From a virus, in IMG/VR virus record IMGVR_UViG_3300027869_000010, positions 1 to 49,400 of that record: a stretch of DNA of 49,400 bases. One strand, given 5' to 3'. A program made the position numbers and the translations under genes. Every line of letters begins with the position of its first letter. The first letter of the stretch is position 1. Below the pieces are notes generated by a model. That model ran no database searches and was not told where the DNA came from. It saw nothing but the letters and a program-made list of their open reading frames with translations. Shown piece after piece: positions 1-49,400 of the stretch.

Positions 1-137
1 CAGGAGTAGGCCACGGAGCTGCTGAGGTCAACATGCGTCTCGCCAGCTCCCCAGACGGCGGCGGCGGGCAGCGCGGCCTTGTTCGCCACCGGATAGGACC
101 AATGCGGGTCGCCGGCGGGGAAGGGGTTGACTTGGGC
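1..137. repeat. Left copy of terminal 137-bp overlap
   Basis: Bases 1-137 match 49264-49400 at 135 of 137 positions. The mismatches are 5 (a) against 49268 (t), and 132 (t) against 49395 (g). Joining the ends here yields an intact reading frame across the junction, so this is best read as the overlap of a circular or circularly permuted assembly. A short physical terminal repeat is less likely because both mismatches lie near the contig ends. Confidence 0.9.
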
Positions 138-227
138 GGTGGCGCGCTGATCGTGCGAGAGTAGCAGGGAGATGGTCAGCACCAGCGAGACGGACGGCAG
201 GGCGAGCAGCAGCAGAGTCTTGCGCAT
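1..227 (-). CDS. Exported fibre-like protein, N-terminal part (continues at 49400-48816)
   Basis: The gene starts with ATG at 227 and runs off the left edge. Joined through the terminal overlap it is 225 codons including the stop (224 aa). The N-terminus is a typical signal peptide: MRK, a leucine-rich hydrophobic stretch to about residue 23, then a polar region with a likely cleavage site after ATA near residue 31. The exported part begins with a Pro/Gly/Trp-rich segment. No family is recognised. It follows the 101-aa gene at 231-536 with a 3-base gap. A signal peptide on a putative virion or surface protein is unusual, so it could also be a periplasmic or surface protein acting on the host. 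Confidence 0.85.
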   Translation of the reverse strand, partial: MRKTLLLLALPSVSLVLTISLLLSHDQRATAQVNPFPAGDPHWSYPVANKAALPAAAVWGAGETHVDLSSSVAYS

Positions 228-230
228 GAA

Positions 231-536
231 TCAGTCCTTTCCGGCGATCTCGACGGATGGGTAGAGGCGATGCACCTTGGCGAGGATTCGAGACTTGGCC
301 TGTCCCGTGCGGTGCCCCGCCATCTGCACGGCGAGGCGCGCGTGCTTCAGATCGGGAACCGGGAAGCTGTCGCCAGGGCCGGCGTGCGGCGCGTCCTGGC
401 GCTCCTGCGCCGTCAGGGCTGCGCGGGCGGCCGCTCCCCACGGAACCGCCCCGATGTCCGGCGAGGTGATGCGGCTCATGCGCCTGGCGACGACGGCCGG
501 GCGCATCTGCGCGTTGGTGATGGGCTCGGGGATCAT
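231..536 (-). CDS. Conserved small phage protein, DUF6582-like
   Basis: 101 aa, ATG at 536 overlapping the stop of the upstream 41-aa gene (ATGA). The C-terminal half carries GPGDSFPVPDLKHARLAV followed by a basic helix ending in a Tyr-Pro. This resembles the short DUF6582-type domain found in many phages (hxGPGxxFPIxDxxHAxxA). Its function is not known. I assign the family from the motif only. Confidence 0.8.
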   Translation of the reverse strand: MIPEPITNAQMRPAVVARRMSRITSPDIGAVPWGAAARAALTAQERQDAPHAGPGDSFPVPDLKHARLAVQMAGHRTGQAKSRILAKVHRLYPSVEIAGKD

Positions 537-658
537 GCGGGCCACTCCATGTGCCCGTTCTCGCGCAGCCAGTGCCGCCACCGCTCGCAGCCGACGAAAA
601 ATAACGGCACCTCGCAACGCTTCAGATGGACGATCAATTCCCGCGAGATGCTGACCAT
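533..658 (-). CDS. Very small hypothetical protein (41 aa)
   Basis: ATG at 658, stop overlapping the next start by four bases. The peptide is rich in Trp, Arg and His, with FFVGCERWRHW in the middle and no membrane segment. No family recognised. Support is the exact ATGA coupling to the 101-aa gene and the 9-base gap from the holin-like gene upstream. Confidence 0.6.
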   Translation of the reverse strand: MVSISRELIVHLKRCEVPLFFVGCERWRHWLRENGHMEWPA

Positions 659-667
659 TGGACTGGT

Positions 668-844
668 CTACTCGCTCGTCTTGCTGGCGGTGTGGATGCC
701 GAACCAGCCAGCCAGCGCGGACGCTGCGGCCAGGTAGGGATGCCAGGAGGCCGGCGCGACCTGCGCGGCGACTTGGAGGACGCCGAAGACGGCGGCGGCC
801 CACTTTGGAGTGTTGGGGCTTACGGGGTCCGGCAAGCCGGTCAT
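668..844 (-). CDS. Holin-like small membrane protein
   Basis: 58 aa, ATG at 844 with a strong Shine-Dalgarno GGAGGT five to six bases upstream. Two hydrophobic segments are visible: about residues 15-30 (WAAAVFGVLQVAAQVA) and 37-49 (YLAAASALAGWFG), followed by a short charged tail (HTASKTSE). Size and topology fit a small two-helix holin, and it sits between packaging genes and lipoprotein genes where lysis genes are common. No endolysin is recognised beside it, so the holin role is an inference. Confidence 0.7.
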   Translation of the reverse strand: MTGLPDPVSPNTPKWAAAVFGVLQVAAQVAPASWHPYLAAASALAGWFGIHTASKTSE

Positions 845-921
845 CAGCGACCTCCATGCCCGCGAGGGCGTTTCCTGGGAGTCTACGCCTGCGGGCGGGG
901 GAAGGCAAGGGCGGTGGATTG

Positions 922-950
922 CCCGGCTCCGGGGTGCCGCCGGAGCCGGG
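922..950 (-). other. Strong GC hairpin downstream of the permuted tRNA
   Basis: Arms 922-932 and 940-950 pair perfectly over 11 bp (CCCGGCTCCGG with CCGGAGCCGGG) around a 7-base loop. There is no T run on either side, so it is not a classical intrinsic terminator. It lies about 35 bases past the permuted tRNA and upstream of the holin-like gene. It could protect the tRNA transcript's 3' end or slow transcription. Confidence 0.6.
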
Positions 951-983
951 GTTCCATGCTGCCGCGTGCTGGGTTTTAAAGGG

Positions 984-1060
984 GAGAGTGGAGGCGTCCT
1001 AGGCCACTAGACGACGGGGGACGGTGTCCCTCGGATGGACTCGAACCACCGTTTCCTCCT
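984..1060 (-). tRNA. Candidate circularly permuted tRNA (Glu-like, 3' half before 5' half)
   Basis: Read 5' to 3' on the minus strand the order is: GGAGG (1059-1055, anticodon stem 3' strand), AAAC (1054-1051, variable loop), GGTGG (1050-1046), TTCGAGT T-loop (1045-1039), CCATC (1038-1034), acceptor 3' strand CGAGGGAC (1033-1026), ACC (1025-1023), acceptor 5' strand GTCCCCCG (1022-1015), TC, GTCT (1012-1009), D-loop AGTGGCCTA with G18G19 (1008-1000), GGAC (999-996), G, then CCTCC (994-990) and ACTCTC. The two halves pair: CCTCC with GGAGG 5/5, acceptor 7/8 with one C-A mismatch. The D-arm, the U13-G22 pair and the missing base 47 match bacterial tRNA-Glu. The ends meet in the anticodon loop; CUC is the best-guess anticodon but the extra A at the 5' side leaves it unsure. 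The ACC linker equals discriminator A73 plus C74C75. No ordinary 3' half lies downstream and no 5' half upstream. Confidence 0.72.
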
Positions 1061-1069
1061 GGACCTACG

Positions 1070-1075
1070 ATTATA
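1070..1075 (-). promoter_or_regulatory. -10 box (TATAAT) for the permuted tRNA
   Basis: A perfect TATAAT lies on the minus strand two bases after the large terminase stop codon and 10 bases before the tRNA-like GGAGG. A start site 6-7 bases downstream would fall at the GGTCCA just before the anticodon stem. No good -35 hexamer sits 17 bases upstream (atgcgg), so the box alone is the evidence. Read-through from the terminase genes could also transcribe the tRNA. Confidence 0.5.
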
Positions 1076-1077
1076 CC

Positions 1078-2751
1078 TCAAAGCCTGAACCCCCGCATCA
1101 TCTCCGACAAGCTCCCCTCCACCGTCTTCGGCATCGTGCGAGGACCTGGCGCCAAGGCGGCCTCTCCGGCCCTCCCGCGGCCCATCATGGTCCGGTAGGC
1201 GCCGTGGACCAGGCAGACCAGATACAGCCCCGCCATCCCGGGGTGTGAGTGCTGGTCGTGCTTCGGCTTGATGCGCTCGAGGTCCAGACCTTCGAGGACG
1301 GCGCCGCTCGGGATATCCCGGCGCCACTCCCTCACCGCCGCGTTCCACTTCCGGCAGCGCGAGTGCCAGATCAGCTTGCCGCTGTCCATGTAGTACTGTG
1401 CCGTCCGGATCAGCCACTCTCGGCCCTCGTTGGTGTTCGCCCAGTCCGGGAGGACCTGCAGCGGGATGCCGCCGGCGCGGAGGTTGGTCTCCCAGCTCTG
1501 CTGATCGCTCTCCCGGTTCTTGCCGGTGGGGTCGCCGACGTGCACGATGTGGCGGCCATAGCCGTTGCGCTGGACCCGCTGGCGCACATCCTTCGCCGCG
1601 GTGAGCCAATTCTCGGCGTACCACCACAGTTCGTCGTCGAGCCAGATCCGCGGAAGTTGATCGGGCCTGTTCGCCGGCGGCAGCTCGAGGAGTGCGAGCA
1701 GACAGACCAGCATGCTCGGCCCGGTGCCAAAGTCCCAGGCGCCGACCGAGACCAGCGCCCGCCGCGCTTCCTCCGGACCTCCGATGCCCTTCCAGCGGTC
1801 GTCTTCCTCGTCGTAGAGCAGGCGGGACCTCGCGGCGCGCGGGCAGTCGTCCTCGAGCGAGCCGGAGAAGCTGAAGATGGCAACGCCAGGCTCGACCTCG
1901 GTGCTGTTCCAGTTGCCCTCGAGCAGCCGATCGCCCTCGACGGGATCCTGCAGCAGCAGGTTGCCGGCATAGCCGGGGTCCCGCCGCTGAAGCGACGGGT
2001 TGTCCTCGAGCTTCGCCGGAATGAAGGTCACGCTCTTCGGCGGACCCTTGCGCGCGAGGTCTGGATTGGCCGCGGTCGCCTCGTCTTTGCTGTCGTACCA
2101 GCAGAGCACCTTCTTGCGGCGGTACAGCCAGCGGATGATGCCGCTACGCTCGGGGATCGGCAGGCCGATCACCGGGTCGATCCACCACGAGATGAGCTTC
2201 TTGATCCATGAGCGGCTATCTGGGTTGACGGTGGCGCGACAGTAGGGCTGGATGCCGCAGACGGAGCGGTTGCGGGAGAGCAGGTACCACCAGGTTGCCT
2301 CCGCGCGGATCTCCTCTTGCTCCCGCGTCTTGCCGGCACCGCGCCCTACGAGGGTGAGCTCGTCGTAGCCGAGATAGCAGATCTGTGCGCCCTGGTGCTC
2401 GTAGCGCTCTTTGGCGTGGTTCAGGTGCCCGAAGCTGATGGTGTTCCTGAAGGGCGGAAAGGTGAAGCTAAGCTCGTCCTCGCGGGGCCGCCCGCCGAGC
2501 GGGATGTAGAGGCCGCAGGCTTCGTCCCAGAGCGCGCCTTCCTCTGTGATCTGGGTCGAGGTCTGGCGGAAGATCTTGCCGCCAAAGCCAGGGACGGTGA
2601 AGAGGTGGCGCAGGGGCTCGAGGAGCAGGCCGTAGGACTTGCCGCCACCGGCAGCGCCGCCGTAGATGCAAATGTCGGCTGAGGTCGAGAGGAACCGTTC
2701 CTGTGGCCCGGGGTGGGGCCTGATGCGGGGGCGGTCTACGGCGGCTAGCAC
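1078..2751 (-). CDS. terL: Terminase large subunit
   Basis: 557 aa. This is the DNA-packaging motor: an N-terminal ATPase drives DNA into the prohead and a C-terminal RNase H-like nuclease cuts the concatemer. Walker A is GAAGGGKS at residues 32-39. Walker B is ICYLGYDE at 124-131. The coupling motif ATVNP is at 173-177. The nuclease acidic residues are D340 (in GAWDFG), D407 (in HVGDPTG) and D499 (in KHDQH). The length is normal for the family. It ends 18 bases before the permuted tRNA. The nearest upstream gene is the 51-aa gene at 2781, and the small subunit lies beyond three small genes rather than directly adjacent. Confidence 0.97.
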   Translation of the reverse strand: MLAAVDRPRIRPHPGPQERFLSTSADICIYGGAAGGGKSYGLLLEPLRHLFTVPGFGGKIFRQTSTQITEEGALWDEACGLYIPLGGRPREDELSFTFPPFRNTISFGHLNHAKERYEHQGAQICYLGYDELTLVGRGAGKTREQEEIRAEATWWYLLSRNRSVCGIQPYCRATVNPDSRSWIKKLISWWIDPVIGLPIPERSGIIRWLYRRKKVLCWYDSKDEATAANPDLARKGPPKSVTFIPAKLEDNPSLQRRDPGYAGNLLLQDPVEGDRLLEGNWNSTEVEPGVAIFSFSGSLEDDCPRAARSRLLYDEEDDRWKGIGGPEEARRALVSVGAWDFGTGPSMLVCLLALLELPPANRPDQLPRIWLDDELWWYAENWLTAAKDVRQRVQRNGYGRHIVHVGDPTGKNRESDQQSWETNLRAGGIPLQVLPDWANTNEGREWLIRTAQYYMDSGKLIWHSRCRKWNAAVREWRRDIPSGAVLEGLDLERIKPKHDQHSHPGMAGLYLVCLVHGAYRTMMGRGRAGEAALAPGPRTMPKTVEGSLSEMMRGFRL

Positions 2752-2780
2752 CGGGCCATTCTAGCGCTTGCGGTCCTGCT

Positions 2781-2936
2781 CTATGCCAACCTTCTCCAGC
2801 CTGGGCGTAGCCAACGACAGGCGGTGAGTGCTTTGTGATCGGGCAACGCCACCAGCAGCCTAATCTTTCCTTCGTCGTCGGCAACGGCCCACCATCCATC
2901 GCGCGTCTGCTGAGTCCAACCTTTCGGTAGCCTCAT
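2781..2936 (-). CDS. Small hypothetical protein (51 aa)
   Basis: The chosen ATG (2936) lies six bases after GAGGAG; an in-frame ATG at 2942 directly abuts that Shine-Dalgarno and is less likely. The peptide starts MRLPKGW and carries GWWAVADDEGKIRLLVALPD, which looks like a small beta-sheet protein with a basic Trp/Arg-rich end. No family recognised. It lies between the terminase subunits. Confidence 0.7.
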   Translation of the reverse strand: MRLPKGWTQQTRDGWWAVADDEGKIRLLVALPDHKALTACRWLRPGWRRLA

Positions 2937-3013
2937 CGTCATCTCCTCTCGCTCGTCTGAGCGTCCACGCGGGCCCTGCGGCCGCTGGCCTGGCGCAGGG
3001 CTGGCGAAGGCGA

Positions 3014-3277
3014 TCAGAATCGGTAGTCGTCGCGGACCACGCCAGGCTCGGCGGCCACGGAAAGCTCTGGTGGCTGCTGCGCCATAAACTCGCTGGCACC
3101 GCACCAGCAAGGCAACGCGCTCGGGTCCGCCCCCATGTTGAACCGCACGCCGGCGAGCGGGCACGCCTGGTGATGGGAGCGGCCACCCGAAGCCGCCCGG
3201 ATACGGTCGTTCAGGTCGCGCTGTGCCTCGTTCTGCCGAAGGCGTTCACCGAGAAGCACTAGAAGGTCCGTCTGCAT
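3014..3277 (-). CDS. Hypothetical protein with Cys/His pairs (87 aa)
   Basis: ATG at 3277 with AAGGAGAG upstream. Residues 36-60 hold HHQACPLAG and CWCGAS, spaced in a way that could bind zinc, after a helical N-terminus (LLVLLGERLRQNEAQRDLNDRIRA). No family recognised. It belongs to the terminase gene group. Confidence 0.7.
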   Translation of the reverse strand: MQTDLLVLLGERLRQNEAQRDLNDRIRAASGGRSHHQACPLAGVRFNMGADPSALPCWCGASEFMAQQPPELSVAAEPGVVRDDYRF

Positions 3278-3310
3278 TCGCTCTCTCCTTGGCCTTGCGG
3301 CCGGTAGTAG

Positions 3311-3517
3311 TCAGGCGGTGGCGATGTCCCACAGATCGGCGAGTCCGAGTGCGCCGTTCTCGCGGCGCCAGTGGATGCGGCCTACACGAACTGGATCACT
3401 CTCGGGCTCTGGGCGCAGGAGAGCGTTCGGGCGACGCGGTGTGCGAGCTGCGCCAAAGCTGTCTTGAGCTAGCAGCCTCTTGCGGGACTCTTGGGTTGGC
3501 GTGTAGTCAAGTTTCAT
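3311..3517 (-). CDS. Small hypothetical protein (68 aa)
   Basis: ATG at 3517 (MKLDYTPTQES) is chosen because GGGAGG lies upstream at good spacing; the longer form from 3547 would place the start before that site. The product is basic and Arg/Pro-rich with no membrane segment. No family recognised. The 112-base gap between this gene and the small terminase stop (3518-3629) holds no further gene that I can see. Confidence 0.65.
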   Translation of the reverse strand: MKLDYTPTQESRKRLLAQDSFGAARTPRRPNALLRPEPESDPVRVGRIHWRRENGALGLADLWDIATA

Positions 3518-3629
3518 CGGCTTTGTCCTCCCTTTCAATGGTGCCATCTTCGCATCAGGGAGAGGCCGAGTATGTAGGACAAGCGCCCGACTTTGTGAAA
3601 GGAAATCACCTACAAATGCAGGGGTTGCT

Positions 3630-4166
3630 TCAGGGTTTATCGCGCCCGTTCTCCGGCAGCTCGACCGTGGGGTAGACGGTGACCAGGGGACCGAGGGGCG
3701 CGCCGTCCTTGCCGGTGTGCTCCTGGGTGAGGCGGTCTCCGTAACGCTTCGGGGCGATCTTGCTCAAGTACCACTTGCGGGTGTCGACCCGCAGGCGCCG
3801 ATGCTCAATCATGTCGGCGGTCATCTTCTCGACCGTGACGGAGCCGTCCTCGTCCTGAGTCTCCTTGACCTTAACTCCCGGCTCACAGGTGTCGGCAACC
3901 TCGATCGTCTCTTCAGCCATGCGGTCGAGGCCGAGGTCTCTTGCGCGGGCGTACCTGGCAGCAAAACCTTCGCGGTCGTCGATGACCCAGCCGCGGACGG
4001 TCTGGTCCAGCGGCAGCGCGTCATCGGCGTCACAGATCGTCTTGAGGCCCTTCCCGGCCGCCAGGCGCTCAAGGATGATGGAGGCCGACTGCTCCGTGTA
4101 GACGCTCGGGCGCCCGCTGCCGCCACCGCTTGCCTTTCCTTTGCCAGCCATGATAGCCGTGCGCAC
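3630..4166 (-). CDS. terS: Terminase small subunit (Sf6 gp1-like)
   Basis: 178 aa. It would bind phage DNA at the pac or cos site and load the large subunit. The N-terminal helix-turn-helix region reads SIILERLAAGKGLKTICDADD, followed by QTVRGWV and the FAARYARARDLGLDRMAEE helix. The C-terminal oligomerisation part has the family's RLRVDTRKWYLSKIAPKRYGDR. This is the pattern of Sf6-type small terminases. The start is GTG at 4166 (weak GGGGG site) or ATG at 4151. Three small genes separate it from the large subunit. Confidence 0.92.
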   Translation of the reverse strand: MRTAIMAGKGKASGGGSGRPSVYTEQSASIILERLAAGKGLKTICDADDALPLDQTVRGWVIDDREGFAARYARARDLGLDRMAEETIEVADTCEPGVKVKETQDEDGSVTVEKMTADMIEHRRLRVDTRKWYLSKIAPKRYGDRLTQEHTGKDGAPLGPLVTVYPTVELPENGRDKP

Positions 4167-4178
4167 GCCCCCGCGCGC

Positions 4179-4191
4179 AGAGTAGTACTCT
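4179..4191. promoter_or_regulatory. 13-bp palindrome before the small terminase start
   Basis: AGAGTA and TACTCT face each other around a central G, 13 bases upstream of the GTG start of the small terminase. A perfect palindrome in a GC-rich background could be an operator or the site recognised by the terminase itself. It overlaps the stop of the 60-aa gene. Confidence 0.35.
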
Positions 4192-4372
4192 ACCCCCTCC
4201 CACCCAGAGACAGGGTAGTGCTGACCGGCTCGTGCTGCTCGCGGTCGGGTCTCTTGAGGTGACGGGCAGCTGCCGCGACGAGGGCATCCAGAGCGGCCTG
4301 CATCTCAGCGCTCTTGGGCTCGCGGCAGGCGACGTGGACGCGGACGTCGCCGAGCTTGGTCCAGTAGCTCAT
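4190..4372 (-). CDS. Small hypothetical protein (60 aa)
   Basis: ATG at 4372 overlaps the upstream stop (ATGA). The sequence opens MSYWTKLGDVRVHVACRE and continues as a helical AEMQAALDALVAAAARHL. No family recognised. Last gene of the tightly coupled small-gene run before the small terminase. Confidence 0.7.
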   Translation of the reverse strand: MSYWTKLGDVRVHVACREPKSAEMQAALDALVAAAARHLKRPDREQHEPVSTTLSLGGRG

Positions 4373-4554
4373 GGCCGCAGGGCTCGCTGGAAGACGGCAA
4401 CGCGCTTTACGATCTCAGCGAGATCGTCAGCGTCGGCGGGGGTCAGGGGGCTGTCTTCGAGGCCGACTACCTGGATGCCGCGCGCGGTCGCGATGACGTA
4501 GCGGCCGGGGCTGACATCCACGGCGTCAGGGCCGAGGCCGATCGGGATTCTCAT
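4369..4554 (-). CDS. Small hypothetical protein (61 aa)
   Basis: ATG at 4554 overlaps the preceding stop by four bases. A beta-rich N-terminal half (VSPGRYVIATARGIQVVGL) is followed by an acidic helix (ADADDLAEIVKRVAVFQRAL). No family recognised. Coupled on both sides, so very likely translated. Confidence 0.72.
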   Translation of the reverse strand: MRIPIGLGPDAVDVSPGRYVIATARGIQVVGLEDSPLTPADADDLAEIVKRVAVFQRALRP

Positions 4555-4802
4555 GCCGGCAGGCTCCGGAGGGTGGCGACGAGATCGTTGACGGCCTCGA
4601 TCGCCGCTGTCTTCGCCGCCTCATGGTTGCTGCATGCGGTCTCGTTGAGCGGCATCCGCTGTCGGACCCCCCAAGTGCGATAGACCTCGCGCGCCAGGGC
4701 TTGCGGCACCATCATCCAGTGCCGGCCGCACATGAGGAAGCGGAGCGTGTTGATCTTGGCCGAGCAGTCGGTGACGGGGCAGAGGCTGGCGGAGGGCGTC
4801 AT
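4551..4802 (-). CDS. Small protein with cysteine pairs (83 aa)
   Basis: ATG at 4802, four-base overlaps on both sides. The N-terminal half has CPVTDCSAKI and then FLMCGRHWMMVP, an arrangement (CX4C, then CX2H) that could hold zinc. It is followed by a helical C-terminus (HEAAKTAAIEAVNDLVATL). The CxxxxC...CxxHW pattern is common in small phage proteins of unknown role. Confidence 0.75.
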   Translation of the reverse strand: MTPSASLCPVTDCSAKINTLRFLMCGRHWMMVPQALAREVYRTWGVRQRMPLNETACSNHEAAKTAAIEAVNDLVATLRSLPA

Positions 4803-5014
4803 CGGCGCATCCTGACCGACACGGGGATTCGATCCAGCTCGTTGGCGAGGGCAGTCAGCGCCCTCCGCCGAAGAACGCGCGCCTGCCGCTCAGCGCTCGG
4901 CCCGCGCGACCGGAAGCCAGTGGGCGACTCGCCGGTGTTCGCGCTCTTGACGGAGCTGAGACCGAGCGGCCCAGACTTGCCGCCGTGGAAGCGCGCACCG
5001 CCAGGTCCGCTCAT
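4799..5014 (-). CDS. Small basic hypothetical protein (71 aa)
   Basis: ATG at 5014, coupled by ATGA at both ends. Gly/Ser/Arg-rich N-terminus, then a basic helix (ERQARVLRRRALTALANELDRI). It might bind nucleic acid by charge, but no domain is recognised. Confidence 0.68.
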   Translation of the reverse strand: MSGPGGARFHGGKSGPLGLSSVKSANTGESPTGFRSRGPSAERQARVLRRRALTALANELDRIPVSVRMRR

Positions 5015-5277
5015 GGCTCCCTCCGCGCCGGCTGGTTACCGGCGAGTTCCAACCTGCGAGTGACGGAACACATCAACTCGGCGGATCTTCTCGCGAGGCT
5101 TACGGCCACGGCTGCGATGGCTTGCGGGCGCACGTTTAGGAACTCGGCCCGCACCTCATCGGCCGCCGCCCTGATGCGCATTACCGCTAAGCCGTTCTCG
5201 CTCCCGCATTGACTCGCGAGGTGATCTGCCACCTCGTCCAGGCGATCGACGACTAGCTTCGCCATCTCCGTGTTCAC
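5011..5277 (-). CDS. Small hypothetical helical protein (88 aa)
   Basis: The GTG at 5277 is chosen: it overlaps the previous stop (GTGA) and GGGAGG lies upstream. An ATG at 5265 is the alternative. The product is almost wholly helical and acidic/Ala-rich (LVVDRLDEVADHLA, IRAAADEVRAEFL, AIAAVAVSLARRSAELM). No family recognised. Confidence 0.7.
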   Translation of the reverse strand: MNTEMAKLVVDRLDEVADHLASQCGSENGLAVMRIRAAADEVRAEFLNVRPQAIAAVAVSLARRSAELMCSVTRRLELAGNQPARREP

Positions 5278-5405
5278 TTCCCACCCTCCCGCACCAGATG
5301 GTGTCCTTTGCGCTTGCCGCCGCGCACCAGATGATGCCCCGGCCGCTCGCCCTTCTTCGCCACCTTGGGCTTCTTCGGCCTGGGGTGCTTCGCGGGCCAG
5401 GTCAT
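5274..5405 (-). CDS. Small lysine/arginine-rich protein with internal repeat (43 aa)
   Basis: ATG at 5405 shares one base with the upstream stop (TGATG). The peptide is strongly basic and contains the six-residue unit GHHLVR twice, each followed by a Gly/Lys stretch (GGKRK, EGGK). The high charge suggests binding to nucleic acid. No family recognised. Confidence 0.6.
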   Translation of the reverse strand: MTWPAKHPRPKKPKVAKKGERPGHHLVRGGKRKGHHLVREGGK

Positions 5406-5641
5406 CAAATCTCCGCAGTCCGAATTCCCTGGACGCCAGCGTCTGCGGTCGCATGCCTGAACTCCGGCCGCATGGCCGCCAGCGCTTCGAGGGCGCGGCG
5501 CACAGCAGCCTTCTCGCCATGTGCCAGGCTCCGGCTCTCGCACCGTGTATCGTAGCCGTACCAGTACGACGAGCGGTACTCGGGGCACATCGCGAGGTGG
5601 GTACCGTCTAGAAACTCCTCCCGGCTCCGTGTCCAGCTCAT
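5405..5641 (-). CDS. Small hypothetical protein (78 aa)
   Basis: ATG at 5641 overlaps the upstream stop (ATGA). Aromatic-rich centre (CPEYRSSYWYGYDTRCES) followed by a helix (GEKAAVRRALEALAAM). No family recognised. The central block resembles short phage proteins in which a Tyr/Trp-rich loop precedes a helix, but no function is known. Confidence 0.68.
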   Translation of the reverse strand: MSWTRSREEFLDGTHLAMCPEYRSSYWYGYDTRCESRSLAHGEKAAVRRALEALAAMRPEFRHATADAGVQGIRTAEI

Positions 5642-5904
5642 CGCCCTGTCTCCCGCAGCGGCGAGCTTCCCAGCCCCCGGCGCCGCGGATACTGCACGAC
5701 CTCCGCAGGCGCCTCCTGGGGAAGCGGGAGCGCAACGGCGGCGCTGAGCATCTCGCCCGATCCCCCGTGCCGCAGGCAGTGCGTCTGTCCCTTGCGCGAC
5801 GGCTCGAAGAGGCCACTGCCGGGACAGTCGGGACAGGACGGCAGGCCGGCGCCGGGCGGACGGGAATCCTCGAGGCGTCGGGCGTGGAAGAAGGGCTCGC
5901 TCAT
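5638..5904 (-). CDS. Small protein with zinc-knuckle-like cysteines (88 aa)
   Basis: ATG at 5904, four-base overlaps on both sides. Residues 24-46 carry CPDCPGSGLF and then HCLRHGG, a CX2C...CX2H pattern suited to zinc. The rest is Pro/Arg-rich and probably flexible. No family recognised. Confidence 0.7.
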   Translation of the reverse strand: MSEPFFHARRLEDSRPPGAGLPSCPDCPGSGLFEPSRKGQTHCLRHGGSGEMLSAAVALPLPQEAPAEVVQYPRRRGLGSSPLRETGR

Positions 5905-6092
5905 GAGCGCGACTCCTCAGCCCTCGCCACCAGGAGTCGCCCGAGTTCATCGAGAAGAGCCTCAGCCGCATGCCCGGTCAAACTGTAGGGATACCAGGCC
6001 TCCTGCCGGGCGCGTCTGTACCAGAGGCGTGGCCCGCGCTCCTCGATCACCACGCGGTAGGTGATCTGACCAGCCGACCATTCGTGGCTCAT
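5901..6092 (-). CDS. Small hypothetical protein (63 aa)
   Basis: ATG at 6092, coupled by ATGA at both ends. A compact beta/alpha pattern: ITYRVVIEERGPRLWYRR as strands, then a helix AAEALLDELGRLLVARAEE. No family recognised. Confidence 0.7.
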   Translation of the reverse strand: MSHEWSAGQITYRVVIEERGPRLWYRRARQEAWYPYSLTGHAAEALLDELGRLLVARAEESRS

Positions 6093-6322
6093 TGCCGTGC
6101 CTCCAGGTGCTGGATCAGCACGTCCGCGCGGGTCACGGCTTGGTCGGCTACGGCGTCTCGCTGGTTCTCGCCAAGGCCGATGTCAGACGAGATTATCAAG
6201 GCCGCCGCGATTTGCCCGGCGAAGTGCCAGCGCCACCACTCGCGGTGACTCTCGGTCAAGCCGTCCCCCATCGCAGCGTAGGTAGCGCTCACGAACGGCA
6301 GGTAGGGCGGCGGCACGCTCAT
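6089..6322 (-). CDS. Small hypothetical protein (77 aa)
   Basis: ATG at 6322, four-base overlaps on both sides. Contains REWWRWHFAGQIAAALIISSD, an amphipathic stretch that may contact a membrane or partner, followed by a charged helix ending in ADVLIQHLEARQ. No family recognised. Confidence 0.68.
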   Translation of the reverse strand: MSVPPPYLPFVSATYAAMGDGLTESHREWWRWHFAGQIAAALIISSDIGLGENQRDAVADQAVTRADVLIQHLEARQ

Positions 6323-6900
6323 CGCAACGCCTCCCGCAGCGAGTCGAGATCCGTGATCCAGGCATTCGCCACGCCCCAGAAGATGGGCCTGCCGAAGAGC
6401 ATCTGCACGCGAACGATGACAGGCGCGCTGACTGGCTGCGTCTGCCGCAGCTCCGCGTAGAAGACGCCGCTGCCGGGAGCGCCGGCCCGCTGGAATTGGT
6501 CCGCGACGACGAACCCGGCCGCGCTGAGCATCTCGTTGACGAGATCGAGCTCTTCTTTGTCGGCCGGCGCGCTTGCCGGGACGGCCCCGTCATCGACTTC
6601 CTGCGCATCCGCAGCAGCGATCTCCCGCTCGACGGAATCGCCAGTGGAGTCGGCGTAGATGGATTCTGGCCAAGCGACCGGCCAGCGCTCGACCAGGGGC
6701 CGCACCAGCCCGTCCGGGTTGCTGAGGTCCCGCGCCTCATGGAAGTCCGCGCCCACGACCTGCGAGGGGACGGCGAGGGCCACAGCCGCATGGTTGGCGA
6801 AGCGGGTACAAGGCTTGCCGGTGGCTGGGCCGATGGCGCCGCAGAGCTGCGATGGTTCGACCTTGAGGCCGGGAGCGAGCTGGATGCCGTCGCGCTTCAT
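6319..6900 (-). CDS. Hypothetical protein (193 aa)
   Basis: ATG at 6900 overlaps the upstream stop. The N-terminal 45 residues include a LCGAIGPATGKPCTRFANH segment (a Cys pair and a His). The C-terminal half is a mixed alpha/beta domain (VVADQFQRA, VSAPVIVRVQMLFGRPIFWGVANAW). The largest product of this small-gene cluster; no family recognised. Confidence 0.75.
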   Translation of the reverse strand: MKRDGIQLAPGLKVEPSQLCGAIGPATGKPCTRFANHAAVALAVPSQVVGADFHEARDLSNPDGLVRPLVERWPVAWPESIYADSTGDSVEREIAAADAQEVDDGAVPASAPADKEELDLVNEMLSAAGFVVADQFQRAGAPGSGVFYAELRQTQPVSAPVIVRVQMLFGRPIFWGVANAWITDLDSLREALR

Positions 6901-7178
6901 GCCGCACCGCCCTTCCGCGCATCCCGCAGCGCCATCGGCCAGTCCGCGAAGCTCGGGGCGGAGACAGGCGCCCTACCGGGAAGCGCCGCCCTCCGCAGCT
7001 CGGCGTTGATCTCGCTGATGCGGAGGAGCGCCTCGGACACCTCGCAACGGACCGTGAGCTCGAAGCGGGGCTTCGCCGGGAACAGCCGGCGCCAGGTGCC
7101 GATGAGGCGGGAGAGCCATAAGCACCCAGAGTTAGGCTCCGGGATGACATATTGCTCGAAACGCTCTTGTACTGTCAT
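6897..7178 (-). CDS. Small protein whose N-terminus looks like an HNH endonuclease remnant (93 aa)
   Basis: ATG at 7178 overlaps the upstream stop (ATGA). The first 22 residues (ERFEQYVIPEPNSGCLWL) match the start of phage HNH endonucleases, where the block is followed by a Trp-Thr-Gly and then the HNH core. Here the core is absent and the chain continues with an unrelated helical sequence (LLRISEINAELRRAAL). This looks like a deletion that fused the start of an HNH gene to another small gene. Whether it has a function is unknown. Confidence 0.7.
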   Translation of the reverse strand: MTVQERFEQYVIPEPNSGCLWLSRLIGTWRRLFPAKPRFELTVRCEVSEALLRISEINAELRRAALPGRAPVSAPSFADWPMALRDARKGGAA

Positions 7179-7552
7179 CGCGCACCCGTAGGGTTGCAGT
7201 CCGGACAGGCGATGGTCTGCGTCGCCCAGGGCTCGCGAAGCGGCTGACCTGCGGCATTGCGCTGCTGGATCTCGATCTCTCCGGTGTCCTCGCAAGTGAG
7301 GCACGAGAAGGGTTCGTCGTCCTCATGGGTTTCGGTCTGGAAGCCGGTCGCGAAGTTGGCCTCGCGGTCCGCCTGCTCTTGCTCCTTGAGGATCTCCGCG
7401 CTCTGACGCAGGACGGGCATTCCTAGCGGCAGGCCGAGAGTTCGCGCGGCTGCCGCTGCAAGATTGACTGGCTGCTGCTCCATCGCCCTGTACGTGGCAT
7501 CCAGCGCGATGGCGAGAGAGGCGCGCTGAAGCTCGGCGGTGGCGGGGGTCAT
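7175..7552 (-). CDS. Zinc-binding small protein with DnaJ-like cysteine motifs (125 aa)
   Basis: ATG at 7552, four-base overlaps on both sides. A helical N-terminal half (about residues 1-70) is followed by CLTCEDTGEI and, about 30 residues on, CPDCNPTG. Each is a CX2CX2(T)G unit like those of the DnaJ cysteine-rich domain, so one zinc ion is likely held by the four cysteines. It is probably a nucleic-acid or protein-binding accessory factor; its role is not known. Confidence 0.75.
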   Translation of the reverse strand: MTPATAELQRASLAIALDATYRAMEQQPVNLAAAAARTLGLPLGMPVLRQSAEILKEQEQADREANFATGFQTETHEDDEPFSCLTCEDTGEIEIQQRNAAGQPLREPWATQTIACPDCNPTGAR

Positions 7553-7743
7553 GATGCCACCTTCGCAGAGATACGATCCCTATCGCCGCGCAGAAAGCCT
7601 TTCCACCAGGCGCGACCGTTCTTGGTGCGACCGTCGAACGGGCAGTGAACTGCTTTTGGCGCCTTCATGCCGGCGACATAACCCTCTCGCTCGCTCCATT
7701 CCTCTGGTCCGACTTCACTCGTGTTATCCTGGTTCTCGCTCAT
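7549..7743 (-). CDS. Ribosome modulation factor-like small protein (64 aa)
   Basis: ATG at 7743, with GGAGG about 10 bases upstream. The middle reads YVAGMKAP, then HCPF, then GRAWWKGFLRG. This matches the layout of RMF-type proteins (GxxA...CPY...R..WxxGWxxG), which in bacteria dimerise and silence ribosomes in stationary phase. In a phage it might alter host translation, but RMF-like folds in phages have no proven role. Identification rests on motif spacing. Confidence 0.68.
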   Translation of the reverse strand: MSENQDNTSEVGPEEWSEREGYVAGMKAPKAVHCPFDGRTKNGRAWWKGFLRGDRDRISAKVAS

Positions 7744-7747
7744 GGAG

Positions 7748-7930
7748 TTAGCCCTCCTTGGGCAGCGAGCTCGGCGGCGTCGGTGCAGCCGGGCTCTTTT
7801 GTTTGCGGGGACGGCCACCTTTGCGACCGTTGGCGCGAGCTGCCGCAGCCTTCGCCGGCGTGCTCACCTTCCCGGCTGCTGCTGCCATCACTCGCGCTGC
7901 TTCACTGAGATTCATCCTCGGCGCGGTCAT
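7748..7930 (-). CDS. Small basic protein with GGRPRK motif (60 aa)
   Basis: ATG at 7930 overlaps the upstream stop. A helical N-terminus (SEAARVMAAAAGKV) leads into KAAAARANGRKGGRPRKQK, an AT-hook-like motif widespread in phage and prophage small proteins and expected to bind the DNA minor groove. The tail is Pro/Ser-rich. Role in the phage cycle unknown. Confidence 0.75.
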   Translation of the reverse strand: MTAPRMNLSEAARVMAAAAGKVSTPAKAAAARANGRKGGRPRKQKSPAAPTPPSSLPKEG

Positions 7931-8181
7931 GGGCGCTTCACCTCAGTGACCGTGACCTCAACTGCGCCGCGTGTGGTCCCGGCGACAAGCTCTCTTTCGG
8001 TAACTTCGAGAGGACCGATCGCCGTCAAGTCGTGGCGTCTACAAAGCGCGACCCACTTCTTGCCCGTCCAGCGGCGCACGATGGCCTTGTTTGGGCATGC
8101 GCGACGGAGACCCAACATGCTGATCTGGCAACCGCCGCTCCCTGTGGGCTTTCCTTGGTTGGCGTTCATTGGAGTCATCAT
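7927..8181 (-). CDS. Small hypothetical protein with Cys/His pairs (84 aa)
   Basis: ATG at 8181 is taken over the TTG at 8205; no strong ribosome site is seen for either. The product has GCQIS, RACPNKAI, then LCRRHDL, giving scattered Cys and a CX2H that might bind zinc. The C-terminal third is beta-rich (AVEVTVTEV). No family recognised. Confidence 0.65.
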   Translation of the reverse strand: MMTPMNANQGKPTGSGGCQISMLGLRRACPNKAIVRRWTGKKWVALCRRHDLTAIGPLEVTERELVAGTTRGAVEVTVTEVKRP

Positions 8182-8225
8182 AAACCCATCCGCTGTGGAA
8201 TGCAAGAGGAAAAGTCTCTAGCGGC

Positions 8226-8963
8226 TCAACGACTTACGAATTCAGGCCTTAGCCGCCGGTCCTCGGCCGTGGCTTCCACCTGGTCAGCCAGCCGATGCAA
8301 CTCAGCCAGCGTGGCCGCTGCCTCGATTGCCGGCAGGAAGGCGGGGACGTGGCGTAGCTCGGCCGCCGCCCGGACATCTCCGCGGAGTTCCTCGAGCGCC
8401 CGGGGCCGCGCCGGGGTCCTCGCTTCCAGGGCGGCGTTCTCCCGGGCTACGCCGGTGAGGCGCCGCTTCTTCCCATGAGAGCCGTTGCCGTTCGCCCCCC
8501 TTGTAAGGGGGGCTACAGGGGGTTCTTGGGTGTTGGGTGTTGGGTGTTGGGAGTGCGGCCGTTTTCCGGTCACTGACCGGTCAGCGTGATTACTTTGACC
8601 GGTCACTGACCGGTCAGCGTCTGCCGTTCGGCGCCGTTCGGCGCCGCGGGAACGCCTCTCTGTCTCGCGGGTCAAGCGCTTCCGCACGTAGTCTGGGCAG
8701 TGGTCCCAGAAGTCATGGATCTCTAAGGTGCCGTCTGGAAGGCGGTCGACGAATTGACCGATGAGGAGCGCGGCCAACTTGCCGTCCTCGCCGCGCCATC
8801 GGGCCGTCGCTTCAAGGCTTTCCTCGGAAGGGAAGTGCGGATCCCCGGACTCATTCCCGGCCGCCCATATGAACTCGAGATAGCCGAGCGCCGCCGCCTC
8901 GTCTCCGAGCTTGCGGCAGAGGAGGAGGAACTTCCTATGTTGGAAGAGCGTCGGGCGTGCCAC
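8226..8963 (-). CDS. Phage replication protein (O-like, origin-binding)
   Basis: 245 aa from GTG at 8963, chosen because AAAGGTGG precedes it and the product then begins MARPTLFQHRKF, a common start of these proteins. The N-terminal 100 residues form the winged-helix replisome-organiser type domain (LGYLEFIWAAG, PSEESLEATARWRGEDGKLAALL, EIHDFWDHCPDYVRKR). A low-complexity linker follows, then a helical C-terminal part that may contact a helicase or loader. The linker DNA holds the iteron-like repeats, as in lambda O, where the origin lies within the initiator gene. No phage helicase or polymerase is recognised, so host machinery is presumably recruited. Confidence 0.8.
   Translation of the reverse strand: MARPTLFQHRKFLLLCRKLGDEAAALGYLEFIWAAGNESGDPHFPSEESLEATARWRGEDGKLAALLIGQFVDRLPDGTLEIHDFWDHCPDYVRKRLTRETERRSRGAERRRTADADRSVTGQSNHADRSVTGKRPHSQHPTPNTQEPPVAPLTRGANGNGSHGKKRRLTGVARENAALEARTPARPRALEELRGDVRAAAELRHVPAFLPAIEAAATLAELHRLADQVEATAEDRRLRPEFVSR
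8495..8645. repeat. Candidate replication origin: iterons and palindromes inside the replication gene
   Basis: Several repeats cluster here. A perfect 18-bp palindrome (six C, TT, GT, AA, six G) spans 8495-8512. Four tandem 7-mers (TTGGGTG three times, then TTGGGAG) span 8526-8553. Two identical 22-bp repeats lie at 8566-8587 and 8599-8620, 33 bp apart (three helical turns), each holding the palindromic half-sites ACCGGT. Two tandem GTTCGGCGCC copies lie at 8626-8645. Repeats in the linker region of an initiator gene are the hallmark of lambdoid-type origins. Confidence 0.65.
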
Positions 8964-9011
8964 GCACCCACCTTTCCCGCGGCCCATGAAAGCCTCGCCC
9001 CAACGGCGCCG

Positions 9012-9084
9012 GGAGCCTTGCCAGGATCGGCAACCGTCAGGGCGAGGGCGAACAGCCTGAAAATCCGGGGGTCGGCAAGGCTCC
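9012..9084. repeat. 11-bp inverted repeat in the leader of the replication gene
   Basis: GGAGCCTTGCC at 9012-9022 and GGCAAGGCTCC at 9074-9084 are perfect inverted copies 51 bases apart. They lie between the HNH stop (9111) and the replication gene start (8963). On the minus-strand transcript they would form a long-range hairpin just upstream of the ribosome site. Confidence 0.55.
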
Positions 9085-9110
9085 TCCGGGGTCGTGGTTC
9101 TGGGATGATT

Positions 9111-9602
9111 CTACGGCCGGCGAGGGCGCCAAATCAAGCGCTTTTCCGCCCGATTTCCACCCTTTTTCAGCACCCCGTCAATCGCCGCCAGGGCCTCCGC
9201 GATCGAGGGGAAGGTGCCGAGATGCAGCCTGCGGCCGCCAAGGCTCACCCGCGCCTGATAGCCCTTCCCGTTCGGCTGTACGCCAGGCGGTAGGCCACGC
9301 TCGCTGGCCCTCCCGCGCCGCTTCCGAGCCATATCCTCCTGATTCTCGGCGTGGGTGGCGGCCCAAAGGTGCGCCTCTTCGACACAGAGGGGATTGTCGC
9401 CGCCCGGGCAGGAGTGGGCGAGTTCCGGGCGCTTCTTCGTCAGGCGCCGGCCGTAGAACCGCCAGGCGATGCGATGGACCGGCTGCATCCGGCCTTCGTG
9501 GCGCGCATAGCCGTACCCCCCCCCACTCACGCCGCCAGTCCATAGGAGGCAGCCCGTCTTCGGATCGCGCCGGCAGCGAGCGAAGAAGGCGGCGCGCGTC
9601 AC
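9111..9602 (-). CDS. HNH endonuclease with C-terminal AP2-like DNA-binding domain
   Basis: 163 aa from GTG at 9602, which overlaps the upstream stop (GTGA). N-terminal HNH core: TGCLLWTGG, VHRIAWRFYG (H43), LAHSCPGGDNPLC (H63, N70, C73), then EEAHLWAATHAENQ (H78, N87). Residues about 108-145 (GVQPNGKGYQARVSLGGRRLHLGTF and a helix) form an AP2/integrase-N-like DNA-binding domain. This pairing is typical of free-standing homing endonucleases in phages. It sits directly upstream of the replication gene and is coupled to the 73-aa gene. Confidence 0.93.
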   Translation of the reverse strand: MTRAAFFARCRRDPKTGCLLWTGGVSGGGYGYARHEGRMQPVHRIAWRFYGRRLTKKRPELAHSCPGGDNPLCVEEAHLWAATHAENQEDMARKRRGRASERGLPPGVQPNGKGYQARVSLGGRRLHLGTFPSIAEALAAIDGVLKKGGNRAEKRLIWRPRRP

Positions 9603-9820
9603 GGGAGCGGCCCGGGCATCGCCGCGAGCTTCCTCCTGGTGATCTCGCGCCAGCCGGTTCTCCAGGCACGAGCACAGCGAGGGTTGAAGATCAGATCGAA
9701 GTCCGAGTCGTCGCGGGTATAGGGGCACTCTTCGAGGGGTACTTGGCGGCACGCGGCGCTCTGGCCTTCCTCCCGCGCGGACTCGGCGCTGACGTCGCGG
9801 CACTCCCATTCCCGACTCAC
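9599..9820 (-). CDS. Second RMF-like small protein (73 aa)
   Basis: GTG at 9820 overlaps the upstream stop (GTGA); no internal ATG precedes the conserved part. The sequence holds ACRQ, ECPYTRD, then RAWRTGWREITRRKL, the ribosome-modulation-factor-like order (Cys-Pro-Tyr followed by Trp-x-x-Gly-Trp). Like the 64-aa protein at 7549-7743, it could act on ribosomes or simply share the fold. Similar short proteins occur in many phages without known function. Confidence 0.65.
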   Translation of the reverse strand: MSREWECRDVSAESAREEGQSAACRQVPLEECPYTRDDSDFDLIFNPRCARAWRTGWREITRRKLAAMPGPLP

Positions 9821-10080
9821 GCCGTTTCTTCCTCCGCTCCCCGCCGGCGCCTCAGTTCCCGGCTCACCGCCTCCCGGATCTCCTCCTCCGTCGACGCCGC
9901 CAGAGCCACCGCCAGCGCTCGTTCGGCGGCCTCCCTGGCGCTCTCCCTCGCCATCGGCGGCTTGCGCCCGTGCCCGAGCCAGAGGCAGGGCGGCAAGGGG
10001 TTCCCGAACGGTCCCTTGCGCGGCGTGGCGGGCTCTCCGGCGGGACCTCCGCAGGTGGGGCAGCGGGACTCGGCTACCAT
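9817..10080 (-). CDS. Small protein with CPTCGG motif (87 aa)
   Basis: ATG at 10080 (MVAESRCPTCGG) overlaps the upstream stop by 7 bases. One CX2C pair near the N-terminus is followed by a Pro-rich linker with another Cys and a long helix (SAREAAERALAVALAASTEEEIREAVSREL by composition). No family recognised; the single Cys pair makes zinc binding possible through dimerisation. Confidence 0.68.
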   Translation of the reverse strand: MVAESRCPTCGGPAGEPATPRKGPFGNPLPPCLWLGHGRKPPMARESAREAAERALAVALAASTEEEIREAVSRELRRRRGAEEETA

Positions 10081-10325
10081 ACAGTAGCCGCCTTGGCGAC
10101 CGAATATTTGGCCCAAGCCAGTCGAACGCGGACCGTGCGCAGGCACTTCGCACAGTCAGCTCCCCCGCCGCTGGAGCGTGCCCACTCGTGGACCGAGCCG
10201 CAGAGCGCAGAAGAGGCGCCTCTCCAAACCTGCGCGTCATCGATGCCGACGAGATGCACCTTCCTTCCGCCATGCACCCGCATCGGCACCAGGAGGAGCT
10301 CGGCGTAGAGGGTCGCGGGATTCAT
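10074..10325 (-). CDS. Small zinc-ribbon-like protein (83 aa)
   Basis: ATG at 10325 overlaps the upstream stop (ATGA). KVHLVGID leads to SALCGS and then DCAKCLRTVR, the pattern of small phage and actinobacterial proteins with VHL...CG...CxxCL. A single zinc is likely. Role unknown. Confidence 0.72.
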   Translation of the reverse strand: MNPATLYAELLLVPMRVHGGRKVHLVGIDDAQVWRGASSALCGSVHEWARSSGGGADCAKCLRTVRVRLAWAKYSVAKAATVW

Positions 10326-10549
10326 CGTGCGGGAATCAGCCCTGCGGCGCCGAGTTTCTTCACAGCCGCCTTGCAACGCTTGCAGGGCCTCGTCGCCCAC
10401 GCAAAGAGCCGCACCGAGCAGGTGACCCAAAGGCCACAAAGCGTCTTTTCCTTCGTGTCCGATGCGGTCCATGGCGGCTCGGCGACCGCGTGTTCCTTGT
10501 CGTAGGTGCCGTCGCTCGCGCGGAGGACGAAGCCAAGTAAGAGCTTCAC
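10322..10549 (-). CDS. Small cysteine-rich protein (75 aa)
   Basis: GTG at 10549 overlaps the upstream stop (GTGA). A beta-rich N-terminal half is followed by TLCGLWVTCS and then RPCKRCKAAV, two Cys pairs that fit a small zinc ribbon. Its layout mirrors the next gene (10074-10325), so the two may be diverged duplicates. No function known. Confidence 0.68.
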   Translation of the reverse strand: MKLLLGFVLRASDGTYDKEHAVAEPPWTASDTKEKTLCGLWVTCSVRLFAWATRPCKRCKAAVKKLGAAGLIPAR

Positions 10550-10773
10550 GGCGGCGGCTCCGCGGGATAGAAGCCCATCTTGCGCAGGCTCGAGACTGGC
10601 ACCGTGCGGCGCGGGAGCATGCGCGGCCGAATCGATCCCTGTTGGACTTCGACGCGCGCGACCCTCGCTGGCATGATGAAGTAGACGATGATTCCTCGCC
10701 GCCATCCTCTCCCCCAAGGGACGAAGACTTCCTCGCCCTGGGTGAACCCGCCGCAGCGATGAGCGCCACTCAC
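10546..10773 (-). CDS. Small SH3/KOW-like protein (75 aa)
   Basis: GTG at 10773 overlaps the stop of the ATPase gene (GTGA). FTQGEEVFVPWGRGWRRGIIVYFI and RVEVQQGS look like the strands of a small SH3 or Tudor-like barrel, ending in a basic SSLRKMGF. No family assigned. Possibly an accessory to the recombination ATPase it is coupled to. Confidence 0.65.
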   Translation of the reverse strand: MSGAHRCGGFTQGEEVFVPWGRGWRRGIIVYFIMPARVARVEVQQGSIRPRMLPRRTVPVSSLRKMGFYPAEPPP

Positions 10774-11870
10774 GGCAGCAAGCTCCCCTGGCTCCCAGGC
10801 GGCGGCTCCTGTGGCGACACGCCGCGCGGTACGCCAGCAGCCTGCTCGTTCTGCGCGGCCGCCATCCGCTGCGCCTCCGCCTGATCGTCGCTCTCCTGGC
10901 GCGCGCGTTGAAGGAGGGCCAGGCCGTGCTCGAGTTTCTCGCGGGAGAGGCTCTGGACCTCCCTCCAGGTGCGGACGGAGAAGGCCGCGACGATGGCCGC
11001 TTTCTTCGCCTCTTGATTCGGCAACTGCGCGAGGAGGCCGCCGATGCTCGTAATGGCGGCTGAGGTCGTGTCGCCACTCGCTGCTGGCGAGAGTTCGGGC
11101 TTTGAGTCGCCAACCGCCCATTTCGCCAGCCGCTCGCCTATGTCCTCGGAGAGCTGCACGCCCGGCTTGAACCAATCCCGGAACTGGACGGGCAACTTCG
11201 TATAGAGCTTCTCCGCGTTGGTCTCTGGAAGGAAGTTGGGGACGCCGTCGCTGTGCGGTGGCAGCAAGAAGGTCGCCGTCATGTCGTACTGAAGCGGCGA
11301 GGTTGTCTCGGGCTGCCAGCCGAGATCAAGGGGCGCCCTCCCGGTCTGCGGCTTGACTTTCTCCTGCGCGCGGTAGCAAAAGATGCAGTTGAGGCCAAGC
11401 TGCACGATCCGCCGGTTGAGCTTCTTCCGCTGGCCCTTCGGGACGGCGAGCGATAGCATGAAATTCTTCTTCCGGCACTCTTCGTCGTCCTTGCACTTGC
11501 GCTCAAGATAGCGCTCGCTCTGATCCATCACGCCGCCGTCGCCGGAATGCTCATGAGTCATGCTGTCGATGATGAGGACGCCCGTGCCTTTCTCTACCGC
11601 GTGCTCGATCGCGGCCAAATAATCGAGCGGCCCGTGCGGAGGCTTGAAGTCGATATGTCGGAACTGAAAGAGGTCCGCGTAGTGCAGCATGCGCCGGGCC
11701 TCAGTGTCGATGCCGAAGATCGAGCCCCCGACGACCCGCTGAATTCCGGTGGCGAGGCGCAAGGCGGAGTAGGTCTTGCCAGCGCCGGAGGGTGCAACTA
11801 GCCCGATCAGCAGCGGCACCCGCTCCCGGACTGCGGGGCTGTCGGTGAAGGTGCGGACGGGGGCGGTCAT
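10770..11870 (-). CDS. RecA-like ATPase (Sak4/AAA_24 type)
   Basis: 366 aa. Walker A is APSGAGKT at residues 26-33 and Walker B is GVLIIDS at 97-103. A conserved GIDTE strand lies between them. The family (AAA_24 or Sak4-like) includes phage single-strand annealing or recombination ATPases that work with a partner nuclease and a single-strand binding protein. The C-terminal 120 residues are helical then Ala/Gln/Pro-rich and probably flexible. Next to the PD-(D/E)XK nuclease at 12318-13205 it forms a plausible phage recombination pair. Confidence 0.85.
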   Translation of the reverse strand: MTAPVRTFTDSPAVRERVPLLIGLVAPSGAGKTYSALRLATGIQRVVGGSIFGIDTEARRMLHYADLFQFRHIDFKPPHGPLDYLAAIEHAVEKGTGVLIIDSMTHEHSGDGGVMDQSERYLERKCKDDEECRKKNFMLSLAVPKGQRKKLNRRIVQLGLNCIFCYRAQEKVKPQTGRAPLDLGWQPETTSPLQYDMTATFLLPPHSDGVPNFLPETNAEKLYTKLPVQFRDWFKPGVQLSEDIGERLAKWAVGDSKPELSPAASGDTTSAAITSIGGLLAQLPNQEAKKAAIVAAFSVRTWREVQSLSREKLEHGLALLQRARQESDDQAEAQRMAAAQNEQAAGVPRGVSPQEPPPGSQGSLLP

Positions 11871-12316
11871 AGATCCGCTCCCTCGCTCAGAATGCCAAAG
11901 ACATCATCGGCCGTTGGGAGCGCGGCCTGCCGCTGCGCGATCTTCTCTCGTAAGCCGCGGAACCACCAGGCCAAAAGCCGCGCAGTCCAGACGCTGTCGC
12001 GAGACAGCGCGTGCGTGTCCCAGGTCCCGCAAGCAGCTTCCATGCGGATGAACGCCTGGTCGCCCTTCTTGTCGTCGAGCCGCACGACGATGCAGTAGCG
12101 CTCGGCATCCGCAGCCGGCACTCCGAAGCGCCCGAGATGACCAGCGATCCCCGAGGCGCCGCACGGCACCAGAAGGAGGGCGTAGTGCGAGGCGTCGCCG
12201 GGTTCCAGCTTCACGACGACGGGTTCCGAATCGTGCAGCATGTCGAGCAGGGGCTCAGTCTCGGTGTTGATCGGCTCCCATTTCATCGGCGTGCCGTTGT
12301 AATTCAAGTCTTCCAT
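11867..12316 (-). CDS. Hypothetical protein of the recombination operon (149 aa)
   Basis: ATG at 12316 with GAGGAGGAG just upstream, inside the end of the nuclease gene. Begins MEDLNYNGTPMKWEPI. A mixed beta/alpha domain (PVVVKLEPGDASHYALLLVPCGASG, AERYCIVVRLDDK) is followed by a Trp-rich helix (ARLLAWWFRGLREKI). No family recognised. Placement between exonuclease and ATPase suggests a recombination accessory, for example a single-strand binding protein, but nothing in the sequence proves it. Confidence 0.72.
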   Translation of the reverse strand: MEDLNYNGTPMKWEPINTETEPLLDMLHDSEPVVVKLEPGDASHYALLLVPCGASGIAGHLGRFGVPAADAERYCIVVRLDDKKGDQAFIRMEAACGTWDTHALSRDSVWTARLLAWWFRGLREKIAQRQAALPTADDVFGILSEGADL

Positions 12317-12317
12317 G

Positions 12318-13205
12318 TCACTCCTCCTCAAGCCAGCCGGGATCACCGGCCTCAGCTACCGCAGTTGATAGATCCTCGGTGAGCGCCCAAGTGGGTGCCT
12401 CGACTTCGGCAACCCCGTACCCAGGCCACTTCCCGCTTGCCATGCACTCGCCCCACTGCTTCACCGCTCGCGCCCACTTCGATTGCCCGAGTGACCGCAT
12501 GCTGCCGGCGGGGCGCACTCGGCAGACCGCGTAAGGTGGGAACGGTTCGCAAAGAAGGAATTCCATGCGGACCCTGCCGGCGAGTTCTGGGATCAGGTGT
12601 TCGACCGCGGAGACGTAGGCTGCGTGCTGCACATCCAAGCCGAAGGCGATCATGGCGCGGCCAAAGGTCGCGGGGTTCGCGCTCCGGACGATCTTGAGGT
12701 CTGCGATGACGCCGGGCTGCATCTTCGAGCGGAGATCGATCCGCGCCCGGCAGTTGACGCCGCCCTCTTCCCAGGCCGCTACCTGCTCAGTGTAGTGACC
12801 GGTCTCGCCAAGGACGAAGCCGAGATCGAGCAAAGAGCCGCGCAGCGCGATCGCCGCCTCGGTAGCGCGCTCGAACACGGGCAGGAGAACCGGCTGCCGC
12901 CCTTCGTCTTCGGCCGCGTCCCGCTCTTCGCGGGCTGACTTCGTGCGCCAGTCGAGAGCGTCGACGACATGGATCTCTTGGCCGGCGCCGAGCAGGAGCT
13001 TATGGAGAAGAGTCCCGCGCCGCTGCTCCTCGCTCGGCTCTTCGGGCGCGATGCCACCGAGCAGCGGATGCGCCGCCCACGCATGCCGCGGGCTCTTGCT
13101 CAGCATCAGGTGGGCGAGCGAGGCAGAGAGGCGGGGTCCGGATGCGTCGGCCAGGTATTCGGCGTGCGGGATGGCGTCGTAAAAGCCGGGCTCAGAAAGA
13201 GGCAT
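12318..13205 (-). CDS. PD-(D/E)XK exonuclease (RecB/Cas4-like)
   Basis: 295 aa. Layout of the PDDEXK_7-like phage exonucleases: ISxS-type start (PRLSASLAHLMLSKSPRHAW), GTLLHKLLLG with a conserved His near 68, E140, then RARID at 153-157 and GVIADLKI at 165-172, where D157/D169 and K171 would be the metal and catalytic residues. It would resect DNA ends for single-strand annealing with the adjacent ATPase. Overlaps the upstream gene by 14 bases. Confidence 0.87.
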   Translation of the reverse strand: MPLSEPGFYDAIPHAEYLADASGPRLSASLAHLMLSKSPRHAWAAHPLLGGIAPEEPSEEQRRGTLLHKLLLGAGQEIHVVDALDWRTKSAREERDAAEDEGRQPVLLPVFERATEAAIALRGSLLDLGFVLGETGHYTEQVAAWEEGGVNCRARIDLRSKMQPGVIADLKIVRSANPATFGRAMIAFGLDVQHAAYVSAVEHLIPELAGRVRMEFLLCEPFPPYAVCRVRPAGSMRSLGQSKWARAVKQWGECMASGKWPGYGVAEVEAPTWALTEDLSTAVAEAGDPGWLEEE

Positions 13206-13956
13206 CGTCGATCCTCTCTCCGATTGGCGGTCGGTTCGCGCCGCGCACCTCGCAGAAGATCACCTCGGCCGCCAGCCCCGTTTCCGCCTTGTTCCACTCG
13301 AAGCAGCCCGCCAGGCGAGCAGCGGCGCGCCGGCAGTCCTCATGCACCAGGTCCGCGATGAGGCGCTCGAGGTCGGCTTCTGCCGCTCGGCCCGCTCCCT
13401 CCTCAGCCTCGTCCTCTTCGCGGATAGCGTCCAACTTGGCGGCCTTCGCGCGCCATCCACGGACGATGCCGGGAAGGGAGACGACATCGTCGATAGAGAA
13501 GCCCTTATCCCCAAGCGCGAGAACGGCGATTTCGTTTAGGAAGCCGAAGGCGATGTCTTTCCAGGTTCGGTCGGTGCGCTTGATCTCAGCCAGCTCTTCA
13601 GAGTCGCGCTTCCAGGCGGCGACGAGACTGGTGATCTGCTCAAGATCGTAGAGCGTGATCGCCTGCTTCCTTCCCGCCAGCTCCGCGATTTGCCAGAAGG
13701 CATCCACGATCGGCGGATGGATCCCGGGCTGGCGCTGGCCGAAGTGCGCATTGAACGCCTCGACCAGGAGGAAGGCCAACTCCTTCCCCGTAAAATCCCC
13801 CGCGATCGGTTCGACCTGAAGCTCTGGCGCGCCCATCTCTCGCCCTATTGCGACTCGCTGCCGCGATAGAGAATCGTCCCGCGAGGGCTGGCGCAACATC
13901 ACCGCCAGCGGAGGTTTCCACGCCTTCAGCAGCTCTTCTCTTCTTGCGGGGTCCAT
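13192..13956 (-). CDS. Hypothetical protein, second gene of early operon (254 aa)
   Basis: ATG at 13956 shares one base with the stop of the regulator gene. Mostly helical and acidic, with a central KELAFLLVEAFNAHFG and a strongly charged segment EEDEAEEGAGRAAEADLE. The C-terminal 60 residues are more compact (AARLAGCFEWNKAETGLAAEVIF). No family recognised. Its place before the nuclease suggests a DNA-recombination or replication role. Confidence 0.75.
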   Translation of the reverse strand: MDPARREELLKAWKPPLAVMLRQPSRDDSLSRQRVAIGREMGAPELQVEPIAGDFTGKELAFLLVEAFNAHFGQRQPGIHPPIVDAFWQIAELAGRKQAITLYDLEQITSLVAAWKRDSEELAEIKRTDRTWKDIAFGFLNEIAVLALGDKGFSIDDVVSLPGIVRGWRAKAAKLDAIREEDEAEEGAGRAAEADLERLIADLVHEDCRRAAARLAGCFEWNKAETGLAAEVIFCEVRGANRPPIGERIDDASF

Positions 13957-14123
13957 CAGGGCCGCCTCTCGCCGGTCTCTGGCGGCAGCGCTTCGGAGAG
14001 GCGCACGCGCGCCAAGCTCGCCAAGCCTTCCGGGAACGCGATGCGCTCGCCCTCCTTCTCTAGGCGCCGCAAGAGCGCTCCGTCGATCGTGACTCGGATG
14101 CTCTTCCGCTGGCTCTTCTTCAC
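13956..14123 (-). CDS. Ribbon-helix-helix transcriptional regulator (55 aa)
   Basis: GTG at 14123 with GGGAGG eight bases upstream. The product starts VKKSQRKSIRVTIDGALLRRLEK: a basic arm, a beta strand (SIRVTI) and two helices (ALLRRLEKEGERI, LASLARVRLSEAL), the Arc/MetJ fold. Such proteins bind operators as dimers through the strand. As first gene of the leftward operon, next to two back-to-back promoters, it is the natural candidate for the early repressor. Confidence 0.8.
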   Translation of the reverse strand: MKKSQRKSIRVTIDGALLRRLEKEGERIAFPEGLASLARVRLSEALPPETGERRP

Positions 14124-14169
14124 GCCTTGACCCTCCCGGTTCTGCCCGGATTGGCCCGGGCGCGAGGTC

Positions 14170-14198
14170 ATTCTCGCATGACCCGCGGAGCCCGTCAA
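14170..14198 (-). promoter_or_regulatory. Leftward early promoter
   Basis: On the minus strand TTGACG (14198-14193) and GAGAAT (14175-14170) are separated by exactly 17 bp, with TGC directly before the -10 box (extended -10). The leader of about 40 bases ends at the ribbon-helix-helix gene. Inside the leader a 5-bp hairpin (CCCGG and CCGGG around six bases) is present. Confidence 0.7.
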
Positions 14199-14221
14199 GT
14201 CATCTTCGGGCAGATTGGGGC

Positions 14222-14250
14222 TTGACAGGCGGCGCGGAGGGGCGTAGAGT
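14222..14250 (+). promoter_or_regulatory. Rightward early promoter, leaderless
   Basis: TTGACA (14222-14227), a 17-bp spacer and TAGAGT (14245-14250) form a near-consensus sigma70-type promoter. The ATG of the first gene begins seven bases after the -10 box, so transcription would start on or beside the A of the ATG. Its -35 lies 23 bp from the -35 of the leftward promoter; the two carry inverted CTTGAC/GTCAAG copies. Confidence 0.75.
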
Positions 14251-14257
14251 CGGGGCC

Positions 14258-14470
14258 ATGGACTCTCAGGAAGCTGCCATGATAATGCCGTTGGCGATCG
14301 GCCGCCTACTGCGCCTTTTTGCTGGTCCTCCCTCGCCAGGAGACGCCGCAGACTACGCCCGCACCAAATCCGTCATTCTCGAGTGCGGCGATGCTCTGGG
14401 CGGCAGCCCAACGGCAGATCAGCGGCCCAACTATGCACGCGACTATAGCTGCGGTGCTGCGGGGGATTGA
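14258..14470 (+). CDS. First gene of rightward operon, likely leaderless (70 aa)
   Basis: ATG at 14258 directly follows the promoter with no room for a Shine-Dalgarno site. A short hydrophobic start (AAMIMPLAIGRLLRLFAG) is followed by a polar tail. No family recognised. The stop overlaps the start of the resolvase-like gene by one base. Confidence 0.6.
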   Translation: MDSQEAAMIMPLAIGRLLRLFAGPPSPGDAADYARTKSVILECGDALGGSPTADQRPNYARDYSCGAAGD

Positions 14471-15027
14471 TGCCCAGCGCTTCCCCGACGCAGCTTACCC
14501 TCCGCTACCTCCGTGAGCAGGGCTTTCTCGCGCAGGTGGTCGAGAGGTGGGTGCCGACGCGCGATCCTGAGGAAGAGGGAAGGCGTAGCGGAATGATGGA
14601 GGCCGTCAAGTTTCTGCGGGAAACGGCGCAGCGCTACGGCGATGGCGTTTCAGGTGTCATCTCGTTGGCCTTGCGGGAGGCTGCGGATTCAATCGAGAGA
14701 TCGCTGCCTGCCGAGTTTCAGGGCTCCCCCGGCCGGCGCGTTGACCTCTTCGGGCTCATCGACGTTCTGTGCCTGGACGGCAAGCCCGGTTGCCTAGGAG
14801 CGCAATGCTGCGCCTATTCCGGCGTCAGCGCGCACGTCAAAGAAATGAAGGAAGGGACGGTCAAGGTTCCGACACTCCCGATGGGCGCGCTCGTGGAGCT
14901 AAAGAGAGACCTTGCGCTCCGGTGGCTTTCCGCCGGAAACCGCCTCTCCATCTTCGGCTGGCACAAGAAAGACGGCCGCTGGACTCCGCGTATCGTGGAG
15001 ATCACGGCGGAAACTCTGAGAGGTTGA
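14470..15027 (+). CDS. Resolvase/VRR-NUC-like PD-(D/E)XK nuclease (185 aa)
   Basis: ATG at 14470; a TTG directly before it is less likely. The sequence follows the phage PD-(D/E)XK layout: PTQLTLRYLREQGFLAQVVERW, RRVDLFGLIDVLCLDG (metal-binding Asp), GCLGAQCCAYSG in place of the Glu/Gln-x-Lys strand, HVKEM, and a C-terminal LSIFGWHKKDGRWTPRIVEI. Related phage proteins are annotated as Holliday-junction or VRR-type nucleases. It may process branched DNA before packaging. An insertion near residues 25-85 makes it longer than usual. Confidence 0.72.
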   Translation: MPSASPTQLTLRYLREQGFLAQVVERWVPTRDPEEEGRRSGMMEAVKFLRETAQRYGDGVSGVISLALREAADSIERSLPAEFQGSPGRRVDLFGLIDVLCLDGKPGCLGAQCCAYSGVSAHVKEMKEGTVKVPTLPMGALVELKRDLALRWLSAGNRLSIFGWHKKDGRWTPRIVEITAETLRG

Positions 15028-15030
15028 ACG

Positions 15031-15324
15031 GTGGGCAAGTCGATAGACTACGCGCCGATACCGCAGCCTGAGGGAGGAAGAATCTCCCTGTCGATTAAGC
15101 CGCCTGCGACCTGGTTTGGCAACGAGGACTTCATTGTATTTGTTGGCGGCTGCGGCATCGGGCGCGCGCGAACACTCATCGCCGCGAGGAAGATCCTCTT
15201 GGATGCGGCCAAGCAATCCCTAGAGTCACTCATCGAGAAGCACCAGAAGGCCGCCGACCATTATCGCTTGGTGAAGTCAACCATGGTCCTTAAGGCTCCC
15301 GCGCCGAAAACTCCAGGAGGATAG
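15031..15324 (+). CDS. Hypothetical protein (97 aa)
   Basis: GTG at 15031, three bases after the nuclease stop. An N-terminal beta segment (GRISLSIKPPATWFGNEDFIVFVGGCGIGRA) is followed by a long charged helix (KILLDAAKQSLESLIEKHQKAADHYRLV). No family recognised. Confidence 0.68.
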   Translation: MGKSIDYAPIPQPEGGRISLSIKPPATWFGNEDFIVFVGGCGIGRARTLIAARKILLDAAKQSLESLIEKHQKAADHYRLVKSTMVLKAPAPKTPGG

Positions 15325-15325
15325 A

Positions 15326-16216
15326 ATGGCCCCCGCAACGCAGCTAGAGCACATCCGCCTCGCAGCCTTGACGCCGCTCTGCCTTGATCAGACGCATCCG
15401 TCCTCAGTCGTGATCCCGGGGAGCGCGGCCACCGTCCAGGTGAGCCCGCCGCCGCCCGAGGTTTACGCGGCGGACGGGACGAACAACCAGGAATTCCTCG
15501 GCATCGCCTGTGGCCTGCCGACCGCCCGCCGCTGGCCGCATCTCTTGACTCCCGGTCTCGCAGTCTCGCGGCTCGTCGCGTGGCTGACCCTGCAAGAGGC
15601 GCTTGGTCATCAGTGCCGCAACTTGAGCGCCTTCGACGGCGACGAGCCGTGGCCGGGGTCGCCTCATGGCGACCTCCATCTGTCAGCAGCATCGGCGGCT
15701 CTCTACGAGCTGTTGTACCAGCACGACAAGCCTGGGGTCACCGGAAAGCAGATCGATTGGTTCGCCATCCACTTCGCCGGCATGGAGCAGCTCACCAGCC
15801 TTGGCGGCGTCTTCGCAGCCCCCTGCGGCCGCGCGCTGAGCTTGCCGCCTCAGTGGATTTTCGACCGCCTCGCCTACGCGGTCATCGTGTCTCGCGAGGA
15901 CCTCGCGACAGCGAAGAAGAAGCACGGGGATGTAGCGCCTCCGAGCCGGCCGGCCTTCGATCTCTTGATGCGCTGCTCTGCCGCCTTCCCGACCATCCGC
16001 CAGCGCATGAGCGTCGTGAAGGTCAAGCGGGCAACGCCGGTGCGCGTCTGGCGACAACCGGATGGCGGCTTCACCGCGATCATGGTCCGCGACTCGGGCG
16101 CGATCTACAAGCCCTGTGCGGGCGTCCAGGTGGATGGCGCGGGGAACGTCAAGGCGGTCGCGAAGATTGCCGAGATGCCGGTGCCGAGCGGGACGCCGGA
16201 GGTGATCGGCGAGTGA
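15326..16216 (+). CDS. Hypothetical protein (296 aa)
   Basis: ATG at 15326, with GGAGG upstream overlapping the previous stop. A mixed alpha/beta protein with several Trp/His-rich stretches (GKQIDWFAIHFAGMEQL, SLPPQWIFDRLAYAVIVS) and a beta-rich C-terminus (VRVWRQPDGGFTAIMV). No motif for an enzyme is evident. Conserved length and strong ribosome site support it as real. Confidence 0.75.
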   Translation: MAPATQLEHIRLAALTPLCLDQTHPSSVVIPGSAATVQVSPPPPEVYAADGTNNQEFLGIACGLPTARRWPHLLTPGLAVSRLVAWLTLQEALGHQCRNLSAFDGDEPWPGSPHGDLHLSAASAALYELLYQHDKPGVTGKQIDWFAIHFAGMEQLTSLGGVFAAPCGRALSLPPQWIFDRLAYAVIVSREDLATAKKKHGDVAPPSRPAFDLLMRCSAAFPTIRQRMSVVKVKRATPVRVWRQPDGGFTAIMVRDSGAIYKPCAGVQVDGAGNVKAVAKIAEMPVPSGTPEVIGE

Positions 16217-16365
16217 ACGAGAATCCCGTTTGCCGGTGGTGCCAGCGCAAGCTGAGGCTCTGGGTTCGAGGCGATCCTGCCTATGGGCGTGGATATCTTG
16301 GCGGGGGACTCTTCTGCTCCCTGCTCTGTGGCTATCGGTGGGCAGTCAACAAGATTCGCGGCTGA
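16213..16365 (+). CDS. Small four-cysteine zinc-finger protein (50 aa)
   Basis: GTG at 16213 overlaps the previous stop (GTGA). CRWC at residues 7-10 and CSLLC at 35-39 frame a Gly/Tyr-rich loop, the layout of a small treble-clef or zinc-ribbon finger (compare the FCSxxC motif of phage HNH and FCS-type proteins). No function assigned. Confidence 0.7.
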   Translation: MNENPVCRWCQRKLRLWVRGDPAYGRGYLGGGLFCSLLCGYRWAVNKIRG

Positions 16366-16382
16366 GCCGCAAGGAGGAAGAG

Positions 16383-16715
16383 ATGGCGAAGAGAGCAGGA
16401 CTGCCCCAGGAGGGCGGCGAGGGAGAAGCGGCAACTGAGACGCCGAAGAAGGGGCGCGGCCCGAACAAGCCGAGAGCGGCCGGGCTTTTCGTGGAGCTGC
16501 CGCCGGATCTCGCGGCCGAGGTGAAGGCCACGGCCGAGCGCATCGGCAACGGCAACGCCGCGCATACCAGGATCGTCCACGACGACATCATGGCGAGCCT
16601 GGCGGCCGATCATCAGGAGCACGCGAAGTCCCATCAGGGGAAGATCGCGGACCGCTACTTCAACGCCCTGAAGGTCCGCGCGGCGCAAGGAGGCACGAGC
16701 TCGAGCGCCGAGTAA
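16383..16715 (+). CDS. Hypothetical helical protein (110 aa)
   Basis: ATG at 16383 with AAGGAGGAAGAG directly upstream. A basic Gly/Pro-rich N-terminal third (TPKKGRGPNKPRA) leads into FVELPPDLAAEVKATAERI, which resembles the strand-helix start of a ribbon-helix-helix domain, then a His-rich helix. It could be a DNA-binding protein; this is a weak inference. Confidence 0.7.
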   Translation: MAKRAGLPQEGGEGEAATETPKKGRGPNKPRAAGLFVELPPDLAAEVKATAERIGNGNAAHTRIVHDDIMASLAADHQEHAKSHQGKIADRYFNALKVRAAQGGTSSSAE

Positions 16716-16726
16716 CACCTCAACTC

Positions 16727-16749
16727 GCGGGCGTCACACCGACGCTCGC
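16727..16749 (+). other. Intercistronic hairpin
   Basis: Arms 16727-16735 and 16741-16749 pair over 9 bp (one G-T) around ACACC, directly before the ribosome site of the 177-aa gene. No T run follows. Likely an mRNA-stability or attenuation element. Confidence 0.45.
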
Positions 16750-16774
16750 CAATCGATCAAGGGAGATCCGAACC

Positions 16775-17308
16775 ATGGCACCAATACTCGTGAACAACTT
16801 CAGCGACATTGCCGTCGCCCTCAAGATGCTGGCCGCCGAGTGCTTCAACTACTCGGGCAGCGGCGGGGGCGTCACCGCCGGAACCTACAACCCCGGCACG
16901 GGCGACTTCCCCGAGACCGGGACCCGCGAGACGCAATCGGCCTGGATGGTCAAGACGTTCGGGAGCGGCTTCGGCTTCCCGATCGTCAAGTCCGCTGCGG
17001 ATGGCGGCTACGTCCCCGATGCGGTCAACGACAACCGCGGGCCGGCGCGCGGCCATGGGGCGCCGTCCATGAGCGGCGCCATCCTCGCCAGTCTCGGGCT
17101 GCCCTTCACCTACCAGCTCAGCGTGAAGGACACCGTGGTCATCACCTACATCCCGGCGCTGTACGATCACCTCGTCGCCCTCATGCTGGCGCCGGCGGGC
17201 GTCACCCCGGTCGGCGTGCCGTCGAATGCGGGTCCGGTCCTCGTCTCGCTGGCCCACGACCTCAATCAGGCGCTCGCGAACGCCGCCAACTCGCTGGCCG
17301 GCAAGTAG
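16775..17308 (+). CDS. Hypothetical protein (177 aa)
   Basis: ATG at 16775 with GGGAG upstream. Gly-rich in the middle (SGSGGGVTAGTYNPGTG), beta-rich around residues 110-135 (LPFTYQLSVKDTVVITYIP) and helical at the end. No family recognised. Composition would suit an oligomeric or surface-exposed protein, but no signal peptide is seen. Confidence 0.75.
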   Translation: MAPILVNNFSDIAVALKMLAAECFNYSGSGGGVTAGTYNPGTGDFPETGTRETQSAWMVKTFGSGFGFPIVKSAADGGYVPDAVNDNRGPARGHGAPSMSGAILASLGLPFTYQLSVKDTVVITYIPALYDHLVALMLAPAGVTPVGVPSNAGPVLVSLAHDLNQALANAANSLAGK

Positions 17309-17350
17309 CGGTATCCATCGATAACCATCGCAAGAGAGGGGAACCCATCC

Positions 17351-17740
17351 ATGAAAAGATTCGCGCTTCTCGTTCTCACCGTCCTCATCCTCCCGCTGCT
17401 CGCCAATTGCACGGCGACCATGGGGATCACCACCGGCAACGGCATCGCCGCGCAGTGCGCCACCGTGCAGGCCGACGTCGGCAAGGCGCAGGCGGACTTC
17501 GCGTTGGCGAAAGGCCTCGCGGCCACCTTGTGCGCCAGCAACCTCCTTCACCCGGCGCAGTGCACTCTCATCGCGGCGCAGGAGGCGAACGTCACGCGGC
17601 TGCTGACCGCGGTTCAGACGGCGGCACAGGCATGCTCCAGCGCCGGGAACGTCGGCGCCTTCCAGCAGGCATTGGCCGCGTTCGCCGCCGGTCTCGCGAG
17701 CTACAACGGTCTGACGACTCCCGCGCCGCCGCCGCACTGA
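17351..17740 (+). CDS. Putative exported lipoprotein (129 aa)
   Basis: ATG at 17351. MKR is followed by a hydrophobic stretch ALLVLTVLILPLLANC, a probable lipobox with Cys20 (Asn at -1 is unusual). The mature part is Ala/Gln-rich and helical with four more cysteines and ends in a Pro/His tail. A membrane-anchored lipoprotein made from an early-type operon could act in superinfection exclusion, as some phage lipoproteins do; this is inference only. Confidence 0.75.
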   Translation: MKRFALLVLTVLILPLLANCTATMGITTGNGIAAQCATVQADVGKAQADFALAKGLAATLCASNLLHPAQCTLIAAQEANVTRLLTAVQTAAQACSSAGNVGAFQQALAAFAAGLASYNGLTTPAPPPH

Positions 17741-17763
17741 GCAACGCTGGCGCGTGGCCAGCA

Positions 17764-17807
17764 GGGCGGTCCCGGTGCTACCCTCAAGTCAGACGCCGGG
17801 ACCGCCC
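17764..17807 (+). promoter_or_regulatory. Perfect 12-bp hairpin before the 113-aa gene
   Basis: GGGCGGTCCCGG (17764-17775) and CCGGGACCGCCC (17796-17807) are exact inverted copies around a 20-base loop. GATCTTTCC and then the ribosome site AGGAGG follow. A partial terminator or attenuator between the lipoprotein and the downstream gene pair is likely; the T run is too short for a strong terminator. Confidence 0.55.
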
Positions 17808-17828
17808 GATCTTTCCAAGGAGGACAGA

Positions 17829-18170
17829 ATGCCGCCCAAGGCCACAACCAATCTGCCGCTGTCGTGCCTGAAGGAAGGCGCCGTCGAGGAACTGTTCCAG
17901 CACGCGATAGCCCAGGTCCTCGCGAACATCCGCGATCCCAACACCAGCGCCGAGGCCAAGCGCAAGGTGGTGATCGCGATCGACTGCATGCCGGCCGGTG
18001 ACCGCTCGGCCGTCCTGCTGGACATCGCCGTCAAGACGACTCTCGCCGGAGCGTCTCCGATCAAGACGCTCCTCACCATCCAGGACGACGGGCGCGCGAT
18101 CACCGCCCACGAGCCCGAGCAGGCGAAGCTGCCGGGTCTCGCCTCCGTCAGCCCGATCAAGGAGAAGTAG
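17829..18170 (+). CDS. Conserved small phage protein (113 aa)
   Basis: ATG at 17829 with AGGAGG upstream. MPPKATTNLPLSCLKEGAVEELFQHAIAQVL by order is a common opening among phage proteins found next to a larger partner, as here (249 aa). A beta sandwich-like C-terminal half follows. These pairs are conserved in siphophages with recombination genes, but the biochemical role is unknown. Confidence 0.78.
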   Translation: MPPKATTNLPLSCLKEGAVEELFQHAIAQVLANIRDPNTSAEAKRKVVIAIDCMPAGDRSAVLLDIAVKTTLAGASPIKTLLTIQDDGRAITAHEPEQAKLPGLASVSPIKEK

Positions 18171-18920
18171 ATGCCCGATGTCACCAAGGATGCATTGGAA
18201 TACGTCGTCGGCCTAGCGCCCGGCGCGCGGACCGACCTCTCGGACGGTCCCGTTTTCGACAAGCCCGTCTTTCGGCCGCCTCATCCGCTGGTCGACCCGC
18301 TGCCCGATCCGCTGAAGCTTCTCACCCTGCGCTCGCTCGCACAGTACGCCGCCTCGGGGGTCGAGGCCGTCAACCCTGAAGCCGCGCACTTCCTGCATGT
18401 CGAGCCGCAGCGCGTGAGCTTCGTCTCGACGCTGAGCGACTTTCACCGCAAGCGCGAGGTCCTCGCCGTAGCAAGCTTCTTCCCGGCCTGCGATCAGTAC
18501 ATCAACAAGTGGATCTCGCTCGAGGACGCCATCATCGGTCTGCTCGCGGAGTTCGACGCGAGCGGCGACCGCGATGCGGTCATCGCCGCGCTGAAGGCGG
18601 TGAAGCGCGAGGACACGGAGATTCACGAGGACAACGGCATCGGCCAGCAGGTCACGGCCCGCGCCGGCGTGGCCCTCGTGACTATGCTATCGGTGCCGAA
18701 TCCCGTGAGCCTCGCCCCGTTCCGCACTTTCCCGGAGGTGACGCAGCCGCTGAGCCTCTTCGCCCTGCGGCTGAAGGACGGTCCCCAGGTCGTGCTCAAG
18801 CAGGCGGACGGCAGCCGCTGGCAAGTCGAGGCGGCCGCCAGCATCGGCACCTATCTCAGCAATGCCCTCAAGAGTTCAGCCCCCGACGGTAGCGCGACGC
18901 TGCCATCGATCATCTACTGA
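18171..18920 (+). CDS. DUF2303-like phage protein (249 aa)
   Basis: ATG at 18171 immediately after the previous stop. LRSLAQYAASGVEAVNPEA, then VSFVSTLSDFHRKREVLAVASFF and DQYINKWISLEDAIIGLLAEF, resemble DUF2303-type proteins, which pair with a small upstream gene in many phages. The C-terminal third is beta-rich. Identification is tentative and no activity is known. Confidence 0.68.
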   Translation: MPDVTKDALEYVVGLAPGARTDLSDGPVFDKPVFRPPHPLVDPLPDPLKLLTLRSLAQYAASGVEAVNPEAAHFLHVEPQRVSFVSTLSDFHRKREVLAVASFFPACDQYINKWISLEDAIIGLLAEFDASGDRDAVIAALKAVKREDTEIHEDNGIGQQVTARAGVALVTMLSVPNPVSLAPFRTFPEVTQPLSLFALRLKDGPQVVLKQADGSRWQVEAAASIGTYLSNALKSSAPDGSATLPSIIY

Positions 18921-18930
18921 GGAGGTAGAG

Positions 18931-19077
18931 ATGAAGAAGAAGCTAACGATCAGGAACGAGACGATCCTCGTCCTCGATTCCCTCGCGGCGGCGCGCGCCG
19001 GAGAGGAGCCAGCGCAACCAGGCGGCGGCTGCCAGCCGAACAGCAGCATGCAGCGGCAGCAGCTCCGCAGACTTTGA
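18931..19077 (+). CDS. RiPP-precursor-like small gene with class I lanthipeptide-type leader (48 aa)
   Basis: ATG at 18931 with a strong GGAGGTAGAG. The leader reads MKKKLTIRNETILVLDSL, close to the class I lanthipeptide leader pattern (MKKKL-x-L-x-K/R-E-T-L-x-x-L). A Gly stretch PGGGC follows near residue 30, then a short Cys/Ser/Gln-rich end. No dehydratase, cyclase or transporter lies nearby. So it is an orphan precursor, a host-acting peptide, or a chance likeness. It is the last gene of the rightward operon; 19078-19174 holds no further supported gene. Confidence 0.55.
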   Translation: MKKKLTIRNETILVLDSLAAARAGEEPAQPGGGCQPNSSMQRQQLRRL

Positions 19078-19174
19078 AAGGAGGAAGTCCGCACCCGAAG
19101 CGAAGCCGCCAACAGAAGCACCTAAGCACGTGACTGAGATCGGCGGCGGGGCGTACCTGGCGCCGGTTTTCGCT

Positions 19175-19420
19175 TCAGGGTAGCAGTCCCTGCGTCCAGC
19201 AGTAGTAGACGATCTCGCGGTCGTTCTTCAGCTCGGCCAGGTCGCGAATCAGCGCGCGGTAGGTAGAGACGGTGCTCTGCGCGACACCCATCTGCCGCGC
19301 GATCTGGTGCGGACGCCAGCCGGCGCCGAGGAGCTTCAGGACCTCTCGGGCGCGCGGCGGAAGGCGCTCGTGGGGAGGAAGGGCCATCCGAGCCTCGCGG
19401 CTCATCGGCTTGCCGGGCAT
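19175..19420 (-). CDS. LuxR-type helix-turn-helix protein (81 aa)
   Basis: ATG at 19420 shares one base with the previous stop. Residues 20-62 (LPPRAREVLKLLGAGWRPHQIARQMGVAQ and STVSTYRALIRDLA) match the GerE/LuxR HTH: LTxRExEVLxLlaxGxxxxeIAxxLgxSxxTVxxH. No sensing domain is present, so it is a stand-alone DNA-binding domain. As the last gene of the leftward late block it may regulate late transcription or the convergent early operon. Confidence 0.8.
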   Translation of the reverse strand: MPGKPMSREARMALPPHERLPPRAREVLKLLGAGWRPHQIARQMGVAQSTVSTYRALIRDLAELKNDREIVYYCWTQGLLP

Positions 19421-19731
19421 CAACCCCTGCGCCGCGGCGGGGGAACCGAGAGGCCGCGCTTCACGAGCTCCGCGGCCGCCACGGTCTCTGCGGCCTGATC
19501 TCCCACATCGTGCCGCCACTTCCGCAGGGTCTGGATCTCATGCTCGTGGCGCTCGACCTTCTCTCCGAGCGCGCCCTCCGCTCGGCCGTTGCGCTTGCGC
19601 TCTGCCTCGCTGCGCTCCCTCTCGGCCTGTTCCAGGTGAAGAACGCGCTGGCGCAGGGCACCGAGGCCGGCCCCGAAGGAGATCAGGAGGACAACGAACC
19701 CGCCGAGCTCGATGAAGTCGTGGAGGGTCAC
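19420..19731 (-). CDS. Single-pass membrane protein with coiled coil (103 aa)
   Basis: ATG at 19731 overlaps the upstream stop (ATGA). N-terminal transmembrane helix (about residues 8-25, LGGFVVLLISFGAGLGAL) followed by a charged coiled coil (LHLEQAERERSEAERKR, KVERHEHEIQTLRKW). The layout resembles XhlA/holin-accessory and spanin-type proteins. With the 128-aa protein it could form a lysis or envelope complex. Confidence 0.7.
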   Translation of the reverse strand: MTLHDFIELGGFVVLLISFGAGLGALRQRVLHLEQAERERSEAERKRNGRAEGALGEKVERHEHEIQTLRKWRHDVGDQAAETVAAAELVKRGLSVPPPRRRG

Positions 19732-20033
19732 AGGCGCGCGGCCGCTGCCTCTGAGCTACCTTCCGCGAAGTAGGGCGCGTACAGGGGCCGTAGAGCAGCG
19801 CCGAGCTCCGCATCCGTGCACGGCCAGAGCTTCTCGACCGCTGCCGACATACCCTTTGGAGCGAGGTCGAATTCCGCGAGTAGACACTCCGCCATCCCGT
19901 GCGGGAGCATCCCGGCGTCGCCCATCGCCTGGAAAGCCTGAGCAAGAGCGGCCTGCCGCTTCGGCGGCGGGCAGCAGATCAGCAAGAGGCAACAGCCGAG
20001 CGAGCGCAGCAATTGGCGGATGAGGGTCATCAT
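19728..20033 (-). CDS. Small protein with hydrophobic N-terminus (101 aa)
   Basis: ATG at 20033 (a second ATG follows directly). LLRSLGCCLLLICCPPP is a short hydrophobic segment with four cysteines and could be a signal or lipoprotein anchor. The rest is helical and Ala/Leu-rich. No family recognised. It sits between two membrane-protein genes, which suggests an envelope role. Confidence 0.62.
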   Translation of the reverse strand: MMTLIRQLLRSLGCCLLLICCPPPKRQAALAQAFQAMGDAGMLPHGMAECLLAEFDLAPKGMSAAVEKLWPCTDAELGAALRPLYAPYFAEGSSEAAAARL

Positions 20034-20420
20034 CTATCTCCTGTGGATCTGCACCTGGTTCTGTCGCATCTCTCGGTTGTTGTCCTGCTCTTCCTTGTAG
20101 CGAAGCTCGCGGATCAATGCGTCGTTCGACTTCTCGGCCTGCTCGATCCGTAGCACCAAGGTCGGAATGCCGATGACCTGGGTTTCGAGCGTGCGGATCT
20201 TCAGATCATGCACGTCCTCTCGGTCCGCATGGCGCCCCATGTAGTAGGCGAAGATCGCCGTCTGCAGGAACATCGCGAAGAGGAGGGTCGCCAAGCTGAT
20301 GGCGGTCGTCGGGGACATCCCGCGGTGCTGAAGGCTCTCGGTCACTTCGCGAAACCTCCGACGCCAGGGGCGGCGAGTGGGTGCTGCGGCAACGGGTCGG
20401 GCCAGGGCATCGGAGGTCAC
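20034..20420 (-). CDS. Membrane protein with C-terminal coiled coil (128 aa)
   Basis: GTG at 20420 with a GGGGAA site. A transmembrane helix at about residues 40-60 (AISLATLLFAMFLQTAIFAYY) is followed by a heptad-like helix (EDVHDLKIRTLETQ, LVLRIEQAEKSNDALIRELRYKEEQ). This is the architecture of an inner-membrane spanin or holin partner. No obvious outer-membrane partner is coupled to it, so the lysis role is inferred. Confidence 0.68.
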   Translation of the reverse strand: MTSDALARPVAAAPTRRPWRRRFREVTESLQHRGMSPTTAISLATLLFAMFLQTAIFAYYMGRHADREDVHDLKIRTLETQVIGIPTLVLRIEQAEKSNDALIRELRYKEEQDNNREMRQNQVQIHRR

Positions 20421-20438
20421 GAGTTCCCCAAGAGTCGA

Positions 20439-20534
20439 TCAGCCATAGCGATTCTCCGCGCGGTAGATCCGCAGCCGGCGAAGGAGGAGCTGAAGGGGCA
20501 TGTAGAGCCGGCGCCAGATCCAGTCGCCCATCAT
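20439..20534 (-). CDS. Mini-protein (31 aa)
   Basis: ATG at 20534 (or 20531) after GGAGG, overlapping the preceding stop (ATGA). The peptide is Trp/Arg/Leu-rich (MMGDWIWRRLYMPLQLLLRR) and amphipathic, so it may bind membranes. Support is only the ribosome site and exact coupling. Confidence 0.45.
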   Translation of the reverse strand: MMGDWIWRRLYMPLQLLLRRLRIYRAENRYG

Positions 20535-22084
20535 GCTGCCTCCGTCCAGATGTCGATGAAGGCGCCATCCGTGCTCGCCACGCCGGGCGTCGTGTCCGTG
20601 ATCTGCTGGAACCGCAGCTGCGTGTAGCCAGGCAACACGAGGACCTCTGGGAGTGCGCCGACCGAGTAAAAGGTACCGTCGCCCGCAGCCGGAGCGCTCG
20701 GTGTCACTGTGGGGCGCCGGTCCTGCGTTGCCTGGTTGGTGAACAGCGTCACCCAGACCGAGCCGTTCCAGTAGTCGACCTCGAACTCTGCCGGGCCGGT
20801 CGCGCTCGCGAGCATCGCCGTCCGCAGCATCATCGGCGCCGGCAGCACGAGGGCGCGATCACCAGGCCCGGGCAGCACGCCGTAGGCGAGTTCCGCGCCG
20901 ACGCCTCCATACAGGAAGAGCGTCGTGCGTTGCCGGTCGGGGCCGAGCCAGCGCCGCACGTCCTTGACCGCCGTGATCGCGCCGGAGAGCGTCGTCACGC
21001 GCCAGAGCTCCAGCGCCTGCGGATGAGGCTTCGCCGCCTGCCAGATCAGATCCGGGTTCGACGGCACCTTCCACACACTCACCGTCGAGTTGTCCGGGAA
21101 GAGGATCGAGACCGGGCTCGCGGTCATGTCGAAGGAGTCACCGACGATGCCGGAGCCAGGGCCGAGAGTCGCGTTGAGACTCGAGATCCCGTAGAGCAGC
21201 CAACCGCCCCAGACGGTCAGGGTCTGGTCGATGTCACCCGCGAGAATCGCCGCCGTCTGCGGCACCTGGACGTAGCCAACGAGGGGCTCGCCCACCGGGA
21301 GGACAGGCCGCCCGCTGAGCGCCACCGGGTAGGCGGCCGCCAGGCCCTTGGTCACGGTGAGGAGCGGCCCCGCGCCGGCGGTGAGCGCCAGCCAGTAGGC
21401 TTGCCCTGCCGCCAGCGTGGCGCCGGCGCCGTCGTGCTGGTCGAAGGCGATGGCCTGCTCTAGGCAGACCTTCGGAAGGCCCTGGAAGCGGTACTGCAGG
21501 TCTGCCAAATGGACGTTGTTGTCCGGCGTGCCGGAGGCGGTGAGACCGCCGCCCGCAATCAGGAAGCTCGCCTCCGAGTCCCCGCAGCCATCGAAGACGC
21601 CACGCGCGCCGGCAGACCAGAGGCCGACGGGGATCGGGAGGGATGGCTCCTTGTAGTGCGGGTCGAGCTTGAAGGAATAGGAGTCGCTGAGCTGCCCGAT
21701 GGGAGCGTTCACCCGGAAGCTGACCGAGTAGCCCGAGTCGGCCGGGATCGTCGGTAGCCTCAAGGGGCGTCCGGGCGCGATCTTCGCCCATCCGCTCGTG
21801 TAGGGCTGTGGCGAGCCCGTACCGCCAGGCGCGATGCCCGTCACCTGGGCTTCGAGGTAGCCTTGCGTGACGGCCACGCTGTTGCTGTTGTAGGCGGCGT
21901 CGGTCGAGCCCTTGACCAGGGCGCCGATGTAGAGCTCCGTCAATGGGTCGGCAGTCGGGACGCCCTTGCCGTTCCAGATGGTGATGGCGATGGTTGGGGA
22001 GATGGTTCCCGAGCCGAGCGTGCCGAAGCTGAGGGCGCCGAGCGGGGCTCCCGTGGAGTCCAGGAACTGAGGAAGGACGCTCAC
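20531..22084 (-). CDS. Virion structural protein, tail-tip or fibre (517 aa)
   Basis: GTG at 22084 overlaps the methyltransferase stop (GTGA). A long beta-rich protein with Gly/Ser/Thr-rich segments and repeated short sandwich-like stretches (GYSVSFRVNAPIGQL, TTLFLYGGVGAELAYGVL, AEFEVDYWNGSVWVTLF). This composition is typical of tail-tip and receptor-binding proteins. No specific family recognised. Its coupling to a methyltransferase gene is unusual. Confidence 0.72.
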   Translation of the reverse strand: MSVLPQFLDSTGAPLGALSFGTLGSGTISPTIAITIWNGKGVPTADPLTELYIGALVKGSTDAAYNSNSVAVTQGYLEAQVTGIAPGGTGSPQPYTSGWAKIAPGRPLRLPTIPADSGYSVSFRVNAPIGQLSDSYSFKLDPHYKEPSLPIPVGLWSAGARGVFDGCGDSEASFLIAGGGLTASGTPDNNVHLADLQYRFQGLPKVCLEQAIAFDQHDGAGATLAAGQAYWLALTAGAGPLLTVTKGLAAAYPVALSGRPVLPVGEPLVGYVQVPQTAAILAGDIDQTLTVWGGWLLYGISSLNATLGPGSGIVGDSFDMTASPVSILFPDNSTVSVWKVPSNPDLIWQAAKPHPQALELWRVTTLSGAITAVKDVRRWLGPDRQRTTLFLYGGVGAELAYGVLPGPGDRALVLPAPMMLRTAMLASATGPAEFEVDYWNGSVWVTLFTNQATQDRRPTVTPSAPAAGDGTFYSVGALPEVLVLPGYTQLRFQQITDTTPGVASTDGAFIDIWTEAA

Positions 22085-23409
22085 GCAGCCGCACCTCCTA
22101 GGATGCACTGCGGCTCGCTGAAGGAGCAGACCTCGACCCGATTCAGCAGCGGCGCGTCGCGCTCGATCCGCCGCGCCGCCATCTCGCAATAGTCCGGCTT
22201 CAGCTCGATGCCGATGGCGTTGCGGCCCATGCGGAGCGCGACCATGGCCGTCGTGCCAGCGCCGGAGAAGGGATCGAGGACGGTGCATGGCGCGATCTCC
22301 GCGACGTGGCCGCAGGATGGCAGCCAACCCGAGGTGGATCGCTCGCGCGCCGGGAGCTTCCAGTGCGAGCCCTTGAAGTCGAGGTTTTGCTTTGAGGCGC
22401 CATATGCGGCGGAACGATTCGAATGGCCGGCTTCGCTCGCGGCCTCCTGCGTCGTCTTGCCGCTGACCATTACCTCGCGCTTCCACGGCGCCCCGCACTC
22501 CGAGCAGCAGCCGCGCTCCGAGGTACCGGCCGCGATGCAGCGGCGCGCCAACTCGGGCGGGAAGGTGGCGAAGTGCGCTTCAGGGAACGACGAGGTCGGA
22601 ATGGTCCAGACGGAGCGGAGGTTGCGGCCGCTCGCGATCTCGGCAGCTTCGCCAGGCTCGCGGCCGTCGCGGTGTACAGCGCCATGGGCGCCAGCGTGAG
22701 TCGCCCACCCATCTGGTTTCTTCGAGCGCCGGCGGTCGTTGCTGTGCGCCGGCAGGCCGAGGTCCGGGCGCTCTCCGAAGGCTAGCAGCTCGGGCCGCGT
22801 CGTAATGGCCGCCTCGCGCACCGCCTCAGCGTCGTAAAAGTACCGCTCGCTCTTCGTCAGCAGAAACACATACTCGTGCGCCGTCGTCGGCCGGTCCCTG
22901 ACGCTCTCCGGCATCGGGTTGGGCTTCGACCAGATGACGTCCCGGCGCAGCCACCAGCCGGCGTCTTGCAGGGCGAAGGCCAATCTCCACGGCATGCCTA
23001 CCAGATCCTTGTGCTTCAATCCCTTGGGCACTCCTGCCTTTCGCTCACCGTGGGCGCGCCGCACCTGGACATGATGTGCCAGCGATCCTTCGAGGGTCGA
23101 CTTGCCGATTGAACCGTTCGGGCGCGAGACGTAGCTGTCGCCCATGTTGAGAAAGAGGGTGCCATCGTTGCGGAGCACGCGCCGAATTTCCGCCGAGATC
23201 AGAACGGCGTGATCGAGGTAGAGCTGCGGCGTCGGCTCCAAACCGAAGGAGCCGCGCCAGCCATCCGACCAGAGGAGCGCCGGTATCCCATAATCGCGAA
23301 GGCTCCAGTACGGAAAGGAGGTGACGCAGCAGTGGACGCTCCGCGCCGGCATCGCCCGCAGGACCGCCAGCGCATCGCCGCAAATCAGGGTCGCCTGTCG
23401 CACTGCCAT
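22081..23409 (-). CDS. DNA methyltransferase (N6-adenine or N4-cytosine, beta class)
   Basis: 442 aa. Motif IV comes first at residues 30-35 (TSFPYW) within TSFPYWSLRDYG, and motif I near the C-terminus (DPFSGAGTTAMVALRMGRNAIGIEL from 379). This is the beta-class order. The usual SPPY is SFPY here, an odd change at a position normally proline. A Cys-rich insert (CCSEC, then SCGH) between the two could bind zinc. Likely protects phage DNA against host restriction. Confidence 0.9.
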   Translation of the reverse strand: MAVRQATLICGDALAVLRAMPARSVHCCVTSFPYWSLRDYGIPALLWSDGWRGSFGLEPTPQLYLDHAVLISAEIRRVLRNDGTLFLNMGDSYVSRPNGSIGKSTLEGSLAHHVQVRRAHGERKAGVPKGLKHKDLVGMPWRLAFALQDAGWWLRRDVIWSKPNPMPESVRDRPTTAHEYVFLLTKSERYFYDAEAVREAAITTRPELLAFGERPDLGLPAHSNDRRRSKKPDGWATHAGAHGAVHRDGREPGEAAEIASGRNLRSVWTIPTSSFPEAHFATFPPELARRCIAAGTSERGCCSECGAPWKREVMVSGKTTQEAASEAGHSNRSAAYGASKQNLDFKGSHWKLPARERSTSGWLPSCGHVAEIAPCTVLDPFSGAGTTAMVALRMGRNAIGIELKPDYCEMAARRIERDAPLLNRVEVCSFSEPQCILGGAAA

Positions 23410-23418
23410 CAGTCTACC

Positions 23419-24732
23419 TCACGTCCGCGCCAGCAGGACCTGCGGGAACGGTCCATCACCCGGCGTCGGCGGCTGCAAGAGCGTCGGGGAGCCTGTCGGC
23501 ATGGGCGAGATCGGCCCGTCGTAGAAGTAGATTGGGCTGGCATCGCCCGGGCTTCGGAGCGGGAACGCGATCAGCCGGGAGTTGTCGGAGCTGTTCTTGA
23601 AGCCGACGGCGCTCGCCGGCATCCAAGAAGTCGGCAGAGCCTGGAAGGGAGGGCCGCTGACCGGGCTTGCCTGCGCGACGAGGGCCGGCCACTTGTAGGA
23701 CACGGAGACCTCGTTGGCGCCGACGAGGACGACAGCGCCGATGCCGAAATAAGCGAACCCGGCGTTCGGCGCATCTCCCGGCGAGTTCCAGGACAGCGCC
23801 GAGAGGTCGAGCGTCCAGTCATTGCCCGGATCGTCGCGGGTCCAGAGATGATGCGGTCCGACCGCGAGGCCTCCGCCGTCCGTGAAGGGCGCGGTCGGAC
23901 CGACCGGCGTTGCGATGAAAGCCCCGATCTGGCCCACCGCGCCGCTGTAGATTTGGAATGGCGGCGAGCCGGAGGTGTTGCCTGGGCCACCGACCAGAAA
24001 CTGCCCGCTCGAGAAAGCCGGGCCGAAGAACGCTCCGAGGCGATGGCCGGCGAGAAAGTAGGGCTCGCACAGGGCGAACGCCCCGGGGATCGTCCAGGTC
24101 ACGACGGCCGAGGAGTGCGCGGTCGCGTCGAGGACGCGAAGGAGAACGGTGTCGCCAGAGCCGGGGGCGTAGTTCGCGGCAAGGATGTTGTCGGTAGGGA
24201 TTGGCGCGCCATGCGGGTAGGCGGTCGGGGAGTCGAAGATGCCGGAGTAGGAGACCTTCGCGCGGCGGCTGCCGTAGGTGCCATCCGAGTTGTACCAGTA
24301 GGCGTAGAGGAAGGTTCCGTCGTCCGCGATGGCGAGGTAGGCGTTCGCGGTCGGGGGCGGTGGCGGAGGAGGAGGGGGCACGACCGGGAAGAAACCGAAG
24401 GCAACGGAAGTGGACACGGCGAACTCGCTCCCTCCTCCTTGACCGCTGGTGGCGCCGAGGATCATCTCCTGGCCGAAGCCGGCGCCTTGGTTGACGAGGG
24501 TGACTTTGGTTCCGGGGAGGAAGGACTGGTTGCCGAGCGATGAGACGGTGTAGGTCTGGTCATTGCAAATATTCTTAACTAGGTGCATTCCGTTGCCGAG
24601 GTAGCCAACGTATTCAACTTCCGTGCGGACATCCGCGCCGGCCTGGGCTGCGGAAGACAGCACCGCGCCGAGGCCTGCTGCCGCAAACTGGCCTTGAAGG
24701 AAGCCGGCGCGGGGACCGGTGCGCGGAGGCAT
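23419..24732 (-). CDS. Virion structural protein with polyproline linker (437 aa)
   Basis: ATG at 24732, directly after the stop of the 112-aa gene. An N-terminal beta domain (EYVGYLGNGMHLVKN, GTKVTLVNQGAGFGQ) of OB-like look is joined by a run of prolines near residues 118-127 to a large beta-rich C-terminal domain. Likely a tail-tip or adhesion component. No family recognised. Confidence 0.7.
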   Translation of the reverse strand: MPPRTGPRAGFLQGQFAAAGLGAVLSSAAQAGADVRTEVEYVGYLGNGMHLVKNICNDQTYTVSSLGNQSFLPGTKVTLVNQGAGFGQEMILGATSGQGGGSEFAVSTSVAFGFFPVVPPPPPPPPPTANAYLAIADDGTFLYAYWYNSDGTYGSRRAKVSYSGIFDSPTAYPHGAPIPTDNILAANYAPGSGDTVLLRVLDATAHSSAVVTWTIPGAFALCEPYFLAGHRLGAFFGPAFSSGQFLVGGPGNTSGSPPFQIYSGAVGQIGAFIATPVGPTAPFTDGGGLAVGPHHLWTRDDPGNDWTLDLSALSWNSPGDAPNAGFAYFGIGAVVLVGANEVSVSYKWPALVAQASPVSGPPFQALPTSWMPASAVGFKNSSDNSRLIAFPLRSPGDASPIYFYDGPISPMPTGSPTLLQPPTPGDGPFPQVLLART

Positions 24733-25071
24733 CTACTCTCCAAGCCCCCGCCAGCCAACCCAGGAGCCGGAGCGGATGAAGAGGCGCGGCGCAACCGCAT
24801 CCAAGAGGTCCGGGTCATGGCGCTCGCCTGGCGATGCATCCGCGCTCGATGGCATCCCGCCGCACCGGCACTGCACCACCGCCTTATCAGTCCCAAGCGG
24901 ATCTGGCGTCACTGCGGCGCACGGCATGAGGAAGCCAACTTCCCGGAGGTTGGCGCTGCTGGTGAAGTCGCGCTCGAATTTGACTACGGCACTCCCGCAC
25001 TCCGGGCACACGATCTCCTCCCCCGCTCGCGCGATCAGTATCCCATCTCGGGGTTCGAGGAAGGCGGTCAT
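24733..25071 (-). CDS. Small zinc-ribbon-like protein (112 aa)
   Basis: ATG at 25071 overlaps the stop of the cytosine methyltransferase (ATGA). Contains IVCPECGSAVVKFERD and, further on, VVQCRCGGMP, a CX2C...CXC ribbon with CPECG typical of zinc ribbons. The rest is unassigned. It may help the methyltransferase, given the coupling. Confidence 0.7.
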   Translation of the reverse strand: MTAFLEPRDGILIARAGEEIVCPECGSAVVKFERDFTSSANLREVGFLMPCAAVTPDPLGTDKAVVQCRCGGMPSSADASPGERHDPDLLDAVAPRLFIRSGSWVGWRGLGE

Positions 25072-25691
25072 GCGGACCTCTTCAGGACCGCGATCATCTG
25101 TCGCCCAAGGTACTCGGCATAGGCCGGCGGGATGGCCTGGGACAGTTCGTAGCGGTTCATCCAATCGATCCCCATGGCCGCGCGCCGAAGCTCGGGCCCG
25201 GCACTCCGCGGGCGCGACCGCTTGCCGCCGTTGCCGACGACGGTCCACCATTCGCCGGGGTGCCCCTTCGGGCAGTCGGTCCCCATGAGCAGCAGCGGCG
25301 ACTCGAACAGCCGATGCCGCTTCACGCGGATGCCGAGTGCGAGGCCACAGATCATCACCGGACGCCGGAGCGGCGCGCCGATGACGTTCTCGATCACGTA
25401 AGGGGCGCCGCCGGCCGCCAAGCGCTCGCGCATCGGCGCAAGGAGATCGGGATGCGCCTCCTTTGCGCCGGACCCGCGCATAACGGTCGCCGCACACCAG
25501 CGCTGGCACGGCGGACTCGCCCAGATGAAGTCGAACCCGCCGAGCGGGTAGGTGAGCGCGTCCGCCTGGACGAACACGCCGCCCCGGTAGCGCGGCTGCG
25601 GGTGGATGTCCACGCCGGTCACGTCGAAGCCGGCGCGCTGCAGGCCGACGCTGACACCCCCGGCGCCGCAGAAGAGGTCGAGAGCCTTCAT
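25068..25691 (-). CDS. C5-cytosine DNA methyltransferase (Dcm-like, 207 aa)
   Basis: ATG at 25691. Motif I DLFCGAGG at 5-12, motif IV SPPCQ at 59-63 with catalytic Cys62, motif VI ENV at 101-103, motif VIII-like RVKRHRLFE at 122-130, and the motif X helix (QAIPPAYAEYLGRQM) at the end. The target-recognition domain is minimal, so the enzyme is short (usual size 300 or more). Such compact phage forms are common. It would modify phage DNA against restriction. Confidence 0.93.
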   Translation of the reverse strand: MKALDLFCGAGGVSVGLQRAGFDVTGVDIHPQPRYRGGVFVQADALTYPLGGFDFIWASPPCQRWCAATVMRGSGAKEAHPDLLAPMRERLAAGGAPYVIENVIGAPLRRPVMICGLALGIRVKRHRLFESPLLLMGTDCPKGHPGEWWTVVGNGGKRSRPRSAGPELRRAAMGIDWMNRYELSQAIPPAYAEYLGRQMIAVLKRSA

Positions 25692-25945
25692 GGCCGCTTG
25701 GCGAACCTGCCGCCAGCTCCGCGGATGGAATCGGGAGGGATCTTGTTGACCAGCTCGAAGAGCCGGCGGCGCAGTTGTTTCCGCTGGTCGCCGCTGGCGT
25801 TTCGGAAGCTCAGTCGGTCGAGTTCCTTCTCGACGGCGCCGCTGTACATCCGAAGGCGCGTGCAGACCGGACAGAAGACGCGCCGTCGATGACCCTCTAC
25901 AATCTCGATAGGTTCGCCGCAAGACAGACACCGTGCCTCGACCAT
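25688..25945 (-). CDS. Small zinc-ribbon protein (85 aa)
   Basis: ATG at 25945 with GGAGGGGC upstream. Residues 1-35 hold RCLSCGEPI and VFCPVCTRL, a classical CX2C...CX2C ribbon. The C-terminus is basic and helical (DQRKQLRRRLFELVNKI). It overlaps the methyltransferase start (ATGA) and may act in the same context. 25946-26011 holds no gene. Confidence 0.75.
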   Translation of the reverse strand: MVEARCLSCGEPIEIVEGHRRRVFCPVCTRLRMYSGAVEKELDRLSFRNASGDQRKQLRRRLFELVNKIPPDSIRGAGGRFAKRP

Positions 25946-26011
25946 TGCCCCTCCGCAGGGCCAAAGCATATGCGTTTGCCACGGGCCGCGTCAAGCGGAA
26001 TATCGCCTCCC

Positions 26012-28339
26012 TCATGAGGTAGTTCCCATCGTCGGCACCGTCACCGCCCCGACGAGAGGGTAGATCGCGCACACGAAGGTGGAGTATCGCGGGTCCGACG
26101 CCTCGCCGTTGCACCAGTGCTTCGCCTGGCTGATCTGGGCCAAGTTGTCGACCCCGAGCGGCCGGCAGGTGAGCCAGATCCACATGCCCGTGTACAACAT
26201 CCCGAGGAGCGGCGTCGTGACCGTCACCGGGTCGGCGGCCGCCTGCTCGATGATGTGCAGGCCGGCGTCCCCCAGCTCCTGCGGCGTCTCGGCCCAGGTG
26301 AGGCTCGTCTTGATCTTGTACGGCGGGTGCGTCGCGAGAAGTCCAGGCGCGGTCACAGTGACCTTCATGGGCTGCGTCTGCGTCGGGTCCGCCGTCTGGC
26401 CGGCCGTGAAGATCGTCGGGTCGGGGGTGTAGTTCGGGAGCTTCTCGACGCCGGGTGGCGCGCCCTGGCCGAGCACCACGACAGGGTTGCCCACCTGCTG
26501 CGTGCTCGACCCGTCGAAGTTGAATGTGCTCTGCACTTTCGTGAAGCCGGTCTCGCTGTTCGGGAAGTATGCCGTCTGCGTAATCCCGACCAGCTCGAAG
26601 GTCTCCTCTGCCTGGCTCGACTGCTGATTGTTGGCCGTGTAGAGGTACTGGCCGCCCTGGTAGAGCCCGAAGCCGTAGCTCCAGGTCGTCTCGCTACTCA
26701 CGTTGCCGTTGGCGTCCGCCTTGGTCACCAGGAAGTCCTGCCGGGTGACCATGAAGCTCGCCGCCGCGTCGAAGACGGCCTCTCCGCTCCCGCGCAGGAG
26801 GATGCCGTTCGTCGGGTCGATCGACTGCCAGGGGGTCGAGCCACTCGCGATCTTGAGCGCGCCGCGCCGCATGTAGTAGCCCTCGGTCGTAGTGATCGAG
26901 CCGAGGAAGAGTCCCGTGCCAAGGACCTCGCCGGTCGCCGTGCCGCTCAGGCCCTTGTACCAGGGGTCGGCCGGCAATCCTTGGGGGCCGACGTAGCCGA
27001 TGCCGTCGTAGAAATACTGCGTCGTCACGCGCGACGAGAGCTGAAACTGCTCGGTCGGTGTCGCGAAGCCGCCTCCCGAGTCCCCTGCGATGGCGCCGGC
27101 CGCTACAAAGCAACTGAGCGCGTCCTCGTGATGGGTCGACTCGTTCCACTGGTAACGCGCCGCCTCCGGCCACACGTACGAGTAGGTCTCGACCGTCTGC
27201 CGCACGAGGGTGCTTCCCAGCGTGTCGCGCGTCGTGACGACAATCAGGATCGGGCGCTCGGTCGGGGGCCCCGGCGCGAAGGAGATGCCCGAGATGGCGC
27301 CCGAAATCTGCTGCTGGCCGCCGGCCACCTTGGGTGCGTAGCTCGCGAGCGTCACCTCCCGCTCCTGGGTGATCTGGTGCCCGGGCGCGGCTGTTGGCGG
27401 CGTCGTGATCTGCTGCGTCCCGGTCAGGGTCACGCTGGTCGGGATCTTGCCCGGCGGTCCGTCTGCCTCGGCGCGCTGCGCGGTGACGATCAGCCGCTCG
27501 TCGAGGACGAAGGCCGAGACTGCATCGCCGTTGTTCAGAGCTCCGGCGACCGGATTCCAGTTGAAGCCGTACCGGTCCCGAAGGAGCTTCCGTCCTTCGA
27601 GGGCGAACATCTCCCCGCCGAGCTGCCATGGGTCGCCGTCGATCAGCGGCACATACTTGTTGACGGGGTTGCCGCCCTCGAAGTTGAACCAGCTGTCGGC
27701 GACGGGGCTGTCGGTGTCGAAGGCCGACATGATGAGCTGCGCGACAACCTGGTCCCGTCGTAGGTTCGAACCGGCGGGGATGACCAGCGTTCCGGGCATC
27801 CCGTCGAAGCGGCCGCCGCGGTCGAGCCCGGCAAGCTCCTCGCGGTTGCCGATGCGCGAGCCCCGGCTCTGCTCCGCGTAGCGCTTCACCGTCGTGGCGA
27901 TGCCATGCAGCATCAAGGGGTAGCGCACCACCTGGCCGGCGACCTTGTAGCAGGCATAGAGGTCGACATCCTGGAGCCCTGTCGGCGGGGCGCCGCGCTG
28001 CAAGGGGTTGCCGAAGACGCCATCGGGCGTGGTCAGCGCGGTCGTGAACACCCAGGTGTTCAGTTGCCGGTCGAGCTGCGTATCGATCTCGATCTTCCCT
28101 ACCATCATTTCGAGCGGGACGAGCTGGCCGCCGACGTAGACTTCGAAGCCTGCCTCCTGGAAGCACTGCGCGAGCGGGATGGCTCCCTCCGCACCGGTCG
28201 AGTCCACGGCTGCGGTGAGGACGGCCTCCTGTCCTGCGGCGATGGGTCCGCTGCCGGCGTTGACGTAGGCTTGCATCTCGGCGGTGACGGCGCCCACACC
28301 GGAGGTGGCGGCGAGCATGAAGAGGGAGATGGTCGGCAT
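26012..28339 (-). CDS. Tail-tip / baseplate hub-like protein (775 aa)
   Basis: ATG at 28339; no Shine-Dalgarno site is visible and the gene directly faces the HNH gene start 15 bases away. Large, beta-rich and Gly/Thr-rich throughout, with no catalytic motif seen. It follows the 212-aa tail-tip gene in the tail module. Length and place suit a central hub or tail-associated protein. A start further inside is possible, for example near residue 22. Confidence 0.75.
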   Translation of the reverse strand: MPTISLFMLAATSGVGAVTAEMQAYVNAGSGPIAAGQEAVLTAAVDSTGAEGAIPLAQCFQEAGFEVYVGGQLVPLEMMVGKIEIDTQLDRQLNTWVFTTALTTPDGVFGNPLQRGAPPTGLQDVDLYACYKVAGQVVRYPLMLHGIATTVKRYAEQSRGSRIGNREELAGLDRGGRFDGMPGTLVIPAGSNLRRDQVVAQLIMSAFDTDSPVADSWFNFEGGNPVNKYVPLIDGDPWQLGGEMFALEGRKLLRDRYGFNWNPVAGALNNGDAVSAFVLDERLIVTAQRAEADGPPGKIPTSVTLTGTQQITTPPTAAPGHQITQEREVTLASYAPKVAGGQQQISGAISGISFAPGPPTERPILIVVTTRDTLGSTLVRQTVETYSYVWPEAARYQWNESTHHEDALSCFVAAGAIAGDSGGGFATPTEQFQLSSRVTTQYFYDGIGYVGPQGLPADPWYKGLSGTATGEVLGTGLFLGSITTTEGYYMRRGALKIASGSTPWQSIDPTNGILLRGSGEAVFDAAASFMVTRQDFLVTKADANGNVSSETTWSYGFGLYQGGQYLYTANNQQSSQAEETFELVGITQTAYFPNSETGFTKVQSTFNFDGSSTQQVGNPVVVLGQGAPPGVEKLPNYTPDPTIFTAGQTADPTQTQPMKVTVTAPGLLATHPPYKIKTSLTWAETPQELGDAGLHIIEQAAADPVTVTTPLLGMLYTGMWIWLTCRPLGVDNLAQISQAKHWCNGEASDPRYSTFVCAIYPLVGAVTVPTMGTTS

Positions 28340-28357
28340 GCTAGAATCGGCCTAATG
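28339..28357 (+). promoter_or_regulatory. Extended -10 element of the HNH gene (leaderless-type)
   Basis: TGC then TAGAAT (28342-28347) is an extended -10 box. The HNH ATG begins seven bases later, so transcription would start at the ATG itself. No -35 hexamer is seen. The spacing and the CGG that follows TAGAAT resemble the rightward early promoter (TAGAGT, CGG, ATG after seven bases). Confidence 0.45.
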
Positions 28358-28933
28358 AAACGGGTATTCAGGCGGCTCGCGGAACTGAGATGTTCCCATT
28401 GCAAACGCCCCTTCATGGCGAAGGTGCGTGCGGGAGAGAGCGGTCGCCGCTTCTGTTCGCGACAGTGCGTAGGAGCTTCGACCGCAGCGCCGATGGCGGA
28501 GCGCTTCTGGAAGAAGGTCCACAAACTTCCCGGGGATGGATGCTGGCTCTGGCGCGGCGCTAAGTTTCGCGGTGGCTATGGTCAGTTCGACAGGAGAAAC
28601 GCTCACAGAGTTGCGTGGATTCTCACGAACGGCAATCCCCCCAGGGGTCTCAATGTCTGCCACGACTGTCCTGGCGGCGACAACCCTGGATGCGTTCGGC
28701 CATCCCATATGTTTCTTGGAACGCAGGCTGAAAATCGGGGCGACTGTGCAAGGAAGGGAAGGACGGCGCGCGGTGAAAGAAATAGCGGGGCGAAGCTCAC
28801 CCGCGACCAGGTCTTGCAAATCAGGTCTGAGAAGGCCGCAGGGGCCACAGTCAAGCAGTTGGCGATCGCGCACGGTGTCTGCCGGGACTCGATTTCAAAT
28901 ATTGTGGGGCGACGTACATGGGCGTGGCTCTAG
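28355..28933 (+). CDS. Free-standing HNH homing endonuclease with zinc ribbon and HTH
   Basis: 192 aa, on the strand opposite its neighbours. N-terminal ribbon: CSHCK (13-17) and CSRQC (34-38). HNH core: GDGCWLWRGAKFRGGYG, AHRVAW (H84), VCHDCPGGDNPGC (H103, N110), PSHMFLGTQAENR (H118, N127). C-terminal HTH (AKLTRDQVLQIRS, TVKQLAIAHGVCRDSISNI) of the type that guides homing endonucleases to their sites. Its stop overlaps the stop of the converging 212-aa gene. It likely entered the tail module by homing. Confidence 0.95.
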   Translation: MKRVFRRLAELRCSHCKRPFMAKVRAGESGRRFCSRQCVGASTAAPMAERFWKKVHKLPGDGCWLWRGAKFRGGYGQFDRRNAHRVAWILTNGNPPRGLNVCHDCPGGDNPGCVRPSHMFLGTQAENRGDCARKGRTARGERNSGAKLTRDQVLQIRSEKAAGATVKQLAIAHGVCRDSISNIVGRRTWAWL

Positions 28934-29568
28934 CCGAACGAGCCGGTTCTTATTTCCTCTAGATCAAAGGCTTGCTTGAGGTTGTTGATGTCGCTGATCT
29001 CCCACTTCGGTCCCGGAACGAAGGCCACGTAGAACGCCGGCATGTAGAAGACGGCGATCTCGCCCGAGGTCACAACGCTGACCGCCTGCCCGGCGACCGT
29101 GGCTGCCGCGTCGTCCCGCGTGCCGTTGAGATAGACCTGCACCGTTTGCGCGGCGCCGAGCGGGATTCCGTCTGGCGTGGTGGCGGGAAAGCCCGCGAGC
29201 CCGCTGCACACAGGCCGGCTGAGCGTCCCCGAAGCCTGTCCCGCCGGGAACACGTCCATGGCCCAGACCCCGGGCACGAAGGCGACCGGCCGAGCCCGCG
29301 CACGCGAGAGCATGAAGCTGCGGAGATCATCCTCGGAGTCTGCGACCATGGCCACGGTGAACTTCCACTTGTCGGCCAGGAGAGGCGCCGAGGCTCCCCG
29401 ATAGGGAGACTGCATGATGTTCGTCCCGGCCATGGTGTCCAGGACGAAGACGCCATCCGCAGGTTCCCAGGTGAGGCTGTCCGCGCCAAAGTCGTACCAG
29501 CGCCCGTCGAGCCAAAACTTGTTCGGCAGGAACGTGATGTCCCACTTCAGGTAACCGCCGCTCGGCAT
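28930..29568 (-). CDS. Tail-tip protein, distal-tail-like (212 aa)
   Basis: ATG at 29568. A compact beta-rich protein (GYLKWDITFLPNKFWLDGRWYDF, KWKFTVAMVADSEDDL, AVFYMPAFYVAFVPG). In siphophages the first short gene after the tape measure group usually encodes the distal tail adaptor, which this could be; it is not matched to a family. Its stop codon overlaps that of the HNH gene. HNH insertion appears to have landed exactly between this gene and the hub gene. Confidence 0.72.
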   Translation of the reverse strand: MPSGGYLKWDITFLPNKFWLDGRWYDFGADSLTWEPADGVFVLDTMAGTNIMQSPYRGASAPLLADKWKFTVAMVADSEDDLRSFMLSRARARPVAFVPGVWAMDVFPAGQASGTLSRPVCSGLAGFPATTPDGIPLGAAQTVQVYLNGTRDDAAATVAGQAVSVVTSGEIAVFYMPAFYVAFVPGPKWEISDINNLKQAFDLEEIRTGSFG

Positions 29569-29569
29569 C

Positions 29570-30577
29570 TCAGATCAACTTTGCCGCGCGGAGGGTGAGC
29601 GCTGGCGGTAGATCGCGGTTGGACTGCACGGCGGAGAGCAGATCCTTGAGGGTCTGGTGCATGTCCTTGACGTTGCCGGAGATGGCTCGCTCACCCGGGG
29701 TCGGAGATGCTTCAGCATCCTTCTTGCGCGAGGACGGCGCAGCTCCCCCTCCCCCTCCTCCGATGGAAGCGCGCGCCGCACCCCCGCCGCCAGCCCCAGC
29801 GCTCGCGTCGATCCCCTTCGCGGCGCTCCCGTAGGTACTGACGAAGACCGGCTTGCCGTTCACGTCGTAGGCGACGTGGCCCGGTTCGCCGAGAGTGGGA
29901 ATGCCCGGTGCGCCCGCGCCGGCCGCCCCTCCTGGAGTTCCGGCGGAGCCGAGCGTCCCCGCTGCGCCAGCCCCCGTCTTCCGGCCATAGTCCGTGACGA
30001 AGACGGGTTTTCCGTTAACATCGTAGGCCACGTGTCCGGGCTCGCCGAGGTTCGGAATTCCGCCTGCGCCGCCCGCGCCTGCGCCCGAAGATCCAGCCGC
30101 CCCGGCCCCCGTCTTGCGACCGTAATCCGTGACGAAGACCGGCTTGCCGTTCACGTCGTAGGCGACGTGGCCCGGTTCGCCGAGGTCCGGTATCCCTGGT
30201 GCTCCCGCAGCCCTTCCCGGCGTTTCGCCGCCTGCGGTGCCCGCGCCAGCAGAGCCGGCCGCCCCCGCGCCGTACCCTGAGACGAAGACCGGCTTGCCGT
30301 TCACGTCGTAGGCGACGTGGCCCGGTTCGCCGAGAGTGGGGACGCCCGGAGAGGCAGGAGCCGGCGGGGCGGCCGCCGGCGCGGCCGCGGTCGCCTGCGC
30401 TGCATCCCCAAGGCTCGCCACCTTGGGCGTCACCAGATCAAGGGCGTCCGCCGTTGCCTGGCCGGCGGCCTTCTGCGCATCCGCGAAGTCACGGAGGTCG
30501 GTCGCGTGTTGCTCGAGAAGCGGGTTGACGAGTGCGAGCGCCGCGGCCGTGTCCCGGTAGCTGTCCGCGAGCCGCAT
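29570..30577 (-). CDS. Repeat protein of the tail module (335 aa)
   Basis: ATG at 30577 shares one base with the upstream stop. N-terminal helical part (residues 1-60), then four copies of a unit built around GEPGHVAYDVNGKPVFV spaced 45-52 residues apart, separated by Gly/Ala/Ser-rich linkers. The C-terminal 50 residues are helical (NVKDMHQTLKDLLSAVQSN). No family recognised. It follows the tape measure and so is probably a tail component or tape-measure accessory. Confidence 0.8.
   Translation of the reverse strand: MRLADSYRDTAAALALVNPLLEQHATDLRDFADAQKAAGQATADALDLVTPKVASLGDAAQATAAAPAAAPPAPASPGVPTLGEPGHVAYDVNGKPVFVSGYGAGAAGSAGAGTAGGETPGRAAGAPGIPDLGEPGHVAYDVNGKPVFVTDYGRKTGAGAAGSSGAGAGGAGGIPNLGEPGHVAYDVNGKPVFVTDYGRKTGAGAAGTLGSAGTPGGAAGAGAPGIPTLGEPGHVAYDVNGKPVFVSTYGSAAKGIDASAGAGGGGAARASIGGGGGGAAPSSRKKDAEASPTPGERAISGNVKDMHQTLKDLLSAVQSNRDLPPALTLRAAKLI
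29841..30334 (-). repeat. Four 53-bp coding repeats in the 335-aa gene
   Basis: Copies at 29841-29893, 29997-30049, 30132-30184 and 30282-30334, starting 156, 135 and 150 bp apart. Three are nearly identical; the copy at 29997-30049 differs at about nine bases, almost all silent, while the protein unit is the same. Not a CRISPR array: spacers are coding and in frame. Confidence 0.92.
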
Positions 30578-31221
30578 CAGCCGCCCCGTCCGCTCGGCCC
30601 GAAGTCAGGAGCGCCGGGCCCGAAGTTCGGCGCACCGCTGCCGAAGTCTGCCGCGCCCGGACCGAAGGACGGCGCTCCGCTTCCAAACGAAGGAGCGCCG
30701 GAGCCGAAGCTTGGCGCACCGCCGCCCCACCAGGGCGGCAGCGCCGGCCCAAAGTTGGGGGCACCACTGCCGAAGTCAGGTGCCACAGGACCGAACGACG
30801 GGGCGCCTGGGCCAAAGGAAGGAGCCCCCGAGCCGAAGTCCCCGACACCACCGCCTGGCGCTCCTCCGGGCGATGGGGAACCACCAGCTGGAGGAGGAGG
30901 ACCGGCCGGCGAGACGCCGCCCTGACCCTCCTGGCTCACGTCGTTGGTCGCGTTGGCCGCCCATGGACCGCCGAAGCCGACGCCCGCATCCGAGTTGAAG
31001 ATCGCGGAGAAGCGGCCGCCGATGGCGCCGCGCACGTAGTCTGGCTTCCGGCGCTCTGCGATCTCCAGCTCCTGCGCGGTTTCGAGTCCTCGCGAGGCGG
31101 CGCGAGCGCCACCGCAGGCCTTCAGCGCTCGCCTCTTCGCCGCGAGAAGCTCAGCGAGAGCCGCCGTGCGCTCGTCCCAGGCGGCGCGGTCCTCAGCCAG
31201 CGCTGCGGCCTCGCTGCTCAT
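30577..31221 (-). CDS. Protein with heptad Gly-Ala-Pro-x-Phe-Gly repeats (214 aa)
   Basis: ATG at 31221 overlaps the tape measure stop (ATGA). A helical N-terminal half (residues 1-75, AEDRAAWDERTAALAELLAAKRRAL) leads to a Pro/Gly-rich linker, then about eleven seven-residue units of the form GAPxFGx (x = S, D or N; then S or P) over residues 125-209, interrupted once by ALPPWWGG. Probably an extended flexible tail-associated protein. No family recognised. Confidence 0.8.
   Translation of the reverse strand: MSSEAAALAEDRAAWDERTAALAELLAAKRRALKACGGARAASRGLETAQELEIAERRKPDYVRGAIGGRFSAIFNSDAGVGFGGPWAANATNDVSQEGQGGVSPAGPPPPAGGSPSPGGAPGGGVGDFGSGAPSFGPGAPSFGPVAPDFGSGAPNFGPALPPWWGGGAPSFGSGAPSFGSGAPSFGPGAADFGSGAPNFGPGAPDFGPSGRGG
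30595..30849 (-). repeat. 21-bp coding heptad repeats
   Basis: Five consecutive 7-codon units, the ALPPWWGG break, then six more, all in the frame of the 214-aa gene and each carrying Phe-Gly at the same place. FG-type repeats of this kind are rare in phage proteins. Confidence 0.85.
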
Positions 31222-34200
31222 GCGGCCGCCTGATCCTGAAGGCAGGTAGTGAGCTGCTTGCAGATGTCGATATCGAGGATGGCCTCTGCGCGCCAAGCGG
31301 CCATGCTTCGCGTCACGGTATCCCAATCCGTCGCGAGGTTCCGAAGGTCGCCCCCGAGCCGCTTCACCATCGCGTCGAGCTGGTCAAAGTAATACTCCTC
31401 TTTGTCGAGTTCGACGGCGAGGGGCTGCCCCTTGTCGATAAGCTGCTGACTGGCATCGGCGGCGGCCTGAAGTTTTACTCCAGGATCGGCCTTCGCGATC
31501 TTCTCCATGGAGGTCGCGACCTTGTCGAGGGCCGGCGCCGCAGCGGTCGCTGAGGATGCGACTTGGCCGAGAGCTGCGGCGCCTTTCTGCTCCGAGCCGG
31601 CCGCCTTTTCGGCGGCGTCACCAGCCTGCTGATGGCCCGAGACGAGCCGGGGAAGATCGGATGCCAGCGCCGCAGTCGCCGTCTGTTCGTCCCTGACCTG
31701 GGTGACGAGGAGCTTGCCCTTGTCGGTCGCGTCGCGCACGGCGACGGTATCGTCTCGCCGCTTCGTGGTCACCTGGGTGATGACGGCGATGCCCTTCTCG
31801 GTCTGCTCGACTTCGAGCTTCGTCCCCTCCGTGCTCTTGCCCTGCTGCGCCTCGGCCGCGACCATGGCGTCGGTCACGGCGATGCGGGCGTCCTTGTTCT
31901 CGTGCTGCTTGTCGGTATCGCCCCGAACAGCTTCTCCGCCAGCGAGCAGGGAGGAGGTCGCCTCGCCGCTGCTGCGGGTCAAGCTGATCGAGGCAGAGGC
32001 GGTCTGGGAGGACGCCGCCGCGAGGTCGCGCTGCGCCCGCGCCTCGGCCTCGAAGGCGGCCACGGTCGCGGGACTCTTGCCGGCTAGATCCGCGCTGGCG
32101 AGCCCCGCCCCGCGGTCGGCAGCGGCCACCGCCGCCGCCTGATCGGCCTGCTCCTTCATGGCGGCTGTCAAGGGCCGCAGCGTCGCGGTCGCGGCACCGG
32201 CCGCCGCCCCGGTCTGGCCCATGGCGCCAGCGGCGGCGGTCAGTCCAGGCGCGATCTGGCCGGCCTCGTTGCGCAGGCTGTCCATCATCTGCGCCACGGT
32301 GCGCAGCGGGTTCAGGTTGGCTTCGAGCCGCTGCCGGAAATCCTGGGTGGCGACACCGGCCTGCGTGAAGATGTCCGCGACGTCGCCGCCCCACTTGCGA
32401 AAATCGGCCTCGGTGACCGTTCCCGCCTTCGCGGCGTCGAGCAGCCCTTGCGTCACATGCTGGAACGCAGCCTGCGCATCGGGACCCAGGCCGGACAGCT
32501 CGGCCTTGAACTTGTCGTCCTCGGTAATGAGGTCGCGCACCTTCCCGTAGACGGCCTCGTAACTCAGCGCCAGCGCCTTGTTCCCGGCCTCGCCGCTGCT
32601 CACTTGGTCGCGCTGTTGCTGCTGGAGCTTCTTGACGGCGGCCGTCTGCTCGAAGACCTTCGACTGCAGCTCGTCCATCCGCGCCAGGTCCTCGGCGCTG
32701 CTCGTCGGCTTGGCACGGAGGGCCGCCAACTCGGCCTGGTTCTTCGCGAGGTCGCCCTGCGCGCCCTTGAGATCCGCGCTGGCCCCCTGGTCGATTGGCT
32801 TCGAGCCCATCTCCGCGAGGCGACGGATGCTTTTCTCGAGATCCTGTTCCCGCCGGTGCTGGATCTTGGCCTCTTCGTCGGCCACATGCTGCGCGCTCTT
32901 GAGCTGCTTCTCGCCCTCCTTCTCATAGCCGGTCGTGAACTGCTGGAACTCGCGGAGAAGGGCCGCCAGCTCCAGGCCCTCTTGGGCGCGAGCCTTGCGG
33001 GTCGCCTCCGGCAACAGATCGAACGCCGTCGCGGCAGCCTTGACTTGCTTCACGATGGCATCGGCCACGTCCTTGGTGACCTGGCCGGTGCGGTGCAGTT
33101 CATCCTCGAAGCCGGCGGCGAAGTGCCGCACGGCAATCAACTGCTGTTCGAAGGCCGCGCCCATGTCGACCGTCAGGGGCGAGAAAGCGTCCCGCAACTG
33201 GAGTAGCCGGTCAAGCTGCCCCTGGATGAATGCCCGGTCGAAGCTGTCGTAGCTTTTCGCCTTGTTGAGCTGCGTGTCGAGCTGCGACACATACTCGCGG
33301 GCCGTCTCGGCGGACACGCGGCCCACTCGCTGGAGCGCCTCGCCACGCTCGATCAGCCCAGGCAGCGAGGTTGAAAGCGCGAGGGCTTCCAGGTGAAGGC
33401 TCGCAGCGTGCTCGGCCGCCGCATCGGAGGCGGTCACGGAAGCCGCCTTGAGCTGCGTCTCCGCAGCCGCGATGGCGGCCACGTCGCCGGTCATGCGCGC
33501 GCGGTCAAGGACCATCTGCGCGCTCGCCATGCGCTGCCGCTGCACGATGAACTCGATGCCCCTCGCCAGATTGGCTAGGCTCTCTCCGGCGCTCTTCGCC
33601 GTCGCTGTGCTGCCCTCAAGCAGCAGGCGAAACTCTTCGCGCAGGTTCGCCAGAGCCGGCAGGTACTGCTCGCCGGCCACGGCCGCGCTCGCCTGCATCT
33701 GGTCGTGCAGCCGGGCGTCTGCCGCTGCCGCCGAGTCGATCGCGCCACGGAAGCCGCCAGCCATCTCCTCGGAAACTCGAGTGATGAGCGAGAGCAGGAC
33801 CTGGGCTCCGAGCTGGCCGCCCTTGGTCATCTTGTCGAGCTCGGCCTCGGTCAGACCCGTGACAGCGCGCAGGTTCGCCAACCCGGTCGGCAGTTCGTCG
33901 GACAGGCGGCGCCGCAGTTGGGCGGTGCTCGCGGCACCGCGGTCGATGATCTCCGCGAAGGTCTGGAGGAGCTGGTTCGTCTGCTGCTGCGGCGCGCGTA
34001 GCTCGGCCATGACCTCGGCGGTGCGCGAGAACAGCGCCTGCTGCTCGGCCAGCGGGATGTTGGCGCCGTGCTCGGCCGCCGTCAGCTTCCGGTAGCTCTC
34101 CTCGACCTCGTTCACCACGAAGCCGAGCCGGAGGGCCTCGGCGCGGAGGAAAGCTTCTGCCTCCGCAGCCTGCCGCGCGCCGCCGGCAGCTGCTTCGAGC

Positions 34201-35780
34201 CCGATGGCAAGCCGCTGGCCCCGCTCGGCTGCGGCGACAAACGCCTCTCCCAGCTCCTTGATCTTGCGGGCCGCCTGGTAGGCGAGCATCAGCTCGATCG
34301 AGAAGGCGATGCGGTTGAAGGCACGGGAGAGGAGCGAGAGGCCACCAGAGGACGCGCGCTCGCCTTCGTTGCCGACGTTGCGGATAGCGTCACGCGCCTT
34401 TTCCGCCGCTACCGTCGCGTTCGCGAGGCGGCTCTGGAGGAGCGCGAGCTGTTCCTCGGTCCCGGCGGCAAGCGGCGTGCCCTGCGCCCGGGCGTGCGCC
34501 ACAGCGGCGGCATAGGCATCCACCGCAGCGCGAGCGCTCGACACCGCGGACGCCACGGCAGGCCAGTCCCTGCCGCCCTCAGCGCGGAAGAGTCGCGTCT
34601 GCGAGGTCGCCTCCTGGATGGACAGGGCAGCGATGCGCTGGGCGCCGGCTACTTCGGCGGCTGAGGCTCTCTGCGCCTCTGCCACTTCCGCTGCGGCCGC
34701 TCGCTCCTCCTCAGCCTCGGCCCGCACCGCAGCTCGGAGTCCGGCAACTCCCTCAGCGGCAGCCAGCGCCGCCAGCTCGGCGCGCTCCAGTCGCGCCTGG
34801 AAAAGGGAGAGCTGCTCATCGGCACCAGGTGGGATGGGCGAGCCGGCCGCGCGCGCCTCATCGATGACCGCGACCAGCTCTTGAACCGCAGCCCGCGCGC
34901 GATCGACAGGTCCCCGCAGCGTGTCCCATCCCCTGCCGCCCTCGCTTTCGAGAAGGCGGGAGCGCTCCAGCACCTCTTGGATGGATAGCGAGACAATCCG
35001 GTTTGCCTCCGCGATCTGTGCCGCAGCGCTCCGCTCCTTCTCAGCCTCGGCCTCGATCGCCACGCCAGCGCGGCTCGCCTCCGTGGCGACGGCGAGCAGA
35101 CCGGCCTGAAGGCGGCTTAGCTCTGCGGGTAGCGAACCCCCGATCGTCGCCCCCGCCTCTGACGCTTCACGCAGTCGCGCCTCGAAGGCGCCGATCGCCC
35201 GGTCTGCCAGTGCGAACTCTTCCACGACGGAGCGCGCGCCGCTCGTGACCGAGCGGTAGAGTTCCGACAAGGCCCCGCGCGCTGCCTTCGCCGCCTCGAT
35301 TAGCGGTCCCTGGGACTCGCCCTCGACCTCGCCGGCTGCGGTCGCCTCGCGAGCCGTGGCGGCCAGCTCCGCGCGCAGGCTGGCGGCGCTCTCGGCTGCC
35401 GCGCGCTCGGCCTCCGCGATACTGTCTGCGGCGCCTGCGACTCCGGCGCTGGCCGTGGCCGCCACATCGGGCAGGCGCAGCCATTCCTCGTTCAGCCCGC
35501 GCAGCATCCCGAGAACGGCATCCAGCCGTTCCTGGACTTGCTCGGTGCTGATGGTCAGCGGCTGGCCGGCGAGATCAAGCTCGCCGCGGCGCACGACTTC
35601 GAGATCGGCCAGGAGCGTCCGCAGGCTCTCGGCCGCGTTGCTGATGTTGATGACGACTTCTGGATGCTGCTCGCCAAGCGAGAGAAGGCCCGCGGTCATC
35701 CCGCGCACCATGGCGAGGACCTGCTCCAGCGCCGCCTTGGTGTCGGCGACGAAGCCTAAGAGGACGTCATCGGCTGCCAT
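31218..35780 (-). CDS. Tape measure protein (1520 aa)
   Basis: Largest gene. It sets tail length and is carried into the tail lumen. Long helical Ala/Glu-rich regions (residues about 1-500) precede a conserved block (about 530-740, FLRAEALRLGFVVNEVEESYRKL, then PQQQTNQLLQTFAEIIDRGAASTAQLRRRLSDELPTGLANL) of the TMP_3-like type. A weak hydrophobic stretch lies near residue 490 (AFNRIAFSIELMLAYQA). At about 0.15 nm per residue the tail would be roughly 230 nm. The tail tube gene lies just upstream; no frameshifted chaperone pair is seen between them. Confidence 0.95.
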   Translation of the reverse strand: MAADDVLLGFVADTKAALEQVLAMVRGMTAGLLSLGEQHPEVVINISNAAESLRTLLADLEVVRRGELDLAGQPLTISTEQVQERLDAVLGMLRGLNEEWLRLPDVAATASAGVAGAADSIAEAERAAAESAASLRAELAATAREATAAGEVEGESQGPLIEAAKAARGALSELYRSVTSGARSVVEEFALADRAIGAFEARLREASEAGATIGGSLPAELSRLQAGLLAVATEASRAGVAIEAEAEKERSAAAQIAEANRIVSLSIQEVLERSRLLESEGGRGWDTLRGPVDRARAAVQELVAVIDEARAAGSPIPPGADEQLSLFQARLERAELAALAAAEGVAGLRAAVRAEAEEERAAAAEVAEAQRASAAEVAGAQRIAALSIQEATSQTRLFRAEGGRDWPAVASAVSSARAAVDAYAAAVAHARAQGTPLAAGTEEQLALLQSRLANATVAAEKARDAIRNVGNEGERASSGGLSLLSRAFNRIAFSIELMLAYQAARKIKELGEAFVAAAERGQRLAIGLEAAAGGARQAAEAEAFLRAEALRLGFVVNEVEESYRKLTAAEHGANIPLAEQQALFSRTAEVMAELRAPQQQTNQLLQTFAEIIDRGAASTAQLRRRLSDELPTGLANLRAVTGLTEAELDKMTKGGQLGAQVLLSLITRVSEEMAGGFRGAIDSAAAADARLHDQMQASAAVAGEQYLPALANLREEFRLLLEGSTATAKSAGESLANLARGIEFIVQRQRMASAQMVLDRARMTGDVAAIAAAETQLKAASVTASDAAAEHAASLHLEALALSTSLPGLIERGEALQRVGRVSAETAREYVSQLDTQLNKAKSYDSFDRAFIQGQLDRLLQLRDAFSPLTVDMGAAFEQQLIAVRHFAAGFEDELHRTGQVTKDVADAIVKQVKAAATAFDLLPEATRKARAQEGLELAALLREFQQFTTGYEKEGEKQLKSAQHVADEEAKIQHRREQDLEKSIRRLAEMGSKPIDQGASADLKGAQGDLAKNQAELAALRAKPTSSAEDLARMDELQSKVFEQTAAVKKLQQQQRDQVSSGEAGNKALALSYEAVYGKVRDLITEDDKFKAELSGLGPDAQAAFQHVTQGLLDAAKAGTVTEADFRKWGGDVADIFTQAGVATQDFRQRLEANLNPLRTVAQMMDSLRNEAGQIAPGLTAAAGAMGQTGAAAGAATATLRPLTAAMKEQADQAAAVAAADRGAGLASADLAGKSPATVAAFEAEARAQRDLAAASSQTASASISLTRSSGEATSSLLAGGEAVRGDTDKQHENKDARIAVTDAMVAAEAQQGKSTEGTKLEVEQTEKGIAVITQVTTKRRDDTVAVRDATDKGKLLVTQVRDEQTATAALASDLPRLVSGHQQAGDAAEKAAGSEQKGAAALGQVASSATAAAPALDKVATSMEKIAKADPGVKLQAAADASQQLIDKGQPLAVELDKEEYYFDQLDAMVKRLGGDLRNLATDWDTVTRSMAAWRAEAILDIDICKQLTTCLQDQAAA

Positions 35781-35801
35781 GCGTCGGCGCCCCTCCCGGT
35801 G

Positions 35802-37184
35802 CTACGCGAAGGCGTCGGCGTCGGTCAGGTCGGGGATCTCGTTCTTCAGCTCGAGGGTGATGTCCGAGGGATAGGTGCCATCGGTGCTCGGGTTCGCCTC
35901 GAAGTCGATCGAGTCAGGCAAGGACTTCTCGCCTTCCACGCTGGTCGTCTTGCCCTTCGACAGGACGTTCTTCATCGTCAGTGTCGCGTCGTAGTTGTAC
36001 TTGCCGCTGGTGCCGAGTGCCACGCCGCTGTTCATGTTCAGCACGATGTCGAACGGCGTCCCCATCACGAGGAATTCCTGGAAGCTGAACCCGGGCTGTG
36101 CCTCGCGCGCTACCTTTCCGTCGACCATCTGGTAGCCCCACTCGCGGGTGCGGGAGGGAAGGCGGCCACCAAACTCGTACTTGGCTTCGGCGCCCGTCTT
36201 GATCGTGAGGTCGCCGCTGTCGATGTTGATCGTCTGGCCGCCGGCGACGATGAAGGCGGACAGGATCTCGTTCACCACGATGACCGGGGGCGGATCGTAG
36301 GGCCACGTCGGGCTTCCCGTCGTCCAGTCGGGGCAGACAGCGGGGAAGTGGAACTCATCGCTGACGGCGAAGTTGGCCGCGCCCGGGAGCGGGAAGTAGC
36401 CCTCGGTCGGCAGGCCGGTGAACTGACCCATGGGGTTGCCGTTCTCGTCCTGCAAGAGGTACCAGACGCCACGAGGGACGGTGTAGGCGCTGCCGTAGGT
36501 CGCGGCGCTCCCGCGCTTGGTGGTGATCGTCACCGTGGTCGAGGTCAGCGCCGTCACCTTCACGTAGAAATCGAGCGGCGTGCTCCCGGAAGCGGGATAG
36601 TTGACGGCGTTGATACCGCGGAGCTGCGGGACTGCGGTTCCGGTGTTGCCGCCGGCCGGGACCGAGGCGCCCCAGAAGTCGAAGGCGCCGACGACGCCGG
36701 TGAAGGTCGAGCTGATGAGCTGCTTGCCGGCCCACTTCAGCGAGACGCCGCCGGCGCGCATCTGGGAGTAGTGGGTGATCTGGCCGGTGTTGCGGTCGAT
36801 CCAGCACTCGCCCGTCTCGGGGAACGGCGTCGCGCCCAGGCGGCTGAGCTTGTGCGAGTAGGCCGCCGTCTCGCCGGCCAGGGCCGCGCCCGGGATGTCG
36901 TAGTTCTTGAGGAGGAGTGCCCAGAGGCCCCACTCCATCCGCGGCTGGAAGGCGTCGAACTCGATGTCACCACCGGGCTCGAGCTTGCCAACGAGAGGCG
37001 CCGGCCGCATGCCGCTGCGCGAGAGCGCGGTGCGCTCGACGAGCTGGCTCTGGGCGCCGATCTTTTCCCCCTTGAAGTTGTTGAAGTCGTGGATGCGGCC
37101 GGCCGGATTGGCGATTCCGGCGAGCGCCTCGAAGCGCCACCGAAAGAGGCCGAGTGCGGGGTTGAAACGAATGGCTTCGCTCAT
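35802..37184 (-). CDS. Major tail tube protein (460 aa)
   Basis: ATG at 37184. Beta-rich, starting MSEAIRFNPALGLFRWRFEAL. The inner region (GAVPQ... to DLTIKTGAEAKYEF) and the end (SKGKTTSVEGEKSLPDSIDFEANPSTDGTYPSDITLELKN) resemble Mu-type and other siphophage tube proteins. It is longer than most tubes (150-250 aa), so it probably carries an extra surface domain in its middle (residues about 160-300). It would polymerise around the tape measure. Confidence 0.8.
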   Translation of the reverse strand: MSEAIRFNPALGLFRWRFEALAGIANPAGRIHDFNNFKGEKIGAQSQLVERTALSRSGMRPAPLVGKLEPGGDIEFDAFQPRMEWGLWALLLKNYDIPGAALAGETAAYSHKLSRLGATPFPETGECWIDRNTGQITHYSQMRAGGVSLKWAGKQLISSTFTGVVGAFDFWGASVPAGGNTGTAVPQLRGINAVNYPASGSTPLDFYVKVTALTSTTVTITTKRGSAATYGSAYTVPRGVWYLLQDENGNPMGQFTGLPTEGYFPLPGAANFAVSDEFHFPAVCPDWTTGSPTWPYDPPPVIVVNEILSAFIVAGGQTINIDSGDLTIKTGAEAKYEFGGRLPSRTREWGYQMVDGKVAREAQPGFSFQEFLVMGTPFDIVLNMNSGVALGTSGKYNYDATLTMKNVLSKGKTTSVEGEKSLPDSIDFEANPSTDGTYPSDITLELKNEIPDLTDADAFA

Positions 37185-37193
37185 GATCTCTCC

Positions 37194-37727
37194 TCAAGCA
37201 GGCAAGCGGCTCGGGTACTGCGTCCACTGCGCGTAGCGCATCTCGATACCCACGGCGAAGGCGACGATGCTGTTCTTATCCTGAATCGGGATGGGGTCGA
37301 ACCGCCCAAACTCGCTCGTGGCCGCGAAGGTCTTGGCGTTACCGATGTTCGGAAAGCGCTGCGTCACCTTGTCGTTCACTGCCTTCGATGGGAGGAGCGA
37401 GAGAAGATAGGTCTGAAGAGAGCCGATAGATGGCTCGTCTTGGCCTATGCCCGTAGCGAGCGGCTTTGTGAACTGCGAGAAGCAGTAGAGCACGCCGATG
37501 CGGATGTCTGCCTTGATCTGACCGATGGCTGCGATTTCATTCACGCCGAGGGCGGCGACAATGAGGATCGGGTAGGCAAGTTCGGCGTCGCCGGTGAAGA
37601 TGTGGCGCCGCTCGATGCGACCGTTGGTCGCCTGCTGCAAGATGGGATCGGCCTGGAGAAGCTCAAGGACCGCGATCGACACGTAGTCGACCCCGAACAT
37701 CGGCCAGCCGCCGCCGAGAGCCGCCAT
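37194..37727 (-). CDS. Tail terminator-like protein (177 aa)
   Basis: ATG at 37727 shares one base with the previous stop. VDYVSIAVLELLQADP, then AELAYPILIVAALGV and ADIRIGVLYCFSQF form the beta/alpha pattern of tail terminator/completion proteins that cap the tube at the head side. The place (after head-tail genes, before the tube) supports this. Family not confirmed. Confidence 0.72.
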   Translation of the reverse strand: MAALGGGWPMFGVDYVSIAVLELLQADPILQQATNGRIERRHIFTGDAELAYPILIVAALGVNEIAAIGQIKADIRIGVLYCFSQFTKPLATGIGQDEPSIGSLQTYLLSLLPSKAVNDKVTQRFPNIGNAKTFAATSEFGRFDPIPIQDKNSIVAFAVGIEMRYAQWTQYPSRLPA

Positions 37728-38377
37728 CAGGCCGCCAGGAGGGTGGGCGCCGCTTCGCCGCGCACGACCCAATTGCGGAAGGTAGAGACGACGAGCCGCC
37801 GAAGCTCGGGATGCCAGGCGGCATGCGGGCGCCCGGGAACGCGCAAGCCGGTGAGCATCGTCGCCTCACTCAGCGTGACGCCGTAGGTGAAGTAGAGCGC
37901 CCACCACATGGCGAAGCGCTGCGGCCCCTTCCAGTTGCGGCGCCCTGCTGTGCGCTTCTTCGGCAGGATGATGGTCGGGCCAGTCGTCGGGTCGGCGCCC
38001 GTGCCCCCGCGGATGACGCCTGCGTAGGGGAACGCGGAGCCAGAGATGCCGATGGTTGCGGAGTTCTCGGTGACGCGCGTGATGGCACCCGGGCCGACAC
38101 CCTGCCAGGCAGCGGCGTAGCTCCCCTTCTCGCTGATGAGCGGCGGACCCTCTCCGCTCTTGCGCCCGAAGGGTACGCGGGATGCCCACGGAACCGCGCC
38201 TCCCGAGGGTGAGAAGTAGACGCGACCGTCGAACTCCTCCGCCACGCGCCCGCGCATCACCTTGACCGAGGCCTCCAGCGGCGGCCGCGGATTGGCAAGC
38301 CGCTGGAGGTAGGGCTCGACCCGGCGCAGAAGAGCGTCGGGATCGATCCTGGCGCGGAAGCGGAGGATGGGGTTCAC
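37727..38377 (-). CDS. Tail completion / virion morphogenesis protein (216 aa)
   Basis: ATG at 38377 overlaps the upstream stop (ATGA). FRARIDPDALLRRVEPYLQRL, then SVKVMRGRVAEEFDGRVYFSPSG and GGAVPWASRV resemble the Mu gpG/virion morphogenesis family. These proteins finish the head-tail junction. Basic and compact. Confidence 0.72.
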   Translation of the reverse strand: MNPILRFRARIDPDALLRRVEPYLQRLANPRPPLEASVKVMRGRVAEEFDGRVYFSPSGGAVPWASRVPFGRKSGEGPPLISEKGSYAAAWQGVGPGAITRVTENSATIGISGSAFPYAGVIRGGTGADPTTGPTIILPKKRTAGRRNWKGPQRFAMWWALYFTYGVTLSEATMLTGLRVPGRPHAAWHPELRRLVVSTFRNWVVRGEAAPTLLAA

Positions 38378-38796
38378 TTCGCGGGCTGCGCCTTTGCCGC
38401 CTTTTCCGCGGCAGCCTTCGCTTCCTCGGCGGCGACGTCGACGCCGATGTGCGGATTCTCGTCGAGCTTCGAGCGGTCTACCCAGGCGAAGGCGGCGCGG
38501 TCACCAGGCGAGGATGGTCCGTTGCGCCAGCCTTTCTCGGTGAGTACCGGCTGGCCGTCCTTCCCCACCTTGTACGCGAGGACCCACTGTCGCGGGGCCA
38601 GCCGGATCAGGACCTGACCGCCCGTGCCGCCGGTACAGTCGAGCTGGAGCGGATGCTCGCCCTCCGGAGCGAGACCAGAGACCGGCGCCGGCTTGGCGGC
38701 GGCCACCGGAGTGGGTGCTGGGGGCTCCGGCGCTGGTGCTGGCTTCTCGCCCTCCGGCGGCGCAGGCGGTTCGTCGGTCTTTCTCAGGTTCGCCAT
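38374..38796 (-). CDS. Pro/Ala-rich virion protein (140 aa)
   Basis: The ATG at 38796 is chosen because AGGAGG lies five bases upstream; a GTG further up overlaps the previous stop but has no good site. A Pro/Ala/Glu-rich first half (residues 10-45) is followed by a small beta domain (QVLIRLAPRQWVLAYKVG, TEKGWRNGPSSPG) and a Lys/Ala helix. Place between connectors and tail genes suggests a head-tail accessory. Confidence 0.7.
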   Translation of the reverse strand: MANLRKTDEPPAPPEGEKPAPAPEPPAPTPVAAAKPAPVSGLAPEGEHPLQLDCTGGTGGQVLIRLAPRQWVLAYKVGKDGQPVLTEKGWRNGPSSPGDRAAFAWVDRSKLDENPHIGVDVAAEEAKAAAEKAAKAQPAK

Positions 38797-38825
38797 CAAA
38801 GCCTCCTGGTCGGCAATGGTCTCGG

Positions 38826-39362
38826 TCACATTGGGCCTCGCTCTTCCAGATCGTTCCAGTTGAAGCCACCGAGATACTGGTTCTGCCACCACTTGAAGGG
38901 CCGCCGCGACATGCGCTCACCGCTGCCCGCAAAGGCGAGGCGGCCGCTCGCCAGCTTTGTTGCCTCTGGCGGCTGCGGGTCCGCGTCCAACAGGCTCTCG
39001 GTGCCGAGGAGCCACGCCTCGAGGAGGGCCGCGGCGCTCTCTTGCAGCTTCTTGAGGTGGGGCAGCGTGTCCACGACGCCTGCGGCACCGTACTCGCTGA
39101 TCGCCAGCACGGCGGAGACATAGGAAAGCTCGGCCATCATCTGCGTCCCGATCTCGCTCGGCGGGTCAGTCGAAGGCGTGACCGGCACGTCATAGCCGCG
39201 GCGCTTGAGGGCCGCGTTGATCTTCGCCTCAACGACCAGGATGCCTTGGGCGATCGCCGCCGCGAGTGCATCGCCGGCCGGAACGGTGCCCGCCGCCCAA
39301 TATCGCTGAGCGTCGGACTCGCCGATCAGGCCGTAGACATCCGCTGGCGTGGCGTAGGGCAA
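38826..39362 (-). CDS. Head-tail connector (DUF1320/gp6-like, 178 aa)
   Basis: ATG at 39362. MPYATPADVYGLIGESDAQRYW and the following helices (ALAAAIAQGILVVEAKINAALKRRGYDVPV) are the typical start of head-tail adaptor proteins (DUF1320, Mu gp36-like), which form a ring under the portal. Good family fit over the first 130 residues; the C-terminus is unassigned. Confidence 0.85.
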   Translation of the reverse strand: MPYATPADVYGLIGESDAQRYWAAGTVPAGDALAAAIAQGILVVEAKINAALKRRGYDVPVTPSTDPPSEIGTQMMAELSYVSAVLAISEYGAAGVVDTLPHLKKLQESAAALLEAWLLGTESLLDADPQPPEATKLASGRLAFAGSGERMSRRPFKWWQNQYLGGFNWNDLEERGPM

Positions 39363-39371
39363 CGGCTCTCC

Positions 39372-39929
39372 TTACGCAGGCGGCGGCCCGACAGCGACCG
39401 TCTTCTGCAGCACGGCTCCGTCGCCGGTCGGATCGGCAGGGACTTCGCCGACATCGATCGTCTGGAGGAGCCGCTGCTGCTGCTCCACGATGGCGGCTTG
39501 CTGCGCTGCCGTGAGGTTGTAGGGATGGTTCGGCTTGCTCCGGAGCTGCACCCAGGCGCCTTGCTCCTCGTCCCACATGAGGCCGAGGTGCGGGTTCTTG
39601 GCGTAGACATCCTTCGCCAGGATCGCCGTCTGGCCGCCAAGGTAGAGCTTCTTGCCGTCCTCGCGGTTCTTGGTCTTGAAGCCGTGGACGCTCAGGTTCT
39701 TGCCGAGCTTCACCTGCACCAGCGGCGAGTGCGGATCGGCCGGCATGTCTTCGGGCGCGGTGCCGGCGTGGACGAAGCCGGTCGGGCCAATGACGATTCC
39801 CTCTTCGCGCGGCTGGTTGACCAGCGCCGCGGCGACCTCCGCGAGCGGATGCTCCGGCAGCGCGGCCGGCGTCGGCGGATGCTCGGCGGCCGGGACGGCG
39901 GCGGCGGTCTCTCTGTCTTTCGATGCCAT
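39372..39929 (-). CDS. Hypothetical protein after the capsid gene (185 aa)
   Basis: ATG at 39929. A Pro/Ala-rich N-terminal third, a beta segment (GIVIGPTGFVHAGTAP, VQVKLGKNLSVHGFK), KKLYLGGQTAILAKDVYAK, then a Gln-rich helix. Possibly a second decoration or head-maturation protein, by position. No family recognised. Confidence 0.65.
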   Translation of the reverse strand: MASKDRETAAAVPAAEHPPTPAALPEHPLAEVAAALVNQPREEGIVIGPTGFVHAGTAPEDMPADPHSPLVQVKLGKNLSVHGFKTKNREDGKKLYLGGQTAILAKDVYAKNPHLGLMWDEEQGAWVQLRSKPNHPYNLTAAQQAAIVEQQQRLLQTIDVGEVPADPTGDGAVLQKTVAVGPPPA

Positions 39930-39938
39930 GGCTCCTCC

Positions 39939-40943
39939 CTACGAGGTCTGATAGGGACTGACGACCATCTGGGCGCAGTTGGTGTTGAAGAGATAGGGAA
40001 GCTCGTGCATCTCCCAGGGGTAATACCAGGTGGACTCCTTGTTCTCGTAGAAGGGCGGCAGCGCGCCACCGTCTCCACCGAGCTTGAAGGTCCGGAGCCA
40101 CGCGAAGTCGCCTTCCGGCAACACGTTGTCCTCGCCCGGGTAGTAGATGATGATGTTGCCGAGCGGGAACATCTGCGTCGGCGTGGGGTCGAGCTCGGAG
40201 ACGCGGTAGATCGGCTGAGCGTCCCAGATGTTCGCCTCCGAGATCCCCAGGAACTTGGCGACCGCGGTGTAGTCGGGGACCTGCGCGCCAAAGGTGAGAA
40301 TGCGCTTGGTCAGCAACTCGGTGTCGTTGAGCACGGCCTCGACCGCGAGCTGTCCCAGGAGGCCGAGGTGCAGGAGCTTCTTCGGGATGCCGGTCGCCGC
40401 GGTGATGGAGTGCGCGGCGGCGTTGAAGACGTCGCGGAGGTGGAACCCGGCAGGCTGGTTGAAGCCCTCGCCGGCAGTGATGGTGAGGACGTTCTGGTAG
40501 CTGCCGGTGTTCAGCAAGATCGCCTGCTTGCGCATCGCGGAATCGAGCTTCACGCCGAGGCGGGCCAGGTTCGCCGAGTTGAGGGCGACGTTCCAGGGGT
40601 CGGCGTTTTCCAGCTCCTGCTTGTCGGCCACGCCAGCCAGGGTGTAGCGCTTCAGCGTGATATCGCGGGACTTGTAGGCGCGCGTCACCGCACGGATGGT
40701 GCCGCGGGCGGCGCGGGCCGTGTTCCGGCGCACCAGCATCTCGCCCTGGGTCTCGGCGATCCGGTTGGTGTACTTGGAGACCGGGATGCCGGGCATGGCG
40801 AGATCCGCCCATGCGAAGCTCCAGTCGTCCTGCTTGCCGGCCGCGGAGTAGACGAAGTTCGTCATCGCGGGGATGATCTGGGAGCCGGTGATCGGCTCCG
40901 GGATCGACCGCATCGCGGTCACCATCTCCATGCTCGGGATCAT
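39939..40943 (-). CDS. Major capsid protein (334 aa)
   Basis: ATG at 40943. The region RNTARAARGTIRAVTRAYKSRDITLKRYTLAGVADKQELENA and then the P-domain helix (SAMRKQAILLNTGS) and the beta sheet (AVLNDTELLTKRILTFGAQVPDYTAVAKFLGI, NIIIYYPGED) fit the HK97-fold Mu gpT/lambda E type. Length is normal. It follows the protease/scaffold and cement genes and precedes the connectors. Confidence 0.9.
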   Translation of the reverse strand: MIPSMEMVTAMRSIPEPITGSQIIPAMTNFVYSAAGKQDDWSFAWADLAMPGIPVSKYTNRIAETQGEMLVRRNTARAARGTIRAVTRAYKSRDITLKRYTLAGVADKQELENADPWNVALNSANLARLGVKLDSAMRKQAILLNTGSYQNVLTITAGEGFNQPAGFHLRDVFNAAAHSITAATGIPKKLLHLGLLGQLAVEAVLNDTELLTKRILTFGAQVPDYTAVAKFLGISEANIWDAQPIYRVSELDPTPTQMFPLGNIIIYYPGEDNVLPEGDFAWLRTFKLGGDGGALPPFYENKESTWYYPWEMHELPYLFNTNCAQMVVSPYQTS

Positions 40944-40961
40944 GGCGTCGTCCTTCCCGGC

Positions 40962-41348
40962 CTACTGGCTGGGTGCCTCGTAGTGAACCAGCTCGAAGAA
41001 ATCCCCGGGGTTGACGGCCGGGGTGCGGGCCTTGCCGGCGACGTAGATGCCGGAGCCGGCGACGTAAGGGATGAAGCGCCCCAGGTTGTCGGTCGAGACC
41101 TTGACGCCGTCACCGATCGCGGCACCGGCCTCCGCCTTGTTGACGATGCCGCCACGCTGCGCGGTCACCTCGTCGCCGATGTTGGCGTCGAAGATCGCGA
41201 TCGCATCGGGGTAGGCGCCAGCGACGCCGATCGCCGACACGCCGGCGCCGGTCGGGGTGAGGACGACGCCGCGGCCACCGACGATCGCGGTGTCGGCCGC
41301 CTCGGAGAAGTTGTCCTCGTAGATGAGGCCCTTAAGGACGGTTGCCAT
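40962..41348 (-). CDS. Capsid cement / decoration protein (DUF2190-like, 128 aa)
   Basis: ATG at 41348, overlapping the protease gene by 17 bases. MATVLKGLIYEDNFSEAADTAI, GAYPDAIAIFDANIGDEVTAQRGGIVNKAEAG and GDGVKVSTDNLGRFIPYVAGSG match small capsid cement proteins of the DUF2190 kind, which bind hexamer junctions to strengthen the shell. Confidence 0.85.
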   Translation of the reverse strand: MATVLKGLIYEDNFSEAADTAIVGGRGVVLTPTGAGVSAIGVAGAYPDAIAIFDANIGDEVTAQRGGIVNKAEAGAAIGDGVKVSTDNLGRFIPYVAGSGIYVAGKARTPAVNPGDFFELVHYEAPSQ

Positions 41349-42639
41349 GATCCCTCCTCAGTTCGCCCCGCTGCATCCAGGGCGGCGTTGGATTGCGGCG
41401 CATGATCTCGGCGAGGATGGCGTTGGCGTCGGGAGCCTTGCCGGCGTTCGCCTGCTGGAGGCTCCGGGAGGTCGAGATCCACTCCTCGATGCCGGCCGGG
41501 TCCATCTGCTCGATCAGCTCGCCGGCCGGCCCAAAGTCGATCTCGGCGCCTTCTGCCGCGCTGGCCTCCATCGCCGGGAAGTGCCGCGCGGCGCGGCTGG
41601 CCGAGAGGATGGGCGGCTGGGCCTCGACGTGCTTGAGGTAGGCTTCCCGCGCCTCGCCGGTCAGCGCTCGCGCCGTGGTGAGGATGTGCTCGCGGTCCTT
41701 CGGCAGGAAGCGGGTCTCGCCACGGGCCTTGTCGATGCGGGCTTCGAGCGCACGGGAGGCATTCTCCTCGGCCAGGGCGCGCGCGGCGGTCTCGGCGGCT
41801 GCGGCCTTGGTGGTCGCCTCGGTCGCTTCCGTCTTCAACTCCGCGATCTGATCCGCCAGCGGCTTCGTGGCGGCGGTGATGGCGGTCGCCGTGCTCTCAC
41901 TGATCGAGCGGGCGGTGCTCTCGAGCATCTTCTTGAGGCTGTCCTCGTCCATGGCGTCCGGCTCCTTTGCCGGCGCGGCCGGCTCCGGGATGCTGCGGCA
42001 GGCGCACTCGACGCCCGCCAGGTCCAAGAGAGCCCGGGCGGAGGCGTCCAGGCCGGAGATGTGCTGGTTGAGCGGCGGGAGACCGTTCTGCCCTTGGGTG
42101 TCCCAGCCGATCGCGACATTGCGCAGGTAGGGCTTGCCGTCGAACTGTGGGTGATTCATAAAGGCCATGATGGAGCGGTGGACGTGGCCGTCCGTCATCG
42201 CTCCACCGAGGCGCCCGGCGTAGCCGGTGCCGCGGCAGGCCGAGCAGTCTGGATCGTTGCCGCGGCAGGCCGAGCAGCGGTCGGCGATCTCGCTCACCTT
42301 GCCATGAAGGTGCTGGCCGTCGAAGCGCAGGGCCTCCACGTGGCCGGCGACCTCGAGCTTGGCCTGCGACTTTCCCTCTGCGGCGTCGTGCGCGTCCTGA
42401 AGGCGACCGGAGCGCGCACGGACGATGGCGGCCCTGGCCTTCGCCGGGTCGTAGCTCCGCGCCATGTGGTCCAGGCGCTCGGCGGTGAGGATCTGGCTCT
42501 CGGGATACTGCTTGCTTGCCTTCGCGGGATCTTCGGCGCTGGCGAGCGGAATCCATTCCGCGCTGCCAGGCGGCTGGCGCTCCTTCGCGGGCGAGAGAGC
42601 AGCCCGCGCGGCGACGAAGACTCGCTCCCAGGGTTCCAC
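41332..42639 (-). CDS. Prohead protease/scaffold (Mu gpI-like) with zinc motif (435 aa)
   Basis: GTG at 42639, the only in-frame start upstream of the conserved part; no strong ribosome site. N-terminal protease-like domain (ILTAERLDHMARSYDPAKARAAIV, then EGKSQAKLEVAGHVEALRFDGQHLHGKVSEI) of the Mu gpI type, and a helical Ala/Glu-rich C-terminal scaffold (residues 225-380). Between them sit two CSACRG units and CACRS, cysteine pairs like those of DnaJ, absent from ordinary members. The gpI-type protease cuts itself and the capsid. Confidence 0.8.
   Translation of the reverse strand: MEPWERVFVAARAALSPAKERQPPGSAEWIPLASAEDPAKASKQYPESQILTAERLDHMARSYDPAKARAAIVRARSGRLQDAHDAAEGKSQAKLEVAGHVEALRFDGQHLHGKVSEIADRCSACRGNDPDCSACRGTGYAGRLGGAMTDGHVHRSIMAFMNHPQFDGKPYLRNVAIGWDTQGQNGLPPLNQHISGLDASARALLDLAGVECACRSIPEPAAPAKEPDAMDEDSLKKMLESTARSISESTATAITAATKPLADQIAELKTEATEATTKAAAAETAARALAEENASRALEARIDKARGETRFLPKDREHILTTARALTGEAREAYLKHVEAQPPILSASRAARHFPAMEASAAEGAEIDFGPAGELIEQMDPAGIEEWISTSRSLQQANAGKAPDANAILAEIMRRNPTPPWMQRGELRRDHGNRP
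42228..42277 (-). repeat. 30-bp tandem duplication in the protease gene
   Basis: The 20-bp sequence at 42228-42247 recurs exactly at 42258-42277, 30 bp on, encoding CSACRG twice (10-residue unit). It created the double CX2C zinc motif of the protease/scaffold. Confidence 0.9.
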
Positions 42640-42693
42640 GCGCGCAAGCGTGGCACCGGAGTCGCACTCCTCAAAGCGTCTTGTGTCTTGGCG

Positions 42694-42897
42694 CTACAGG
42701 TTGTGCGCTGCGGCCAACATGCGGCGGGCCACGGGATCGTAGCCTCGGGAGCCATCCGCCGTCACCCGGACTTCGATCGTGGCGAAACGGTGATTGCAGC
42801 CGCCGCACTGCCGGCGCCGGCGGATGTTGCCGTCTGGCGTCGTGCGCGTCTCGACTACCTGCGAGAGATCCGAGCGGCCGCAGTCGGGGCAGATCAT
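42694..42897 (-). CDS. NrdR-like zinc-ribbon protein (67 aa)
   Basis: ATG at 42897 overlaps the upstream stop (ATGA). [20 protein letters not shown] and then [19 protein letters not shown] follow the N-terminal zinc ribbon of NrdR (CPxCG...DSR...RRRRxCxxCxxRFTT). The ATP-cone half of NrdR is missing, so this is a ribbon-only protein, also like Ogr-type phage activators. It may bind DNA or be a late-gene activator placed among head genes. Confidence 0.72.
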
Positions 42898-43064
42898 GGT
42901 CCAGGCCTCGGCTGGCGTGGCATCTCCACCTGAAAGTTCTTCGGGAGGAAATACCGCTTCAGCCCTACGCATGGCATTCGCGGAACTGCGCCGGACGGCA
43001 GCGGCTCGTCGCGATGCTCGGCCAAAGTCTTGCCGCACCAGACGCAGCTATCGACCTCGTTCAT
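42894..43064 (-). CDS. Small zinc-finger-like protein (56 aa)
   Basis: ATG at 43064 overlaps the previous stop (ATGA). [20 protein letters not shown] is a CX2CG...H knuckle, found in many small phage proteins. No other motif. Coupled between two other cysteine proteins. Confidence 0.7.
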
Positions 43065-43234
43065 CGCACCGCCCTGTGCCACGGCGCGACGACGTTCAAC
43101 TTTGAGTCTACTTTCGCCTCAAATGTATATTGGCAACTGCAACAGCCAAAGACATCGCCCCGGACAAACTTTGCCGCGTCGTAGCTCCCCGGGCACTTCG
43201 CCGTGGCGTTGGCGCGGTCGGTGGTCTCGGTCAT
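43061..43234 (-). CDS. Small cysteine-rich protein (57 aa)
   Basis: ATG at 43234, four-base overlaps on both sides. One Cys at 14, then CCSC at 31-34 before QYTFEAKVD. The CP...CCSCQYTF layout fits a zinc ribbon or small metal-binding fold. Its only support is exact coupling and codon pattern. Confidence 0.62.
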   Translation of the reverse strand: MTETTDRANATAKCPGSYDAAKFVRGDVFGCCSCQYTFEAKVDSKLNVVAPWHRAVR

Positions 43235-43377
43235 CGGTGGCTCGTCCTGAGTGTGGGATAAAGGTCGGCGATTCCCTTGACCGACATGTAGCGACCGACA
43301 AACCAGCCACAGGCGAAGGCGGCGATGGCTTGCTCCCGCATGGGGAGATGGCTAAGGTCGATGACCGGAGCTGTCAC
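43231..43377 (-). CDS. Small hypothetical protein (48 aa)
   Basis: GTG at 43377 overlaps the portal stop (GTGA) and its own stop overlaps the next start (ATGA). VIDLSHLPMREQAIAAFACGWF followed by a short tail; the aliphatic/aromatic stretch may be amphipathic. No family recognised. First gene of a four-gene coupled set after the portal. Confidence 0.6.
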   Translation of the reverse strand: MTAPVIDLSHLPMREQAIAAFACGWFVGRYMSVKGIADLYPTLRTSHR

Positions 43378-44951
43378 GCCTGTGCCCTCGTAGGTTGCCC
43401 CGGCTCCGAGTCGGTGACCGGATCTTCCGGCGTCCGCTGACCCGGCGCCGCGCCCTTGTCCGCGTCGATCGCCGTCTTGACCAGCGGGGCCGGCGTTTGG
43501 AGCTTCAGCACCGGCGCGCCTGGGTCCTCGGGATCGGTCTCCGGTAATCCCCAATCCTCCGCGATCGGCGTCGCCGGCAGGATACCCCCAAGGTCCGTGA
43601 ATGCCTTCGCCTTCTCGACGCTGATCTCCCCAAGGATGCGGAAGCCCCACCATGGCATGTCTTCGGGGTCGACCTCGCCGATGTTGACGTCGACCATCTG
43701 CTGCATGTACCAGTTCGGGATCTGCTCGATCTCGCGCGCCAGGCTCTTCACGTTGTCGAGCTTGGTCTGCGCCTGGACGTCGCCAAGCGCCCGGCCGCCA
43801 CCGCCGCGTTCGCCCATCGTGGCGGTGAGGTGCTGGCCCTCGATCGCGATCTGCACCAGCTCGTCCAGGTAGTAGAAGAGCTTGATCCACTCGCCGGCGA
43901 AGTTGCTGTTTACTAGGTTCTCGAATTGCAGATCCCCGCGGATGACGAGGATGCCGTACTCTTCGAGAAACTGGAGCATCTGCTGCGCTTCCTTCAGGGT
44001 CTCCGTCATCACCGCGAGGTTGTTCTCGTCCATGAGCCCTTCGCGCATGGCCGAGCCCATGAGCGCTTGGCCTGGGACCTCGCGGACGATGGGGATGCCC
44101 TGGATGGCGTTGCGCGCGCCGCGGGGTAGGTACTCGAAGCACCGCTGTTTCACCCACCAGTACAGCCAGAGGTAGGAGAGTTGCGAGTCGCCGTAGGGAC
44201 GGGTGCTGCGGGCCGTGAAGTGGTGCCAGCAGAGCCGGTCTTCCTCGGTGCCGTTCAGGACCTCCGGGATGGCGTTGGTCATCGTGTAGCCGACCCATGC
44301 CAGCTCGCGGTCTGGGGTGACGCCGAACAACTCCTGCGGCCGGATCTGGATGCGGTCGAACCCCCACTGCGGCTTGTTCTCGAAGGTGAAGGCGCCAGGG
44401 CTCATCCAGCCCTGCGTCACCACCCAGCCATCCCATTTGAGGTCCGCCGACTCGCGGAGAATGCCCTGCATCTGGTCGCGCAGGGGGCGCATGGCGGCGC
44501 GCGAGAACTTCATCAGGCGCTGCGCGGCGGGGGTGTTCCGGCGCTTGCTCCCGAGTTCCGGGTTGGCGCCGAGCGTCCAGCCGAAGCCGAGCAACTGCGA
44601 GATGAGGGCGTTGATCGAGTTCTCGATCTTCAGCTCCGTCCGGCGCATCTCCCTGAAGGTCCGCTCGTCGCGGTACTTTCCGAGCAGGCGAAGAACCGGA
44701 TCATCGCGCGCCCAGACGACAACGGGTCCGTTGGCGCCACCGTAGACAAGGGGCGGCTGATCCCAGGCGACGACCTGGGTGCGCAACTGTTCGATGTCGA
44801 ACTGCCGAGCAGGGGCGCCAGGGTCGAATGGGACGGGATGCAGTAGCGGCCGATTCCGCTGCGGGTTGTAGCGGTCAAGAAGCCGCGTGATTCTGGTCGT
44901 GGCGCTCCCGAGCCCGGCCGCTGGCGGCGGGGGCTGGGAGTAGCCGGGCAT
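43374..44951 (-). CDS. Portal protein (Mu gp29/DUF935-like, 525 aa)
   Basis: ATG at 44951 with GGGGGA upstream; the in-frame ATG at 44984 lacks a site. The portal ring holds the packaging motor and the neck. Diagnostic blocks: KYRDERTFREMRRTELKIENSINALI, LLGFGWTLGANPE, DGWVVTQGWMSPGAF, RIQIRPQELFGVTPD and the EDRLCWHHFTARSTRPYGDS region. Typical of Mu-type portal proteins (500-540 aa). Confidence 0.92.
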   Translation of the reverse strand: MPGYSQPPPPAAGLGSATTRITRLLDRYNPQRNRPLLHPVPFDPGAPARQFDIEQLRTQVVAWDQPPLVYGGANGPVVVWARDDPVLRLLGKYRDERTFREMRRTELKIENSINALISQLLGFGWTLGANPELGSKRRNTPAAQRLMKFSRAAMRPLRDQMQGILRESADLKWDGWVVTQGWMSPGAFTFENKPQWGFDRIQIRPQELFGVTPDRELAWVGYTMTNAIPEVLNGTEEDRLCWHHFTARSTRPYGDSQLSYLWLYWWVKQRCFEYLPRGARNAIQGIPIVREVPGQALMGSAMREGLMDENNLAVMTETLKEAQQMLQFLEEYGILVIRGDLQFENLVNSNFAGEWIKLFYYLDELVQIAIEGQHLTATMGERGGGGRALGDVQAQTKLDNVKSLAREIEQIPNWYMQQMVDVNIGEVDPEDMPWWGFRILGEISVEKAKAFTDLGGILPATPIAEDWGLPETDPEDPGAPVLKLQTPAPLVKTAIDADKGAAPGQRTPEDPVTDSEPGQPTRAQA

Positions 44952-44980
44952 AATTCCCCCAAGCGTTGCGGTGGCGCGCA

Positions 44981-45199
44981 TCAAGAGGGTCCTATGGCCG
45001 GAGCCGCTGCCAGGGCTTCCATCGCCTTCTCGGCGTCGGATCTCGTGAAGTAGGGACCTACGGCGCGCTTGGCGAACGGGAGGCGAAACCACCAGGCGGC
45101 GTGCGTCCCTGTCGGCCAGCTATCCGCCGTGAAGGCAGCAGGCGAGCCGTCGCGGAAAACGCCGAGCACATCATCGAAGCCTGCGGGCTGCGCCTGCAT
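44981..45199 (-). CDS. Small hypothetical protein (72 aa)
   Basis: ATG at 45199 shares one base with the previous stop. GFDDVLGVFRDGSPAAF, then HAAWWFRLPFAKRAVGPYFTRSDAEKAMEAL, which reads as a small beta/alpha fold. No family recognised. Precedes the portal with a 29-base gap. Confidence 0.65.
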   Translation of the reverse strand: MQAQPAGFDDVLGVFRDGSPAAFTADSWPTGTHAAWWFRLPFAKRAVGPYFTRSDAEKAMEALAAAPAIGPS

Positions 45200-45870
45200 C
45201 AGAACACGGTCACCCGCAACTGATCGTTCGCCGGCGCCGTGAAGGCCGCCAGGGGGGAAGGCGGCGTCACCGCGAACCGGCCCACGTAGAGCCCGGGCGC
45301 GATGGCTGCGGGGCTGCTCTCCGTCCAGTCGGCAGGGTCCCACGCATACCAAAGCTGCAGGGACCAGGTGTCCCCGGCCTGGCTGATGCTCATCTTGACC
45401 GTGCCGTTCATCGTCGGGAGCGTGCCGCCGCCGAAAGGCGTCAGGGTGAAGATCGCCGTACTCCCGGTCGGATTCGCGGTCAGCCCGTCCACCTTGACGC
45501 CAGGGTAGGGGAGCGAGCTGCCGCGCACGATCGCGCAGGGGACGGCGCTGGTCTGCCAGCCAGCGGCGACGGTCGAGATGCTGTCGGGAAACATCGGCGC
45601 CCCGCCGAACCCCCAGCGGTAGATGCCGATGATGGCGGTCGGAGAACCCGAGAGCGCATAGGCGAGCTGGAAGCTGTCGAAGGCGCCTGCGGTGTCGGGG
45701 AGGCCCGTGAAGTGGTAGAGGGTATTGCCGTCCTCCACAAGAGCGATACCGGTCAGGGCATGCGTTGCTGGCGCCGTCTGCGGGTTGGCCTTGTAGTAGA
45801 GCGTGAGGCTCAGGCTGGCGAGCGTCAGACCGGTGGCGCCGAGGCTGAAAACGTCGCTGTCCTGTGGCAT
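45199..45870 (-). CDS. Ig-like/BppU-type virion protein (223 aa)
   Basis: ATG at 45870 with GAGG upstream. Beta-sandwich pattern: LSLTLYYKANPQTAP, VKVDGLTANPTGSTAIFTLTPFGGGTLP, TVKMSISQAGDTWSLQLWYAWDPADWTESSP and LYVGRFAVT. The last block is like the BppU N-terminal domain of receptor-binding baseplate parts. It is likely an upper-baseplate or fibre adaptor, oddly located before the portal rather than in the tail module. Confidence 0.7.
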   Translation of the reverse strand: MPQDSDVFSLGATGLTLASLSLTLYYKANPQTAPATHALTGIALVEDGNTLYHFTGLPDTAGAFDSFQLAYALSGSPTAIIGIYRWGFGGAPMFPDSISTVAAGWQTSAVPCAIVRGSSLPYPGVKVDGLTANPTGSTAIFTLTPFGGGTLPTMNGTVKMSISQAGDTWSLQLWYAWDPADWTESSPAAIAPGLYVGRFAVTPPSPLAAFTAPANDQLRVTVF

Positions 45871-45880
45871 CGCGTCACCT

Positions 45881-45937
45881 CAAAAAGGGCGGCTCCCGGC
45901 CCGCGGCAGTCACGCGGTTCTCCGCGCCAGGAGCCGC
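45881..45937 (-). terminator. Intrinsic terminator on the leftward strand
   Basis: On the minus strand GCGGCTCC (45937-45930) and GGAGCCGC (45896-45889) pair over eight bp; an inner stem CGCGG with CCGCG around AGAA sits within. The structure is followed by CCTTTTTGA. This stem and T run form a typical rho-independent terminator. It lies between the 78-aa gene and the 223-aa gene, dividing the leftward late transcripts. Confidence 0.75.
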
Positions 45938-45972
45938 GCGGGAGGATGAAGAGGGGCCTATCGTAGCACGGC

Positions 45973-46209
45973 TTACCGCGCGTTGATGACGGGATGCTGG
46001 GTGTCGTCGGTCGCGAAGCCGAGATCGTTGGCAGTGACGTAGGTCTCGGGCTCGACGTGGCCGCCGCCATCGATCACGCCGAGCAGGGTGCCAAACTGTT
46101 TGGTCGTGCCGTCCTGGTCGACCACATCCAAGGTCGCCTTGCTCACGTCCTGGCTGTTCAGGCGCAGGATGAAGTCGCCGGTTACGTCGGGGTACACGCT
46201 GATGTTCAT
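45973..46209 (-). CDS. Small virion-associated protein (78 aa)
   Basis: ATG at 46209 with AAGGCGG upstream. Beta-rich (MNISVYPDVTGDFILRLNSQ, KATLDVVDQDGTTKQFGTLLGVIDGGG) and acidic at the end. It follows the tail fibre gene and may be a fibre chaperone or capsid accessory; no family recognised. Confidence 0.7.
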   Translation of the reverse strand: MNISVYPDVTGDFILRLNSQDVSKATLDVVDQDGTTKQFGTLLGVIDGGGHVEPETYVTANDLGFATDDTQHPVINAR

Positions 46210-46246
46210 AGACCGCCTTTCATGGCCGCTCGGCGGCCGGTAGTTG

Positions 46247-47785
46247 CTAGCAAGAACCAGCGAGGCCACCAAGGCCTGACCATGTGCAGACGCCGGCCGG
46301 GCAAGTGCACATGCAGTGGATGTGGCTCGTCGAGTTGAAGTAGATCGCCCCCTCAGTGCCGCTGGCGCAGGTGTACGGCGCCGCGCTCTGCGGCACGAAG
46401 CGGGTGTACTTGTCCACCACGCCGCTGTTGCCGCCAGAGGTGTTTCCTGCGGTCCATTCGCTCGCTGCGCTCCTGAACCAGTTGAGGTCGGGACTTCCAA
46501 GGGAATCGCCGCTCGTGACCCTGATCTGGCCGCCGGAACCCATTACAAAGATGCCGTTATTGCCGTCGAAGGTGAAGAGGTTTGTTCCGGACGTGACGAA
46601 AACTACGCGGTGGCTTCCGTCGTCGTAGAAACCTGGCTTCTCGGTACCGCCGGAGTCCAGGAAGTAGAGTCCAGGAGTTGAAGCGCTGCCGTTCGCTAGC
46701 GGGTTCGAGAGTCCGGCGGCGCCACCGGAACTGCCGCAGCTCCACACGCCGGCGTTGAAGTTCAGGTGATTGCCGCCGGTGTCGATGCAAGCGGGCAGCG
46801 ACGTGACGCCGGTACCACCATTCGCCACCGCGACAGTCCCGGTGACATTGGCGGCTGTTCCCGACACGTTACCCGTGACGTTGCCGGTGAAAGTCGACGA
46901 GATCGTGACCGGCCCCTGCAGCGAGATGCCGCCGCTCCCAGCCTTCAGGGTGACGCCGCCGGCGCCGGTCGAGGCGTCCAGCGTGATTGGCCCAGTACCG
47001 CTCTTGAGCAGGATGTGCCGATCATGCGGAGCGGTGCTCGCCTGCCCCAGGTAGGTCAGGAATTCGAGATAGTCACCCTCGAGCGTGATGTCTGAACCGG
47101 CCGAGCCTGGAGACGAGGTGTTTAGGGCGTTGAGCAGCATCCCGTTGCCGGGGTCCTTGAAGTCGATCCCGCCGCCAGCCGATTCGAGAAGGATGCCGTC
47201 GCCGGTCGTGTCGTTGAACCGGAAGCCGCCGGCGCCGTTCGAGGTCGCGAAGATTCCGCCCGTGATGTTCCAGAGGTGCGTGCCGCCGTTGATCGAGGAA
47301 TCCCAATCGACACCATCCCCATCGAGGGTAAAGGGAATGTAGGAGAGGGCCGGCACCATTCCTGCCGTGAGTAGGCAGAGAGAGACGGAGGTTCCCGCTC
47401 CGCAGGTCCCGAGCACTCGCCCTGCTGCCTGGCCCGTGGCCGGCGAAAGCGCGGCGGCGGTCGTGGGGTTGGCGATGGCAAGCCATGGAATCGCGCTGGC
47501 GGTCACGGAGGTGACGGTACCCGTACCGCCGCCTCCCCCTCCGGGCTGAGCGCTCCATACGCCGCCGTCGGACCAGCACCAGATGACGCCGGTGTCCCAG
47601 GCGGACATGCACAGGCCGAGGCGGTGCGGCCCTGGCGGGAGGTCAGCCGAGGTGTCGACGCCCCAGGTGAAGGGCAGGGCGCCGGGGCCTGGCGTGGTGC
47701 TCGGGGTGACGGGCTGGGGCGGCTGGGCCGCTAGAACCGCAGCGCCGCAAAGCAGGCCGCCGGCAAGTAGAAAGGCGCGATGCAT
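46247..47785 (-). CDS. Tail fibre-like protein with signal peptide (512 aa)
   Basis: ATG at 47785, just after the 21-aa mini-gene. N-terminus is a signal peptide (MHRAFLLAGGLLCGAAVLAA, cut about residue 20), unusual for a virion protein. Gly/Ser/Thr-rich beta region with GTVTSVTASAIPWLAIANP and VAVANGGTGVTSLPAC (common in fibres), and a Cys-rich C-terminal tip (GAIYFNSTSHIHCMCTC, GVCTWSGLGG). Receptor-binding role is plausible. Export first to the periplasm, or a surface display role, would explain the signal. Confidence 0.82.
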   Translation of the reverse strand: MHRAFLLAGGLLCGAAVLAAQPPQPVTPSTTPGPGALPFTWGVDTSADLPPGPHRLGLCMSAWDTGVIWCWSDGGVWSAQPGGGGGGTGTVTSVTASAIPWLAIANPTTAAALSPATGQAAGRVLGTCGAGTSVSLCLLTAGMVPALSYIPFTLDGDGVDWDSSINGGTHLWNITGGIFATSNGAGGFRFNDTTGDGILLESAGGGIDFKDPGNGMLLNALNTSSPGSAGSDITLEGDYLEFLTYLGQASTAPHDRHILLKSGTGPITLDASTGAGGVTLKAGSGGISLQGPVTISSTFTGNVTGNVSGTAANVTGTVAVANGGTGVTSLPACIDTGGNHLNFNAGVWSCGSSGGAAGLSNPLANGSASTPGLYFLDSGGTEKPGFYDDGSHRVVFVTSGTNLFTFDGNNGIFVMGSGGQIRVTSGDSLGSPDLNWFRSAASEWTAGNTSGGNSGVVDKYTRFVPQSAAPYTCASGTEGAIYFNSTSHIHCMCTCPAGVCTWSGLGGLAGSC

Positions 47786-47789
47786 CTCT

Positions 47790-47855
47790 TCAACCCTTGG
47801 GCTCCGGCTCGGGCTGCGGCTTCTTGGGCGGGTCGACGGGGTGCTTCGGATTCAT
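47790..47855 (-). CDS. Mini-protein, Pro/Lys-rich (21 aa)
   Basis: ATG at 47855 with AAGGAG seven bases upstream; its stop is five bases before the fibre start. All prolines, lysines and glutamates (HPVDPPKKPQPEPEPKG). It may be a translational coupler for the fibre or a small peptide. Support is only the ribosome site. Confidence 0.4.
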   Translation of the reverse strand: MNPKHPVDPPKKPQPEPEPKG

Positions 47856-47864
47856 GGTCTCTCC

Positions 47865-48026
47865 TTAGGGCGAACGGTGCGCCCAGTAACAGTCGATCTT
47901 GCAGGCTTCCCTCTCACGTCCCGGCCCGTAGCGGGAGTCACAGGCGCTCTTGCACTGCTTCTGCACGGCATTCGAACAGCCCGCGAGGGTGAGTAGGAGG
48001 ATGCCGGCAATGGCGGCGCGCTTCAT
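47865..48026 (-). CDS. Small lipoprotein with twin CX3C motif (53 aa)
   Basis: ATG at 48026 with GGAGGAAG upstream. Signal and lipobox LTLAGC give Cys17 as lipid anchor. The mature part has CKSAC (25-29) and CKIDC (42-46), separated by 12 residues, the twin CX3C pattern of helical hairpins held by two disulfides (as in CHCH proteins). An oxidised periplasmic mini-domain. It could be an outer-membrane spanin part or an exclusion factor. Confidence 0.78.
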   Translation of the reverse strand: MKRAAIAGILLLTLAGCSNAVQKQCKSACDSRYGPGREREACKIDCYWAHRSP

Positions 48027-48277
48027 ACTTCCTCCGGCGTCGGCGCGACTTGAAAGACAGGCTCGGCAGTCACCAGCACCGGAGGTAGTGTGCTCCCGCT
48101 GCGCACGCTCAGCCACAGGACCCCGGTGAACAGAACTATGAGTCGCTCTCGCCAGGAGGCGGCCCAGCGCGAGATGCAGACGTGGCCATCCGTGAAAACT
48201 GGCAACGGTTGCACATCGCGCTGCCCGGGAGGCGCGGTCCGGACGCCGTTCTGCTCAGTGAAGCTGATTGGCTTCAT
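48023..48277 (-). CDS. Conserved small phage protein (84 aa)
   Basis: ATG at 48277 with GGGAGG upstream, overlapping the previous stop. It opens MKPISFTEQNGV and has CISRWAASWRERLIVLFTGVLWLSV, a signature of a family of short phage proteins of unknown role found beside lysis or packaging genes (compare WxxSWxERLxxLFTGxxWLxV). A hydrophobic stretch near residue 50 may touch a membrane. Confidence 0.75.
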   Translation of the reverse strand: MKPISFTEQNGVRTAPPGQRDVQPLPVFTDGHVCISRWAASWRERLIVLFTGVLWLSVRSGSTLPPVLVTAEPVFQVAPTPEEV

Positions 48278-48588
48278 GGTCGGTCCTCCCTCGGCGTCGG
48301 CAGGGACGACAGCCACGGCCAGCAGGCGCCGACGAGGCGTTCTCTGCTCTCACTGTCAAGCGCGGGCCCGTTGAACTTCAGGATCTCGTCCCTGGCGCGT
48401 AGGCACGCCTCCCGGTCGATCGACTGCTTATCGAGTTGCGGAGGCGGGATGTTCGGGCCGGTCGGCTTGCACTCGGCGCATGGCCCGTGGTCGAAGTAGG
48501 AGCAGGCGCCCATGGAGAGAAGAGGGACGCCCACAAAGACGAGAAGCGCAAGGGCGGTGTTGCCGCGCTGATACTTGAGAACAGCCAT
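48274..48588 (-). CDS. Putative lipoprotein (104 aa)
   Basis: ATG at 48588. Hydrophobic LALLVFVGVPLLSMGAC could be a lipoprotein signal with Cys29. The mature part has a CAEC pair, a Pro-rich segment (GPNIPPPQLDKQ) and a helix with two more cysteines. Size and place beside the 53-aa lipoprotein suggest a lysis or surface-exclusion role; no family recognised. Confidence 0.7.
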   Translation of the reverse strand: MAVLKYQRGNTALALLVFVGVPLLSMGACSYFDHGPCAECKPTGPNIPPPQLDKQSIDREACLRARDEILKFNGPALDSESRERLVGACWPWLSSLPTPREDRP

Positions 48589-48816
48589 TTATTCCTCGCG
48601 CTCCGGCCAGTGCCAGGTACCGAGAGCGGCGCCCTCGTCATGCCGGGTCGGTCCACGCCAAAAGGTCTGTCCGTGAGAGAACACGCACAGACCGCAGGAC
48701 TCTCCGTCTGTTTCGATGACTACAGCAGGAAGATGCTTGCCGGGCTGCGTCGTCAGCGGTTCGTAGTGATCGTTGGTCGCGACATAGTGCACGATCCTGC
48801 CGATTGAGGGTTTCAT
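48589..48816 (-). CDS. Conserved small phage protein (75 aa)
   Basis: ATG at 48816 shares one base with the previous stop. MKPSIGRIVHYVATNDHYEP and LGTWHWPERE at the end match a widespread phage family whose members start GxIVHYV and end GTWHWPE. All of unknown function. A small beta barrel is likely from the alternating pattern. Confidence 0.82.
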   Translation of the reverse strand: MKPSIGRIVHYVATNDHYEPLTTQPGKHLPAVVIETDGESCGLCVFSHGQTFWRGPTRHDEGAALGTWHWPEREE

Positions 48817-49400
48817 CAGCTCACCGGTGGGGTCACTGTCGACCCGAAGGAGGAACAGCTCACCGCGCCGGCCGTGGGAGTGCCGCCGACAGCGGTGACG
48901 ACGACCTGCGCGAGCGTGGCCTGCGTCGGTCCCTTGGCGTCGGTCGTCGCGTAGCTCGGGCGCCGGATGTTCCAGCCAACGGCGTGCGAACCGGCGGTCA
49001 GCGCCAAGGCTCCAGAGCTGATGAAGCGGTCCACGGTCGTGCCGTCGCCCACCTGCAGGGCGGTGACGCCGGAACCGGTCACGGTCGTGGTGACGACGCA
49101 GTCCACATGGTCAAGGATGCTCGACGCCGGCAGCAGATTCTTGATACCGGCGGTGGTCACTCCCGAGGTGGAAAGCGTGAGATTCTCCCACAGCCGGAAC
49201 GGTACCGAGCTCTCCCCATGGATGCCGACGCTGGCATAGCTCAGCTGCCACGCCAGGCCGGTCCAGGTGTAGGCCACGGAGCTGCTGAGGTCAACATGCG
49301 TCTCGCCAGCTCCCCAGACGGCGGCGGCGGGCAGCGCGGCCTTGTTCGCCACCGGATAGGACCAATGCGGGTCGCCGGCGGGGAAGGGGTTGACGTGGGC
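48816..49400 (-). CDS. Exported fibre-like protein, C-terminal part (start at 227, across the junction)
   Basis: Reading frame open from the right edge to the stop at 48816. Joined through the overlap to 227-1 it gives 224 aa with an N-terminal signal peptide. This part is beta-rich (VAYTWTGLAWQLSYASVGIHG, SSVPFRLWENLTLSTSGVTTAGIKNLLP) and ends TAGAVSCSSFGSTVTPPVS. The overlap mismatches change two residues: His/Gln near the front and Thr/Ser near the Tyr-Trp. Likely a surface or fibre-type protein; no family recognised. Confidence 0.85.
   Translation of the reverse strand, partial: AHVNPFPAGDPHWSYPVANKAALPAAAVWGAGETHVDLSSSVAYTWTGLAWQLSYASVGIHGESSVPFRLWENLTLSTSGVTTAGIKNLLPASSILDHVDCVVTTTVTGSGVTALQVGDGTTVDRFISSGALALTAGSHAVGWNIRRPSYATTDAKGPTQATLAQVVVTAVGGTPTAGAVSCSSFGSTVTPPVS
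49264..49400. repeat. Right copy of terminal 137-bp overlap
   Basis: See the left copy at 1-137. Two mismatches, at 49268 and 49395. An exact core of 126 bp lies between them. Confidence 0.9.

Follow-up and report, generated by a model that had tools for sequence, protein, structure and literature searches.

Behind the large terminase gene of the phage record IMGVR_UViG_3300027869_000010 lies a short element in which the 3' half of a Glu-type tRNA is followed by the 5' half, raising the question of whether this is a tRNA gene with exchanged halves, the remains of one, or an RNA of another kind. The window analysed here is the whole stretch of DNA, i.e. positions 1 to 49,400 of that record, and relatives of the element were sought in phage contigs and in a set of genomes. 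Our answer is that the element is probably a stand-alone tRNA mimic of the YrlA type rather than a tRNA gene, with no Y stem and no phage Ro60; it is this stand-alone, Ro-less form of the known YrlA-domain architecture that is the novel part.

Position, parts and fold of the element

Direct reading of the minus strand places the permuted tRNA-Glu-like module at 990..1059 (-), 3' half first; the location given in the original prediction stands, and its limits of 984-1060 were slightly generous. Read in its own direction, the unit consists of the 3' strand of the anticodon stem, GGAGG (1055..1059), which doubles as a Shine-Dalgarno-like string, a 4-base variable loop AAAC (1054-1051), a T-arm GGTGG-TTCGAGT-CCATC (1034..1050), which has a consensus T-loop and a stem paired at five of five positions including one G-U, and the 3' strand of the acceptor helix, CGAGGGAC (1026..1033). 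The trinucleotide ACC (1023..1025) forms a loop that closes the acceptor helix, in the position where relatives carry a GAAA, UUCG or other cap. After it come the acceptor 5' strand GTCCCCCG (1015..1022), the dinucleotide TC (1014-1013), a D-arm of Glu type, GTCT-AGTGGCCTA-GGAC (996..1012), whose letters are identical to those of ordinary phage tRNA-Glu genes (alignment A3), a single G (995) and the anticodon stem 5' strand CCTCC (990..994), all on the minus strand. The pairings originally described across the two halves were confirmed by this reading: the anticodon stem has five of five pairs (CCTCC at 994-990 with GGAGG at 1059-1055) and the acceptor helix seven of eight (1022-1015 with 1033-1026), the exception being one C-A mismatch. 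A reading of ACC as a discriminator base followed by CC, to be completed by the CCA enzyme, was not pressed, the 7-bp acceptor register giving C-ACC and not NCC(A). Because the linear MFE of the minus strand is not unusual (z=-0.1, with single-strand MFE preferring a variant fold), the argument draws on covariation and on sequence features specific to tRNA and leaves stability aside.

The large terminase subunit gene terL, recognised by its translation, occupies 1078..2751 (-), and the module starts 18 nt past its end. This terL is 71% identical to a terminase-like gene of IMGVR_UViG_3300027521_000001 and matches, at the DNA level, Rhizobium phage genes annotated as terminase large subunit; DNA similarity of the window to public phages is confined to 162 bases of terL shared with two Rhizobium phages. 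A -10-like hexamer, TATAAT (1070..1075, -), stands 10 nt ahead of the module and is a putative promoter element; a consensus scan found no complete promoter, the hexamer having no -35 partner. Some 40 bases past the module, at 922-950 (-), lies a perfect 11-bp G+C-rich hairpin, CCCGGCTCCGG/CCGGAGCCGGG, which has no T run and is possibly an RNA 3' end or processing signal.

Detection by tRNA finders and covariance models

ARAGORN calls no tRNA gene at the element in its native order, nor an ordinary tRNA anywhere in the window; Rfam at gathering thresholds gives no match there, tmRNA included. The element has neither mark of an ordinary tRNA gene, that is, a 5' half that comes first and a call by the finders. 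Phage annotation misses such units because they escape both the standard tRNA finders and Rfam searches at gathering thresholds.

A covariance model, R1, built only from eight ordinary phage-contig tRNA-Glu genes rotated at the anticodon loop (alignment A3), gives exactly one match on the 49.4-kb window, covering the whole unit, at 63.8 bits and E=1.6e-18, which bears out the claim of a permuted Glu-type unit right after the large terminase. Ordinary tandem tRNAs, in which a T-arm also precedes a D-arm, reach at most 47.5 bits with the same model, against 63.8 for the window module. With the T- and D-arm positions held fixed, random window segments fit the acceptor helix by chance in 0.6% of cases, the anticodon stem in 0.9% and both jointly in about 6e-5. 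The natural-YrlA model R2, made from 24 natural Ala-type modules, gives the element just 20.7 bits, and Rfam YrlA (RF02553) does not match it even at E<=10, the region yielding chance matches only.

Permuted relatives in phage contigs and bacteria

Permuted modules in the order of the YrlA tRNA-like domain occur by the dozen in phage contigs. A Glu-type DNA pattern, consisting of a T-loop, 8-38 bases and a Glu D-arm, matched 14 loci in IMG/VR, mostly tandem ordinary tRNAs. At L095, L104 and L105 the T- and D-arms lie outside any ordinary tRNA and the intervening segment pairs with itself, giving the acceptor hairpins TGACC-GAAA-GGTCA, CGAATCGG-GAAA-CCGGTTCG and ACTGTCGG-TTTCCA-CCGGCGGT, respectively; this hairpin is paired in all matches to the Glu-type pattern whose arms lie outside ordinary tRNAs. 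TROVE-domain (Ro60/Rsr) genes lie directly 3' of L095 and L104, and this placement is a pointer to bacterial Y RNAs. A pattern combining an Ala-type D-arm with a GAAA cap matched 35 loci; inspection showed eight to be tandem tRNAs and left 27 permuted ones, and 20 of the 27 records with this GAAA-capped permuted type have a TROVE match. Rfam YrlA matches the permuted units in 11 of 14 loci tested, with E values of 2e-8 to 4e-4, all under the gathering score. A wider Glu-type scan yielded at least 12 further records with varied caps, with a TROVE match in four of 12 (one below the cut-off). Applied to 84,980 genomes, the Glu-type pattern found mostly ordinary tandem tRNAs and two permuted matches in Catenulispora; these, L162 151-221 (+) and L193 267-337 (+), are of Glu type with a UUCG-like cap, and the two genomes carry TROVE genes elsewhere.

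The permuted order is consequently a known architecture, as indicated by the YrlA match and TROVE linkage of the relatives and by YrlA reviews, papers that do not use the word 'permuted'. The original prediction saw no bacterial precedent, a view that has to be abandoned, since the same arrangement is present in the YrlA tRNA-like domain and is common in phages. Because a cap closes the acceptor end of the relatives, that end is not chargeable unless opened.

Among the relatives, L105 (IMGVR_UViG_3300042010_000058, a 109 kb phage contig) has a Glu-type module with a full anticodon stem (GAGAG/CTCTC) and a 6-nt acceptor loop, which adjoins a tRNA-Trp gene. Directly after it, at 205-265 (-), is a second, weaker permuted module (26.4 bits with R1) that reads GGAG-GAC-GTTGG-TGCAAAT-CCAAC-CAGC-AATA-GCTG-TCGTCTAGTTAGACTAGGGCA-CTCC. 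Modules at L212 near 11572 (-) and L236 near 7035 (-) have TCCA or ACCA exactly 3' of the acceptor 3' strand, like a tRNA 3' end, and opening by RNase P could, to judge from these letters, give them a chargeable CCA end. Permuted modules at L119, L136, L137, L140, L144, L145 and L148, mostly with an outer flank stem, lie in records without a TROVE match and are perhaps a further Ro-less subclass.

Covariation across the permutation junction

Nine Glu-type modules, those of the window, L095, L104, L105, L148, L151, L156, L162 and L193, were aligned by fitting to R1 (alignment A5). L162 and L193 were kept, though ARAGORN puts their T-arm in a tRNA, because each has an 8-bp UUCG-capped hairpin. 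This alignment is fitted to the structure and includes two almost identical sequences, L162 and L193. Of its cells 94.1% pair, and 14 of the 21 base pairs show changes on both sides; the covariation score of 0.765 compares with 0.165 in shuffles (0 of 500 reach the observed value), while slid controls, with 35-51% of cells paired, do not exceed 0.20. The acceptor helix (helix 3), which spans the permutation junction, is 95% paired with double changes in seven of seven pairs. The anticodon stem is 81% paired, all five pairs being present in the window, L105 and L151 and the inner pairs only in the other six, while the D-arm is invariant because it was fixed by the search pattern. The compensating changes in relatives on which the original prediction had staked its case are thus present, the cross-junction stems covarying in nine natural modules. 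Architecture and covariation together establish the order and fold of the element and its kinship with the YrlA domain.

The corresponding site in a sister phage

Among the relatives identified through terL, the only long close one is IMGVR_UViG_3300027521_000001 (G001), which is circular and collinear with the window phage; L003 has a terL truncated short of its end, and the rest are distant. A BLAST-type search of the element in G001 and the other terL relatives gave no match. At the same spot after the terL stop, G001 has TAGAAT in place of TATAAT and then a T-arm, GGTGG-TTCGAAT-CCGCC. Run unfiltered on 400 bases of G001, R2 finds a permuted module with the D-arm CCTC-AGGGGCTA-GAGG, a weak match of 13.4 bits (E=1.3e-4); under default filters on 116 kb only the T-arm of this module was matched. 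R1 barely detects it (10 bits), and the module is poorly conserved, with a sequence and D-arm type unlike those of the window. A pairing of GGCGC/GCGCC with a 1-nt variable loop was considered for G001 and dropped; the unfiltered model search places the D-arm elsewhere (CCTCAGGGGCTAGAGG), a solution that is better yet weak. From the two sequences, it is likely that a module is conserved at the post-terL site in both phages.

Two further observations concern G001. Positions 1-135 of L012 and the end of L013 contain a second T-arm-like hairpin, GCAG-TTCGACT-CTGC, with an outer 9-bp helix, CTCGCGGCG/CGCCGCGAG, arranged as if one tRNA-like fold were nested inside the other. The phage also has an ordinary tRNA-Gly(GCC) gene at L012 3144-3216 (+).

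Missing partners and alternative explanations

A TROVE gene, a Y stem and two RNA ligase families were looked for directly. TROVE (PF05731) is absent from the three phage records searched, those of the window, the circular sister G001 and L105. Most YrlA-type modules have an outer duplex with z between -1 and -6.5. That of the window module has z=+0.3, with 181 of 300 flank shuffles equally good, the L105 flanks are no better than shuffles (z=+0.1), and L260 and L265 have no Y stem by the same measure (z=+0.1 and -0.2). RtcB (PF01139) and T4 RNA ligase 1 (PF09511) give no match in the window record or G001.

These results bear first on the idea that the element is a true Y RNA (YrlA), with Ro60 coming from the host and the lower stem from the flanks, partly in the terL end. 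The module order is common to YrlA, and several phage records with clear Y-stem modules are also without TROVE, many of them being fragments, so that a host-supplied or absent Ro60 is not rare. The flanks even offer two candidate helices of 7 bp, GGGGTTC/GAACCCC and TTTGAGG/CTTTAAA, but both are chance-sized, the best outer duplex does no better than shuffled flanks, one strand lies inside the terL coding end and the Rfam YrlA model does not match, which makes this explanation unlikely.

It is rather improbable that the element is a relic without present function, left when a tandem tRNA-Glu duplication lost its outer halves to give a 3' half, ACC and a 5' half. A tandem duplicate alone would yield pairing in both stems, ACC appears in some alignments as the remnant of a 3' NCCA end, and the sequence is not kept in G001; on the other hand, a T-arm module stands at the same site in that phage, both stems of the window module are still nearly perfect, and covarying relatives elsewhere keep the permuted form as such.

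A genuine permuted tRNA gene, circularised at the anticodon loop and opened by RNase P into a working tRNA-Glu, is very improbable: all tRNA elements bar the anticodon loop are present and ARAGORN reports a tRNA if given the rotated halves with an added 7-nt loop, but that anticodon came from the analyst and not the sequence, no 7-nt loop with U33 being readable from the flanks (GTCCA before GGAGG, ACTCTCC after CCTCC, so that the bases 3' of the 5' anticodon-stem strand are A, then C, and position 33 is not U), the phage has no match to the RtcB or T4 RNA ligase 1 families, the relatives show capped acceptors and Y stems, and permuted tRNAs of algae and archaea depend on a bulge-helix-bulge motif, a tRNA splicing endonuclease and a ligase (PMC3978253). 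A tRNA function is unlikely because there is no readable anticodon loop and no joining machinery in the families tested, and the suggestion of maturation by circularisation is left unsupported by the same findings. Nor does the likeness to an already cleaved tRNA carry over to the relatives, in which the 'anticodon stem' side runs into the Y stem and not into a broken loop.

Possible mode of action and significance

If the element is, as we prefer, a stand-alone YrlA-type mimic, it would be transcribed from TATAAT or as the tail of the terL mRNA, and the RNA would fold in cells to an L shape with its acceptor end blocked. It would be neither charged nor decoding, such mimics being excluded from translation because the acceptor end is closed, and would act in trans by tying up tRNA-recognising proteins of the host. 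For YrlA, published work names PNPase, TruB and DusA as partners (PMC8394870). A nuclease that cuts tRNA may be added to the candidates, the tRNA-like domain having been proposed as a possible competitive inhibitor of anticodon nuclease (PMC7790460). By analogy, PNPase or another RNA-decay or modification enzyme may tentatively be put forward as the partner of the window RNA. Action as a tRNA nuclease decoy, already raised in the original prediction, is a sensible idea in view of that parallel proposal, if a somewhat doubtful one. More speculative, and on balance unlikely, is a whole phage class of free-standing, Ro60-independent permuted mimics (the window element, L105 and perhaps L260 and L265) that would serve as decoys where host defences or toxins cut tRNA.

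Should stand-alone mimics be real, the tRNA-like domain of Y RNAs would be a separable effector, put to use by phages in the absence of Ro60, and Ro-less forms would help to decide what this domain does alone. The long-open question of tRNA mimicry by Y RNAs would then be testable with a 70-nt RNA.

Comparison with known systems

Like the permuted tRNA genes of algae and archaea (PMC3978253, PMC3218864), the window element has its 3' half ahead of its 5' half and both stems close; those genes have a real anticodon loop, a bulge-helix-bulge at the junction and an endonuclease and ligase to process them, whereas the window offers no such loop and no match to RtcB or T4 RNA ligase 1. Two-piece permuted tmRNA (PMC3978253) is another permuted tRNA-like RNA of bacteria, but it is distinguished by a reading frame for a tag and a break further downstream, neither of which is seen in the window unit, and Rfam tmRNA does not match.

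The closest parallels lie with YrlA, which combines an Rsr-binding stem with a domain like the D, T and acceptor arms of tRNA, is modified by DusA and TruB and can bind PNPase (PMC8394870); for the tRNA-like domain of this RNA (Rfam RF02553), Chen et al. 2014 and Wang et al. 2018 are cited in PMC8394870. Shared with YrlA are the order of T-arm, closed acceptor helix and D-arm, the tRNA-type T- and D-loops, the occurrence in phages, and module ends that pair where a tRNA has its anticodon stem. The window unit differs in being without the Ro60-binding stem, a TROVE gene in its record or an Rfam YrlA match, and in having the triloop ACC in place of a tetraloop cap, a complete anticodon stem of 5 bp and a Glu-type D-arm, which is present in just some YrlA-like modules. 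L105 resembles it in being a Glu-type permuted module with a full anticodon stem, Ro-less and without a Y stem, and is set apart by its tRNA-Trp neighbour, its second, weaker module and its 6-nt acceptor loop.
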